DNA from: a virus
Direction: 5' to 3' (one strand)
DNA: 39,900 nt
IMG/VR virus record: IMGVR_UViG_3300046004_001308
Location: 1-39,900 of that record
Shown: one piece after another, positions 1-39,900 of the stretch
Numbering within the stretch: the stretch's first letter is position 1
Layout of the letters: every line of letters begins with the position of its first letter
Translations under genes and position numbers: made by a program
The notes under the pieces: generated by a model
Databases searched by the model: none
What the model was told of the DNA's origin: nothing
What the model saw: the letters and a program-made list of their open reading frames with translations, nothing else

Positions 1-2
1 TT

Positions 3-1478
3 TTAGGTAGTGGGGATATGACTGTTAGTAGCGGAGGCGGAGATATGGTGCTTGCCAATGCTCAAACAGTTTCAGGATTAAAAACTTTTCTTTCCGGAAT
101 GTTCGGGCTTCGAAACGTTGCCAACACATTTACTTCATTTTTTACAAATTCCAATACAGTGGCTAGAACATACACTTTGCAAAATCGTGATGGAACGCTT
201 GCGGATTTAACAGATATAGCAGGGGTAAACTCTGGAAAAATGAACACTCCATCAGGAACGGTAAATTACTTGTCAAAATTCTTAACAGCAACTACAATTG
301 GACTTTCAAGGTTATTTGATAACGGAACTTTTTTTGGTATTGGAACGGTAAATACACCCACAAAAGATATTACTTTAGGAAACCAAGCCGATAGAGTTGT
401 AGGTGTTGAAGATTCAGACAATAATACAAAAGGTCGTGATATAAAATTTGAAGCAGGTAGAACGGTAAATTTTGTACCAAATAGCAATTTTAATTTAGTC
501 GCTGGAAATATACCAAAAGGATTTTGCGGAACTTCTAACGGCGATGTCTTTTATACAGCAAGCAATCAACTTTGGAAACAAACAGGTGGTGCGGGTGCTT
601 TTGTGTCTATGGCTCAAACAACAAGGGATTACAGGGGGTTATGTTCAGACGGTACAAATGTTTATGTAGTTGTTTATGGAGGTTATATTTACAAACTACC
701 AGGCGGTACAGGAACTTTGATCGCTTATGAATTAGTAAACAGGAATTGGACAGATATAGCTTATTCTGCAAGCGGTAATTTATATGCTACAACAACTGTT
801 TCAGGTGATTTACACAAACAAACAGCTTTAACAGGTGCTTTTACGGCTCAGGGATTAACAGCACGAAATTACAACTCTATATCTATTTCAAATGGAAATA
901 ACATTTATGTAATAGGAAGTGATAATCTTTACAAACAAACTTCTGAATCAGGTGCTTTTAATTTAGTTTCAACAGGTTCAAGCGTGCCAACTTCTGTAGC
1001 TGTATCATTGGCTAATAGTGATGTTTATGTTTGTTATTATTCAAATGTTATTAGGAAACAAACAAACGAAACTGGGTCTTATGTTGACATCAGTTCATTG
1101 TTAACAACTTCCTTAGCATGGTTTGTAATTGATGTAATTCCCAACGGCAACGTTTATTTATCAGGTGAATACTACGGCTTTTATTTGCAAATCAATTATA
1201 CAGTTGGATCGCCAAATCTTGACGGAGGGTCGTTTAAATCTGCAGCTGGAGTTGGTAAAGGAACAGGTCAAAGTAGATGGAGGGCGTACACTGGCCAAAA
1301 AACAACAAGCGGAACAGATATGCAAGTTGAAACTTTGCGTATGGAAATCGACGAAAACGGATATTTGAAACTTACCACAATGCCAACTTATGCCGATAAT
1401 ACAGCGGCACTTTCAGGAGGTTTAGTTGCGGGACAATTTTACAGAACAAGCACTGGGATTTTAATGATAACTTATTAA
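3..1478 (+). CDS. Tail fibre protein, 5'-truncated by window edge
   Basis: The reading frame is open to the left edge, so this is the 3' part of a longer gene; an in-frame ATG at 18 is probably internal. The N-terminal visible part is low-complexity and Gly/Ser/Asp-rich, followed by the kind of LANAQTVSGLKTF stretch seen in phage fibre shafts. The middle (about residues 173-390 counted from the ATG at 18) has at least five repeats of roughly 45 residues around an L-x-K-Q-T-x-x-x-G-A-F core, which suggests a beta-propeller or similar beta-repeat receptor-binding region. The last part (LRMEIDENGYLKL and onward) resembles fibre tips that precede a C-terminal trimerisation segment. It lies just upstream of the lysis genes, as is common for fibres. 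Fibre is inferred from composition and position. Confidence 0.7.
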   Translation, partial: LGSGDMTVSSGGGDMVLANAQTVSGLKTFLSGMFGLRNVANTFTSFFTNSNTVARTYTLQNRDGTLADLTDIAGVNSGKMNTPSGTVNYLSKFLTATTIGLSRLFDNGTFFGIGTVNTPTKDITLGNQADRVVGVEDSDNNTKGRDIKFEAGRTVNFVPNSNFNLVAGNIPKGFCGTSNGDVFYTASNQLWKQTGGAGAFVSMAQTTRDYRGLCSDGTNVYVVVYGGYIYKLPGGTGTLIAYELVNRNWTDIAYSASGNLYATTTVSGDLHKQTALTGAFTAQGLTARNYNSISISNGNNIYVIGSDNLYKQTSESGAFNLVSTGSSVPTSVAVSLANSDVYVCYYSNVIRKQTNETGSYVDISSLLTTSLAWFVIDVIPNGNVYLSGEYYGFYLQINYTVGSPNLDGGSFKSAAGVGKGTGQSRWRAYTGQKTTSGTDMQVETLRMEIDENGYLKLTTMPTYADNTAALSGGLVAGQFYRTSTGILMITY

Positions 1479-1480
1479 TT

Positions 1481-1858
1481 ATGATACAGACAAAACAGCC
1501 TATTGTTTACGGGGCAAGAAATGACAAAAACGGTATTATTTTAGTAGAAGTAAGACCCTTAATGACAACCGATTTAGGCACTAATTATTTAGTCAATGAC
1601 TGGGCGAAAGTTGGAGACGAATTGGTAATCAACAATGCAAAGGAAGTGTTTTATACCAACGCACAAATAGACGGTTTAGATGCTTATATCGAAGAAAATT
1701 TTCAACCAATGCTAACTGGACTTTCTAAAACTGAAAAGGAGTGGAAAAAAAGACAAATAGCTTTGATGATTGATACCCAAACTAATTTACTGCCGACGGG
1801 AACAACAATTTACGGTTTAAGTCCAAATGATTGGGAGTTTACACCTGATAAAAAATAA
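1481..1858 (+). CDS. Hypothetical protein downstream of tail fibre
   Basis: This 125-residue soluble protein starts 2 nt after the fibre stop codon, so the two are probably co-translated. The N-terminal half is beta-rich (PIVYGARNDKNGIILVEVRPL) and the C-terminal half is helical with a conserved-looking EKEWKKRQ segment. Its size and place match small fibre-assembly chaperones or fibre-associated proteins, but I do not recognise the family. Its TAA overlaps the ATG of the next gene (TAATG), indicating translational coupling. Confidence 0.7.
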   Translation: MIQTKQPIVYGARNDKNGIILVEVRPLMTTDLGTNYLVNDWAKVGDELVINNAKEVFYTNAQIDGLDAYIEENFQPMLTGLSKTEKEWKKRQIALMIDTQTNLLPTGTTIYGLSPNDWEFTPDKK

Positions 1859-2181
1859 TGGGATTTCTATTGTTTATTATAGCATATATTTTGTTTTTGC
1901 CTTTATCCATTATCAATTATTTAGTTGTTAAAAATAAATCGGGGTATTTCAAAAGTTCTGCAATCAACTTAGATAAGTTTGGAAATCGGGAGTTTAGAAC
2001 GCTTTTAAATAAAACTTTAAAAACTGAAAATGGCCATTATTTTGGAGATTTAAAAGAAACTATATCAGGAGTTTTAGGAAAAAACGAAAGGGATAACACC
2101 CTTTCAAAAACGGGTAAAATATTAGTTTGGATTTTAGATAAAATCGATAAAAACCACGCATTTAAAAGCATTGATAAATGA
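1858..2181 (+). CDS. Small protein with an N-terminal membrane segment
   Basis: The first 24 residues form one strongly hydrophobic segment (FLLFIIAYILFLPLSIINYLVV), followed by a basic, Lys- and Asn-rich soluble part of about 80 residues. It overlaps its upstream neighbour by TAATG and the next small frame by ATGA, so it belongs to a tightly packed rightward operon leading into the lysis genes. No family is recognised; a membrane-anchored accessory or lysis protein is possible from context only. Confidence 0.65.
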   Translation: MGFLLFIIAYILFLPLSIINYLVVKNKSGYFKSSAINLDKFGNREFRTLLNKTLKTENGHYFGDLKETISGVLGKNERDNTLSKTGKILVWILDKIDKNHAFKSIDK

Positions 2182-2264
2182 ATTTAGTACAACGAGAAAT
2201 ATTTGGCTTAAAAAAGAATAGTTTTTCTTATATATTAGACACTTATACGTCGGCTATTTATTAA
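2178..2264 (+). CDS. Putative 28-residue coupled small protein
   Basis: A 28-codon frame (MNLVQREIFGLKKNSFSYIL and 8 more residues) starts in an ATGA overlap with the upstream gene and ends in a TAATG overlap with the downstream gene. It fills what would otherwise be an 82-nt gap. Precise coupling at both ends is the only evidence that it is translated; no family is recognised. It could instead simply keep ribosomes moving to the next start. Confidence 0.45.
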   Translation: MNLVQREIFGLKKNSFSYILDTYTSAIY

Positions 2265-2581
2265 TGAAAAAGCTAATACTAATACTATTCACAACACTAT
2301 CATTTGCACAAACGCAATACAAAACTATTGTAGTTATAAAACGAGTTTTGCCTACTACGACAGTTGATTTAATCGCAAATAAAAAGTATGCTCCAGACTT
2401 AAAACAGTTTAATAACAACGATGAAGCACTTAACGCAGGTCTTAAAGTCGATGAATGGTATAGATTACCAACAACAAATGGAAAAATATTGATTACAATA
2501 GTAGTTCCTAGAGAGATTACAGTAGGCTATGGGAGTATAGAGAATACTACAATTTATATGAGTAAAGAGATAAAGAAATGA
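2264..2581 (+). CDS. Small exported protein with signal peptide
   Basis: The N-terminus (MKKLILILFTTLSFAQTQYK) is a short typical Bacteroidota signal peptide with likely cleavage near SFA-Q, leaving about 88 residues with beta-rich character. It sits between membrane proteins upstream of the holin and endolysin, so a periplasmic or envelope role during lysis is possible. No Cys follows the hydrophobic stretch, so it is not an obvious lipoprotein. It overlaps the next gene by ATGA. Family not recognised. Confidence 0.65.
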   Translation: MKKLILILFTTLSFAQTQYKTIVVIKRVLPTTTVDLIANKKYAPDLKQFNNNDEALNAGLKVDEWYRLPTTNGKILITIVVPREITVGYGSIENTTIYMSKEIKK

Positions 2582-2751
2582 CAAACGCTAAACGAGTAAA
2601 AAGAACACCTTTAGAATCTCAAATGAGGTATAAATATATGGCTTTGCTAAAACAGCCAATGACACCAAAAGAGTTTAATCAGTTAATAATCGATTTCAGA
2701 AGGGATGTTGAGGTCATAAAAAAAGAGAATCCTATTTATTTTAATACTTAA
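2578..2751 (+). CDS. Hypothetical 57-residue basic protein
   Basis: This frame begins in the ATGA overlap with the upstream gene and ends 4 nt before the next ATG, so it occupies the interval completely. The product is basic and helical (MTNAKRVKRTPLESQ, then a FNQLIIDFRRDVEVIKKE helix). No membrane segment or known domain is visible. Being a real gene is inferred from its close packing in the operon. Confidence 0.6.
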   Translation: MTNAKRVKRTPLESQMRYKYMALLKQPMTPKEFNQLIIDFRRDVEVIKKENPIYFNT

Positions 2752-2755
2752 TATT

Positions 2756-2998
2756 ATGAAAATATTTAACGACATTTTAAAAGAGAAATCTATCTACTCA
2801 CAAAAAAGAGTTTATGCTTTAGTAGTGTTGATATTTACTTTAGCACTAGGCACATTTATTGTAATTTCTGATAAGATATTAGACAAAGAAGTTAATCGTT
2901 ATGCAATCGATATATTCGATTCTTTACTTATTTTCTTAGGGTTGTTAATCGGGGTTTCAGTTGTAGATAAAAAACTAACAAATAAAGTAGAAATGTAA
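2756..2998 (+). CDS. Putative holin (two membrane segments)
   Basis: The 80-residue product has two hydrophobic helices, about residues 21-38 (VYALVVLIFTLALGTFIV) and 54-69 (SLLIFLGLLIGVSVV), with a charged N-terminus and C-terminus. That is the size and topology of class II phage holins, which form the inner-membrane lesions that time lysis. It lies directly ahead of an XhlA-like protein, a GH19 endolysin and a spanin-like protein. The assignment rests on topology and context; holins share little sequence. Confidence 0.65.
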   Translation: MKIFNDILKEKSIYSQKRVYALVVLIFTLALGTFIVISDKILDKEVNRYAIDIFDSLLIFLGLLIGVSVVDKKLTNKVEM

Positions 2999-3017
2999 TT
3001 TTGTAAGAAAAATTTTT

Positions 3018-3025
3018 TACCTTTG
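3018..3025 (+). promoter_or_regulatory. Bacteroidota -7 box upstream of lysis genes
   Basis: TACCTTTG matches the TAnnTTTG -7 consensus and lies 17 nt before the ATG of the XhlA-like gene. A TTTG at 3000-3003 is closer than the usual -33 spacing, so the upstream box is weak. Confidence 0.4.
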
Positions 3026-3042
3026 AATAAACATACAATAAA

Positions 3043-3393
3043 ATGGCTTTACCTAAAAATACAAATTGTCACGACCACGATTTAGCAATTCAAAAATTAG
3101 AAAGTAGACAAGATGCATTAGAAAGACATCACGGATATTATAAAGAAAAATTTGGAGGGATTGAGTTATCTTTAGAAGAATTGAAATATTTTTCGATTGA
3201 CACTAAAAATTCAATTGACAGATTCAAAGACGTTCCTGAACGTTTAAGAAAGCAAGAAGATAAAGCGGTTGTTTATGATTTAATAAAAGTTGGAGTTGGA
3301 ATTATTTTAGGGCTAATGATTACAAATTATGTAGGACAAACTTTTGTTACAAATAGAGAAGAACGAAAATATAAAACTGAAAGTACGAAATGA
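3043..3393 (+). CDS. XhlA-like coiled-coil/membrane protein
   Basis: The 116-residue protein has an N-terminal CHDHDLAIQKLESRQDALERHHG region, a helical middle predicted to be coiled coil, and one C-terminal hydrophobic segment (about residues 86-101, IKVGVGIILGLMITNYV) with a charged tail. This layout is that of haemolysin XhlA-type lysis proteins, which assist the holin at the inner membrane. It follows the holin-like gene and overlaps the endolysin gene by ATGA. Function is inferred from architecture and context. Confidence 0.55.
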   Translation: MALPKNTNCHDHDLAIQKLESRQDALERHHGYYKEKFGGIELSLEELKYFSIDTKNSIDRFKDVPERLRKQEDKAVVYDLIKVGVGIILGLMITNYVGQTFVTNREERKYKTESTK

Positions 3394-3938
3394 ATCTACA
3401 ACAAAAATACAAAACACTTTTAGAGCAAAACGGAATTAACACAAAATTACGTTTAGCTCATTTTATGGCTCAGATAGAACACGAATCAGGATTAAAGCCA
3501 ATTAGTGAAAATTTAAGTTACTCTGCTAAAGGATTATCAACTACCTTTAAAAAATACTTCCCAACTCCTGCTGATAGTTTACGATATGAAAGACAACCTT
3601 TATTGATTGCTAATAAGGTTTATGCAAACCGAATGGGTAACGGAAATGAAGAAAGCGGAGAGGGATGGAAATATAGAGGGCGTGGTTTCATTCAAATTAC
3701 AGGTAAAGAAAACTATTTCAGATTAGCAAACGATACGGATTTAGATTGTTTTAAAAATCCTGATTTATTACTCGAAGAAGCAAACGCAATGATTAGTGCT
3801 TTATGGTTTTGGAACTTAAAAGGGTTAAATGCTTTGGCTGATAAAGATGATATTATTGGAATAACCAAACGTATAAACGGAGGTTTAAACGGAATTGAGC
3901 ATAGAAAACAATTATTAACTAAATATAAAAATTTATGA
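3390..3938 (+). CDS. Endolysin, glycoside hydrolase family 19
   Basis: This 182-residue enzyme degrades peptidoglycan glycan strands at lysis. The family signature is clear: AHFMAQIEHESG (residues 23-34) carries the probable general-acid Glu32, SENLSYSA (39-46) carries the second acidic residue Glu40, and YANRMGN followed by GEGWKYRGRGFIQITG is the substrate-cleft segment typical of phage GH19 lysins. No signal peptide is present, so export depends on the holin. It overlaps both neighbours by about 4 nt inside the lysis operon. Length is that of a single catalytic domain without a cell-wall-binding module. Confidence 0.92.
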   Translation: MNLQQKYKTLLEQNGINTKLRLAHFMAQIEHESGLKPISENLSYSAKGLSTTFKKYFPTPADSLRYERQPLLIANKVYANRMGNGNEESGEGWKYRGRGFIQITGKENYFRLANDTDLDCFKNPDLLLEEANAMISALWFWNLKGLNALADKDDIIGITKRINGGLNGIEHRKQLLTKYKNL

Positions 3939-4609
3939 TACAATTCAATCCATATTCTATAAACTGGAATAAAGTAATACCTTATGCAATAATAGTATTA
4001 CTATCTATAATCATTCTAAGCACTTGTACTAATAATCAAAAAGTACAATTAGCAAATGATAGTCTTAAAAAAGAAATCAAAATAAGCGATTTAAAGAACG
4101 AAAAATACGCAACACGTATAAATACTTTAAACGATAGTTTAATTGTATTAGAGCAACTAAAACAACGTGAAAAAACAAAGATAGTAACTATTGTAAAAGA
4201 AGTTAAAGTACAAGTTGAAGCGGTTGGAAGTTTAAATACTAAAGGGATTGCAAACTACTATCAAAACCGTTATAAGTTACCGGTTGTAATCACAAAATAT
4301 GGAGTTTCTTTATCTGATACTTTAGCGAAAAAGAATATAGTTGAGGTAATTGAAAGAGATGGGTTTAAAGCTGAATTAGATTTGTTTAAGGTACAATTAA
4401 AACTTGAGGAGAAAAAGGGAGAAGTTAAAGATACGATTATAAAAAATAAGTCTTTAATCATAGTCGAAAAAGATAATATCATTGGTAATCATTTAGAAAT
4501 AGAAAAGAATTTGACAAAATCTGTCAAATCTGAAAAGGTCAAAAAGAATATTTGGAAAGTAACAGCAATAGGGATTTTAGGAGGAAGTATCTACTTACTA
4601 TCGAAGTAA
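3935..4609 (+). CDS. Spanin-like membrane-anchored coiled-coil protein
   Basis: The 224-residue product has an N-terminal membrane anchor (residues about 16-31, PYAIIVLLSIIILSTC), a long charged, coiled-coil-rich periplasmic-type region and a short hydrophobic C-terminal segment (WKVTAIGILGGSIYLLSK). It overlaps the endolysin stop by ATGA. Position after holin and endolysin and this topology suggest a spanin (i-spanin or unimolecular type) that joins inner and outer membranes at the last step of lysis of a Gram-negative host. No embedded o-spanin frame with a lipobox was noticed. Assignment is inference. Confidence 0.55.
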   Translation: MIQFNPYSINWNKVIPYAIIVLLSIIILSTCTNNQKVQLANDSLKKEIKISDLKNEKYATRINTLNDSLIVLEQLKQREKTKIVTIVKEVKVQVEAVGSLNTKGIANYYQNRYKLPVVITKYGVSLSDTLAKKNIVEVIERDGFKAELDLFKVQLKLEEKKGEVKDTIIKNKSLIIVEKDNIIGNHLEIEKNLTKSVKSEKVKKNIWKVTAIGILGGSIYLLSK

Positions 4610-4637
4610 GTTTTATTATAAACTAACAAAAAAAATA

Positions 4638-5528
4638 ATGAGTAAATATGATAGTTTTAATCAAGCCATATTACAAAATTTAGAATGCGAACCAAATAAC
4701 ACAAAATTAGCAAAAACAATTTACCCAGAGGGAAAACCCAATGAAATAGAAAGACTACGAAAGCATATAGCAATAATTAGAGAATACGGAATCCCAATAG
4801 TTACAGATACGCCTATTTATAGCGGTGAAACATTTAAAAAACATTTAGCTATTGAGCCTTATTTAAACGGCAACCCTGATAATATTTTAGTAATTGGAGA
4901 TCTACACGCTCCATTTACTAAAAAAGGTTATTTGAAATTTTGTAGAGAGCAACAAGAAATTTACGATTGCGGAACTGTTATATTTATAGGAGATGTTATC
5001 GATAATCATTTTTCAAGTTATCACGAAACAGACCCAGACGGATATAGTGCTGGAGAGGAATTAGACAGGGCTATTGATATGATTTCAGATTGGTATCATA
5101 CATTCCCAAAAGCGACTGTTATTATAGGTAATCACGATAGGTTAGTATATCGTAAGGCATATAGTTCTGGGGTTTCTAAACGGTGGATTAGATATTATAA
5201 AGATGTTTTAAATACTGAGGGCTGGAATTTTGTGGAGAATATAGTTTTTAATGGAATAAACTTTAATCACGGAGAGGGCGGAACTGCAAGAAATAGAATT
5301 AAAAGCGAGTTACAAAGCCAAGTACAGGGGCATTTACACACCCAATTATACAGCGAATTTCTAGTAGGTGCAAATTATATCGTTTGGGGAATGCAAGTAG
5401 GTTGTGGAATCGATGTTAAAAGTTATGCAATGGCATACGGAAAACACTTTAAAAAACCTGCTATCGGTTGCGGTGTAGTTTTAAATAAAGGAACATTACC
5501 TATTGCTATACCGATGAAGATGGGGTAA
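4638..5528 (+). CDS. Metallophosphoesterase with N-terminal HTH-like region
   Basis: Calcineurin-like phosphoesterase motifs appear in order: GDLHAP (D88, H90), GDVIDNH (D119, D122 region), GNHDR (164-168), then FNHGEGG and QGHLHT, giving a complete two-metal site. Residues 1-60 are helical (NTKLAKTIYPEGKPNEIERLRKHIA-like) and resemble the HTH segments fused to several phage members of this family. The substrate could be a nucleotide, cyclic nucleotide or nucleic-acid end; the sequence does not decide. It follows the lysis genes after a 28-nt gap. Confidence 0.85.
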   Translation: MSKYDSFNQAILQNLECEPNNTKLAKTIYPEGKPNEIERLRKHIAIIREYGIPIVTDTPIYSGETFKKHLAIEPYLNGNPDNILVIGDLHAPFTKKGYLKFCREQQEIYDCGTVIFIGDVIDNHFSSYHETDPDGYSAGEELDRAIDMISDWYHTFPKATVIIGNHDRLVYRKAYSSGVSKRWIRYYKDVLNTEGWNFVENIVFNGINFNHGEGGTARNRIKSELQSQVQGHLHTQLYSEFLVGANYIVWGMQVGCGIDVKSYAMAYGKHFKKPAIGCGVVLNKGTLPIAIPMKMG

Positions 5529-5548
5529 TAAACCTAAATAAAAATAAG

Positions 5549-5743
5549 ATGGTATATAATTTTATTTGTACACTAAAAGGCATCGACTTTAAATATAAAG
5601 TCGAAGCGGAAAATATTACTGAGGCAAAAGTAAAAGTTCGTGAGCATATTAAAAATGCGGTAGAAATTCAAGAATTTATTCCAGAACCTAAAATAGACAA
5701 TTCATTTATGGAGTTTTTTAACGATATGATAAAACCTAAATAA
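5549..5743 (+). CDS. Hypothetical 64-residue protein
   Basis: A small acidic protein with a beta-alpha start (FICTLKGIDFKYKVEAENITEAKVKVREHI) similar in form to small phage proteins with one sheet and one helix. It is followed after 1 nt by the next small gene and shares its operon. No family is recognised. Confidence 0.6.
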   Translation: MVYNFICTLKGIDFKYKVEAENITEAKVKVREHIKNAVEIQEFIPEPKIDNSFMEFFNDMIKPK

Positions 5744-5744
5744 A

Positions 5745-5978
5745 ATGGCAAAAGTAATAATAAAACTCGATTTAAAAAGAGAAGCAGATTTACGGGATTA
5801 CAACCTATTTAATAACGCAAATGGTATGTTTGATGCGTTGTTTGAGATTTCCTATAACCTAAGAAAGAAAATAAAATATCAATTTGATGGAGATGACAAT
5901 GGAGCTTTAGATTTAGTCTTTGAAAAAATAGCAGAAATATTAGAAGAAAATAATGTGATAATTGACAAGTTAAGTTGA
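5745..5978 (+). CDS. Hypothetical 77-residue protein, last gene before terminator
   Basis: This helical, acidic protein (LREADLRDYNLFNNANGMFDALFEISYNLRKK-like body) begins 1 nt after the previous stop and ends about 10 nt before a strong terminator, so it closes the rightward lysis operon. No domain is recognised. The form resembles small single-domain phage proteins with helical bundles. Confidence 0.6.
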   Translation: MAKVIIKLDLKREADLRDYNLFNNANGMFDALFEISYNLRKKIKYQFDGDDNGALDLVFEKIAEILEENNVIIDKLS

Positions 5979-5985
5979 TTAAAAA

Positions 5986-6016
5986 GAAACCCGATAATTC
6001 CAGTTATCGGGTTTTC
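5986..6016. terminator. Bidirectional intrinsic terminator
   Basis: A perfect stem AACCCGATAA (5988-5997) pairs with TTATCGGGTT (6004-6013) around a 6-nt loop, with T-rich sequence to the right and A-rich to the left. It separates the rightward lysis operon from the leftward integrase block. Confidence 0.9.
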
Positions 6017-6061
6017 TTATTTATTGTTTAATTTAATACGCAGTTACAAAGATAGTATAAT

Positions 6062-6562
6062 TTATAATACAAATTTTAAATACACCTGACTATTATAAAC
6101 CCATTTATTCCCATCGTAAAAAACAGCATCTCCCCTAGCATCATAACTACCTCGTAAACCTATACCAAACTTTTCTGTAAAATGATATTCAATAGCTCCT
6201 TCAACTCCAAATATAGGATATGTAGCAGCTCGATTGATAACACCTAACTTTATGCCTGATTTATAATTCCATCGATTATAGGCAATATTATAGCCTATAC
6301 CTGATGCAATTTCAAGATAACCATCTGTAAGATATGCGTAATGAATTTGAGGTCTTACGTAAATATGGTTATTAAACTCAGCATTAAACTCTACACCTCC
6401 GTAGAATATACCTTTTTGGAATATTACGTTATCGGTTGTGATTTGTACTGAATAACGATCTTGTGCAGACGCTATTGTAGAAAATAGAATAACTGCTAAA
6501 ATTAAGCAAATGATAAATATCATATTAGCTTTACGTGGGGTTGTTGATGTGTGTCGTTTCAT
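6062..6562 (-). CDS. Phage-borne outer-membrane beta-barrel protein
   Basis: The 166-residue product has a basic N-terminus, a hydrophobic core (about residues 14-31) and a likely signal-peptidase site after ASA33, then an amphipathic beta-strand pattern throughout (YGGVEFNAEFNNHIYVRPQIHYAYL, IASGIGYNIAYNRWNYKSGIKLGVI, FGIGLRGSYDARGD), ending in YLKFVL. This is the profile of a small OmpA/OprF- or OmpW-type eight-stranded barrel. Its start overlaps the recombinase stop by ATGA, so the two are one leftward operon, and it could be expressed from the prophage. A role in surface change or superinfection exclusion is inference. Confidence 0.7.
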   Translation of the reverse strand: MKRHTSTTPRKANMIFIICLILAVILFSTIASAQDRYSVQITTDNVIFQKGIFYGGVEFNAEFNNHIYVRPQIHYAYLTDGYLEIASGIGYNIAYNRWNYKSGIKLGVINRAATYPIFGVEGAIEYHFTEKFGIGLRGSYDARGDAVFYDGNKWVYNSQVYLKFVL

Positions 6563-7386
6563 AGTCTTATTGATTGTAATGGAGATTGAATTTTACTGAT
6601 TAAATTGTGTGAGATATGTGTATAAAGCAAAGTTGTTTTAACATTGGAATGCCCAGCTAATTTTTGTATAAGGTTTATATCAATACCCGCTTCAACTAAA
6701 TGCGTAAAACAATTATGGCGCATTAAATGAGTGTAAACTCTTTTATTAATCTTAGCTTTTTCTGCAAGTTGTTTCATAACTTGGTTTACGCTTGTGGCTG
6801 AATATTGATTTGAAAACTGCCCAGATAAAACATAAGTAACCGTTCTATATTGATAATAATATTTTTCTAATAATGGTATCAAAGAAGCATCGAGCATTAC
6901 TTGTCGGTCTTTATTTCCTTTTCCGTCAATAATATTTATAATCATTCGGCTACGGTCAATATTACTCCATTTTAAATTTATAAGCTCCGAAACTCGCAAA
7001 CCACAAGAATATAATAAACTCAAAATTACTTTGTGTTTTAGATTTTCGCAAACTGAAAACATTTTTTGTACTTCATCTTGACTTAATGGTATGGGTAATT
7101 TTCTACTTTGTTTAGCGTATGGAATGTGTTTGAATTTATCCTTTTGATGTAAGCAAATAGCATAGAATTTCTTAATAGCAGAATGATAATTCCTTTGAGT
7201 ATTAATCTGAACACAATTAGATAAAAAATTCATTATATCCGTTTCATTTATGTTTTTTGGATGGTCTTTTGTAGATTTAGAAAAGAAAATATTAAGACAA
7301 GATGAGTAATTTTCGATAGTGTTTTTACTATATCCTTGTCTTTTCATTTCCTGCTCGAATTTACCTATGTGTTCAGAAATATTCAT
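6559..7386 (-). CDS. Tyrosine recombinase / phage integrase
   Basis: A 275-residue XerC/D-like recombinase. The N-terminal SAM-like core-binding domain (about 1-90) precedes the catalytic domain with all expected residues: R131 (SCGLRVSEL), K156 (GKGNKD), H220 and R223 (YTHLMRH), H246 (LAGHSNVKTT) and the nucleophile Y255 (LLYTH). The C-terminus ISKIQSPL is typical of Bacteroidota integrases. The loop between K156 and H220 is short, so it lacks the extra helix of integron IntI. It probably integrates the phage; whether it also acts on the neighbouring attC-like sites is open. It starts immediately beside the half-site at 7438-7447. Confidence 0.93.
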   Translation of the reverse strand: MNISEHIGKFEQEMKRQGYSKNTIENYSSCLNIFFSKSTKDHPKNINETDIMNFLSNCVQINTQRNYHSAIKKFYAICLHQKDKFKHIPYAKQSRKLPIPLSQDEVQKMFSVCENLKHKVILSLLYSCGLRVSELINLKWSNIDRSRMIINIIDGKGNKDRQVMLDASLIPLLEKYYYQYRTVTYVLSGQFSNQYSATSVNQVMKQLAEKAKINKRVYTHLMRHNCFTHLVEAGIDINLIQKLAGHSNVKTTLLYTHISHNLISKIQSPLQSIRL

Positions 7387-7437
7387 CGTTAAGTGTTGTT
7401 TTTATTAATACTAAGAAGTTATAAATACATATTCTAT

Positions 7438-7447
7438 GTTAGGGTGC
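7438..7447 (-). repeat. attC-like half site ending a cassette
   Basis: On the minus strand this reads GCACCCTAAC, 10 nt 3' of the methyltransferase stop codon. It is the exact reverse complement of the first 10 nt of the same module, at 8299-8308, and 13 of 14 positions match when extended. In an integron cassette these would be the inverse-core and core ends that come together on circularisation. A clear folded partner toward 7390 is not seen. Confidence 0.45.
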
Positions 7448-7457
7448 ATAGCTCTAT

Positions 7458-7889
7458 TTAGTTTTTCAAAATGACTATCATACTATCGTGCATCCCGCTT
7501 TGTTTTGGTGTAAAAAGGTTTCCGTTTTCATCAAACGTGCTAAACTTCAATCTTCTTTCTATAAATCGAATATCTTTAGCGTTTGGTAATATTTTTTCGT
7601 GAAACAGTTTTGTACTTGTAGAAACAGGAATTAATAAAACACAAAGTTTTCCTTTCTTGCTTTCTTCAATTGCTTTTTCTACAAATGCTTCTTTCAATTT
7701 TCGTGAGTAAGGCGGGTTTATAAAATTAGAGTTTCCCCATTCAATCAATAAACCGTTTTTATCATCTGTAATTTGCTCTTTATTCAAAGGACACGGATCA
7801 AAATCAAAATTAAATTCAGCGTTTAATTTATCGTAAAACTCTTTCGGTGTTCCCCAATTATCGGAGTGATCTAAATTTCTGTTTTTCAT
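7458..7889 (-). CDS. Phage-type DNA N-6-adenine methyltransferase
   Basis: The 143-residue protein matches the compact phage Dam-like family (Dam, PF05869 type): NWGTPKEFYDKL, then FDFDPCPLN (residues 28-36), the catalytic motif NPPYS (58-62) and LLIPVSTSTKLFHEKILPNA. It would methylate adenine N6, probably protecting phage DNA from restriction or marking it. Its start overlaps the upstream gene stop by ATGA, so the two form one module, which is bounded by complementary ends at 7438-7447 and 8299-8308. Confidence 0.88.
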   Translation of the reverse strand: MKNRNLDHSDNWGTPKEFYDKLNAEFNFDFDPCPLNKEQITDDKNGLLIEWGNSNFINPPYSRKLKEAFVEKAIEESKKGKLCVLLIPVSTSTKLFHEKILPNAKDIRFIERRLKFSTFDENGNLFTPKQSGMHDSMIVILKN

Positions 7890-8254
7890 AACTCTGTATT
7901 TGTTAATGCAAAAAATAAATTTTGAAGTTGGTGTATATATTTAATATGTGAATAACTATTTTTTAGATTACCATATTCATCCACGTTAATAACTAAATCT
8001 CCAGTCTTATCAATTTTTTTTACAAAAAGAAAATAATGTGTTCTTGAAAAATAATCAAATCTTTTATCCGACTTTTCAAACCCAAACTTATCTAACCACG
8101 ATTCATTTAATAATATTGGATTTATATTACAACAATAATTAGATTGATAATAACCATCACCAGAATAATAGACTTCATCAATACTATTGTCTATTTGTTC
8201 TATTTTTCCTTCTTGAATAAGATTCCCTATTCGTAATTCATTTATTTGTATCAT
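7886..8254 (-). CDS. Hypothetical protein of the ELRIGN type
   Basis: The 122-residue product begins MIQINELRIGNLIQEGKIEQ, a beginning I associate with small Bacteroidota phage and plasmid proteins of unknown function, and ends in a helix (SHIKYIHQLQNLFFAL). It overlaps the methyltransferase gene by 4 nt and starts about 45 nt after an attC-like site, as the first gene of a two-gene cassette. No activity can be assigned. Confidence 0.65.
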   Translation of the reverse strand: MIQINELRIGNLIQEGKIEQIDNSIDEVYYSGDGYYQSNYCCNINPILLNESWLDKFGFEKSDKRFDYFSRTHYFLFVKKIDKTGDLVINVDEYGNLKNSYSHIKYIHQLQNLFFALTNTEL

Positions 8255-8298
8255 TTTGTTATATTTTTAAGTTATGTTTATTTTTAATTACCCACTAC

Positions 8299-8381
8299 GC
8301 ACCCTAACAATCGTTTGTACTAAGCGGCAGAATATACGCAGCCGTATAGCCGCCTAGTACAAGCGACAAACGTTAGGGTTA
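8299..8381 (-). repeat. attC-like folded recombination-site repeat, copy 1
   Basis: ACCCTAAC (8301-8308) pairs with GTTAGGGT (8372-8379). Inside, a 17-nt arm (8312-8328) pairs with 8349-8365 with one G.T wobble and one A.C mismatch, separated from the outer arms by unequal unpaired spacers of 3 and 6 nt. A terminal TATACG/CGTATA stem caps it. Outer boxes of the RYYYAAC/GTTRRRY kind, unpaired spacers and a variable terminal structure are the organisation of integron attC sites. It lies 3-6 nt from the stop codon of the leftward gene 8385-9236. Copy 2 is at 9676-9756. Confidence 0.6.
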
Positions 8382-8384
8382 ATG

Positions 8385-9236
8385 CTAAATCCCACAGTAA
8401 CCGGAATCGCAATCGTTAAAATCTTCGTCAAATAATTCATTTTGTACTCCAAATTTTAAAACAGATTTATAACTCGCTTGTGAATTAAATTTATTCCCTG
8501 TTTTATCTTCTTGCTTTACAAACCAATTAAAAGTATCAACATCTTTTTTTGCTATGTGAGATAAAAACAAAGGATTTCTATTTACGCATCCTACACAATT
8601 ATTTCTATAAGCAAATCTTACAGGTTTATTTTCCCAGTAATTATAAATAGTGTCTTTTTGGATATTGTTTTCAATCAAAGGAAATTCTGCATATCTGTAA
8701 GCAACTTCACCCCATTTGTTTTGAGTATCTTTAGAGTTACGACCTACAACACATTTAAACATTTCAAGTCCGTTTTCATCGGCTCTTTCCATTATGTTTT
8801 TTTTGCGGTTTATTTCGTTTGGTCTTAATCCTAAATTCATCTTAACGGGCAATTCAACATTAGTTTTTAAGTAGTTGAATATTGGTGTTATTTTCATATC
8901 AGTAGTACAAAACCTTGACATCATATTTGGTAAATAATTACCGTGATTTTTTATCACTTGCTCAAATGTATCTCCAGTAATCCACGTTATTTTATTTCCT
9001 GTAAATTGCTCTAAGTCTAAAATAGTATAGATTATTTCATCCATTTCAGCAGTTCCTATAAATTCAAATCCCAATTTATCTGAAACTAATTGACGAGTTT
9101 TTTCGTCTTTCCCTTTCATCCATAAATTATCAGTATCTTCAATCCTCACTAAAGAAAACAAATCAATGTCGGCTGGGTAATGTTTGGTTAAATAAGCGGA
9201 AGTTTTCCCTCCGCTTACACTATTTACTGTAATCAT
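8385..9236 (-). CDS. PP-loop protein, PAPS-reductase-like
   Basis: A 283-residue adenine-nucleotide alpha-hydrolase-like protein. The PP-loop SGGKTS (residues 8-13) would bind the ATP or adenylyl pyrophosphate. MSRFCTTDMKI and NNCVGCVNRNP, plus a C-terminal CDSGYCG, provide Cys pairs that could hold an Fe-S cluster or act in sulfur transfer. This is the pattern of the phosphoadenosine-phosphosulfate-reductase-like family common in phages; the substrate is unknown and nucleic-acid modification is one option. Its start overlaps the upstream deoxyribosyltransferase-like gene by 4 nt, and its stop is followed within a few nt by an attC-like fold, so the pair looks like one mobile cassette. Confidence 0.8.
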   Translation of the reverse strand: MITVNSVSGGKTSAYLTKHYPADIDLFSLVRIEDTDNLWMKGKDEKTRQLVSDKLGFEFIGTAEMDEIIYTILDLEQFTGNKITWITGDTFEQVIKNHGNYLPNMMSRFCTTDMKITPIFNYLKTNVELPVKMNLGLRPNEINRKKNIMERADENGLEMFKCVVGRNSKDTQNKWGEVAYRYAEFPLIENNIQKDTIYNYWENKPVRFAYRNNCVGCVNRNPLFLSHIAKKDVDTFNWFVKQEDKTGNKFNSQASYKSVLKFGVQNELFDEDFNDCDSGYCGI

Positions 9237-9628
9237 ATTTTAAAACTTTGTAAATAATCAATACCATCTTGCAAGGTTTCAAATGTGATATTTGCACCTT
9301 TTTTCAAAAACTGTAAATAATTATCTTTTATCGTTTCGTGATTTGGCTCTAAAACTAAAATAATAGTTTTTCCTATTCCTTTTGCATAACCCATTTCAAC
9401 AGCTAAACCAATACAAGATGGATTTGTTCTTTCTGCATAAACAAAAACAATATCAGATTGACTTACAAAATGCAAATCCCAAGTTCCATATTCATTAACT
9501 GTCATTGGAATAGTAATTCCGTTTGGTCTTTCTTTTTCTTTTGGATCTAACCATAAGAAACCATCTAATTCTTTTACTTTGTTTTGCCAATCAGTTCTAA
9601 AACCTCCAGCTAAATACACTTTTTGCAT
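9233..9628 (-). CDS. Nucleoside 2-deoxyribosyltransferase-like protein
   Basis: The 131-residue Rossmann-like protein begins KVYLAGGF and carries SQSDIVFVYAERTNPSCIGLAVEMGYAKGIGKTIILV (residues about 57-93), the nucleotide-binding and catalytic-Glu segment of the nucleoside 2-deoxyribosyltransferase family (PF05014 type). Members exchange or hydrolyse the base of deoxynucleosides; phage copies may act on the nucleotide pool or on modified bases. It is coupled by a 4-nt overlap to the PP-loop gene, and the promoterless pair follows attC-like copy 2 by about 50 nt. Confidence 0.8.
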   Translation of the reverse strand: MQKVYLAGGFRTDWQNKVKELDGFLWLDPKEKERPNGITIPMTVNEYGTWDLHFVSQSDIVFVYAERTNPSCIGLAVEMGYAKGIGKTIILVLEPNHETIKDNYLQFLKKGANITFETLQDGIDYLQSFKI

Positions 9629-9675
9629 AATTTTATTTGTTATTTAATTAATATTTGTTTCTGATAATTGCCGCA

Positions 9676-9756
9676 CTAACCCTAACAATCGTTTGTACTA
9701 AGCGGCAGAATATACGCAACCGCATAGCCGCCTAGTACAAGCGACAAGCGTTACCA
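9676..9756 (-). repeat. attC-like folded recombination-site repeat, copy 2
   Basis: About 65 nt (9680-9745) are nearly identical to copy 1, including both inner arms and the terminal stem region. Only the outer box next to the upstream gene differs: GTTACCA here against GTTAGGG in copy 1. The change of just one outer box is what cassette exchange at integron attC sites produces. It lies 22 nt 3' of the stop codon of the leftward methyltransferase 9778-10509. Confidence 0.6.
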
Positions 9757-9777
9757 GCAATGCCAGAACCGACACCG

Positions 9778-10509
9778 CTAAAACAACCGAAGTTGTGATT
9801 TAAAGTCATTAAAACGCTTTTCTTGTTTCTCATAATATTCTTGGTCTATTTCAAATCCTACAAAGTTAAACCCACCTTTATACGCTGCAATCCTACTGCT
9901 TCCACTTCCTAAATGAGTATCTAAAATCAAATCGCCTTCTTTGGCATAGTTTGATAATAACCAATCATATAATGCCACAGGCTTTTGGGTTGGGTGTATT
10001 CTTTGCTCTTTGTCTTTCATATTGTGCTGTAACATTCCATGCCAAGTAATATTTACAAAGTCTATTTTTTGCAACCAACTTAACCAAGCAAGTTCTCCAG
10101 TGCTATAAGTTGGCATTGTTACGCCTTTGTGCCAGTAAAGCATACCTCCAACTAATCCAAAGAAGTTTGCACCCCAAATGATTTGTTTTTTAGATACTCT
10201 TTTTAGTTCGTTAAAATAATCTTCGTTTGGCGTTTCATTATCCCAATTGGTTTTCTTATAAGTATTGATTTTAGCCAAAGAAGTTTTTTCGTGCCTATCA
10301 CTATTTTTGCCATTATTTTTTATATCAGCATTTATTCCATAAGGCGGGTCAACTATTGCCAAATCAAAATGGTTATCTGCATAGCGTTTTAATGCCGTTA
10401 CACAATCTTCCAAATAAACCTCCGAAGAAGGCACAGCTGGTAACACGTGTTTTGCAAAAGCGGGGGTTTCCGTTTTCAAAGGAACATTATCGTTAAATAT
10501 ATCATTCAT
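9778..10509 (-). CDS. DNA methyltransferase, beta-class N4/N6 type
   Basis: The 243-residue protein has the catalytic motif DPPYG (residues 54-58) before the SAM-binding motif DTHLGSGSS (197-205), with HPTQKPVALYDWLL between them. This IV-before-I order marks a beta-class N6-adenine or N4-cytosine methyltransferase. The residue after motif IV and the HPTQKP segment are typical of phage orphan methyltransferases. No restriction partner is adjacent, so it is likely protective. It is the only gene between attC-like copy 2 and a poorer third site near 10550. Confidence 0.92.
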   Translation of the reverse strand: MNDIFNDNVPLKTETPAFAKHVLPAVPSSEVYLEDCVTALKRYADNHFDLAIVDPPYGINADIKNNGKNSDRHEKTSLAKINTYKKTNWDNETPNEDYFNELKRVSKKQIIWGANFFGLVGGMLYWHKGVTMPTYSTGELAWLSWLQKIDFVNITWHGMLQHNMKDKEQRIHPTQKPVALYDWLLSNYAKEGDLILDTHLGSGSSRIAAYKGGFNFVGFEIDQEYYEKQEKRFNDFKSQLRLF

Positions 10510-10533
10510 CTTTCTAATTAAATTTAGTGGTTA

Positions 10534-10566
10534 AAAGCCCCGCCTTCGCAAAGCACCATACGTTAG
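10534..10566 (-). repeat. Possible degenerate third attC-like site
   Basis: This 33-nt stretch (GCCCCGCCTT to ACGTTAGCGGT) resembles the right half of the two clear sites, with a GC-rich inner arm and an outer GTTAG core, and lies at the 3' end of the next leftward gene. A matching left half is not evident, so it may be a remnant or chance likeness. Confidence 0.3.
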
Positions 10567-10901
10567 CGGTCAGTTAAACAACCTTTCTGCAAATAATTAG
10601 TAATTGCAATATGCAACGCTTCTAAACCCTCATTTGACATTGTTATTTTTGTAACACAAACTTTGCCTTTTATCGTTTCATATTGACAAGAAGGTGTTTC
10701 TAAATCTTCTTTATTTTCTGCCATTCTAACAAAAACTATTTCATTTATATCAGTTCCTTGTTTGTGTACTGAAATTTGTTTATTTAAACTTCTACAAGAA
10801 ACTGCATTTTTCCACCTTGTAACTTTTACTTCTTTTTTAATAACCGAACCGCTAACAGCCACTTGATTTTCAGCTTTTTCTTCTGTTTTTAACTTTTTCA
10901 T
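10563..10901 (-). CDS. Hypothetical 112-residue protein
   Basis: A basic N-terminus (MKKLKTEEKAENQVAVSGSV) leads into a mixed alpha/beta domain ending in a helix with LHIAITNYLQKGC. No family is recognised. The stop codon lies beside a possible attC-like remnant. Part of the N-terminal coding sequence (10852-10860) contains GTTAGCGGT on the minus strand, matching the reverse complement of the end of the gene, so the first 18 or so residues may be a fusion with a different upstream sequence. Confidence 0.6.
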   Translation of the reverse strand: MKKLKTEEKAENQVAVSGSVIKKEVKVTRWKNAVSCRSLNKQISVHKQGTDINEIVFVRMAENKEDLETPSCQYETIKGKVCVTKITMSNEGLEALHIAITNYLQKGCLTDR

Positions 10902-10945
10902 AAGGATTTATTTTTGATTTTTAGGTTTAACCGAAAGGACTCTTT

Positions 10946-11089
10946 TTATTTTTTACTTTTAACTTCATTTTCAAATGGTTTAGCTAATAATTCTACATCA
11001 TTCAATATAGGTTCTGGAATCCTTACTAATTTCACAGGAACGGAATATTTTTTTTTACGTCCTGCATTTCTTTCATTATGTGTTTTCAT
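10946..11089 (-). CDS. Small NAGRKKKY-type basic protein
   Basis: A 47-residue leftward frame (MKTHNERNAGRKKKYSVPVK and 27 more) with a good promoter upstream. The NAGRKKKY.VPVKLVRIPEPI pattern resembles short Bacteroidota proteins of ribbon-helix-helix type, in which a basic AGRK segment precedes a beta strand and helix, so DNA binding is plausible. A longer rightward frame over the same bases has no such features and is not accepted. It would be the first gene of the leftward block. Confidence 0.65.
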   Translation of the reverse strand: MKTHNERNAGRKKKYSVPVKLVRIPEPILNDVELLAKPFENEVKSKK

Positions 11090-11109
11090 AGTTTTAAGTT
11101 TTATAAAAG

Positions 11110-11139
11110 CAAAGATAGTATATTTAATTAAATTACAAA
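11110..11139 (-). promoter_or_regulatory. Leftward promoter of the accessory block
   Basis: On the minus strand a -33 TTTG (11136-11139) and a -7 TATCTTTG (11110-11117) are separated by 18 nt, a good Bacteroidota promoter. It lies 20 nt upstream of the 47-residue leftward gene and back to back with a rightward promoter at 11182-11213, so this is a divergent control region. Confidence 0.65.
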
Positions 11140-11181
11140 ATTAATTACGTTATTTATAATTAATATAAATTAGTGTTTTAA

Positions 11182-11213
11182 TTTGCGTACTTAAATTAAA
11201 TGTATTATTTTTG
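11182..11213 (+). promoter_or_regulatory. Rightward promoter of the replication operon
   Basis: TTTG (11182-11185) and TATTTTTG (11206-11213) are spaced by 20 nt, matching the Bacteroidota -33/-7 consensus. The transcript would begin about 25 nt before the 22-residue leader frame and run through the replication genes. Confidence 0.7.
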
Positions 11214-11243
11214 TCAAACATTAACAATCTAAATTTTAACAAA

Positions 11244-11312
11244 ATGAAAACACTATTTAAAATGATTCAAAAATTACTTTACGGAAACAAAGCATTACAC
11301 TTTGTAATATGA
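11244..11312 (+). CDS. Putative 22-residue leader peptide
   Basis: The frame MKTLFKMIQKLLYGNKALHF plus two residues is basic and amphipathic, lies directly downstream of the promoter, and ends in an ATGA overlap with the next start codon. It could be a leader that couples translation or a tiny functional peptide. Only the coupling and position support it. Confidence 0.45.
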   Translation: MKTLFKMIQKLLYGNKALHFVI

Positions 11313-11614
11313 GCAACTATGACCACGATGTATTAGGAACTGGAAACCCAGAACACCCATACAATAAAGAGCTAATTGAAGAAGAAATCTTTGAAAGTGA
11401 TAATATACAGGAATGTATGGACTATTCAAAACTTGCTTATGATTATGAACCGCTTGAAAATGCGGTGTATAAACAAGAAACGATTATAGAAAAAGCGATT
11501 AGCGAAATTGATTTTTGCATCGATATTCTACATAACAACAGTCTAGCTAAAAATAGACTTCTTAAAGTGAAACATTTATTAATGAGTAATCAAATTAAAC
11601 GTTATGAGAGCTAA
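11309..11614 (+). CDS. Hypothetical acidic protein, early rightward gene
   Basis: This 101-residue protein has an acidic N-terminal half (HPYNKELIEEEIFESDNIQE) and a C-terminal helix-hairpin (KAISEIDFCIDILHNNSLAKNRLLKVKHLL). It overlaps the leader frame by ATGA and the next gene by 11 nt. No family is recognised. Confidence 0.65.
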   Translation: MSNYDHDVLGTGNPEHPYNKELIEEEIFESDNIQECMDYSKLAYDYEPLENAVYKQETIIEKAISEIDFCIDILHNNSLAKNRLLKVKHLLMSNQIKRYES

Positions 11615-11783
11615 TTATATAAATAGATCAACTGGAACAGGTTTATTTATAGCTGTTGGTAATTATCATTCTATAAATGAAAATTGGTATTATCGTTACG
11701 TAACTTTAGATTATGTTATGAGGTATAAAGGAGTAGAAAATATTATAGGTATATGGAAAATTAAATCACTTAAAAATAAATAA
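11604..11783 (+). CDS. Hypothetical 59-residue protein
   Basis: The frame MRANYINRSTGTGLFIAVGN continues for 39 more residues with a Tyr/Trp-rich middle. It overlaps the upstream gene by 11 nt and ends 2 nt before the next ATG, so it fills the interval. Strong packing supports a real gene; function unknown. Confidence 0.6.
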   Translation: MRANYINRSTGTGLFIAVGNYHSINENWYYRYVTLDYVMRYKGVENIIGIWKIKSLKNK

Positions 11784-11785
11784 TT

Positions 11786-12070
11786 ATGAAAAAAATCATT
11801 AAAAACTTATTCAGAAACATTGAACAGAAGTCTAAATTAGACTTAATAACGGAGCTTTTAATACACGAAAATTCAACTATTGAAGCATTATTGTTATTTG
11901 AAAAAGTAAAAGCTAACTTCATTTTTGAAATGAAACGTAGAGAAAGACAAGCGTCTTATGAATGCAGTCTTATTAATGGACTTGAAATAAAACCTAAAAA
12001 GGTTTATGATCCAAACTTTGACAAGAAGTTAGCAGATATAGAAGTAAATTATGAAATCGTAAATCCTTAA
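11786..12070 (+). CDS. Hypothetical 94-residue helical protein
   Basis: The product has a basic N-terminus (MKKIIKNLFRNIEQKSK), a helical middle with FEMKRRERQASYECSL and an acidic tail. It lies in the replication operon 2 nt after the preceding stop. No domain is recognised. Confidence 0.6.
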   Translation: MKKIIKNLFRNIEQKSKLDLITELLIHENSTIEALLLFEKVKANFIFEMKRRERQASYECSLINGLEIKPKKVYDPNFDKKLADIEVNYEIVNP

Positions 12071-12074
12071 AATT

Positions 12075-12242
12075 ATGGAAATAGCAGTATTATTAGTAGG
12101 CGTTGCATTGATTGTAGTTCTATTATTGGGAATCAAAATCATACGTAAAGATATGTATGCAATCGAAAAAGAAAACTTTAGACTTGAAAGAGATAATAAG
12201 TTATTGAAAGAGGAAAATTATAAATTGAAACGCAATGGGTAA
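12075..12242 (+). CDS. Small membrane/coiled-coil protein
   Basis: A 55-residue frame begins MEIAVLLVGVALIVVLLLGI, a single membrane helix, followed by a charged coiled coil (AIEKENFRLERDNKLLKEEN with heptad Leu/Asn). It overlaps the Gp157-like gene by 8 nt. A membrane-tethered oligomer is likely; role unknown. Confidence 0.6.
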   Translation: MEIAVLLVGVALIVVLLLGIKIIRKDMYAIEKENFRLERDNKLLKEENYKLKRNG

Positions 12243-12720
12243 TATTTATCAAATACAACAGGACTACATTTCAATCACAAATGAACTGATTGAATCAGGA
12301 GGAGAATTAACTCCAGAATTAGAAACAGCACTTGCAATAAATAAACAAGAATTGCAAAACAAGGGTATAAATTACGGTTATGTGATTAAATCTTTAGAAA
12401 GTGACATAAGTGCTATTGACGAAGAAATTAAACGCTTACAATCGTTAAAACAAAGCCGAAGCAAAACAACGGAATTGCTTAAAAACACCATTAAAGAAGC
12501 GATGCAACTTTACGGAATCGAGGAACTTAAAACACCTACTTTGAAAATCAACTTTAGAAAGAGTGAAAGTGTGGAATGCGATGGTACTGTTCCTTCTGAA
12601 TACTGGAACTCTAAAACTATCCTTACAGTTGACAAGGTAAGGATCAAAGAAGCTATCAAAGAGGGTAAAGAAGTTTTAGGAGCAGTATTAAATATTAATT
12701 ATAATTTGCAAATTAAATAA
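12235..12720 (+). CDS. Gp157-like siphovirus protein
   Basis: The 161-residue protein has a long N-terminal coiled coil with IDEEIKRLQSLKQSRSKTTELLKNTIKEAM (about residues 63-92), then the beta-rich LKTPTLKINFRKSESVE and a C-terminal VDKVRIKEAIKEGKEVLGA segment. This is the classical layout of the Siphovirus Gp157 family (PF05565 type), whose Streptococcus phage member is associated with nuclease resistance; the true role is unclear. It directly precedes the SSB-like gene, typical of this family. Confidence 0.82.
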   Translation: MGNIYQIQQDYISITNELIESGGELTPELETALAINKQELQNKGINYGYVIKSLESDISAIDEEIKRLQSLKQSRSKTTELLKNTIKEAMQLYGIEELKTPTLKINFRKSESVECDGTVPSEYWNSKTILTVDKVRIKEAIKEGKEVLGAVLNINYNLQIK

Positions 12721-12736
12721 TAATTTACTATTTTTG
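12705..12736 (+). promoter_or_regulatory. Promoter for the SSB-like gene
   Basis: TTTG (12705-12708) and TATTTTTG (12729-12736) are 20 nt apart, a full Bacteroidota promoter. It begins inside the 3' end of the Gp157-like gene. The leader contains a small GTTGG/CCAAC inverted repeat (12753-12771) and an AT-rich stretch before the ATG. Confidence 0.65.
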
Positions 12737-12801
12737 CTAAATCATAATAACAGTTGGATGGGGTTGCCAACGTAATTCAACCTCTTAAATAAATATATAT
12801 T

Positions 12802-13494
12802 ATGAGTACTTCAAACAGAAGGAGCGCATTCGCTCAACCACAAAGTAATCCATCAACAAAGTTTATCGACTGGAAATCCAATGACAAAATGTTTTCTTAC
12901 TATGACAAAGAAAACAAAATCAATATTCAAGTTCCTTTACCGTTTAAGTTCTTGGCACTCGATGAGATGCACACTGTAAAAGGATGGAGCGATTCTTGCC
13001 AAAGTGCAATTTATTCCAACGAGGTTAAATTTATCTCTAAAGAAATTTTAACTGTTAAACCGTTTAAAGGTAACGAAATTGCAAAAGGTCTTTATTCGGA
13101 CATTAAAGAAAAAGTAAAAGCTGCTGGAGCGCACTATGTAAAATCAATCTACATTATGCTAGAAGATGGGTCGCTTGCTAATTTACAGTTGAAAGGTGCT
13201 ACTTGCCAATCTTGGGGAGACTTCACTAAAAAGAATCGTTCACGTTTACCGGATGAATGGGTAACAGTTACAAAAGCTATCGAAGGTAAAAAAGGAGCTG
13301 TTAAGTTTTACACACCTGAATTTACATTTGATAAGTCACTTTCAGAAAGTGAAATAGATCTAGCAAATGAAGTGTTTGGAATACTTGAAACGTATCTTAA
13401 AGCCTATCTTGTGAAAGCTGAACCAGTTATTGCAGATTCTAATGAAATAGACTTAGAAAACTCAGGTCTTGACTACGTTGATTTAGAATATTAA
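12802..13494 (+). CDS. Putative single-stranded DNA-binding protein
   Basis: The 230-residue protein has a beta-rich central region (FIDWKSNDKMFSYYDKENKINIQVPLPFKFL, IYIMLEDGSLANLQLKGA) compatible with an OB fold and ends in an acidic tail with a final aromatic residue (NEIDLENSGLDYVDLEY). Such tails in phage SSBs recruit polymerase, helicase or primase. It has its own promoter and terminator and sits just before the primase-helicase. I infer SSB from tail, fold and context; it is not a classical SSB family member by eye. Confidence 0.6.
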   Translation: MSTSNRRSAFAQPQSNPSTKFIDWKSNDKMFSYYDKENKINIQVPLPFKFLALDEMHTVKGWSDSCQSAIYSNEVKFISKEILTVKPFKGNEIAKGLYSDIKEKVKAAGAHYVKSIYIMLEDGSLANLQLKGATCQSWGDFTKKNRSRLPDEWVTVTKAIEGKKGAVKFYTPEFTFDKSLSESEIDLANEVFGILETYLKAYLVKAEPVIADSNEIDLENSGLDYVDLEY

Positions 13495-13544
13495 AATACC
13501 ATCAGTTTGTGTTTGCCTATTTGTCTAGCCACAGACACAGACTT

Positions 13545-13572
13545 AAAAACCACCTTAACGGGTGGTTTTTTT
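13545..13572 (+). terminator. Intrinsic terminator after the SSB-like gene
   Basis: AAAAACCACC (13545-13554) and GGTGGTTTTT (13561-13570) form a stem around TTAACG, followed by further T residues. It isolates the SSB-like gene as a single transcription unit and precedes the AT-rich control region. Confidence 0.85.
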
Positions 13573-13908
13573 GTTTACAATCTAAATAATACATCAATTT
13601 TAAAGTTTTACAGCAATAAAACAGCAATAAAACAGTAAATAAAAATACATAACAGTTTGTTTAATAATGGTTTATATAAAAACGTGTAAGAAAATTATAA
13701 TAAAAAACAGCAAAACAAGAAAAAACGCCCTATATATAATATATATTTTAAAAAAAGTGAAAAAAATATTTTTTACTCAAAAAGTTGAAAAAATGCTGTT
13801 TTGCTGTTTTTTTATATCTTATCCTTTGATTTTACTACAACAGCATTTTTTAAAATGAAAGTTTTTAATGTTTTTACTGTTTTATGTTTTTAGTATCGAA
13901 TAATTTAC
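13573..13908. other. AT-rich non-coding region with AACAGC repeats (possible origin)
   Basis: About 340 nt with no credible gene. It has two tandem 11-nt ACAGCAATAAA repeats (13610-13631) with a decayed third copy, further AACAGC copies on both strands (13707, 13795, 13803, 13841) and a perfect 12-nt inverted repeat AAAAATGCTGTT/AACAGCATTTTT (13789-13800 and 13839-13850). Its place just before the primase-helicase suits a replication origin with iterons or an operator region. Function is inferred. Confidence 0.45.
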
Positions 13909-13916
13909 TATATTTG
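13909..13916 (+). promoter_or_regulatory. Promoter for primase-helicase operon
   Basis: TATATTTG fits the -7 consensus, 25 nt before the ATG at 13942. The -33 region is T-rich without a clear TTTG. Confidence 0.5.
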
Positions 13917-13941
13917 TTATTATTAATTTATCATTTATTAT

Positions 13942-14166
13942 ATGAAATTATTTATAGTTAACAAAGAGGAATTTGACACAGACTTCCAAAGTCGAGATAG
14001 TCAAAAAACGATTCACAGAAAAGCATTTAATTCTTTAATGCAAAGTATTGGGTATGATAATTCAATTCCAAACTTTATTAATTTCGATTATGAAATGTTT
14101 AATGTAGAGTTTGAATTTACAAACCAGGTAGGAGATGTTTATTTTTTCTTATATTCAAGAAAATGA
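13942..14166 (+). CDS. Hypothetical 74-residue protein before primase
   Basis: Starts MKLFIVNKEEFDTDFQSRDS and is mixed alpha/beta with an acidic composition. Its stop overlaps the start of the primase-helicase (ATGA), so it is translationally coupled to it. Possibly a replication accessory protein; family not recognised. Confidence 0.65.
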   Translation: MKLFIVNKEEFDTDFQSRDSQKTIHRKAFNSLMQSIGYDNSIPNFINFDYEMFNVEFEFTNQVGDVYFFLYSRK

Positions 14167-16520
14167 TTACGATATTCTCTAAAATAACAGATGTAGAAAA
14201 CCCTTTCTACAAAGAAATAAATGAAGTGTTGACTTCGTTTAAAGACGGCTCGAATGCTTTAAAAATAGAAGCTATTAGAAATGAGAAAAACAAAGACAAA
14301 AGAAACATAGCTAAAGGTAAATTAGTATCTGTATGTTTTTCTGGCGAGTTCTCAAGACGTGCTGCGAAGAATATAATCAATCATTCAGGTTTTGCTTGTT
14401 TGGATTTTGATGACTTGCCAAGTTTTGATGATGCTGTTTGCCTTCGTGATTCTTTGCAAGATAATGAATATATTTATTCAGCCTTTATAAGTCCTTCTGG
14501 AAATGGAGTTAAAGCAATCGTAAAAATACCTCCCGAAATTGAAAATCACAAGAAATATTATGAAGCACTTTGTGAAACTTTTGATTCATTTTTAGATGTA
14601 AAAACTAAAGATGTAAGCAGGGTATGTTATGAAAGTTATGATCCCGACTTGTTTATAAATGAAAATTCAAAAGTTTGGGCATTAAAAAAAGAATATTCAG
14701 AGGTAGCACAAAAAACGAATTACCCTAGGCACTTTCAAATTATTGATCCAACAAAGAAAGTAGATGTAATATTGAAATGGTTTAATCGTAAATTCACTTT
14801 AAACGCTGGAGAAAGAAACAACAATCTTTTTAAATTGGCGTGTTCTTTAAATCGTGCAGGGTTGCAATCAGATGAAGCACTTGCCTTATTTAAAAACTTT
14901 TATTCTGCTGGATTGAAAGATTCAGAATTAGAAGCAATTATAAAATCAGGATATAAGTTTACTAATGAGTTTGACACTATGATATTAGTGGATGACAATA
15001 AAATAAGGGAGGCTAACGAAATTTTAAAAAAGGGGGTTCAGAAAGCGAAAAGAGAATTTCGCAAAGAAGGATTAACCGATGGCGATATTGATGAAATAAT
15101 GGATTTTGATTTTGAGGATGACTTTCTTATTTTCTGGGACACAGATAAAAATGGTAAGCTATCACTAAATGATTATAAGTTTAAATTGTTTTTAGAAAAT
15201 CGAGGTTTCTTTAAAGTGCAATTAAATGAACGTGAGTTTACATTCGTAAAGGTTTACAACAATATTATAAATGAAGTAAATGAAATTCATATCAAAGACT
15301 TTGTTTTAAATCACGTTGTAGAAATCGATATGAATGTTTATAATTTTTTTGCACGTTCAACAACAAAGTTTAATGAAAGCTATTTAAACCAGCTCGATAC
15401 AAAAGAGCTTACAATGATTAGAGATGTTCCTGGTACTTCATATTTGTTTTTTAAAAACAAAGTAGTTGAGGTAAAACAAAAATCTATTTCATTTATTGAT
15501 TATATCAATATAGGAGGTTTTGTATGGCAAAAAAACATAATTCCTTTTAATTTTGAAACATCAAACTTGCCTACTGACTTTGAAACATTTATTTTAAATA
15601 TTTCAAATAAAGACGAAAAAAGAAAAATGATTTTAGAGAGTGCAATAGGGTATCTTTTAAGCACATTTAAGAAACAGGATGAAGGTTTAGCTATTGTTTT
15701 ATATGATGAAACATTAAACGATAACCCAAGTGGTCGTACAGGTAAAACAATCATATCAAAAGCACTTGGAGCTATGCGTAAACTTGTTACTTTAAACGGT
15801 AAAGAGTTTGATAATAAAGGAAATTTTCCTTATGATATTGTAAACTTAGACGATAATATTATTTGCTTCGATGATATGGATAGGACTTTTAAATTAGAAA
15901 CTTTGTTTTCTATAATGACAGGGAATTTAACTTTAAAAAAGAAGTTCCAGCAGCCTATTGAAATTCCATTTGTACGCAGTCCTAAAATATTGTTTACTTC
16001 AAACTATATTCTTTCTGGGGTTGGAGATTCACACGATGACAGAAAAATAGAAATAGAATTGTTTAGGCATTATTCAAAATCATATAAACCATTTACAGAG
16101 TTTGGAAAAATGTTTTTTGATGATTGGAATAAAGATGATTGGAACGGATTTTTTAATTATATGATTCGTAATTTACAGCTATACTTTAAAAATGGATTGC
16201 AGAAATCAGAATTAAAAACAGGTAAAACAAAGAAATTTATTGCAAATACTTGTGAGGATTTTTATGATTTTTGCGAAAATGAATTTTTATGGAAAGAGCA
16301 TAATTTCTATACTACCAAAGAAATAAAAGAAACCTATTGCGATGGACATAGAGAAGTTCCTAGAAATATGAATGTAAGCTGGTTTGGTCGATGGTTGGGA
16401 ATGTATTTCGATTTAAAGAAATGGGAGCGTGAAGATACAACAAACGGAGGTATTCGTAAATTTTCAGTATCAGGTTTTGAAAGCAAGGGAGAAGATATTA
16501 ATGACGATGTAGATTTTTAA
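14163..16520 (+). CDS. Primase-helicase fusion (BT4734/VirE-N type plus SF3-like ATPase)
   Basis: The 785-residue protein combines an N-terminal BT4734/VirE-N-type domain with FACLDFDD (77-84; D81, D83) and SPSGNGVKAIV (110-120), which fits the metal-binding and active-site motifs of archaeo-eukaryotic-primase-like folds, a PriCT-like helical segment (about residues 215-270) and a C-terminal ATPase with Walker A GRTGKT (K528), Walker B IICFDDMD and sensor KILFTSNYI. The ATPase resembles superfamily 3 helicases that load at phage origins. It would prime and unwind DNA and is the main replication protein here. The adjacent repeats at 13610-13850 may be its origin. Confidence 0.82.
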   Translation: MITIFSKITDVENPFYKEINEVLTSFKDGSNALKIEAIRNEKNKDKRNIAKGKLVSVCFSGEFSRRAAKNIINHSGFACLDFDDLPSFDDAVCLRDSLQDNEYIYSAFISPSGNGVKAIVKIPPEIENHKKYYEALCETFDSFLDVKTKDVSRVCYESYDPDLFINENSKVWALKKEYSEVAQKTNYPRHFQIIDPTKKVDVILKWFNRKFTLNAGERNNNLFKLACSLNRAGLQSDEALALFKNFYSAGLKDSELEAIIKSGYKFTNEFDTMILVDDNKIREANEILKKGVQKAKREFRKEGLTDGDIDEIMDFDFEDDFLIFWDTDKNGKLSLNDYKFKLFLENRGFFKVQLNEREFTFVKVYNNIINEVNEIHIKDFVLNHVVEIDMNVYNFFARSTTKFNESYLNQLDTKELTMIRDVPGTSYLFFKNKVVEVKQKSISFIDYINIGGFVWQKNIIPFNFETSNLPTDFETFILNISNKDEKRKMILESAIGYLLSTFKKQDEGLAIVLYDETLNDNPSGRTGKTIISKALGAMRKLVTLNGKEFDNKGNFPYDIVNLDDNIICFDDMDRTFKLETLFSIMTGNLTLKKKFQQPIEIPFVRSPKILFTSNYILSGVGDSHDDRKIEIELFRHYSKSYKPFTEFGKMFFDDWNKDDWNGFFNYMIRNLQLYFKNGLQKSELKTGKTKKFIANTCEDFYDFCENEFLWKEHNFYTTKEIKETYCDGHREVPRNMNVSWFGRWLGMYFDLKKWEREDTTNGGIRKFSVSGFESKGEDINDDVDF

Positions 16521-16522
16521 TT

Positions 16523-17803
16523 ATGATAAAACTTCGAGATTATCAAGTTAAATTAGCAAAAGAGGCTTGTGAAATACTACAATCTAAAAAAATTGTAGTA
16601 TTAGCAATGATGGTAAGAACGGGTAAAACATTAACAGCACTTCAAACTGTACAGAATTACGGTGCTAAAAATGTTTTATTCGTGACTAAAATCAAAGCGT
16701 TTTCGTCTATACAGTGGGATTATGACCAAATGGACTACGATTTTAAATTAACTATTATCAATAAAGAAAGTTTACATAAAGTAAATGATACTTTTGATTT
16801 AGTTATTTATGATGAATTTCACGGTTTTTCAGCATATCCAAAAGCAAGTGTATATCAAAAGTTAGCAAAGCAAAAATACAGTCATTTACCAATGATATTA
16901 CTATCAGGAACACCAACCCCAGAAAGTCACTCACAATGGTATCACTCATTCCAATTATCGGACAACAGTCCGTTTAAAGAATATTCAAACTTTTATAAAT
17001 GGGCGAAAGATTTTGTTAATGTAAAGATTAAGCATTTAGGTTATGCACAAGTTAACGATTATTCAGATGCAGATATTAAACATATCAATAGACGAATTAA
17101 ATATTACGTTTTGACTTTCAGTCAAAAAGAAGCTGGGTTTACCTCAACAGTTAATGAAATGGTTTTATTTGTTGATATGCAACCAATAACTAATACAATT
17201 ATAGAAAGATTAAAACGTGATTTAGTTGTAAAAAATTCAACAGGACAAATTATTTTAGCAGATACAGGAGTTAAATTGATGCAGAAAATACACCAATTAA
17301 GCTCAGGAACTTGTAAATTTGAGGATGGTACAAGCAAGATTATAGACTATTCAAAAGCTAATTATATCCTTGAAAATTTTAAAGAATATAAAATAGGGAT
17401 TTTCTATAAATTTAAAGAGGAATTAAATATGTTGAAAGAGGTTTTAAAAGATAAAATTACAACCGATTTAGATGAATTTAATAATAGTGATAAATGGATT
17501 GCTTTACAGTTTTTGAGTGGTAGAGAAGGACTTTCTTTAAAACAAGCCGATTATATTGTAGCTTTAAATATAGATTTTTCAGCTACTACCTACTTTCAAT
17601 TTAAAGATCGTATGACTACAATGGAACGAAAAGAAAACCAAATTTATTGGCTTTTTTCAAAAGGAGGTATTGAAGAAAAAATATATAGAACCGTTCTAAA
17701 TAAAAAGGATTTTACTTTAAACGTATTTAAAAAAAATTATGAGTTCAAAATTCCAGACAAAAATCAAGAAGCAATACCAAGCCGAAGGTTATACCGTCAC
17801 TAA
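16523..17803 (+). CDS. SF2 (SNF2-like) DNA helicase/translocase
   Basis: The 426-residue protein carries RDYQ (5-8), Walker A VRTGKT (31-36, K35), Walker B DEFH (97-100) and SGTPTPES motif III in the first RecA domain, and GREGLSLKQADYIV followed by FQFKDRM (motifs V/VI) in the second. The small size and TRTG-like P-loop are typical of phage DEAD/SNF2-type helicases found with VRR-NUC nucleases. It begins 2 nt after the primase stop and overlaps the nuclease gene by 65 nt. Likely works in replication or recombination. Confidence 0.88.
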   Translation: MIKLRDYQVKLAKEACEILQSKKIVVLAMMVRTGKTLTALQTVQNYGAKNVLFVTKIKAFSSIQWDYDQMDYDFKLTIINKESLHKVNDTFDLVIYDEFHGFSAYPKASVYQKLAKQKYSHLPMILLSGTPTPESHSQWYHSFQLSDNSPFKEYSNFYKWAKDFVNVKIKHLGYAQVNDYSDADIKHINRRIKYYVLTFSQKEAGFTSTVNEMVLFVDMQPITNTIIERLKRDLVVKNSTGQIILADTGVKLMQKIHQLSSGTCKFEDGTSKIIDYSKANYILENFKEYKIGIFYKFKEELNMLKEVLKDKITTDLDEFNNSDKWIALQFLSGREGLSLKQADYIVALNIDFSATTYFQFKDRMTTMERKENQIYWLFSKGGIEEKIYRTVLNKKDFTLNVFKKNYEFKIPDKNQEAIPSRRLYRH

Positions 17804-18026
17804 ATATCAAACAACACAAGCTGGTTATCCCGATTTGCTTTGTACTAAGTTAGGAGAAATTGATATTTACATTGAGTGTAAAGAAATAAACGATACTTTG
17901 AAACCTTTGCAGAAATTTAGAATAGACCAATTAATCGCATCAGGGAAAAAAGCGTTTTGTATTCAGGACAAAAAAGGAATTATTTACCCAAACGACAAAC
18001 AAAATAATATTAATTTAGATTTTTAG
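17739..18026 (+). CDS. VRR-NUC domain nuclease
   Basis: A 95-residue stand-alone PD-(D/E)XK nuclease of the VRR-NUC type: GYPDLLC (D32), IYIECKE (E46, K48) and KPLQKFRIDQLIASGKKAFCI, the helix that usually follows the core. Phage members cleave branched DNA and usually lie next to an SNF2-like helicase, as here. The chosen start creates a 65-nt overlap with the helicase but is needed for the N-terminal helix of the fold. Confidence 0.88.
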   Translation: MSSKFQTKIKKQYQAEGYTVTKYQTTQAGYPDLLCTKLGEIDIYIECKEINDTLKPLQKFRIDQLIASGKKAFCIQDKKGIIYPNDKQNNINLDF

Positions 18027-18029
18027 ATT

Positions 18030-18275
18030 ATGGAAAAAATTAAAATTAACTCAGAAACTTACATTTTTTTAAATTTTGAAACTCAAATATCAAAACTCAG
18101 AAGGGAATTTAGACTTTCAGGAACTAGAAAAAATTTACAAATTCCACCAAAATGGATTGATAAAGTAGAAAAATACCATTGGATTCATTCCTTTAAATAT
18201 TTAGACGAAAGAGGAGGATTTTTTGAAATAGAAATAGATTATTACGATAAATTTTTAAAACTTACAAAATGCTAA
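18030..18275 (+). CDS. Hypothetical 81-residue protein
   Basis: Begins MEKIKINSETYIFLNFETQI; basic, with RLSGTRKNLQIPPKWIDKVEKYHWIHSF. It starts 3 nt after the nuclease and overlaps the next gene by 7 nt. Unknown function in the replication operon. Confidence 0.6.
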   Translation: MEKIKINSETYIFLNFETQISKLRREFRLSGTRKNLQIPPKWIDKVEKYHWIHSFKYLDERGGFFEIEIDYYDKFLKLTKC

Positions 18276-18730
18276 AATCAATAAACGAAATATCGAAAAT
18301 ACACAAAGTACATTACGATACTATATTACGAATAAAACAAAGTTTAAATTTAATTCCTATTGATAAAAAAAATAAAATAGGATATTATAATAAGTTCCAA
18401 CAAAACTTAATAGCTGAAAGATTATTAAATAATAAAAATATAAACCAATATGAAGGATTAAGAACTATTAACGAAATCGCATCAATAACAGGAACAAATA
18501 AGCAAACAATTCTTAATATTATAGCGAAAGAAAATATCGTTCCTATCACATCAAAACCACATCGATTAAACGATGATCAACAAACTATTATTTTTATGGT
18601 GCTGCATTACGAAAGTAGATGCGAATTTATTACAATCCCATCTAAAATGAATAAACCAGATTTTGACATTCCACCAATTTACAGTCGTTTAGATTTTTTA
18701 AAAAACGGGAATATAATTGCTAAAAATTAA
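18269..18730 (+). CDS. Protein with two helix-turn-helix repeats
   Basis: The 153-residue product contains two similar HTH units, near residues 3-18 (INEISKIHKVHYDTIL) and 66-81 (INEIASITGTNKQTIL), each followed by a short linker with IP. A DNA-binding regulator or replication protein is likely. It is the last gene of the rightward operon and could be a late-gene or lysogeny regulator; no other repressor was recognised in the window. Confidence 0.65.
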   Translation: MLKSINEISKIHKVHYDTILRIKQSLNLIPIDKKNKIGYYNKFQQNLIAERLLNNKNINQYEGLRTINEIASITGTNKQTILNIIAKENIVPITSKPHRLNDDQQTIIFMVLHYESRCEFITIPSKMNKPDFDIPPIYSRLDFLKNGNIIAKN

Positions 18731-18739
18731 ACATAAAAA

Positions 18740-18759
18740 AACCCCGTTTTATCGGGGTT
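18740..18759 (-). terminator. Terminator at convergent gene ends
   Basis: AACCCCG (18740-18746) and CGGGGTT (18753-18759) form a 7-bp stem with a 6-nt loop. The minus strand has a run of T after it, so it terminates the leftward cluster; on the plus strand the tail is less U-rich, so rightward efficiency is uncertain. Confidence 0.8.
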
Positions 18760-18952
18760 GGGTTAATTCTTTTACTATTTTTAGATTTTTTCCTCCTAAA
18801 AAACCAGGATAAACACCACAGTTTTTAAAAATTACAATCCCTTCACTGATTTTCTTTTTGTTTGCATATTGCAACAATAGATTTTGAAACATTTTTTCAG
18901 AATTTTTAAAAGTTTCTGTTTCCTTAATTTCCTCGTTAGTTATTAAATCCAT
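18749..18952 (-). CDS. Hypothetical 67-residue protein, last of the leftward cluster
   Basis: Starts MDLITNEEIKETETFKNSEK with a helical N-terminus, then IVIFKNCGVYPGFLGGKNLKIV. The stop overlaps the terminator, so it ends the operon. Function unknown. Confidence 0.55.
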   Translation of the reverse strand: MDLITNEEIKETETFKNSEKMFQNLLLQYANKKKISEGIVIFKNCGVYPGFLGGKNLKIVKELTQPR

Positions 18953-18969
18953 TTTAAGACGTTTTTATG

Positions 18970-19149
18970 TCAAAGATAACACTTTATACCAATATCTGAT
19001 TTAGATTCTTTACAATCGTTAAAATCGCTGTCATTTTCTATTTCTGTGTAACTTTCATCTTCGTAAAGTTGATAGACTTTAGATTTTTTCTTGAACAGCT
19101 TTTTAGCTTCACTCAAACTGATAATTTTCCAATAATAATTTGTTTTCAT
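18970..19149 (-). CDS. Hypothetical 59-residue protein
   Basis: A leftward frame beginning MKTNYYWKIISLSEAKKLFK and continuing with an acidic Asp/Glu-rich second half. It fits exactly between neighbours of the leftward cluster (17 nt and 13 nt gaps). No family recognised. Confidence 0.55.
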   Translation of the reverse strand: MKTNYYWKIISLSEAKKLFKKKSKVYQLYEDESYTEIENDSDFNDCKESKSDIGIKCYL

Positions 19150-19162
19150 TTTTTCTATTTAT

Positions 19163-19351
19163 TTAAATTGTTGATGTTGGTCGTTTAGGAGGGTTTTCAC
19201 CTTTAATAAACAAAAGTTTAGATTTTTTTATAATATTTCCATTAGTACAAATGAATTTTGTTTCTTCGTTTTTTACAGCTATTTTTTCAATTGGCGTAAT
19301 TTCCTTTCCGTGAGTAGTAATATAGACTTTATTTAAAATTATATTTCTCAT
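19163..19351 (-). CDS. Hypothetical 62-residue protein
   Basis: Begins MRNIILNKVYITTHGKEITP and has a basic C-terminus with ENPPKRP. Mixed beta/loop character; 2-nt gap to the upstream gene in the same leftward operon. Unknown function. Confidence 0.5.
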   Translation of the reverse strand: MRNIILNKVYITTHGKEITPIEKIAVKNEETKFICTNGNIIKKSKLLFIKGENPPKRPTSTI

Positions 19352-19353
19352 TT

Positions 19354-19581
19354 TTAAAAACTTAATTTTTTTATAATAGATTCAAATTCAATATTTATAT
19401 TAACACTATCACCATTTTTTAAATGAAATTTTGTGTATTTTTTCACAATATTTCCTTCTTCATTAACGATGACCATCGGGGAGAAGTAAGAAACGCTTTC
19501 AATATCTAATAAAATCGGTTGTACGTCTTTCACTCCTGCAAAATTGTACGTTACTATTTGTTCAAATTTTTCAAAAAACAT
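19354..19581 (-). CDS. Hypothetical 75-residue protein
   Basis: Begins MFFEKFEQIVTYNFAGVKDV with beta strands around ESVSYFSPMVIVNEEGNIV. It lies 2 nt from both neighbours in the leftward cluster. No family recognised. Confidence 0.5.
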   Translation of the reverse strand: MFFEKFEQIVTYNFAGVKDVQPILLDIESVSYFSPMVIVNEEGNIVKKYTKFHLKNGDSVNINIEFESIIKKLSF

Positions 19582-19583
19582 AA

Positions 19584-19853
19584 TTAATAAATTTTACCAG
19601 TTAGATTAAATCGGTTTACTTCTTCAACACATTCTTTCAGTTGGTCCACATAAAACTGTTTTGTAGTTGTATAATCTTCGGTCACGAGGACCAAGCAAAC
19701 GAAAGGTTTTTCATTTTCAAATTTGTGGTAGAAAATATCTACTTTATAATCACGATTTTTGTCAAAAGTCTTATAAGTACTTAATAAGTCAATTTTTAAT
19801 TTTTTTGACATTTGGATCATTTCTTTCAATCGGGTAACATTTAGATTTTTCAT
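19584..19853 (-). CDS. Hypothetical 89-residue protein
   Basis: Begins MKNLNVTRLKEMIQMSKKLK, then a beta-rich core (FVCLVLVTEDYTTTKQFYVDQLKECV). The alpha-beta alternation suggests a compact fold. Unknown function in the leftward small-gene cluster. Confidence 0.5.
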   Translation of the reverse strand: MKNLNVTRLKEMIQMSKKLKIDLLSTYKTFDKNRDYKVDIFYHKFENEKPFVCLVLVTEDYTTTKQFYVDQLKECVEEVNRFNLTGKIY

Positions 19854-19857
19854 AATT

Positions 19858-20151
19858 TTAAGATTTTATTTCTCCGTAATTGTACGACCATTTATTTTGA
19901 AACATATTAGCATTTTTTAAACCTTTGCCAGATACACAATCTAATTTCCATAAAGGAACTTCAAATATAAATTTTTCAATTTTTTTAAATTTTTCAAATT
20001 CCTTTTCTCCGATTATATGATAAATTTCATCTTCTGAAAATTCATATTGTCTAAAACCGTTTGCATTGATATTTAATAATCTTTTTCCATTGGCAATTAT
20101 TTCCAATCCACATTCTAAAGACATTCCATTATTATTTATTTCTATTTTCAT
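19858..20151 (-). CDS. Hypothetical 97-residue protein
   Basis: Begins MKIEINNNGMSLECGLEIIA, mostly beta at the N-terminus and a Trp/Lys-rich C-terminus. The gap to the upstream gene is 1 nt. No domain recognised. Confidence 0.5.
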   Translation of the reverse strand: MKIEINNNGMSLECGLEIIANGKRLLNINANGFRQYEFSEDEIYHIIGEKEFEKFKKIEKFIFEVPLWKLDCVSGKGLKNANMFQNKWSYNYGEIKS

Positions 20152-20152
20152 T

Positions 20153-20398
20153 TTAATTAAAGAATTGCATAAAACCGTAATTAGTTTTAAGGGTTATTTT
20201 ATTATTTCTATGTAAGATCACGTTTTCGATTTTTGCATCGCTTAAAACGTTAATTTTGTCGGTTTTCAAAGTCATACTTCCAGGAGAAGGAATTGAATTT
20301 TTTGAAAATGAAACAAAAAAGTATCTATTTTTTATATCGGTTAAAATAACATCATAACCGTAAACATCAAAGTATTTTTTAATATCTGAATTTTTCAT
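20153..20398 (-). CDS. Hypothetical 81-residue protein
   Basis: Begins MKNSDIKKYFDVYGYDVILT and is beta-rich (RYFFVSFSKNSIPSPGSMTL), ending NYGFMQFFN. Part of the leftward operon; unknown function. Confidence 0.5.
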   Translation of the reverse strand: MKNSDIKKYFDVYGYDVILTDIKNRYFFVSFSKNSIPSPGSMTLKTDKINVLSDAKIENVILHRNNKITLKTNYGFMQFFN

Positions 20399-20414
20399 TT
20401 TTTAGATTTTTTAG

Positions 20415-20609
20415 TTATACGTCTCTTTCACCATCGAAAACTTTTTGAGTATCAAAATACTTTTTATAGTTTTCGTAAATTTTCAGTTGTTCCTCTTCGG
20501 TTAAAATATTCCTGTTTTGTGCAATTATATCCAGTTTTTTATCGGATATATACGTTAAGGCAATTTTAATCAATTCAATTTCTTCGTGGGTTAATTTGAT
20601 TGTTCTCAT
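20415..20609 (-). CDS. Hypothetical 64-residue helical protein
   Basis: Begins MRTIKLTHEEIELIKIALTY and is almost wholly helical, similar in form to small phage helical-hairpin proteins. Unknown function. Confidence 0.5.
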   Translation of the reverse strand: MRTIKLTHEEIELIKIALTYISDKKLDIIAQNRNILTEEEQLKIYENYKKYFDTQKVFDGERDV

Positions 20610-20613
20610 TTTT

Positions 20614-20799
20614 CTATTTTTTAAATTGATTGTGAAATATTATTCTAATATAGTTTTTCAATAAATCTTTTTTAAATTGATTTTCTTCATCGTTTAAAGC
20701 GTTTCTATAATCCATTTTTTCAATTAATGGTATTATTTCATTTTCTAAATCGTTAAGTTCGTGAAAGTCTTTTTTAATATCGAATTTTCTGTTATACAT
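20614..20799 (-). CDS. Hypothetical 61-residue helical protein
   Basis: Begins MYNRKFDIKKDFHELNDLEN and is helical and charged. It lies 4 nt from the preceding gene. No family recognised. Confidence 0.5.
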   Translation of the reverse strand: MYNRKFDIKKDFHELNDLENEIIPLIEKMDYRNALNDEENQFKKDLLKNYIRIIFHNQFKK

Positions 20800-20810
20800 T
20801 TTTAGATTTT

Positions 20811-20957
20811 TTAGTGATTATTTAATTTTCTTCCAGCGTTAATGATAATATTTGCCTCAAATTCGTCTAATCCGTAATGATCCCCGAAGCCCTTAACAGT
20901 TAGAAAATTGTTTACATAGTCTAAATACATTTCGATAATTTTAAATTTTGTTTTCAT
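20811..20957 (-). CDS. Hypothetical 48-residue protein
   Basis: A short leftward frame MKTKFKIIEMYLDYVNNFLT followed by a Gly/Asp-rich loop and INAGRKLNNH. It fills the gap between two other small genes (11 nt and 4 nt spacing) and has the same MKT start as several neighbours. Supported by packing only. Confidence 0.5.
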   Translation of the reverse strand: MKTKFKIIEMYLDYVNNFLTVKGFGDHYGLDEFEANIIINAGRKLNNH

Positions 20958-20961
20958 TTTT

Positions 20962-21228
20962 TTAAATTTTATACATTTCATTAAAAAATTCCTCCGAAGT
21001 TTTTAGATAATTTATATTTTTTCCAAAATCAAAAGCCGTTTCAATCCTTTCTTTTTCTCGGTGCAAATATTCAGTTTCTAATTCCAGAATAAGACTTTCA
21101 TTAAAATCATACATTCCATTATACCTATCACGCTCGTAATTAGATAAAAATCGAGTACTTAAAACATTTGCTATTCCTTCATTCCTTATTTTTAAATAGT
21201 CGATTAATTCATTTATTAAAGTTTTCAT
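20962..21228 (-). CDS. Hypothetical 88-residue helical protein
   Basis: Begins MKTLINELIDYLKIRNEGIA and includes acidic helix segments (SLILELETEYLHREKERIETAFDF). Its ATG overlaps the upstream stop codon (TAATG), so it is coupled. Function unknown. Confidence 0.5.
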   Translation of the reverse strand: MKTLINELIDYLKIRNEGIANVLSTRFLSNYERDRYNGMYDFNESLILELETEYLHREKERIETAFDFGKNINYLKTSEEFFNEMYKI

Positions 21229-21479
21229 TAGTTTACAATTTTATCGTTATAATAATTATAATGTTTGTTAAAATGGTATTGTTTCATACTATCTAAACTA
21301 TTAAAAACTTCCTCAGTAATTAAACTACCATTTTTTACGTTTTCAATAATTTCCTGGTAGTGATCGTCTTGAAAATTTCCTTTCATTGAATAAATGTCTT
21401 GTAATTTCCAATCATTACAAATAAGTTCATTTTTTACTTCATCGAAGTATATTTCGAAAGTTTTATTATAAGTTTTCAT
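21228..21479 (-). CDS. Hypothetical 83-residue protein
   Basis: Begins MKTYNKTFEIYFDEVKNELI, mixed alpha/beta, His/Tyr-rich C-terminus. Coupled to the downstream gene by TAATG. No family recognised. Confidence 0.5.
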   Translation of the reverse strand: MKTYNKTFEIYFDEVKNELICNDWKLQDIYSMKGNFQDDHYQEIIENVKNGSLITEEVFNSLDSMKQYHFNKHYNYYNDKIVN

Positions 21480-21482
21480 TTT

Positions 21483-21692
21483 TTATAAATTTAGATTATT
21501 TTTAATTTGCTCTAGTTCAATATCAAATTCTTGATGCTCTATTATTTTTCTAATTTCCTCAAAACTTTTGTCAAAAATCGGATCATTACAATCCGTGACA
21601 AAATTCGTTTCAATTGGTTCATTAGAACCAGGAATTAATTTAGACTTTAATTCCTGGTTATATTGGTCGAAGATTTTTTTTGATGGATTCAT
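21483..21692 (-). CDS. Hypothetical 69-residue acidic protein
   Basis: Begins MNPSKKIFDQYNQELKSKLI and ends with an acidic helix. It overlaps the upstream 137-residue gene by ATGA. Unknown function. Confidence 0.5.
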   Translation of the reverse strand: MNPSKKIFDQYNQELKSKLIPGSNEPIETNFVTDCNDPIFDKSFEEIRKIIEHQEFDIELEQIKNNLNL

Positions 21693-22102
21693 TTTGACAA
21701 CATTTTGATATTTTCGTTTATCAATTCCAAAACTTCGCTTTTGTTTTCAAAATAAATCCAATTCCATTTTTTAGCCACGATTCCACGATGAATATTGGTA
21801 CAATTCGCTTCGGTTATTTGCATAAATTGAAAATATTTCAATTCGTCATCTGTTATTTTAGACAACAAAGTTTTTACATTTTCAATACCCCTAATTTGTC
21901 GGCTATCAGCATAACTTCCATTTTTGATACAATTACCATTGCTTCGAAAAATAGGGCGTGATAAATGAATATTTGCCATTATTTCGCCTGAATTTTGAGG
22001 ACTTGAATTTCTGCCTCCGTCCAGTGGTTGACAAATTTTTGTCATACGATTGTAAAAATCAATTTTTGACTGGTTGCTTTTGATGTGTTTTGTTGATTTC
22101 AT
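21689..22102 (-). CDS. Hypothetical 137-residue protein with a conserved-looking core
   Basis: The N-terminus is basic (MKSTKHIKSNQSKIDF), then HLSRPIFRSNGNCIKNGSYADSRQIRG and a helical C-terminus. The GNC-SYADSR segment looks like a structured core but is not identified. It is preceded by a 53-nt leader element shared with the 390-residue gene. Confidence 0.55.
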   Translation of the reverse strand: MKSTKHIKSNQSKIDFYNRMTKICQPLDGGRNSSPQNSGEIMANIHLSRPIFRSNGNCIKNGSYADSRQIRGIENVKTLLSKITDDELKYFQFMQITEANCTNIHRGIVAKKWNWIYFENKSEVLELINENIKMLSK

Positions 22103-22123
22103 AATTTCTATTTTTTAAATTGC

Positions 22124-22176
22124 TAGTTCCTTTGCCCGCAGCGAACGGTATCAACTTCATAAGGTTGCAAAGGAAT
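22124..22176 (-). promoter_or_regulatory. 53-nt leader element, copy 1
   Basis: This element has the same length as copy 2 at 23480-23532 and identical ends (TTCCTTTG and CAAAGGAA form an 8-bp inverted repeat). About two-thirds of positions match without gaps. It lies 22 nt upstream of the 137-residue gene. A conserved RNA or protein-binding control element is likely; no promoter consensus was seen in it. Confidence 0.5.
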
Positions 22177-22181
22177 TTTTT

Positions 22182-22274
22182 TTAAATTTGAATAATTATT
22201 AATAAAATTACTGCACTAAAAAAGATTAGTGCAGCTATACATTTGTTTTGTGTTGGGTTGCTCCTGGTTTTCAT
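22182..22274 (-). CDS. Putative 30-residue single-pass membrane peptide
   Basis: The frame encodes MKTRSNPTQNKCIAALIFFS plus a hydrophobic end (AVILLIIIQI). It starts 2 nt after the 390-residue gene stop codon and contains a perfect 9-bp inverted repeat at DNA level (22211-22219 and 22226-22234). A sibling peptide is at 24439-24531. Supported by position and the membrane helix only. Confidence 0.4.
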   Translation of the reverse strand: MKTRSNPTQNKCIAALIFFSAVILLIIIQI

Positions 22275-22275
22275 T

Positions 22276-23448
22276 TTATGATGCAATAGGATTGATATTT
22301 AAAACTTCGATAATGTTATTAAAACTAAATCTGTGACAGCCGGCCTTAATGATAATATCGTTTTTAGTTTTCTTTGCATACTCAACAAAATAGTTTCCTA
22401 CTTGTTTTTTAATAGATAACTTTTCTTTTCTTTCAAGTTTATTTATTTTGGGTAATGCAAGAGTAAAAGCATTTATAAACTCTTCTTTATCTACAGTTAC
22501 ACCAAGAGAAGTTTTTACTTTGTCTTCAACTATTGAAATTTTTACATTTGTTTTATTTACTGAAAATTCAGTACTTACAAATTCGCCTATTTCATAATCT
22601 AATTCATTGAGTAGATTTTCTTTAAAATACTTTGTTTGGCCTTCAATATCTTCGATAATTTGCTCTATTGCTTCTGTTTTTTCGTTTTGTTGGTTGAGAA
22701 GTGTTTCAAGATTTTTTATAAAATCGTTTTTTGTTTCTCTACTTAAATAATCATTTAAAACATTATTAAAAGCCTGATTATTATCGTCGTTGTAACAGTC
22801 TTTTAATTCATCATAAATATAATAACTGTAGTTATCTTCTAAAATATTACTTTGTGCCTCGTCTTCATCGCAAATTGATAACCATCCGCCTGATCTACCA
22901 TATTGCCAAACTTCAAACTTATCTATTTGAGCTCTTTTAGAAAATTCCTTAAATTCTATTTCGTTGTTTTTTATTATGTGAGCATTCCAGGATTTTTGAG
23001 TTTTGAATTTTTTAGCTGCATCAAAATATTGATTGATATAATATTTTTGATTTTTATAATATTCTGATTCTAAAAAATACTCTTTGTTGTTGTTTTCTTT
23101 GTTGTTTGAGTATTGCCAAACTTTAAAGATTTTATTATAATCTGATAAATCACAATTACCTTCATATTGCTCTTTTAAATTTCGTACACCGTCTTCACAA
23201 ACGTGATTATAAACATTGTTTAATCTGTCTTCATTAAACTCTTTCAACACTTTTTTAGTTTGCTTTTTAGATAGGTTTTTGTCTTCGCAAATTTTCAAAA
23301 CGTCGTCTTCGTCGATCCATCCTGAAACTCTAATATTTGCGCAAATTTTGCCTTCTCTAGTGTTAAAATCGTGGGTTGCATCGTCTAAAAAATAAATATC
23401 TGACACAAGAGAATAAATTTTTTCGTTAATTTTTGAAATTGTTTTCAT
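22276..23448 (-). CDS. Large early leftward protein with C-terminal GCH motif
   Basis: The 390-residue protein is largely helical and acidic with repeated aromatic-rich segments (FKVWQYSNNKENNNKEYF, FEVWQYGRSGGWLSI) and a C-terminal unit NDIIIKAGCHRFSFNNIIEVLN that resembles LTIGCHHINIESINRIGN of the neighbouring 279-residue protein. Its family is not recognised. Both lie under similar 53-nt leader or promoter control and belong to the leftward early cluster. A host-takeover or regulation role is inference. Confidence 0.65.
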   Translation of the reverse strand: MKTISKINEKIYSLVSDIYFLDDATHDFNTREGKICANIRVSGWIDEDDVLKICEDKNLSKKQTKKVLKEFNEDRLNNVYNHVCEDGVRNLKEQYEGNCDLSDYNKIFKVWQYSNNKENNNKEYFLESEYYKNQKYYINQYFDAAKKFKTQKSWNAHIIKNNEIEFKEFSKRAQIDKFEVWQYGRSGGWLSICDEDEAQSNILEDNYSYYIYDELKDCYNDDNNQAFNNVLNDYLSRETKNDFIKNLETLLNQQNEKTEAIEQIIEDIEGQTKYFKENLLNELDYEIGEFVSTEFSVNKTNVKISIVEDKVKTSLGVTVDKEEFINAFTLALPKINKLERKEKLSIKKQVGNYFVEYAKKTKNDIIIKAGCHRFSFNNIIEVLNINPIAS

Positions 23449-23479
23449 AATAAATAAAGATTAAATTAATATTTGTTTT

Positions 23480-23532
23480 TAGTTCCTTTGCAAATAGCCA
23501 ATTTGATAAACTTGTTTAGGTTTCAAAGGAAT
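23480..23532 (-). promoter_or_regulatory. 53-nt leader element, copy 2
   Basis: Same length and ends as copy 1 (22124-22176), with TTCCTTTG/CAAAGGAA arms. It lies 32 nt upstream of the 390-residue gene, directly after the stop codon of the 279-residue gene. Confidence 0.5.
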
Positions 23533-23544
23533 AGGATTGAGTTT

Positions 23545-24384
23545 TTACAATTGGTTACCGATTCTATTTATAGATTCAATGTTTATATGATGACAGCCAA
23601 TTGTTAATGTGCCATTAATCGAAATAACAGTATAACCACCGATAACAAAACCTTTAATATCTTTTTTGTTTTCAATTAGATTATAAAGTACTTTCGCTTC
23701 TTTGCGTGATACTTTTACGTTTTGCGAAGTTTCAACGTTTTCGTTGTCTTGTGAAAGTCTTACATAATCCTGGTTACTGTTATAAACTCGATCCGTATCA
23801 TAATTATAAAACTTTTCGATGTTTTCAGTAAGTTTTTGTAGTTGTTTTTTAGCTTCTTTTTTTGCTTCTGACTTAATTCGTTTGGATTCATTTTCTAAAT
23901 ATTCCGTTAAATTGTCGCCATTTATTACCTTCATTAACCTTACAATTTTTTTATACTGTTCGGTTTTTGGCGTGATTTTATTCTCTTGCCATTTAATAAA
24001 CTCGTTTAATGACTCAAATAATTTTTGCGAAGGAATTATATACAGTTCTTTTTTTCGTGCTGTAATTAGTTTATTTACATTACTTTCAATTGACTGTAAA
24101 ACAAAATCTACATTTGTTTCTGTTACAAAAAACTGTTTATATTGTCTTGTCGCTTGTCTTAGGTCTGAAATATGGCCTGAAGTAGTTGAACTATAACCTT
24201 TATCATTTATTAATATGGCTTTTTGTCCTTTGTTGTTTTCGATAAATTCACCTAGTAAATAATGATAACCATAAGAGTAAATTTTATTACGATTAAAAAA
24301 TATGTTTGAGCTCCTTCCTTCGCTTTGTGTTTGTTGAGCGAATAAATGCGTAACTACTGTACTGTTTGTAAATACTGTTTTCAT
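23545..24384 (-). CDS. Early leftward protein with YSYGYHYLLGEF motif and GCH tail
   Basis: The 279-residue protein has an N-terminal FFNRNKIYSYGYHYLLGEF...ILINDKGYSSTTSGHISDLRQAT region (residues about 28-76) that resembles a phage protein group seen in several phages whose function I do not know. The middle is a Lys/Glu-rich coiled coil and the C-terminus has the GCHHINIESINRIG motif shared with the 390-residue neighbour. It is the first large gene after the leftward promoter at 24577-24584. Confidence 0.6.
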   Translation of the reverse strand: MKTVFTNSTVVTHLFAQQTQSEGRSSNIFFNRNKIYSYGYHYLLGEFIENNKGQKAILINDKGYSSTTSGHISDLRQATRQYKQFFVTETNVDFVLQSIESNVNKLITARKKELYIIPSQKLFESLNEFIKWQENKITPKTEQYKKIVRLMKVINGDNLTEYLENESKRIKSEAKKEAKKQLQKLTENIEKFYNYDTDRVYNSNQDYVRLSQDNENVETSQNVKVSRKEAKVLYNLIENKKDIKGFVIGGYTVISINGTLTIGCHHINIESINRIGNQL

Positions 24385-24438
24385 AATGATAAATTTTAAT
24401 TGTTGTTTTATTTGTTTGTTTTGATGTTGAAATTTTGC

Positions 24439-24531
24439 CTATATATTCATATTGCCAAAACTTAATACAAGTATTAAGATAATTGAAAATACTACTAAAA
24501 TTGTACCCTGGATTGTGTTTGATGCTTTCAT
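24439..24531 (-). CDS. Putative 30-residue membrane peptide at the start of the leftward operon
   Basis: The frame MKASNTIQGTILVVFSIILI plus LVLSFGNMNI encodes a single membrane helix. It follows a -7 box (24577-24584) at suitable distance and precedes the 279-residue gene by 54 nt. Only position and hydrophobicity support it. Confidence 0.4.
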   Translation of the reverse strand: MKASNTIQGTILVVFSIILILVLSFGNMNI

Positions 24532-24576
24532 AATATTTGTTTTTATAATAAAGATCCGTTTCCTTATTTGCTTACT

Positions 24577-24584
24577 CAAAGATA
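24577..24584 (-). promoter_or_regulatory. Leftward early promoter -7 box
   Basis: Minus-strand TATCTTTG fits the consensus and lies about 45 nt upstream of the leftward 30-residue frame. The -33 box is weak, suggesting an activator or a relaxed promoter. Confidence 0.5.
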
Positions 24585-24810
24585 CAACACAAAGCAACTT
24601 TATACACGTTTTTTTATAACATACAACCCCTATTTTGTTACAGATATAACAATCAGTAGCTCTATTTTGTGATATTTATAACATTCTTGTTACAAATGCA
24701 ACAATCAACAAAAATCATAACAATCATATATTATTATAACATATTCTTATATTTATTTAAAAAAAGATATATATTAAAGAAGTATAATTTAACAATACTT
24801 TTACTACTAT

Positions 24811-24881
24811 AAAGAAAATCTATTGTATTATAAGAATTATCTATAATAAAGAAAATCTATTGTAGTATAAGAATTATCTAT
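24811..24881. repeat. Tandem 34-nt repeat, period 37
   Basis: The 34-nt copies at 24811-24844 and 24848-24881 differ at one position. They begin AAAGAAAATCTATTG and end AAGAATTATCTAT. They lie 99 nt before the terS start, so binding by the small terminase, a cos or pac function, or an operator is plausible. Confidence 0.75.
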
Positions 24882-24950
24882 TATGTGCAGTCTGGTGCAG
24901 GTACACAATTTATACATACCATTTATTAATACGCGCATAAGTTTTTTTTA

Positions 24951-24958
24951 TATCTTTG
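24951..24958 (+). promoter_or_regulatory. Promoter of the terminase small-subunit gene
   Basis: TATCTTTG lies 21 nt before the ATG at 24980, a consensus -7 box with a weak -33. Confidence 0.55.
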
Positions 24959-24979
24959 TCAAAACAATAGATAAAATCT

Positions 24980-25522
24980 ATGGAACTACAAGATTATAGC
25001 GAATACTTAAAACCCGTAATTAACGGGGTTAAGACACCACCTGAGCAACGTCTCGCGATAGTTCAACACGTAATGGAACAGTTCGCTGCTGGTAATGAAC
25101 TCAACAAGATACTAAGGGAGCAACCATACTGCAATGTAATGACCTTCTACAGTTGGTTAGTAGACGATGAAAAGATTAACGCTATGTATATGAAGGCAAG
25201 AGCAATTAAGGCACACCAACTGTTTGATGACCTATTGACAACGGCAAGAGGAAACCAACACGAAAAAGACAGCCTTACAGCCGTAGCCCGTGACAGGTTG
25301 ATAACTGATAAGATGACATTCTATTTAGCAAAAGCCGTCCCAAAAATGTATGGAGATAAGTTAGACGTTACAACAAACGGGGAAAGTATTAACATCATAT
25401 CGTTGGGAGGAGGCACCAAACCGCCTGAAGATGCTGACTATATCGACGTTACACCCGAAGCAGCACCGGTCCAAAAGCTATCATATAAAGACAAGCGTAG
25501 AGGGATGAAGCTAGAAGAGTAA
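24980..25522 (+). CDS. terS: Terminase small subunit
   Basis: The 180-residue protein has an N-terminal HTH-like helical region (QRLAIVQHVMEQFAAGNELNKILREQP), then a helix typical of TerS (INAMYMKARAIKAHQLFDDLLTTARGNQ) and a central oligomerisation region, ending in an acidic tail. This is the standard pattern for the DNA-recognition subunit that binds the packaging site. It lies just upstream of the large-subunit gene and downstream of tandem repeats that may be its binding site. Its codon choice differs from the following terL/portal genes. Confidence 0.8.
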   Translation: MELQDYSEYLKPVINGVKTPPEQRLAIVQHVMEQFAAGNELNKILREQPYCNVMTFYSWLVDDEKINAMYMKARAIKAHQLFDDLLTTARGNQHEKDSLTAVARDRLITDKMTFYLAKAVPKMYGDKLDVTTNGESINIISLGGGTKPPEDADYIDVTPEAAPVQKLSYKDKRRGMKLEE

Positions 25523-25533
25523 TTTAAAGAAGT

Positions 25534-25590
25534 AACCCCCTTAAAAGAGGAATATCGGAGGTGTACACCCCCTTGAGAGGAAATCGAGAT
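25534..25590 (+). repeat. Two imperfect ACCCCCTT repeats between terS and terL
   Basis: ACCCCCTT...GAGGAA.ATCG occurs at 25535-25560 and 25566-25590 with small indels. A related TAACCCCCTA...AATAT string forms the 5' part of the 41-nt gap in terL. These are unusually GC-rich for the surrounding sequence. Function unknown. Confidence 0.4.
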
Positions 25591-25642
25591 GGGTTTAATA
25601 TCCCTCCACAGTAATTTTTGTTATCAATTTTATTTTTTTGCT

Positions 25643-25650
25643 TACATTTG
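25643..25650 (+). promoter_or_regulatory. Promoter for the terminase large-subunit gene
   Basis: TACATTTG (-7) lies 20 nt before the ATG at 25670, with TTTG at 25617-25620 (22-nt spacing). This supports translation starting at 25670, upstream of the interruption. Confidence 0.55.
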
Positions 25651-25669
25651 TATAAATTAAACATTTAGT

Positions 25670-25765
25670 ATGGAGTTATTAAAAAAGCAACAGTACGCAG
25701 TTTACTACCTAAACGATTCGGAAACCACCGAGCTTCTCTATGGCGGAGGGGCTGGTGGTTGTTAA
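25670..25765 (+). CDS. terL: Terminase large subunit, N-terminal fragment up to the P-loop
   Basis: Thirty-one codons (MELLKKQQYAVYYLNDSETT, then ELLYGGGAGG and a Cys) end at TAA 25763-25765. They are the expected start of a Bacteroidota-phage TerL: a short N-terminal region then the Walker A sequence. The Gly-rich first half of the P-loop (YGGGAGG, ending at 25759) is here, while the rest (GKSALG) resumes at 25801 in another frame. The fragment has its own promoter at 25643-25650, so it is likely expressed. It cannot function alone, so it must be joined to the downstream frame or the gene is defective. Confidence 0.7.
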   Translation: MELLKKQQYAVYYLNDSETTELLYGGGAGGC

Positions 25766-25800
25766 CCCCCTAGTAGCAATATTAGGGGGTAAAGAATGGA
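25760..25800 (+). other. 41-nt non-coding gap inside the terL P-loop (bypass-like element)
   Basis: Removing exactly these 41 nt restores an uninterrupted GGGAGGGKSALG Walker A. The gap holds TAA in the upstream frame, TAG three times in the downstream frame, a perfect 8-bp hairpin (25765-25772 with 25783-25790, 10-nt loop), an AGGGGG purine run ending 8 nt before the final codon, and ends with GGA, a Gly codon like the upstream GGT. These elements parallel the T4 gene 60 coding gap; an excised RNA or disruptive insertion are alternatives. Confidence 0.6.
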
Positions 25801-25812
25801 GGAAAATCAGCA

Positions 25813-27033
25813 TTGGGTGTGTTGTGGTTAATGGAGCAATGTCAGAAATACCCAAAGACGAGGTGGTTAATGGGTAGGGCGAAGTTGAAGGCATTGAAGG
25901 AGACTACATTGAATACATTTTTTCAGTTGAGCAGTGATTTAGGGTTGGCTAATCAGTACAAATACAATAGTCAGACTAATGTTATAACTTGGTTGAATGG
26001 TAGTGAGATATTATTGAAGGATTTATTTCTATATCCGAGTGACCCTAATTTTGACAGTTTGGGGTCTTTGGAGATAACGGGTGCGTTTGTAGATGAGTGC
26101 AATCAGTGTACGGAGAAGGCAGTACAGATAGTAAAGAGTAGGATAAGGTATAAATTGAGGGAGTATAAGTTGATACCTAAGATGTTGATGACTTGTAATC
26201 CTGCTAAGAATTGGACGTATTCAAACTTTTACAATCCGAGTTTGAGTAATAGTTTGCCAAAGTACAGGAAGTTCATACAGGCTTTACCAACTGACAATCC
26301 GCATTTGCACGAGAGTTATGTAGAGACTTTGAAGAGTTTAGATACAGCGAGTAGGAAGAGGTTATTAGAAGGAGATTGGAATTTTGATGACAATCCTTAT
26401 GCTATGTTTGACTATGAGAATATCTTGGGGATGTTTACAAGTGAGTGGGTTAAGCCAACTGAGGACAGATATATCACTGCGGATATTGCTTATACAGGTT
26501 CGGATAAGTTTGTAATAGTGATATGGGCTGGGATGGTAGCAATAAAGATAATCGCTATTGACAAGATAGACGATACAATGATAAGCAAGAAGTTGAATGA
26601 TTTGAGGATAGAGCATAGAGTGCCAATTAAGAATGTGATTTATGATAGTGATGGATTGCAGACGTTTACTAGGTTTAGTAGTAAGTTTGGGGTATTGAGT
26701 GGTGCTGTAGGTTTCAAGAACAATGGCAGAGCGATTAAGGTATCAGGGAAAACAGAGAACTATAAGAATTTGAAAGCACAATGTTATTTTTACTTTGCGG
26801 ATTTGGTAAAGGATGGCAAGGTATTTATACAGGATAAAGTTTATTCAAAACAAATAATTGAGGAGTTTGAGCAAATAAATAGAAAACCGTTGGATGATGA
26901 TGGGTACTTGGCGATAGAGAGGAAAGTAGATTTGAAAGAGAGGTTGAAACGAAGTCCTGACTTTGCTGATGCGATAATGATGAGGGCTTATGTGGAGATA
27001 AAAGGGAAGCATAAACCAAGAATTTTATGGTAA
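25813..27033 (+). CDS. terL: Terminase large subunit, main part
   Basis: Coding continues in this frame from GGA at 25801; the TTG at 25813 is only the first possible initiator in it. Starting there would omit the P-loop, which speaks against independent initiation. Visible motifs: P-loop end GKSALG (25801 on), coupling region, Walker B AFVDECNQ, and an RNase H-like nuclease with ITADIA, VIYDSDG and DFADAIMM carrying the acidic metal ligands. Together with the 5' fragment it gives about 440 residues, normal for TerL, the packaging motor and headful or cos nuclease. Codon use here is TTG/AGG/AAG-rich, unlike most neighbours. Confidence 0.85.
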   Translation: MGVLWLMEQCQKYPKTRWLMGRAKLKALKETTLNTFFQLSSDLGLANQYKYNSQTNVITWLNGSEILLKDLFLYPSDPNFDSLGSLEITGAFVDECNQCTEKAVQIVKSRIRYKLREYKLIPKMLMTCNPAKNWTYSNFYNPSLSNSLPKYRKFIQALPTDNPHLHESYVETLKSLDTASRKRLLEGDWNFDDNPYAMFDYENILGMFTSEWVKPTEDRYITADIAYTGSDKFVIVIWAGMVAIKIIAIDKIDDTMISKKLNDLRIEHRVPIKNVIYDSDGLQTFTRFSSKFGVLSGAVGFKNNGRAIKVSGKTENYKNLKAQCYFYFADLVKDGKVFIQDKVYSKQIIEEFEQINRKPLDDDGYLAIERKVDLKERLKRSPDFADAIMMRAYVEIKGKHKPRILW

Positions 27034-27087
27034 AAACAATTTATATAAAAAAATTTATTACATTTGTAGATAAAAACATTCAAAACA

Positions 27088-28725
27088 ATGATTTTCAAGA
27101 GCGACCAAGAAGCGATAGACGTTATTAAAACACACGAAAGAGTTTGTAAAGATTTTTTAGAAATGCGTGAATACTCTAAGGAGTTGAGAGCATTAGTGAA
27201 TGGGGAGGACTTTATAGAGGAGTTGATTGAGAAGATTGAAATCATTGAAAGTGAGAAGAAGGCATTAGCTAGAAGGAAGTATTCTAGGGATATAAAAGAT
27301 GTGTTCAGTAGGTTGTTTCAACCGATAGATAATATCTATTACGCAACAGGAGGGGTTAAGGATTATGATATTAACCCGACTATCAAGGAAGCATTTATAA
27401 AAAAGATTGCAAGTATTCGTGATGGGAAGCCATTGGCTGAATGGGTGCAACACAAGGCTATTGAATTATTTAACACAGACCCTAATGGGTTGATATTTTT
27501 GGAATACACTACAACTCCAAAGTTAGACGTTTACCCAACTTATAAGAGTATAAACAGTATAAGGCATTACGAGAGTAAAGGTCAAATGGTGGAATATGTA
27601 CTGTTTGAGCCAAAGCAGTTGCCAAGTGGCAGTAAGTTATTATGGAGAATAGTCGATGATGTGATGGATAGAACGTTCTTGCAAGAGGGCGGACAATTTA
27701 CATTGGTAAAAGATTTGAGTTTTGCGCATCCATTTGGGGAAGTACCTGCTTTGATATGTAGTAATTTGTCTTATGTAGGGGAGGATGAAAAGGTGGCTGC
27801 TATTGACAGCGTTATAGGAATAGCAAAAGAGTTGGCACAGAACCAAAGCATACTAACTTTGTACAAAATATTCAGGGGAATGCCATTGTTTTGGAAAGTG
27901 GTGCAATTTTGCGGTGATTGTCAGGGAAGTGGCAAGACAGGAGATGAAGTTTGTGGCACTTGCAATGGACACGGTAAATATGTAGGGAAGAATGACGTAA
28001 CGGATGTTATAGAAGTACCATTACCAGAGGGAGACGAAAAGTTATTGGTAGGAGATAACATTGGAGGATATTTAGCACCTGAATTAAGCACTTGGACACA
28101 GTTCAATGATGAGTTGTTGATATTGGAAGAAAAAATGTACAAATCACATTGGGGTACGAGTTTTGGGATTAGAACCAACAACAATGTGGAGAAAACAGCA
28201 ACAGAGATATTATTTGACAAACAGCCATTTGAGAATCAACTAAACAAATATGCTGATTTTGCGGAGTATATCGAGTGGAAATTATCAGAGTGGATATTGA
28301 ACTTGTATGATACGGGCAAGGATAAGTTCGAGAGTATGATTACCATCAACTTAGGAAGAAGGTATATCATTGAAAGTTATGACGTGTTGTTGGAACGATA
28401 TGAGATGGCAGTTAAGTCGAGTTGTAACAGTATTATCTTGGACAAATTGTTTGAAGAATATTTGTGGAGCAAGTTTAGAAACAACCCTATTGACTTGCAG
28501 ATAAGTTTGGCTAAGGCTAAATGTGAACCCTATTTACACAGTACAGTAGCACAAGTGTTGGAGGTGTTTGGGAACGAAGAAGCACAAAGAAAGATATTGT
28601 TTCAAAAATATTGGATAGGAGTGACTAATTATTTAGACACTGAAAAGATTAAAAAAGAATTTGACGTATGGTTTGAAGCGAATAAGGTAACATTGCCAGA
28701 ACTAAAGGAAGTAGTAACTAATTAA
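27088..28725 (+). CDS. Portal protein with a DnaJ-like zinc finger
   Basis: The 545-residue protein follows terL by 54 nt, where portals lie, and has the alpha-helical stem and clip pattern (long helices around KTATEILFDKQPFENQLNKYADFAEY), plus the N-terminal IKTHERVCKDFLEM region. Unusually, residues 275-296 contain CGDCQGSG and CGTCNGHG (C275, C278, C289, C292), the paired CxxCxGxG motif of DnaJ zinc fingers. Portal identity comes from place and length with a typical helix pattern rather than a firm motif. It shares the unusual codon bias of terL. Confidence 0.75.
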   Translation: MIFKSDQEAIDVIKTHERVCKDFLEMREYSKELRALVNGEDFIEELIEKIEIIESEKKALARRKYSRDIKDVFSRLFQPIDNIYYATGGVKDYDINPTIKEAFIKKIASIRDGKPLAEWVQHKAIELFNTDPNGLIFLEYTTTPKLDVYPTYKSINSIRHYESKGQMVEYVLFEPKQLPSGSKLLWRIVDDVMDRTFLQEGGQFTLVKDLSFAHPFGEVPALICSNLSYVGEDEKVAAIDSVIGIAKELAQNQSILTLYKIFRGMPLFWKVVQFCGDCQGSGKTGDEVCGTCNGHGKYVGKNDVTDVIEVPLPEGDEKLLVGDNIGGYLAPELSTWTQFNDELLILEEKMYKSHWGTSFGIRTNNNVEKTATEILFDKQPFENQLNKYADFAEYIEWKLSEWILNLYDTGKDKFESMITINLGRRYIIESYDVLLERYEMAVKSSCNSIILDKLFEEYLWSKFRNNPIDLQISLAKAKCEPYLHSTVAQVLEVFGNEEAQRKILFQKYWIGVTNYLDTEKIKKEFDVWFEANKVTLPELKEVVTN

Positions 28726-28738
28726 ATAAATATATATT

Positions 28739-29116
28739 ATGAATCAAGTAGGAGTATTTCGTCTTTTTAAACTAGGGCGATTAAGCGGAGAGAATTTTGA
28801 TCCGACAATTAAGGTGTTGGAGCGTGATTTGCACGTAGTACATCACGAGTATGCAGAGAAAATCAATGCACAATCAAACATTAATGGATTGTTGTATGAG
28901 GAAGATGTAAAAGCTACAAAACTGTATTGGGAGAAAAAACCATACAAAACAGTTAAGGAGTATGTTGCATTTGAAGAGGTTAAAGACGTTGAAATGACAA
29001 CATCGTCTGAAATTGAGAAATTAAGAGGTGAGTATTTGGAATTAAGTGGTAAAAAGGCTCATCACTTGTGGAAAGAAGAGAAATTAATCGAATTAATTGA
29101 CGAACTTAAAAAGTAA
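28739..29116 (+). CDS. Hypothetical protein with HeH-like C-terminal helix
   Basis: The 125-residue protein starts MNQVGVFRLFKLGRLSGENF and ends in a helix-extended-helix-like segment (IEKLRGEYLELSGKKAHHLWKEEKLIELIDELKK), a form seen in small phage head or head-tail accessory proteins and Rho-N-like motifs. It sits between portal and scaffold. Its 20-nt leader is identical to that of the SSB-like gene. Confidence 0.6.
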   Translation: MNQVGVFRLFKLGRLSGENFDPTIKVLERDLHVVHHEYAEKINAQSNINGLLYEEDVKATKLYWEKKPYKTVKEYVAFEEVKDVEMTTSSEIEKLRGEYLELSGKKAHHLWKEEKLIELIDELKK

Positions 29117-29119
29117 ATT

Positions 29120-29911
29120 ATGGCATTAGAAAATGTATTAGAGATTGAAAAAGCTCTAGGGATTGAAGGCGGTACGCTAACGGAAATGATTACAAGTGAA
29201 GAGAAACATAAAATTGATTTATCAGAGTTGTTGATAGAAAAAAAATCAATTTATGATGAAAGATTAGAGAACATCAAGAAAGAAACTGCAAAAACAGCAC
29301 TTGAAATGGCTGTAAAAGAGCAGAGAAACGTATTAGGATTGGAGTTTACAGGAAAAACAATGGAGAACCTGGTGAATGCAATCAAAGCAAAGACTGAAAG
29401 CGATAGTAAAATTGAGCCAGAGGAGAAATACAAGTCGTTAAAGACCGATTTTGAGAAATTACAGGGTAATTTAGTAGAAAAAGAAAACGAATTTAACGCA
29501 TTCAAGACAAACATTGAAAAACAAAACCTACTTTCAGAAATTAAAAACGATTTCACGAAACACATTCCAGACAATACACTTGTTTCAAAATCTACCATTT
29601 TTACCGAAGCTAAGGAAAAAGGATTTTCTTTTGAAAGGGAAGAAGGAAAGACCATTGTAAAACAAAACGGAGAGGTGTTGAAGGACGAAAAAACCTTATC
29701 TCCTATTGACATTGCAAGTTGGGTAACAAACTTTGCAACACCATATTTAGCAAAAGTAGAGGGGGGAAGTGGTAAAGGAGATGATGCCAAGCAGTATAAA
29801 CAAGGTTCTTTTGAAAGTTTTGAAAAAGAGGCCATCAAAAACGGATGGAATGATTCTCAAAAAAATACAGAGATGTCTAAGAGAATAAAAGATGGAACTT
29901 TAAAAGTATAA
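29120..29911 (+). CDS. Capsid scaffolding protein (probable)
   Basis: The 263-residue protein is highly charged and predicted helical and coiled coil (residues about 25-150 rich in Lys/Glu heptads), without obvious catalytic motifs; the C-terminus is flexible (GGSGKGDDAKQYKQGS). This composition and its position before the capsid gene fit a scaffold, which directs procapsid assembly and is removed. A protease was not found. It is followed by a terminator. Confidence 0.65.
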   Translation: MALENVLEIEKALGIEGGTLTEMITSEEKHKIDLSELLIEKKSIYDERLENIKKETAKTALEMAVKEQRNVLGLEFTGKTMENLVNAIKAKTESDSKIEPEEKYKSLKTDFEKLQGNLVEKENEFNAFKTNIEKQNLLSEIKNDFTKHIPDNTLVSKSTIFTEAKEKGFSFEREEGKTIVKQNGEVLKDEKTLSPIDIASWVTNFATPYLAKVEGGSGKGDDAKQYKQGSFESFEKEAIKNGWNDSQKNTEMSKRIKDGTLKV

Positions 29912-29920
29912 TAAAAATAT

Positions 29921-29953
29921 AAAAAAGCATTGTTTTAAAAGCAATGCTTTTTT
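29921..29953. terminator. Bidirectional terminator after the scaffold gene
   Basis: AAAAAAGCATTG (29921-29932) pairs with CAATGCTTTTTT (29942-29953). It ends the terminase-to-scaffold operon and also serves the leftward homing endonuclease, whose stop codon overlaps the right arm. Confidence 0.85.
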
Positions 29954-30464
29954 ATATATGAATCCAAATTTTATTTTTTAAAACACTATAAATTAATGTT
30001 GAACTAACATTATATTTTCTTGCTAATTCAGCACCTCTTAAAGTACTATTTCTTATCTCTAAAACATCTTTTTCGTTAAGTTTACTTGATGGATTTGTTA
30101 TTCCTTTTTGTCCAAGTTTATATCCTTTTTTTAGCCCAGTATTATAAGAATGATTAATATTTTCTTTACTTGTATTCCATTCTAAATTTTCAACCCTATT
30201 ATCAGTTTTAATCCCGTTTTTATGATTAACCTGTGGTTTTTCTTCTAAATTATCAATAAATGCAATAGCTACAAGTCTATGAATAGAATATGTATGTTTT
30301 ATTGAGTTTAGTCTTAAAATTATTTTCAAATAACCAGCTTGTCCTTTTGTCATTTTCATTAATTTTTCTTTTCCGCTTTTTTGAAAACTCATACTTTTTA
30401 CATTTCTAAGATTGCTTATTTGATAAATGCCTTCATACTTAACAATATCTTTCCAAACTTCCAT
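29952..30464 (-). CDS. HNH homing endonuclease (NUMOD4/HNH), copy 1
   Basis: The 170-residue protein begins MEVWKDIVKYEGIYQISNL, the NUMOD4 DNA-binding motif, followed by the HNH core IHRLVAIAFIDNLEEKPQVNHKNGIKTDNRVENLEW (about residues 60-97), then a helical DNA-binding end with an ARKYNVSSTLIYSVLKNK HTH-like element. Such free-standing nucleases spread by cleaving intergenic phage DNA. It is inserted antisense between the scaffold and head genes. Its promoter and leader pseudoknot are at 30481-30565. Confidence 0.92.
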   Translation of the reverse strand: MEVWKDIVKYEGIYQISNLRNVKSMSFQKSGKEKLMKMTKGQAGYLKIILRLNSIKHTYSIHRLVAIAFIDNLEEKPQVNHKNGIKTDNRVENLEWNTSKENINHSYNTGLKKGYKLGQKGITNPSSKLNEKDVLEIRNSTLRGAELARKYNVSSTLIYSVLKNKIWIHI

Positions 30465-30480
30465 AATATATAATTAAAAA

Positions 30481-30548
30481 CCCGATTAAAAAGAGGTACG
30501 ACGCTCTAAATAATCGGGAATTGTAATAAATTTTAATAGTGGTCGTAC
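30481..30548 (-). ncRNA. Leader pseudoknot upstream of homing endonuclease, copy 1
   Basis: P1: 30481-30487 pairs with 30512-30518 (7 bp, CCCGATT/AATCGGG). P2: 30496-30502 (GTACGAC) in the P1 loop pairs with 30542-30548 (GTCGTAC), 24 nt beyond P1. The minus-strand transcript would carry this between promoter and start codon, with the P1 stem followed by a T run like a terminator. Copy 2 has the same distances but different P2 sequence. Confidence 0.6.
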
Positions 30549-30557
30549 TCACTAATA

Positions 30558-30565
30558 CAAATATA
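30558..30565 (-). promoter_or_regulatory. Promoter for homing endonuclease copy 1
   Basis: Minus-strand TATATTTG, 10 nt upstream of the pseudoknot region; -33 weak. The same box stands at the same place upstream of copy 2. Confidence 0.55.
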
Positions 30566-30595
30566 CAAAAAATATATTATCTTTACATAAAAAAT

Positions 30596-30790
30596 ATGAA
30601 ATATATATTTATAGCGATAGAATGGTTTTTTAATTTATTTCTACGTAAAAAAGCGGAAAAGGTAAAACAAGAGGCTTTTTTAGAACGACAAAAAGAGATA
30701 TTGAAGTATGCTAAAATCAAGGAAGCAAACCAAAAATATCTATCTAAATATTCGGGGAGAAAAAAATACGTAAAAGCACCAACTGAATAA
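30596..30790 (+). CDS. Hypothetical 64-residue basic protein
   Basis: MKYIFIAIEWFFNLFLRKKA: an aromatic hydrophobic N-terminal helix, then a basic, helical, Lys-rich tail. A GTG at 30539 would extend it but crosses the leftward promoter of the endonuclease, so ATG is preferred. It lies between the homing endonuclease leader and the capsid gene and is closed by a terminator. Family unknown. Confidence 0.55.
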   Translation: MKYIFIAIEWFFNLFLRKKAEKVKQEAFLERQKEILKYAKIKEANQKYLSKYSGRKKYVKAPTE

Positions 30791-30797
30791 ATAAAAG

Positions 30798-30824
30798 AAA
30801 CCTATAAATTATTTTTATAGGTTT
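30798..30824 (+). terminator. Terminator before the capsid gene
   Basis: AAACCTATAAA (30798-30808) pairs with TTTATAGGTTT (30814-30824) followed by T-rich sequence. It separates the small gene from the capsid operon. Confidence 0.75.
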
Positions 30825-30849
30825 TTTCTTTTTGTATAGATTTTATTTA

Positions 30850-30857
30850 TATATTTG
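30850..30857 (+). promoter_or_regulatory. Promoter for the capsid operon
   Basis: TATATTTG lies 85 nt upstream of the capsid start. The leader contains short inverted repeats (GAATT/AATTC and GGC/GCC) and a T-rich segment. Confidence 0.5.
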
Positions 30858-30942
30858 TAGAGAATTGCGGTAATGTTAATTCGGATAAAGGCGGTATAGC
30901 CAAATAATTTAAACGAATTTTTAACATAAAAACAAAAAAGCA

Positions 30943-31971
30943 ATGGCAAATATGACCACCGCAAATTTGGTAAAAGCACAAGCAAAACTTATTGCTGCTT
31001 TCCAATCCTCTGAACTTAGATTCAGATTTCCAGCCACTTACTTGGCTTTAAGAGGAATGTCTCCTATTATGTTTCCTAATTACGATGTTTTAAGAACACG
31101 TGAGGACAGAACAGTTGAGACTAATTACGCTACTAGAGCAACACGTGCTTTAGGAGGTGCAAGAACACACAACCACACAGGGGTTAAACAAGACAGCGCA
31201 GTACTTACTCCAACTTGGACTACTTACAGCGACAAATTCAATATGTCTTTGAAACAGTCTGACATTTCTATTTATGATGCTCAAGAGCAAATGAATTTAG
31301 AAGTACAAAACATCATTTCCAACTTTATGGAAGGATATGAAACTGCTGCAACTGCTTATTTATTTGCAAACCGTTCAGGTGCTAACTTGGCAACTGCCGA
31401 AGGCACTTTTGATGCAGTAGATGATGTATTTGAAATTGCCGAGGCAAAAGAAACAAGAGCTATTCAAATCACTAAAATTGCATTGGATGCTAATAAATAT
31501 CCATCAGGATGCACTATTTTCTGTGATAGTATCGCATTTGCTAAATTTGAGTATCAAGCTGCACAAGGAGCGTCTAACAGCACTAACCTTTCATTCCAAT
31601 TTAATGGTGTAACATTTGTTCACTCTGTTGAATTAGGTGCATTAGCCGCAGCGTTAGTTTCTGCTTATGCTAAAGGCTTCTGGATTGTAGTTCCAACAGG
31701 AACAGTAGCAACTTTACCTTGGATTCCTATTCAAAACAGAAGAGGATTTACAGGAGCTGCTCCATTGGCAACTTATACTAATATTTTGAACCCTGTGGAT
31801 GGCGAAGTTTACGCAATGCACTACTATTCAACAAGTGCTGACGATAGCGCAAACAATGGTTATACACAAGACGTAGTTACACAATATGAAGTATCGCAAG
31901 ATTTATCATTTGTGAAAGCACCATTAAGCGTAGCCAACACTACTCCAATTTTAGCTTTTGCAATAGTATAA
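30943..31971 (+). CDS. Major capsid protein
   Basis: The 342-residue protein begins MANMTTANLVKAQAKLIAAF, contains GGARTHNHTGVKQDSAVLTPTWTTYSDKFNMSLKQSDISIYDAQEQM and an alpha/beta core, followed by a beta-rich C-terminus. Its place between the scaffold and tail-completion genes and its expected size (about 37 kDa) identify it as an HK97-type shell protein. It starts after its own promoter and its TAATG overlap couples the next gene. Confidence 0.75.
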   Translation: MANMTTANLVKAQAKLIAAFQSSELRFRFPATYLALRGMSPIMFPNYDVLRTREDRTVETNYATRATRALGGARTHNHTGVKQDSAVLTPTWTTYSDKFNMSLKQSDISIYDAQEQMNLEVQNIISNFMEGYETAATAYLFANRSGANLATAEGTFDAVDDVFEIAEAKETRAIQITKIALDANKYPSGCTIFCDSIAFAKFEYQAAQGASNSTNLSFQFNGVTFVHSVELGALAAALVSAYAKGFWIVVPTGTVATLPWIPIQNRRGFTGAAPLATYTNILNPVDGEVYAMHYYSTSADDSANNGYTQDVVTQYEVSQDLSFVKAPLSVANTTPILAFAIV

Positions 31972-33047
31972 TGTTTGTAGCAAACAAAATAGCGGATGAA
32001 TTATTAGGAATTGTAGGTTTCAGACAACCTTACAATCCTATCTATGCTTTATTGGATGCAGACAACATTTTAAGTACATCAGGGTTGTTTATAAACGACA
32101 ACCCTTATGCAAAAATTGAGTTTATAAAAGACAATCAGGATTATAAGGATATTGACGTATTGGATTTTAATTTGCTGTTGAAAAATATGCAGAAATCAAG
32201 TATTGTTAGTGTTTGCAGTCAAGTTTTTAATGAGTTTGATTTTATTGACAGAGGGTTAGTGTATAAAAACGCTTCAAATAAAACGGAAGTAGAAACATTG
32301 CCAGATGGTTTTGTTGGATATAAAATACAGGTTTCAAATGCTAAAAACACGGCTTTCTCTATTAATAGAGTAATCCTTGATTTTAACGAAACAGGTACTT
32401 TTACGTTACTCTTATTCAACACAGGGAAGAAAGGTGCATTACAGAGCAAACTGATAACAATCGCATCCGATAATCAAGTAGAAGAACTAAACTGGGTGCT
32501 GGACAATACCGGCACAACTTACAAAGGAGACTACTATATTGGATATGTATCAACAGGGATTGCGGTAAAGCCTTTTAAAAGAGAATGGAACAATGCTAGT
32601 GTAATGAGCAGTTTTAAAGAATTGTGTTTAGAAAAAGTGTTTGTGAAAAATTATACAGGAAATCAACTGTTTGATTTATCGCTAATAGAAGGACTATCAC
32701 AAGACACGGGGTTGAATTTGGACTTATCGATTTATGACGATTATACAGATTTTATCCTAAACAATAAAATGTTGTTTGCAAAAGCAATAAGTTTAGAGTT
32801 CACAATTCGATGCTTACAAATGTATGTTTCATCAATTAGAAGTAATTTCAAGGAAACAAAATCCCAAGAGCTTTATCAAAAAATAATGATAGAGATTGAG
32901 GGAACAAAAGGAAGTGATAGTTTAATATCTGTAACGGGATTAAGAGAACAAGCACTTGGAGAAATCTCACAATTAAAGCAAGAGGTTAAGAAATTAAAAG
33001 TAGGTTTTACAAAATCAAGACAATTTTTAACTTACACATTGCAATAA
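31971..33047 (+). CDS. Structural protein downstream of capsid
   Basis: The 358-residue protein (MFVANKIADELLGIVGFRQP) has an acidic, beta-rich middle (FVGYKIQVSNAKNTAFSINRVILDFNETGTFTLLLFNTG, jelly-roll-like) and helical ends. Translational coupling with the capsid gene suggests a virion protein, perhaps a decoration or head-completion protein. Family not recognised. Confidence 0.6.
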   Translation: MFVANKIADELLGIVGFRQPYNPIYALLDADNILSTSGLFINDNPYAKIEFIKDNQDYKDIDVLDFNLLLKNMQKSSIVSVCSQVFNEFDFIDRGLVYKNASNKTEVETLPDGFVGYKIQVSNAKNTAFSINRVILDFNETGTFTLLLFNTGKKGALQSKLITIASDNQVEELNWVLDNTGTTYKGDYYIGYVSTGIAVKPFKREWNNASVMSSFKELCLEKVFVKNYTGNQLFDLSLIEGLSQDTGLNLDLSIYDDYTDFILNNKMLFAKAISLEFTIRCLQMYVSSIRSNFKETKSQELYQKIMIEIEGTKGSDSLISVTGLREQALGEISQLKQEVKKLKVGFTKSRQFLTYTLQ

Positions 33048-33050
33048 AAA

Positions 33051-33602
33051 ATGAATCTAATAAAAACAAACCCAGTAGGAATTGACGTTGTTATAGACAA
33101 TATCCAGCGAAAAATCTATGAATTAAAAGATTTATGGGAAGTTGAATTAGATGGTTATCCAAGATGTCAAATTTTAGTTCGAGAAGGAAAAAAAACTATT
33201 GAAGCCTATTTAGGAGATAATGAGTATAGTGGTTCTTTAATTTTTGCAGAGGAAAACAAGTTTTTCATATTAGCTGGAGAATCAATAGAACACATTAGTA
33301 ATACCTACTACAAAACAACTATTGAAGTTTATTTTATGTTAAATTTGGATGAAGTTTATCCAAGTATAGACCATAGAGCAGATGAAGAAGTTAGAGTTGA
33401 TGTTTTGAATGTTTTAAACACTATTCCAGGCATTAATGTATCGACAGTAGAGCATAATTCAGATAAAGTGTTTGCAAGGTTTAACAGTAGAATCAGTCAA
33501 AACTATGAGCACGAAAGTACGGACGATATGCAACCGTATCATTATTTTAAAGTATTGATTGATATTTTAGAATATGATATAAATCAAACAAGTTGTTATT
33601 AA
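33051..33602 (+). CDS. Head-tail connector/tail-completion-like protein
   Basis: The 183-residue protein has alpha/beta character with conserved-looking motifs (YPSIDHRADEEVRVDVLNVLNTI), between the capsid-linked protein and the tail tube. That order fits head-tail joining or tail-terminator proteins; the specific family is not determined. Confidence 0.55.
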   Translation: MNLIKTNPVGIDVVIDNIQRKIYELKDLWEVELDGYPRCQILVREGKKTIEAYLGDNEYSGSLIFAEENKFFILAGESIEHISNTYYKTTIEVYFMLNLDEVYPSIDHRADEEVRVDVLNVLNTIPGINVSTVEHNSDKVFARFNSRISQNYEHESTDDMQPYHYFKVLIDILEYDINQTSCY

Positions 33603-33621
33603 TTTTTAAAAACGAAATATT

Positions 33622-34551
33622 ATGGTATTAATAAATCAAAAAGACTGCTTAGTAAGCAGAAAGAATTTAGGGCTTTCAGACTGTATCATCCAAGAGGGTA
33701 GATTAACAGGTTTTATGATTGTACCTAAAGGTTGGGCGATAGACTTGACCGCAGATACCTTTGATTTAGCTTATGTGAATGAGCAAATTCAAGATGGTAA
33801 CTTTGTTCCCGTATTGGGAGCTATTGAAGCTACCAACGGTACGCCAGAAGCCACAACAGAAGAGTATCAAGGAGGTGTTAAATCAGTAGTTCGTAATGGA
33901 CTTCCTGAATACAGTTTCAAATACTTAAAAGGTGGATGGAAATTTGCAAGTGCTTTATACACTTACAATTCATTCCAAGCATTTGACCTATTGTTTGTAT
34001 TCTCTAGTGGAGCAATCGCAGGAGCAACAAACGGAACTACATTTAGTGGTTTTGAATTAGGAATGTTGAACACAGGAACATATATGTTTACTGACGGATC
34101 AACAAGCGCAAGTGTAACTGTATCAATGCAGTTGATTAACGAAGTTCAGTTTAACAGAGATGTAGCTATTTTGGAAGCCGATTCATTGGATTTCAAAGTA
34201 AATCAAGACATCAATCCTGTAACTGACATTGTTATCACAGCAAGAGCAGACGCATCAGACGCTAAAGTTTACTTCAAACCAGTGTTTGAAATGAATAGAG
34301 CCACTACATTAGGAGGAATTGCAATAGCAAATCTTCGTTCTACTGTAAACGGAGTAGTTGATACAATTACTGCTGCATCGTTGAGCTACAATGCAACCAC
34401 AAAAGAGTATCAATATACTCCTACTGCGGTTTTAGTAGCTACTAACACGGTAATTGTGGAATTGTACGACACAGTAAATGCTGTAAGTTGTGCAAAAATC
34501 GGGACAAAATTCTATAAAGGAATTTCTAATACTGCTGTAACAGTAGCATAA
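33622..34551 (+). CDS. Major tail (tube) protein candidate
   Basis: The 309-residue protein has a beta-rich pattern with repeated Thr/Ala/Gly segments and two likely domains: a tube fold (residues about 1-200) and an Ig-like C-terminus (VDTITAASLSYNATTKEYQYTPTAVLVATN). Size, position after the connector gene and this pattern fit the major tail protein. It ends before a terminator. Confidence 0.6.
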   Translation: MVLINQKDCLVSRKNLGLSDCIIQEGRLTGFMIVPKGWAIDLTADTFDLAYVNEQIQDGNFVPVLGAIEATNGTPEATTEEYQGGVKSVVRNGLPEYSFKYLKGGWKFASALYTYNSFQAFDLLFVFSSGAIAGATNGTTFSGFELGMLNTGTYMFTDGSTSASVTVSMQLINEVQFNRDVAILEADSLDFKVNQDINPVTDIVITARADASDAKVYFKPVFEMNRATTLGGIAIANLRSTVNGVVDTITAASLSYNATTKEYQYTPTAVLVATNTVIVELYDTVNAVSCAKIGTKFYKGISNTAVTVA

Positions 34552-34577
34552 AGATTAGGTGTTTTGTTAATTAGTTG

Positions 34578-34607
34578 AAAAGCCGTTGTAGAAATATAAC
34601 GGCTTTT
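34578..34607 (+). terminator. Terminator after the tail-tube gene
   Basis: AAAAGCCGTT (34578-34587) pairs with AACGGCTTTT (34598-34607), 10-nt loop, T run after. Confidence 0.85.
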
Positions 34608-34629
34608 TAATTTGTATCGAAATATTTTA

Positions 34630-34637
34630 TATCTTTG
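34630..34637 (+). promoter_or_regulatory. Promoter for the fibre operon
   Basis: TATCTTTG 17 nt before the ATG; TTTG at 34611-34614 is closer than usual. Confidence 0.5.
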
Positions 34638-34654
34638 ACTTAAAATATCACAAA

Positions 34655-34999
34655 ATGAGTGCAATACCTTCAATTTATAATTTCCAAGACCATTACAAGG
34701 GTTCGACATTATCTCCATTGGCTATCAAGTTTAATTTTGATGTTACGGGTGCTGAAATTATTTGTCAAATTAGAACACAACCTAACGCCACGATAGTTCA
34801 CGAGTGGAAAACAGGTACTAATATCACGGTTACAAACGCATTGACAGGGGAAATAGTATTGCAACAAGTAAATAAATTCAATCCTACTGCTGGAAATTAT
34901 GTATATGATTTACAGATAATTTTTGCAGATGGCACTTGCCAAACTTATATGAAAGGAAGTTTGAAAGTAATTCAAGACGTAACTATTAAAACAGTATGA
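34655..34999 (+). CDS. Baseplate/fibre-related protein (BppU-N-like)
   Basis: The 114-residue protein is beta-rich (FQDHYKGSTLSPLAIKFNFDVTGAEIICQIR, then AGNYVYDLQIIFADGTCQTYMKG), resembling the small beta domain found at the start of baseplate upper proteins and attached to collagen-like fibres. It overlaps the collagen-like gene by ATGA. Function by analogy. Confidence 0.55.
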   Translation: MSAIPSIYNFQDHYKGSTLSPLAIKFNFDVTGAEIICQIRTQPNATIVHEWKTGTNITVTNALTGEIVLQQVNKFNPTAGNYVYDLQIIFADGTCQTYMKGSLKVIQDVTIKTV

Positions 35000-36102
35000 T
35001 AGAGATAATTCCGATAGTACAAGAAGTAAACTTAACGGTTGATGAATTAACATCGGAGATTAATATCGATGTGGTTCAAACAACTGAAACTATTTATATT
35101 GAAATATCTGATATTGGACTGCAAGGATTAAAAGGCGACAAAGGAGATGATGGAGAGCAAGGTATTCAAGGATTGCAAGGCATACAGGGAATTAAAGGAG
35201 ATACAGGTGATGATGGATATACACCGATTAAGGGAATAGATTATTTCGATGGTGCAACAGGAGCAACAGGAGTAAAAGGCGACACAGGAAGTCAAGGAGT
35301 TCAAGGCGAAGTAGGTACAAAAGGAGATACAGGCGATGTTGGAGCGCAAGGCATACAGGGTATTCAAGGCATACAAGGTTTAAAAGGTGATAAAGGAGAT
35401 ACAGGCAACACAGGGTTACAAGGAATACAAGGAGTTCAGGGAATACAAGGAGTTCAAGGTGAGCAAGGGATAACAGGAGAAGGTTTTAAAATTTCAAAAA
35501 CTTACACTACATTAGCAGCTTTATTAGCTGATACAGCACCAACAGGAATAGCATCAGGAGAGTTTGCAATCGTTTCAACAGTTGACCCAACGGATGTAGA
35601 TAATGGTAAATTATACCTTTGGAATGGTGTAGTTTATTCTTATACAACCGATATGTCCGTTCAAGGTGTAAAAGGCGATACAGGAAGTCAAGGGATTCAG
35701 GGAGTGCAAGGTGAACAAGGCATACAAGGGATTCAAGGATTGAAAGGCGATATAGGAGAAACAGGCGCACAGGGTATTCAAGGAATACAGGGTGTAAAAG
35801 GTGACGACGGAGCAGATGGAACTATAATAACCACTATCACAGGAACAACTGTTATTGATTTAGGAAACGAAACAGACAGCAAAATAGCAACGATTTTAAA
35901 CGCTTTGATAACTAATGCCAATATTAAAAATATATCGTTTATACCGCAAGAAACAAGCGAAACAAGTTTAGATGATTTCTATTTAAATGGCATTGTTTTT
36001 AATATTGAAAATATAATTGATAATGTTTCATTCGATTTAAGAGCAACCGCATTTAACAACGCAAGTGGTAATTTTACCGTAAAATATCTAATACAAATAT
36101 AA
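34996..36102 (+). CDS. Collagen-like tail fibre protein
   Basis: The 368-residue protein has two Gly-X-Y tracts with GIQG, GDKGD, GDTG type triplets (residues about 43-158 and 225-275), which form trimeric collagen helices in phage fibres. They are separated by a globular segment with ISKTYTTLAALLADTAPTGI and VDNGKLYLWNG, and followed by a beta-rich C-terminus, possibly a trimerisation or host-binding domain. The DNA is a set of imperfect repeats, which would allow length variation. Confidence 0.85.
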   Translation: MIEIIPIVQEVNLTVDELTSEINIDVVQTTETIYIEISDIGLQGLKGDKGDDGEQGIQGLQGIQGIKGDTGDDGYTPIKGIDYFDGATGATGVKGDTGSQGVQGEVGTKGDTGDVGAQGIQGIQGIQGLKGDKGDTGNTGLQGIQGVQGIQGVQGEQGITGEGFKISKTYTTLAALLADTAPTGIASGEFAIVSTVDPTDVDNGKLYLWNGVVYSYTTDMSVQGVKGDTGSQGIQGVQGEQGIQGIQGLKGDIGETGAQGIQGIQGVKGDDGADGTIITTITGTTVIDLGNETDSKIATILNALITNANIKNISFIPQETSETSLDDFYLNGIVFNIENIIDNVSFDLRATAFNNASGNFTVKYLIQI

Positions 36103-36105
36103 AAA

Positions 36106-37494
36106 ATGAGTACAGTTTTAAAATCAGGGATTGATTCTACGATAGCAACGGTAGATCCAACAGAAAAAGCCTTACACGTTATTCAAAAAGGCGTTGCTAC
36201 AACTACATATAATCACGATGATTTTACTTTAGATTCATTTGAAAGAGTAAGAGTGTCGGATGCTAGAATAGCCTTTGAGCAAACTTTTGGCACGGTATTG
36301 ACTTCTACCTTAACACAACTTTGGGAATCTACTGCAACCGCATCAGGAACACAAGCATTAACCACTAACTTATATGGTTTGGAGTTGAACACTTTGACTA
36401 CTGCCACATCAGGATATTGGATTCAATCGTACAACCATATTCGTTATGCACCTGGTATCTCAACTTTGTTTAGAGTAACATTTAATTTTAACGAATTAAT
36501 AACTAATGTTAGACAAAGAGTTGGAATGTTTACAGACCAGTGGATATATCCTTCAACAGTAGGTGATGGATTTTACATTGAAGCCGATGGTGCATCAGTA
36601 TCATTAGTAAGACGATATATGACGGCAGGCGTTGCTGGAGCAGAAGAAAGAATACTACAAAATGATTGGAATAAAGATAAAATGGATGGCACAGGAGCAT
36701 CAGGTATAACGCTTGATTGGGCTAAAGCTCAACATCTAGTTGTAGAATACCAATGGTTAGGTGTAGGTACAATTCGTTATGGATTTGAGACAGGAGATAA
36801 TGGAATGGTATGGGCTCACGAAATATCATCTGTAAACGGTTTATCAACTTCTTGGAGTAGAACAGGAACATTACCTGTAAGAGCTGAAATAGTTTCTAAC
36901 GGTGTATTAGCTCAACCAGGTAAATTAACATTGATTAATTGTGTAGTTATTCAAGAAGGCGATGTTAGTATAAGAGGTTGGAGAAATTTTGGCGGTACAT
37001 CAGGTGCAACTTTAAAAGTAGGTGGGGTGACTGCTAATACTTATTACCCAATACTATCATTAAGAGCAGCATCTACAAATGATTTAACAAAAAGAGCAAG
37101 AATTATACCAACATCAGTATCAATAACGGTAGCTGTAGCAGCAACAACAGCGACAGCACTTACAGTAGCATTATTAATGTTACCAACACCAAATACGGGA
37201 GCAACTTTTGCTGCAACGGTAGCAGGGTCGGTTACAACGGTTGACCAAGCTGCCACAGCATCGACAGCAATAACAGGTACAACTATTTGGACTGCAATAA
37301 TTCCAAACGTAATCGGAGTTTATACTTTTGATTTGTCTATGTTAGCTGATAACTCTAATGTGATAGGATATAATGCTGCAGGGACAGTCGCTATAACAGG
37401 TTCAAGCGTCTTAGCATTGGCTGCTGGTCCATTACAAACAGCAGGGGCAGGAGCTTTATTAGCTGCATCAATAAATTGGAAAGAATTAGTATAA
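36106..37494 (+). CDS. Fibre/structural protein with C-terminal beta region
   Basis: The 462-residue protein begins MSTVLKSGIDSTIATVDPTE. Its N-terminal half has a laminin-G or jelly-roll-like beta pattern (LTTATSGYWIQSYNHIRYAPG, RVGMFTDQWIYPS, WGENG-like pattern in GFETGDNGMVWAHE), and the C-terminus is rich in Ala/Thr/Val. It begins 3 nt after the collagen-like gene and probably works with it as a tip or tail-surface protein. Confidence 0.6.
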   Translation: MSTVLKSGIDSTIATVDPTEKALHVIQKGVATTTYNHDDFTLDSFERVRVSDARIAFEQTFGTVLTSTLTQLWESTATASGTQALTTNLYGLELNTLTTATSGYWIQSYNHIRYAPGISTLFRVTFNFNELITNVRQRVGMFTDQWIYPSTVGDGFYIEADGASVSLVRRYMTAGVAGAEERILQNDWNKDKMDGTGASGITLDWAKAQHLVVEYQWLGVGTIRYGFETGDNGMVWAHEISSVNGLSTSWSRTGTLPVRAEIVSNGVLAQPGKLTLINCVVIQEGDVSIRGWRNFGGTSGATLKVGGVTANTYYPILSLRAASTNDLTKRARIIPTSVSITVAVAATTATALTVALLMLPTPNTGATFAATVAGSVTTVDQAATASTAITGTTIWTAIIPNVIGVYTFDLSMLADNSNVIGYNAAGTVAITGSSVLALAAGPLQTAGAGALLAASINWKELV

Positions 37495-37519
37495 ATGTAG
37501 ATTACAAATAAATTTTGTA

Positions 37520-37527
37520 TATCTTTG
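37520..37527 (+). promoter_or_regulatory. Late promoter -7 box with downstream hairpin, copy 1
   Basis: TATCTTTG followed by TAATGAATGTAATGC; a 10-nt-spaced hairpin begins at 37538. The transcript would start just before the hairpin. The same arrangement recurs at 39512. Confidence 0.5.
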
Positions 37528-37537
37528 TAATGAATGT

Positions 37538-37563
37538 AATGCCAATCAGAAACGATTGGCATT
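37538..37563 (+). terminator. Promoter-proximal hairpin with T run, copy 1
   Basis: AATGCCAATC (37538-37547) pairs with GATTGGCATT (37554-37563), 6-nt loop, followed by T run to 37569. It can end the fibre operon or attenuate transcripts started at the promoter just upstream. Confidence 0.75.
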
Positions 37564-37587
37564 TTTTTTAACTAAAACCTAAATAGA

Positions 37588-37815
37588 ATGGAAATTTTTA
37601 ATGTACAGATTTTCGGAGAATGTGCAACCGAATGGTTGAAACTATCAAAAGACCAAAAGAGATTTTGGATATTACACAACACCAACCAAACAAATGAAGA
37701 GTTGATAGAGGAGTTTATATGCAATCCCAAGATAACAAAGGATGCACATTGTTTAGATTGCAGGGATAAAAAACAAAAGATTAGTATTAAAGCATACGTT
37801 AAAAAGAAAAAATAA
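37588..37815 (+). CDS. Hypothetical 75-residue protein
   Basis: Starts MEIFNVQIFGECATEWLKLS and contains a CxxC-like CLDCRDKKQK segment (possibly a half zinc site with Cys at IC). Only 0 nt separates it from the next gene. It follows the promoter-proximal hairpin. Unknown function in the late region. Confidence 0.6.
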   Translation: MEIFNVQIFGECATEWLKLSKDQKRFWILHNTNQTNEELIEEFICNPKITKDAHCLDCRDKKQKISIKAYVKKKK

Positions 37816-38265
37816 ATGGCAAGTGCAGCCGAAATGTTACGCAGACTTGAATCAGTATCGAAGATAACCACTTTGAGAGAGATGGTGTACGTACATATTA
37901 AGGCTAATGAGGATATTTTAAGAGATTTAAAAGAGGAAGAATACGAGCAAGGAAATATTTACAGTAATAAAACTACAAGAAGATATAAATGGGATTGGTA
38001 TGGTAATGAAAAATATCAACAAAATCCAAGAGCTAATGGAAATGTAGATTTAATATTAACTGGAGCATTTATCAATAGTTTTAAATTAAACAAACCAAAT
38101 CAGAATAAATACATATTCGGAGCAACAGATCCAAAAAGAGATAAATTAGTAGATATGTTTGGGAATATAATGAGTTTAGAGCAACAAACCTTTGAGGATT
38201 TCCAATATGTGATTATAAAACCATTATTCATAGCCGATTTAAAGAAAATAATTAACAAAAAATGA
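37816..38265 (+). CDS. Putative tail-completion protein
   Basis: The 149-residue protein is helical at the N-terminus (AAEMLRRLESVSKITTLREM) with WDWYGNEKYQQNPRANG and a helical C-terminus. Size and position before the tape measure fit an HK97 gp10-like tail-completion protein or minor tail protein; not demonstrated. Confidence 0.5.
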   Translation: MASAAEMLRRLESVSKITTLREMVYVHIKANEDILRDLKEEEYEQGNIYSNKTTRRYKWDWYGNEKYQQNPRANGNVDLILTGAFINSFKLNKPNQNKYIFGATDPKRDKLVDMFGNIMSLEQQTFEDFQYVIIKPLFIADLKKIINKK

Positions 38266-38864
38266 GTAAGTATAACTCGATAAGCAATATCCCTGCAAAG
38301 TTATTCTTCGATATTTTAGAAACAAAGGATTTTAACTTGCTTGAACCGATAGAAGGAGAAGATGCAGAGGAAGTGTTTGTAGCTATTTATGATGATTACT
38401 TTGTTAAATCGAATAATTATAGGTCGAATGAGTTTTTGAGATTACGTCAGGAGATTGATTTTATGGAACATAAAATACAAAGTGTAGTTCAAGTACTAGA
38501 CTTCTTAATGTTCAATGAAACCGACTTAGAAATACGTAATACGCTATTACAAGCCTTAAAAGATATAGGTATAGGAATAGACTTAGAAGGAAAATTTGAA
38601 GATGAGATAAGAAACGTATTGCAAGTGGAATTGGGCTTAATCGAAAATGAATTAAATATTGCTAAATTTGATTTAGAAAATTTAACTAAAATTAAAGATA
38701 ATAAACAATTCGATTATTTTGAAACTATTGTAAATTTTGAAACAATTTTAGAAAGGAATCTACCTGATGAAATTTTACTTATTAAATTTATTTATTACGA
38801 AAAAATGTGTGATAATAAAATAAAAGCACAAAGCAAAAAAAGTATAGGTAGTAAATTAAGTTAA
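38262..38864 (+). CDS. Hypothetical 200-residue protein before the tape measure
   Basis: Largely helical, acidic (NIPAKLFFDILETKDFNLLEP, then VLDFLMFNETDLEIRNTLLQALKDIG). Tail-assembly chaperones normally lie immediately before the tape measure, which this would be if the homing endonuclease were removed; a slippery frameshift site was not seen. It overlaps the upstream gene by ATGA; its TAA and the endonuclease stop share TTAA. Confidence 0.55.
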   Translation: MSKYNSISNIPAKLFFDILETKDFNLLEPIEGEDAEEVFVAIYDDYFVKSNNYRSNEFLRLRQEIDFMEHKIQSVVQVLDFLMFNETDLEIRNTLLQALKDIGIGIDLEGKFEDEIRNVLQVELGLIENELNIAKFDLENLTKIKDNKQFDYFETIVNFETILERNLPDEILLIKFIYYEKMCDNKIKAQSKKSIGSKLS

Positions 38865-39382
38865 ATGTGTTTCCAAGTTTTTCTTAATTTTATTTGACTT
38901 ATTAACTTGTACCCAACATTATAAATAACTGCTAAATCTTTTTGTTTTAAATTACTCGCTCTAATTTCTAAAACTTTTTTTTCAGTTAGTATAGATTGAC
39001 AATGTAATTCTCCCTTAACTGATTTTTGTAATCCAGTATCATAAGCGTGTTTGGTGTTTTCTTTTGCTGTTACCCACTCCAAGTTTTCAACACGATTGTC
39101 GTATTTAATTCCATTAATGTGATTAACACAAGGTTTGTTTTTTAGATTAGGTATAAAAGCTATAGCGACTAGCCTGTGTGATAAAAATGTTTTTACATTT
39201 CCGTCATTAGTTAAAGTAATGTTTACATATCCATATTTATTTTTTTTATCTTTTAATATTTTTTCTTTACAAATACTAAAAAAACGACCATTCAATTTGT
39301 TAACTGACAATCTTTTAACATTTCCTAAATTAGATACCTGATATAAACCTTCATACCCTACAACGTCTTTCCAAATTTCCAT
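38861..39382 (-). CDS. HNH homing endonuclease (NUMOD4/HNH), copy 2
   Basis: A 173-residue sibling of the copy at 29952, starting MEIWKDVVGYEGLYQVSNLG, with HRLVAIAFIPNLKNKPCVNHINGIKYDNRVENLEW and a C-terminal HTH-like IRASNLKQKDLAVIYNV. It lies antisense between the 200-residue gene and the tape measure with no coding disruption visible. The shared TTAA of two stop codons (38861-38864) marks the convergent join. Confidence 0.92.
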   Translation of the reverse strand: MEIWKDVVGYEGLYQVSNLGNVKRLSVNKLNGRFFSICKEKILKDKKNKYGYVNITLTNDGNVKTFLSHRLVAIAFIPNLKNKPCVNHINGIKYDNRVENLEWVTAKENTKHAYDTGLQKSVKGELHCQSILTEKKVLEIRASNLKQKDLAVIYNVGYKLISQIKLRKTWKHI

Positions 39383-39393
39383 AATACAAAAAA

Positions 39394-39461
39394 CCCGAAT
39401 AAAAAGGGGTCAAGTCCTTAATAATCGGGAATTTTATTAAATTGTTTTATCGCTTGACCTC
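39394..39461 (-). ncRNA. Leader pseudoknot upstream of homing endonuclease, copy 2
   Basis: P1: CCCGA (39394-39398) with TCGGG (39425-39429). P2: GGTCAAG (39408-39414) with CTTGACC (39453-39459), extendable to 39406/39461 by a G.U and a G-C pair. The 24-nt spacing from P1 to the far P2 arm equals that in copy 1, while P2 sequence differs entirely, so the pairing is conserved by covariation. Confidence 0.6.
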
Positions 39462-39468
39462 GACAATA

Positions 39469-39476
39469 CAAATATA
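39469..39476 (-). promoter_or_regulatory. Promoter for homing endonuclease copy 2
   Basis: Minus-strand TATATTTG, about 10 nt upstream of the pseudoknot region, as in copy 1. Confidence 0.55.
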
Positions 39477-39511
39477 CAAAAAAAAATAATACATAGTACA
39501 AATATAATTAC

Positions 39512-39519
39512 TATATTTG
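39512..39519 (+). promoter_or_regulatory. Late promoter -7 box with downstream hairpin, copy 2
   Basis: TATATTTG, then the same TGAATGTAATGC initial sequence as at 37531 and a hairpin beginning at 39530, also 10 nt later. It drives the probable tape-measure gene. Confidence 0.55.
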
Positions 39520-39529
39520 TACTGAATGT

Positions 39530-39555
39530 AATGCAACTCCAACAAGAGTTGCATT
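39530..39555 (+). terminator. Promoter-proximal hairpin with T run, copy 2
   Basis: AATGCAACTC (39530-39539) pairs with GAGTTGCATT (39546-39555), 6-nt loop and a T run. The stem interior differs from copy 1 but pairs perfectly, so the hairpin is conserved rather than the sequence. Confidence 0.7.
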
Positions 39556-39577
39556 TTTTATTTTAAACATATAAGTT

Positions 39578-39900
39578 ATGGCAAACGAATTTATAGAGAT
39601 TATCTCGGAACAAACCAAAAAGCAAATCAATGATATAATGCCATTGGTTAAGGAACTTGCTGACCAAATTAAAACCATAAACAACTTTAAACCTGCTAAT
39701 ACTCCTAGTGGTGCTGATAACAAACAAAAAGAATATAACTCTACATTAGAACAAACTAGAGCAAAATTAGCTTTGATTGCTTCTTTGAACAAACAGAGAT
39801 ATGAACAAGAGGCAAAATTAATTGCCGATAACGATAAAGCATTAACTTATAAAAGCGATAAAGAGTTAAAGCAAATGCGTGACAAACAAGCCTTGATTGC
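39578..39900 (+). CDS. Tail tape-measure protein, N-terminal part (3'-truncated by window edge)
   Basis: The visible 107 residues (MANEFIEIISEQTKKQINDI onward) are almost wholly helical and coiled-coil-like, rich in Lys/Gln/Ala. Its place after tail genes with a strong promoter suggests the start of the long tape-measure gene that sets tail length. The frame is open to the window edge. Another long coiled-coil tail protein is possible. Confidence 0.65.
   Translation, partial: MANEFIEIISEQTKKQINDIMPLVKELADQIKTINNFKPANTPSGADNKQKEYNSTLEQTRAKLALIASLNKQRYEQEAKLIADNDKALTYKSDKELKQMRDKQALI

Follow-up and report, generated by a model that had tools for sequence, protein, structure and literature searches.

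A putative phage-encoded integron-like system with inverted gene cassettes

Integrons are known as bacterial gene-capture devices, and phages have been thought to carry fragments of them or captured ones (PMC9892861). Phages with attC clusters (CALINs), together with a few phage integrons, have already been published (Qi et al. 2023, PMC9892861), among them Polaribacter phage P12002L, in which one attC was recombined by IntI1. P12002L carries on its gene strand the same unit type as the locus described here, while in the phage CALINs, unlike here, no integrase was reported, the attC was given to the preceding gene, and the cassettes were few (PMC9892861). Qi et al. 2023 was the only close report that we found in the open-access literature on phage integrons; for this group, the open-access literature yielded no phage-encoded integrase accompanied by an attI and a cassette array of its own, no inverted cassettes, and no start codons within recombination sites. 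Outside phage CALINs, our locus shares with canonical integrons (class 1 and 2, Shewanella phage M16-3, Vibrio chromosomal) a tyrosine recombinase adjoining attI, single-gene cassettes separated by imperfect attC-sized hairpins, and replacement at the attI end. As in Treponema-type integrons (PMC3607928), integrase and cassette genes share one strand, but there the cassettes are located 3′ of an integrase that faces attI, whereas here they are located 5′ of an integrase that faces away from it.

We analyzed a 39,900-base stretch of a virus record (hereafter “the window”), from which a host genome is absent and whose terminase, portal, and primase/helicase proteins identify it as part of a tailed phage. 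A first-pass annotation of this DNA had pointed to two ~80-nt repeats (8299-8381 and 9676-9756) as attC-like folds bounding mobile cassettes. Both repeats were indeed present (family D2, 88% identity over 96 nt), differed mostly within one outer box, and lay within ~25 nt of the 3′ end of a leftward gene, all as had been described. Both also folded strongly as minus-strand single-stranded DNA (−26.3 kcal/mol, z −7.6, for copy 1; −18.9 kcal/mol, z −4.6, for copy 2). The outer boxes, however, resembled TAAC/GTTA and not the proposed RYYYAAC/GTTRRRY: GTTR occurred in 56 of 56 related units and GTTRRRY in none of the 56. The pair of folds was furthermore incomplete, as a third hairpin had been overlooked because its sequence differs from that of hairpins 1 and 2. 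The resulting map of the array is given in Table 1.

Table 1. Layout of the putative cassette array and its integrase, in window coordinates.
Feature	Position	Strand	Remarks
Putative cassette integrase, 275 aa, XerA/IntI-like tyrosine recombinase	6559-7386	minus	catalytic R-K-HxxR-H-Y aligned; array geometry shared by 65 viral homologue loci
attI-like site and integrase leader (ATAGAATATGTATTT...)	7387-7437	minus	array joins here; found again 50-53 nt ahead of the start codon in other integrase loci
Cassette body 1	7438-8308	minus	ends GTTAGGGTGCGTAG / CTATGCACCCTAAC
Body 1 gene, Dam-type N6-adenine methyltransferase	7458-7889	minus	
Body 1 gene, phrog_10066	7886-8254	minus	
Hairpin 1, attC-like	8309-8371	minus	assigned to cassette body 1 (gene after it)
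Cassette body 2	8372-9686	minus	ends GTTAGGGTTAGTGC / GCATTAACCCTAAC
Body 2 gene, PP-loop / PAPS-reductase-like	8385-9236	minus	
Body 2 gene, nucleoside deoxyribosyltransferase-like	9233-9628	minus	
Hairpin 2, attC-like	9687-9749	minus	assigned to cassette body 2
Cassette body 3	9750-10444	minus	ends GTTACCAGCTGTGC / GCATTGCTGGTAAC
Body 3 gene, DNA methyltransferase	9778-10509	minus	
Hairpin 3, attC-like	10445-10561	minus	same hairpin beside the same gene in locus L015
Distal region	10562-10901	minus	gene 10563-10901 ends in TAAC; read by eye
Candidate promoter TTTG-18 nt-TATCTTTG	11110-11139	minus	motif spotted in sequence

The annotation had seen no IntI-type gene in the window. That statement did not hold, as an integrase gene lies 51 nt from the array, although its product is XerA-like and lacks the IntI insertion. 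The protein matched PF00589 (1.7e-37) and scored 199.5 bits against the NCBIfam XerA/“integron integrase” model, under the cut-off of 220; against the integron integrase model TIGR02249 it scored 179.8 (cut-off 265), with the match split into two pieces. The top match in the PDB was XerA, followed by IntI4 in two pieces. When aligned with IntI1, IntI2, and the integrase of Shewanella phage M16-3, it retained the catalytic R-K-HxxR-H-Y residues and was devoid of the IntI-specific insertion between the catalytic motifs. This insertion is thought to be the element that reads attC hairpins, and its absence counts against an integron-like reading. In a phylogenetic tree, 15 viral homologues formed one clade (100/99) near Bacteroidota XerA-like proteins and separate from IntI. 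The clade was nearly absent from Flavobacteriaceae chromosomes (1 MAG contig among 397 genomes).

Next, we examined the ends of the cassettes. In integrons, an attC's gene-side outer box is complementary to the beginning of the cassette it belongs to and not to the sequence now following the site. We first tried this boundary pairing on nine attC copies, some of them in the window and the others in further viral contigs: in most of them, the 14 nt preceding the hairpin matched, as reverse complement, the beginning of their own unit at 13 of 14 positions, the mismatch always falling on position 11, and the other side of the hairpin was not matched. A systematic scan of the first loci with position 11 left free, in which each unit is seen on both strands, returned 112 matches, 110 of which were mismatched at position 11 alone, versus 4-18 matches in control scans with other trinucleotide anchors. 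Cassette bodies are thus bounded by a 14-nt imperfect inverted repeat with the consensus GTTA-n6-G-n3 ... n3-T-n6-TAAC, of which the window holds two exact instances, versus a mean of 0.18 in dinucleotide shuffles. The fixed mismatch was not seen in the canonical arrays M16-3 and TJE1.

The hairpins separating these bodies measure 63-122 nt. Because MAFFT misplaced the left arms of the 117-nt hairpins, we judged pairing by the complementarity of own versus foreign arms: across 30 non-redundant hairpins, own arms were complementary at 13.6 of 17 positions, compared to 8.5 (sd 1.3) for foreign arms. Since own arms pair far better than foreign ones, pairing is conserved without conservation of sequence. 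Hairpins of the type of 1 and 2 are nearly identical across nine contigs. Bulges were present in only some hairpins, and stem mismatches were mostly one-sided (G.T on one strand, A.C on the other), with G opposite T in 42 cases on the gene-sense strand, C opposite A in 15, and the remainder in 11. An attC sequence search among INPHARED phages gave no match.

Several of these hairpins also contain the beginning of a gene. The methyltransferase ORF has its start codon and its first 22 codons within hairpin 3, where it begins MNDIFNDNVPLKTETPAFAKHV, and the ORF start codon fell inside the upstream hairpin in 25 of 61 units, at recurring distances. By eye, the boundary repeat of the distal gene (10563-10901) matched only partly and its left hairpin arm could not be found; this gene is probably a decayed oldest cassette.

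Across viral integrase loci, the position of the array was closely tied to the integrase gene. Among 65 loci with enough upstream sequence, scanned with G required at position 11 unlike in the first scan, 122 exact units lay upstream on the integrase strand, one downstream, and none on the opposite strand. An exact last unit was present in 40 of the 65 loci, and this difference between sister viral integrases counts against the integron-like reading. The end of that unit lay 50-53 nt ahead of the integrase start codon in 36 of these loci and 67 nt ahead of it in the other 4; in the window this distance is 51 nt. The junction reads TAAC-(T)ACTATATGTA, the leader is conserved as TAAC-TACTATATGTA, and the same leader is abutted by a different gene in each phage. 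A search with the attI 17-mer matched 27 contigs, of which 17 were chance or ambiguous matches. Junctions of the attI-like TAAC-TACTATATGTA type were also seen without an adjoining integrase in three loci (L042, L055, and L056), in two of which (L042 and L055) a cassette unit ends exactly at the junction; such sites are possibly served in trans. A second group of viral integrases, ~41% identical (L024, L025, and L145-L156), displayed the same attI geometry at 51-52 nt.

Cassette turnover could be followed by comparing the window with locus L015, which belongs to a near-identical phage. The two are 95.8% identical over 9749-14297 (~4.6 kb) and 100% identical over 7317-7442 (126 bp), and between these stretches the window holds two cassettes and L015 three different ones. 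Both breakpoints fall at TAAC, one being the end of the methyltransferase cassette and the other attI. The attI-proximal cassettes have thus been replaced and the distal one kept, as expected of insertion at attI. Together with the cassette-end repeats, these breakpoints support the first-pass proposal that the hairpins act as attC-like boundaries of mobile gene cassettes in a phage, with the methyltransferase, deoxyribosyltransferase, and PP-loop genes as cargo (boundary repeats and replacement in L015). The alternative named alongside it, an ordinary intergenic repeat with no cassette association, is refuted. The window's cargo comprises two methyltransferases along with deoxyribosyltransferase-like and PAPS-reductase-like proteins. 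Methyltransferase-like ORFs, as read by eye from translations, were frequent in other loci as well, which suggests that cassette cargo serves escape from host restriction.

We then evaluated which gene each hairpin belongs to. The annotation had relied on the usual order, in which an attC follows its cassette gene, and flank, breakpoint, and polarity comparisons instead assign the hairpin to the gene after it. In L015, the methyltransferase cassette has kept its 5′ hairpin (100% identity across the 60 compared nt) next to an unrelated 3′ hairpin; L003 and L007 have in common an exact 319-bp hairpin-plus-gene unit with unrelated flanks; and left-side alignment breakpoints between loci fell at AAC|hairpin (unit end) in 39 cases versus hairpin|GTT (unit start) in one. 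Overall, four independent tests agree that the hairpin travels with the gene following it: the L015 comparison, the breakpoints with the exact L003/L007 unit, the absence of a hairpin between the last unit and the leader, and the start codons inside hairpins. We rejected the gene-then-attC reading, as the flank and breakpoint comparisons contradict it, and also considered a hairpin belonging to both neighbors, but linkage was seen only with the following gene. Given this linkage and the hairpin polarity, genes are read toward attI and the integrase. There are exceptions, which weigh against the integron-like reading: two cassettes (L007/L012 and L003/L011) keep the gene with both flanking hairpins changed, and at 22 right-hand breakpoints the hairpin alone is common to the loci, from which it follows that loci also recombine at hairpin|GTT or by homologous recombination.

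The phage system departs from canonical integrons in several ways: the genes are inverted relative to attI/attC and read toward attI, the IntI insertion is lacking, the R′ core is GTTR instead of GTTRRRY, cassettes have 14-nt ends with a fixed mismatch, start codons lie within hairpins, and the array is phage-borne with its own integrase. The sequence TAAC-A...C-GTTA, found in M16-3 on the gene strand, is read here on the gene-antisense strand. Flavobacteriaceae chromosomes contain related arrays (L070-L072), which like the phage system have a XerA-like integrase without IntI insertion, a sister to that of the phages, 14-nt ends with G.T at position 11, and the same hairpin polarity marks. On their gene-antisense strand, T precedes GTT in 14 of 14 cases, G follows AAC in 14 of 14, and mismatches are one-sided at 15:2. 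Unlike in the phage system, the array lies 3′ of the integrase, gene orientation is canonical, and the integrase, at 376 aa, has an N-terminal extension. As hairpin polarity is shared and the chromosomal genes are canonical, the phage branch is the one that has inverted genes relative to sites. Each chromosomal array comprises several cassettes, in some cases eight or more, with hairpins of the attC-like kind, and their integrase type was found in 50 of 299 Flavobacteriaceae genomes sampled, possibly representing an under-recognised chromosomal integron family.

We consider it highly probable that the locus is a phage-encoded integron-like system with inverted cassettes, of a kind carried by phages of Bacteroidota. 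It has a catalytic tyrosine recombinase beside the array, a fixed-end attI, attC-like palindromes, and gain and loss at the attI end, as in IntI-type integrons, but differs from these in three features (insertion, GTTRRRY, and gene-then-attC order), and would thus function like an integron while standing outside the IntI class. The evidence is comparative throughout and shows repeats at the cassette boundaries, the covariation of hairpin arms, the polarity, a constant junction at attI, the replacement of cassettes between near-identical phages, and the presence of start codons inside hairpins. Specifically, we propose that the integrase inserts circular cassettes at the attI-like site in its own 5′ leader, recombining the folded single strand of a cassette hairpin with double-stranded attI. 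Each cassette would consist of a hairpin and its gene(s), which would start at or inside the hairpin and be read toward attI and the integrase, with the newest cassettes beside the integrase. Array and integrase would probably form one leftward transcription unit with a distal promoter. The TTTG-18 nt-TATCTTTG motif, which we take to be of the Bacteroidota type, could drive transcription of the whole array and then of the integrase. With the genes directed at attI, they would be expressed from the distal end of the array, so that incoming cassettes would need no attI promoter, and the hairpin would bring the start region of each gene. The one-sided mismatches (A.C versus G.T) would favor one strand and could set strand choice, replacing extrahelical bases.

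Other explanations of the array have to be weighed against this. Phage attC clusters are known, including that of P12002L (PMC9892861), and the hairpins sit just after genes, as they would if a phage had picked up ordinary gene-then-attC cassettes in a host integron and these were mobilized in trans, as with the CALINs of Qi et al. 2023. This is nonetheless very unlikely, as the hairpins travel with the following gene, their polarity is opposite, the integrase is encoded beside the array, and such a capture requires a hairpin between the last gene and attI, while no integrase locus examined had one separating its last unit from the integrase leader. Equally, the integrase might be an ordinary lysogeny integrase, and the hairpins homology boundaries or linkers for module swaps by general recombination. 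We judge this unlikely: the inverted-repeat match between cassette ends is not predicted by module swapping, boundaries need TAAC only and not long homology, most hairpins differ in sequence yet stay complementary, and several related records have a second phage integrase of 403-441 aa. The window itself has no other tyrosine recombinase, which would fit this alternative, as would the general mosaicism of phages, the near-identity of the hairpin 1/2 type in nine contigs (which could seed homologous exchange), and the 22 breakpoints at which only hairpins are common.

The hairpins could also be RNA elements of a leftward operon, i.e., terminators or translational controls, and not recombination sites. 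G.T wobbles keep the gene-sense strand, and hence the transcript, paired, and start codons are located in the hairpins, but the inverted cassette ends, TAAC breakpoints, and fixed link to the integrase would be left unexplained, and an Rfam search of the whole window gave no match. As a replacement for the recombination role this is extremely unlikely, although an RNA role may be true in addition to it. Extending the integron-like reading beyond this locus, we tentatively suggest, as a possibility on which we would put less than even weight, a separate Bacteroidota and phage integron lineage, with a XerA-like recombinase lacking the IntI insertion and hairpins recognized by their one-sided mismatches and not by extrahelical bases. 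On the phage side of this lineage, genes would be inverted and the hairpin would give a start codon and N-terminal leader peptide, making each cassette a portable 5′ expression unit in a phage counter-defence array.

Elsewhere in the window, other repeated elements were observed. At 35130-35787, a 109-nt family, present six times at 63-nt spacing, encodes collagen-like KGDxGxQG repeats in a probable tail-fibre gene. Two adjoining 37-nt direct repeats (24804-24877, 92% identity) occupy a non-coding gap between divergent genes and are a possible operator or origin. Two 53-nt repeats (22124-22176 and 23480-23532) with inverted ends TTCCTTTGC...GCAAAGGAA flank a leftward gene (22276-23448), and possibly represent a second kind of boundary element. 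Finally, twin 48-nt elements (37520-37567 and 39512-39559), each with a short inverted repeat and a T run, are probably terminators.

Among cultured phages, Polaribacter phage Leef_1 (L038) encodes an integrase (34% identical) that is closely preceded, on its own strand, by units of the type seen here; these cassette-type units lie at 975-1463, 1580-1825, and 2393-2600. The authors of Leef_1 read this integrase as a sign of a temperate lifestyle (PMC8776804), but it may act on cassettes rather than in lysogeny. An integrase and array of this kind are encoded together at more than 60 viral loci, where DNA methyltransferases and other probable DNA-modification or counter-defence genes abound among the cargo, and the inverted orientation alters how these cassettes would be expressed. 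With both the IntI insertion and the GTTRRRY core missing, what an integrase needs in order to read a hairpin becomes directly testable. The integrases of such phages, e.g., Leef_1, may have been misread as signs of lysogeny.
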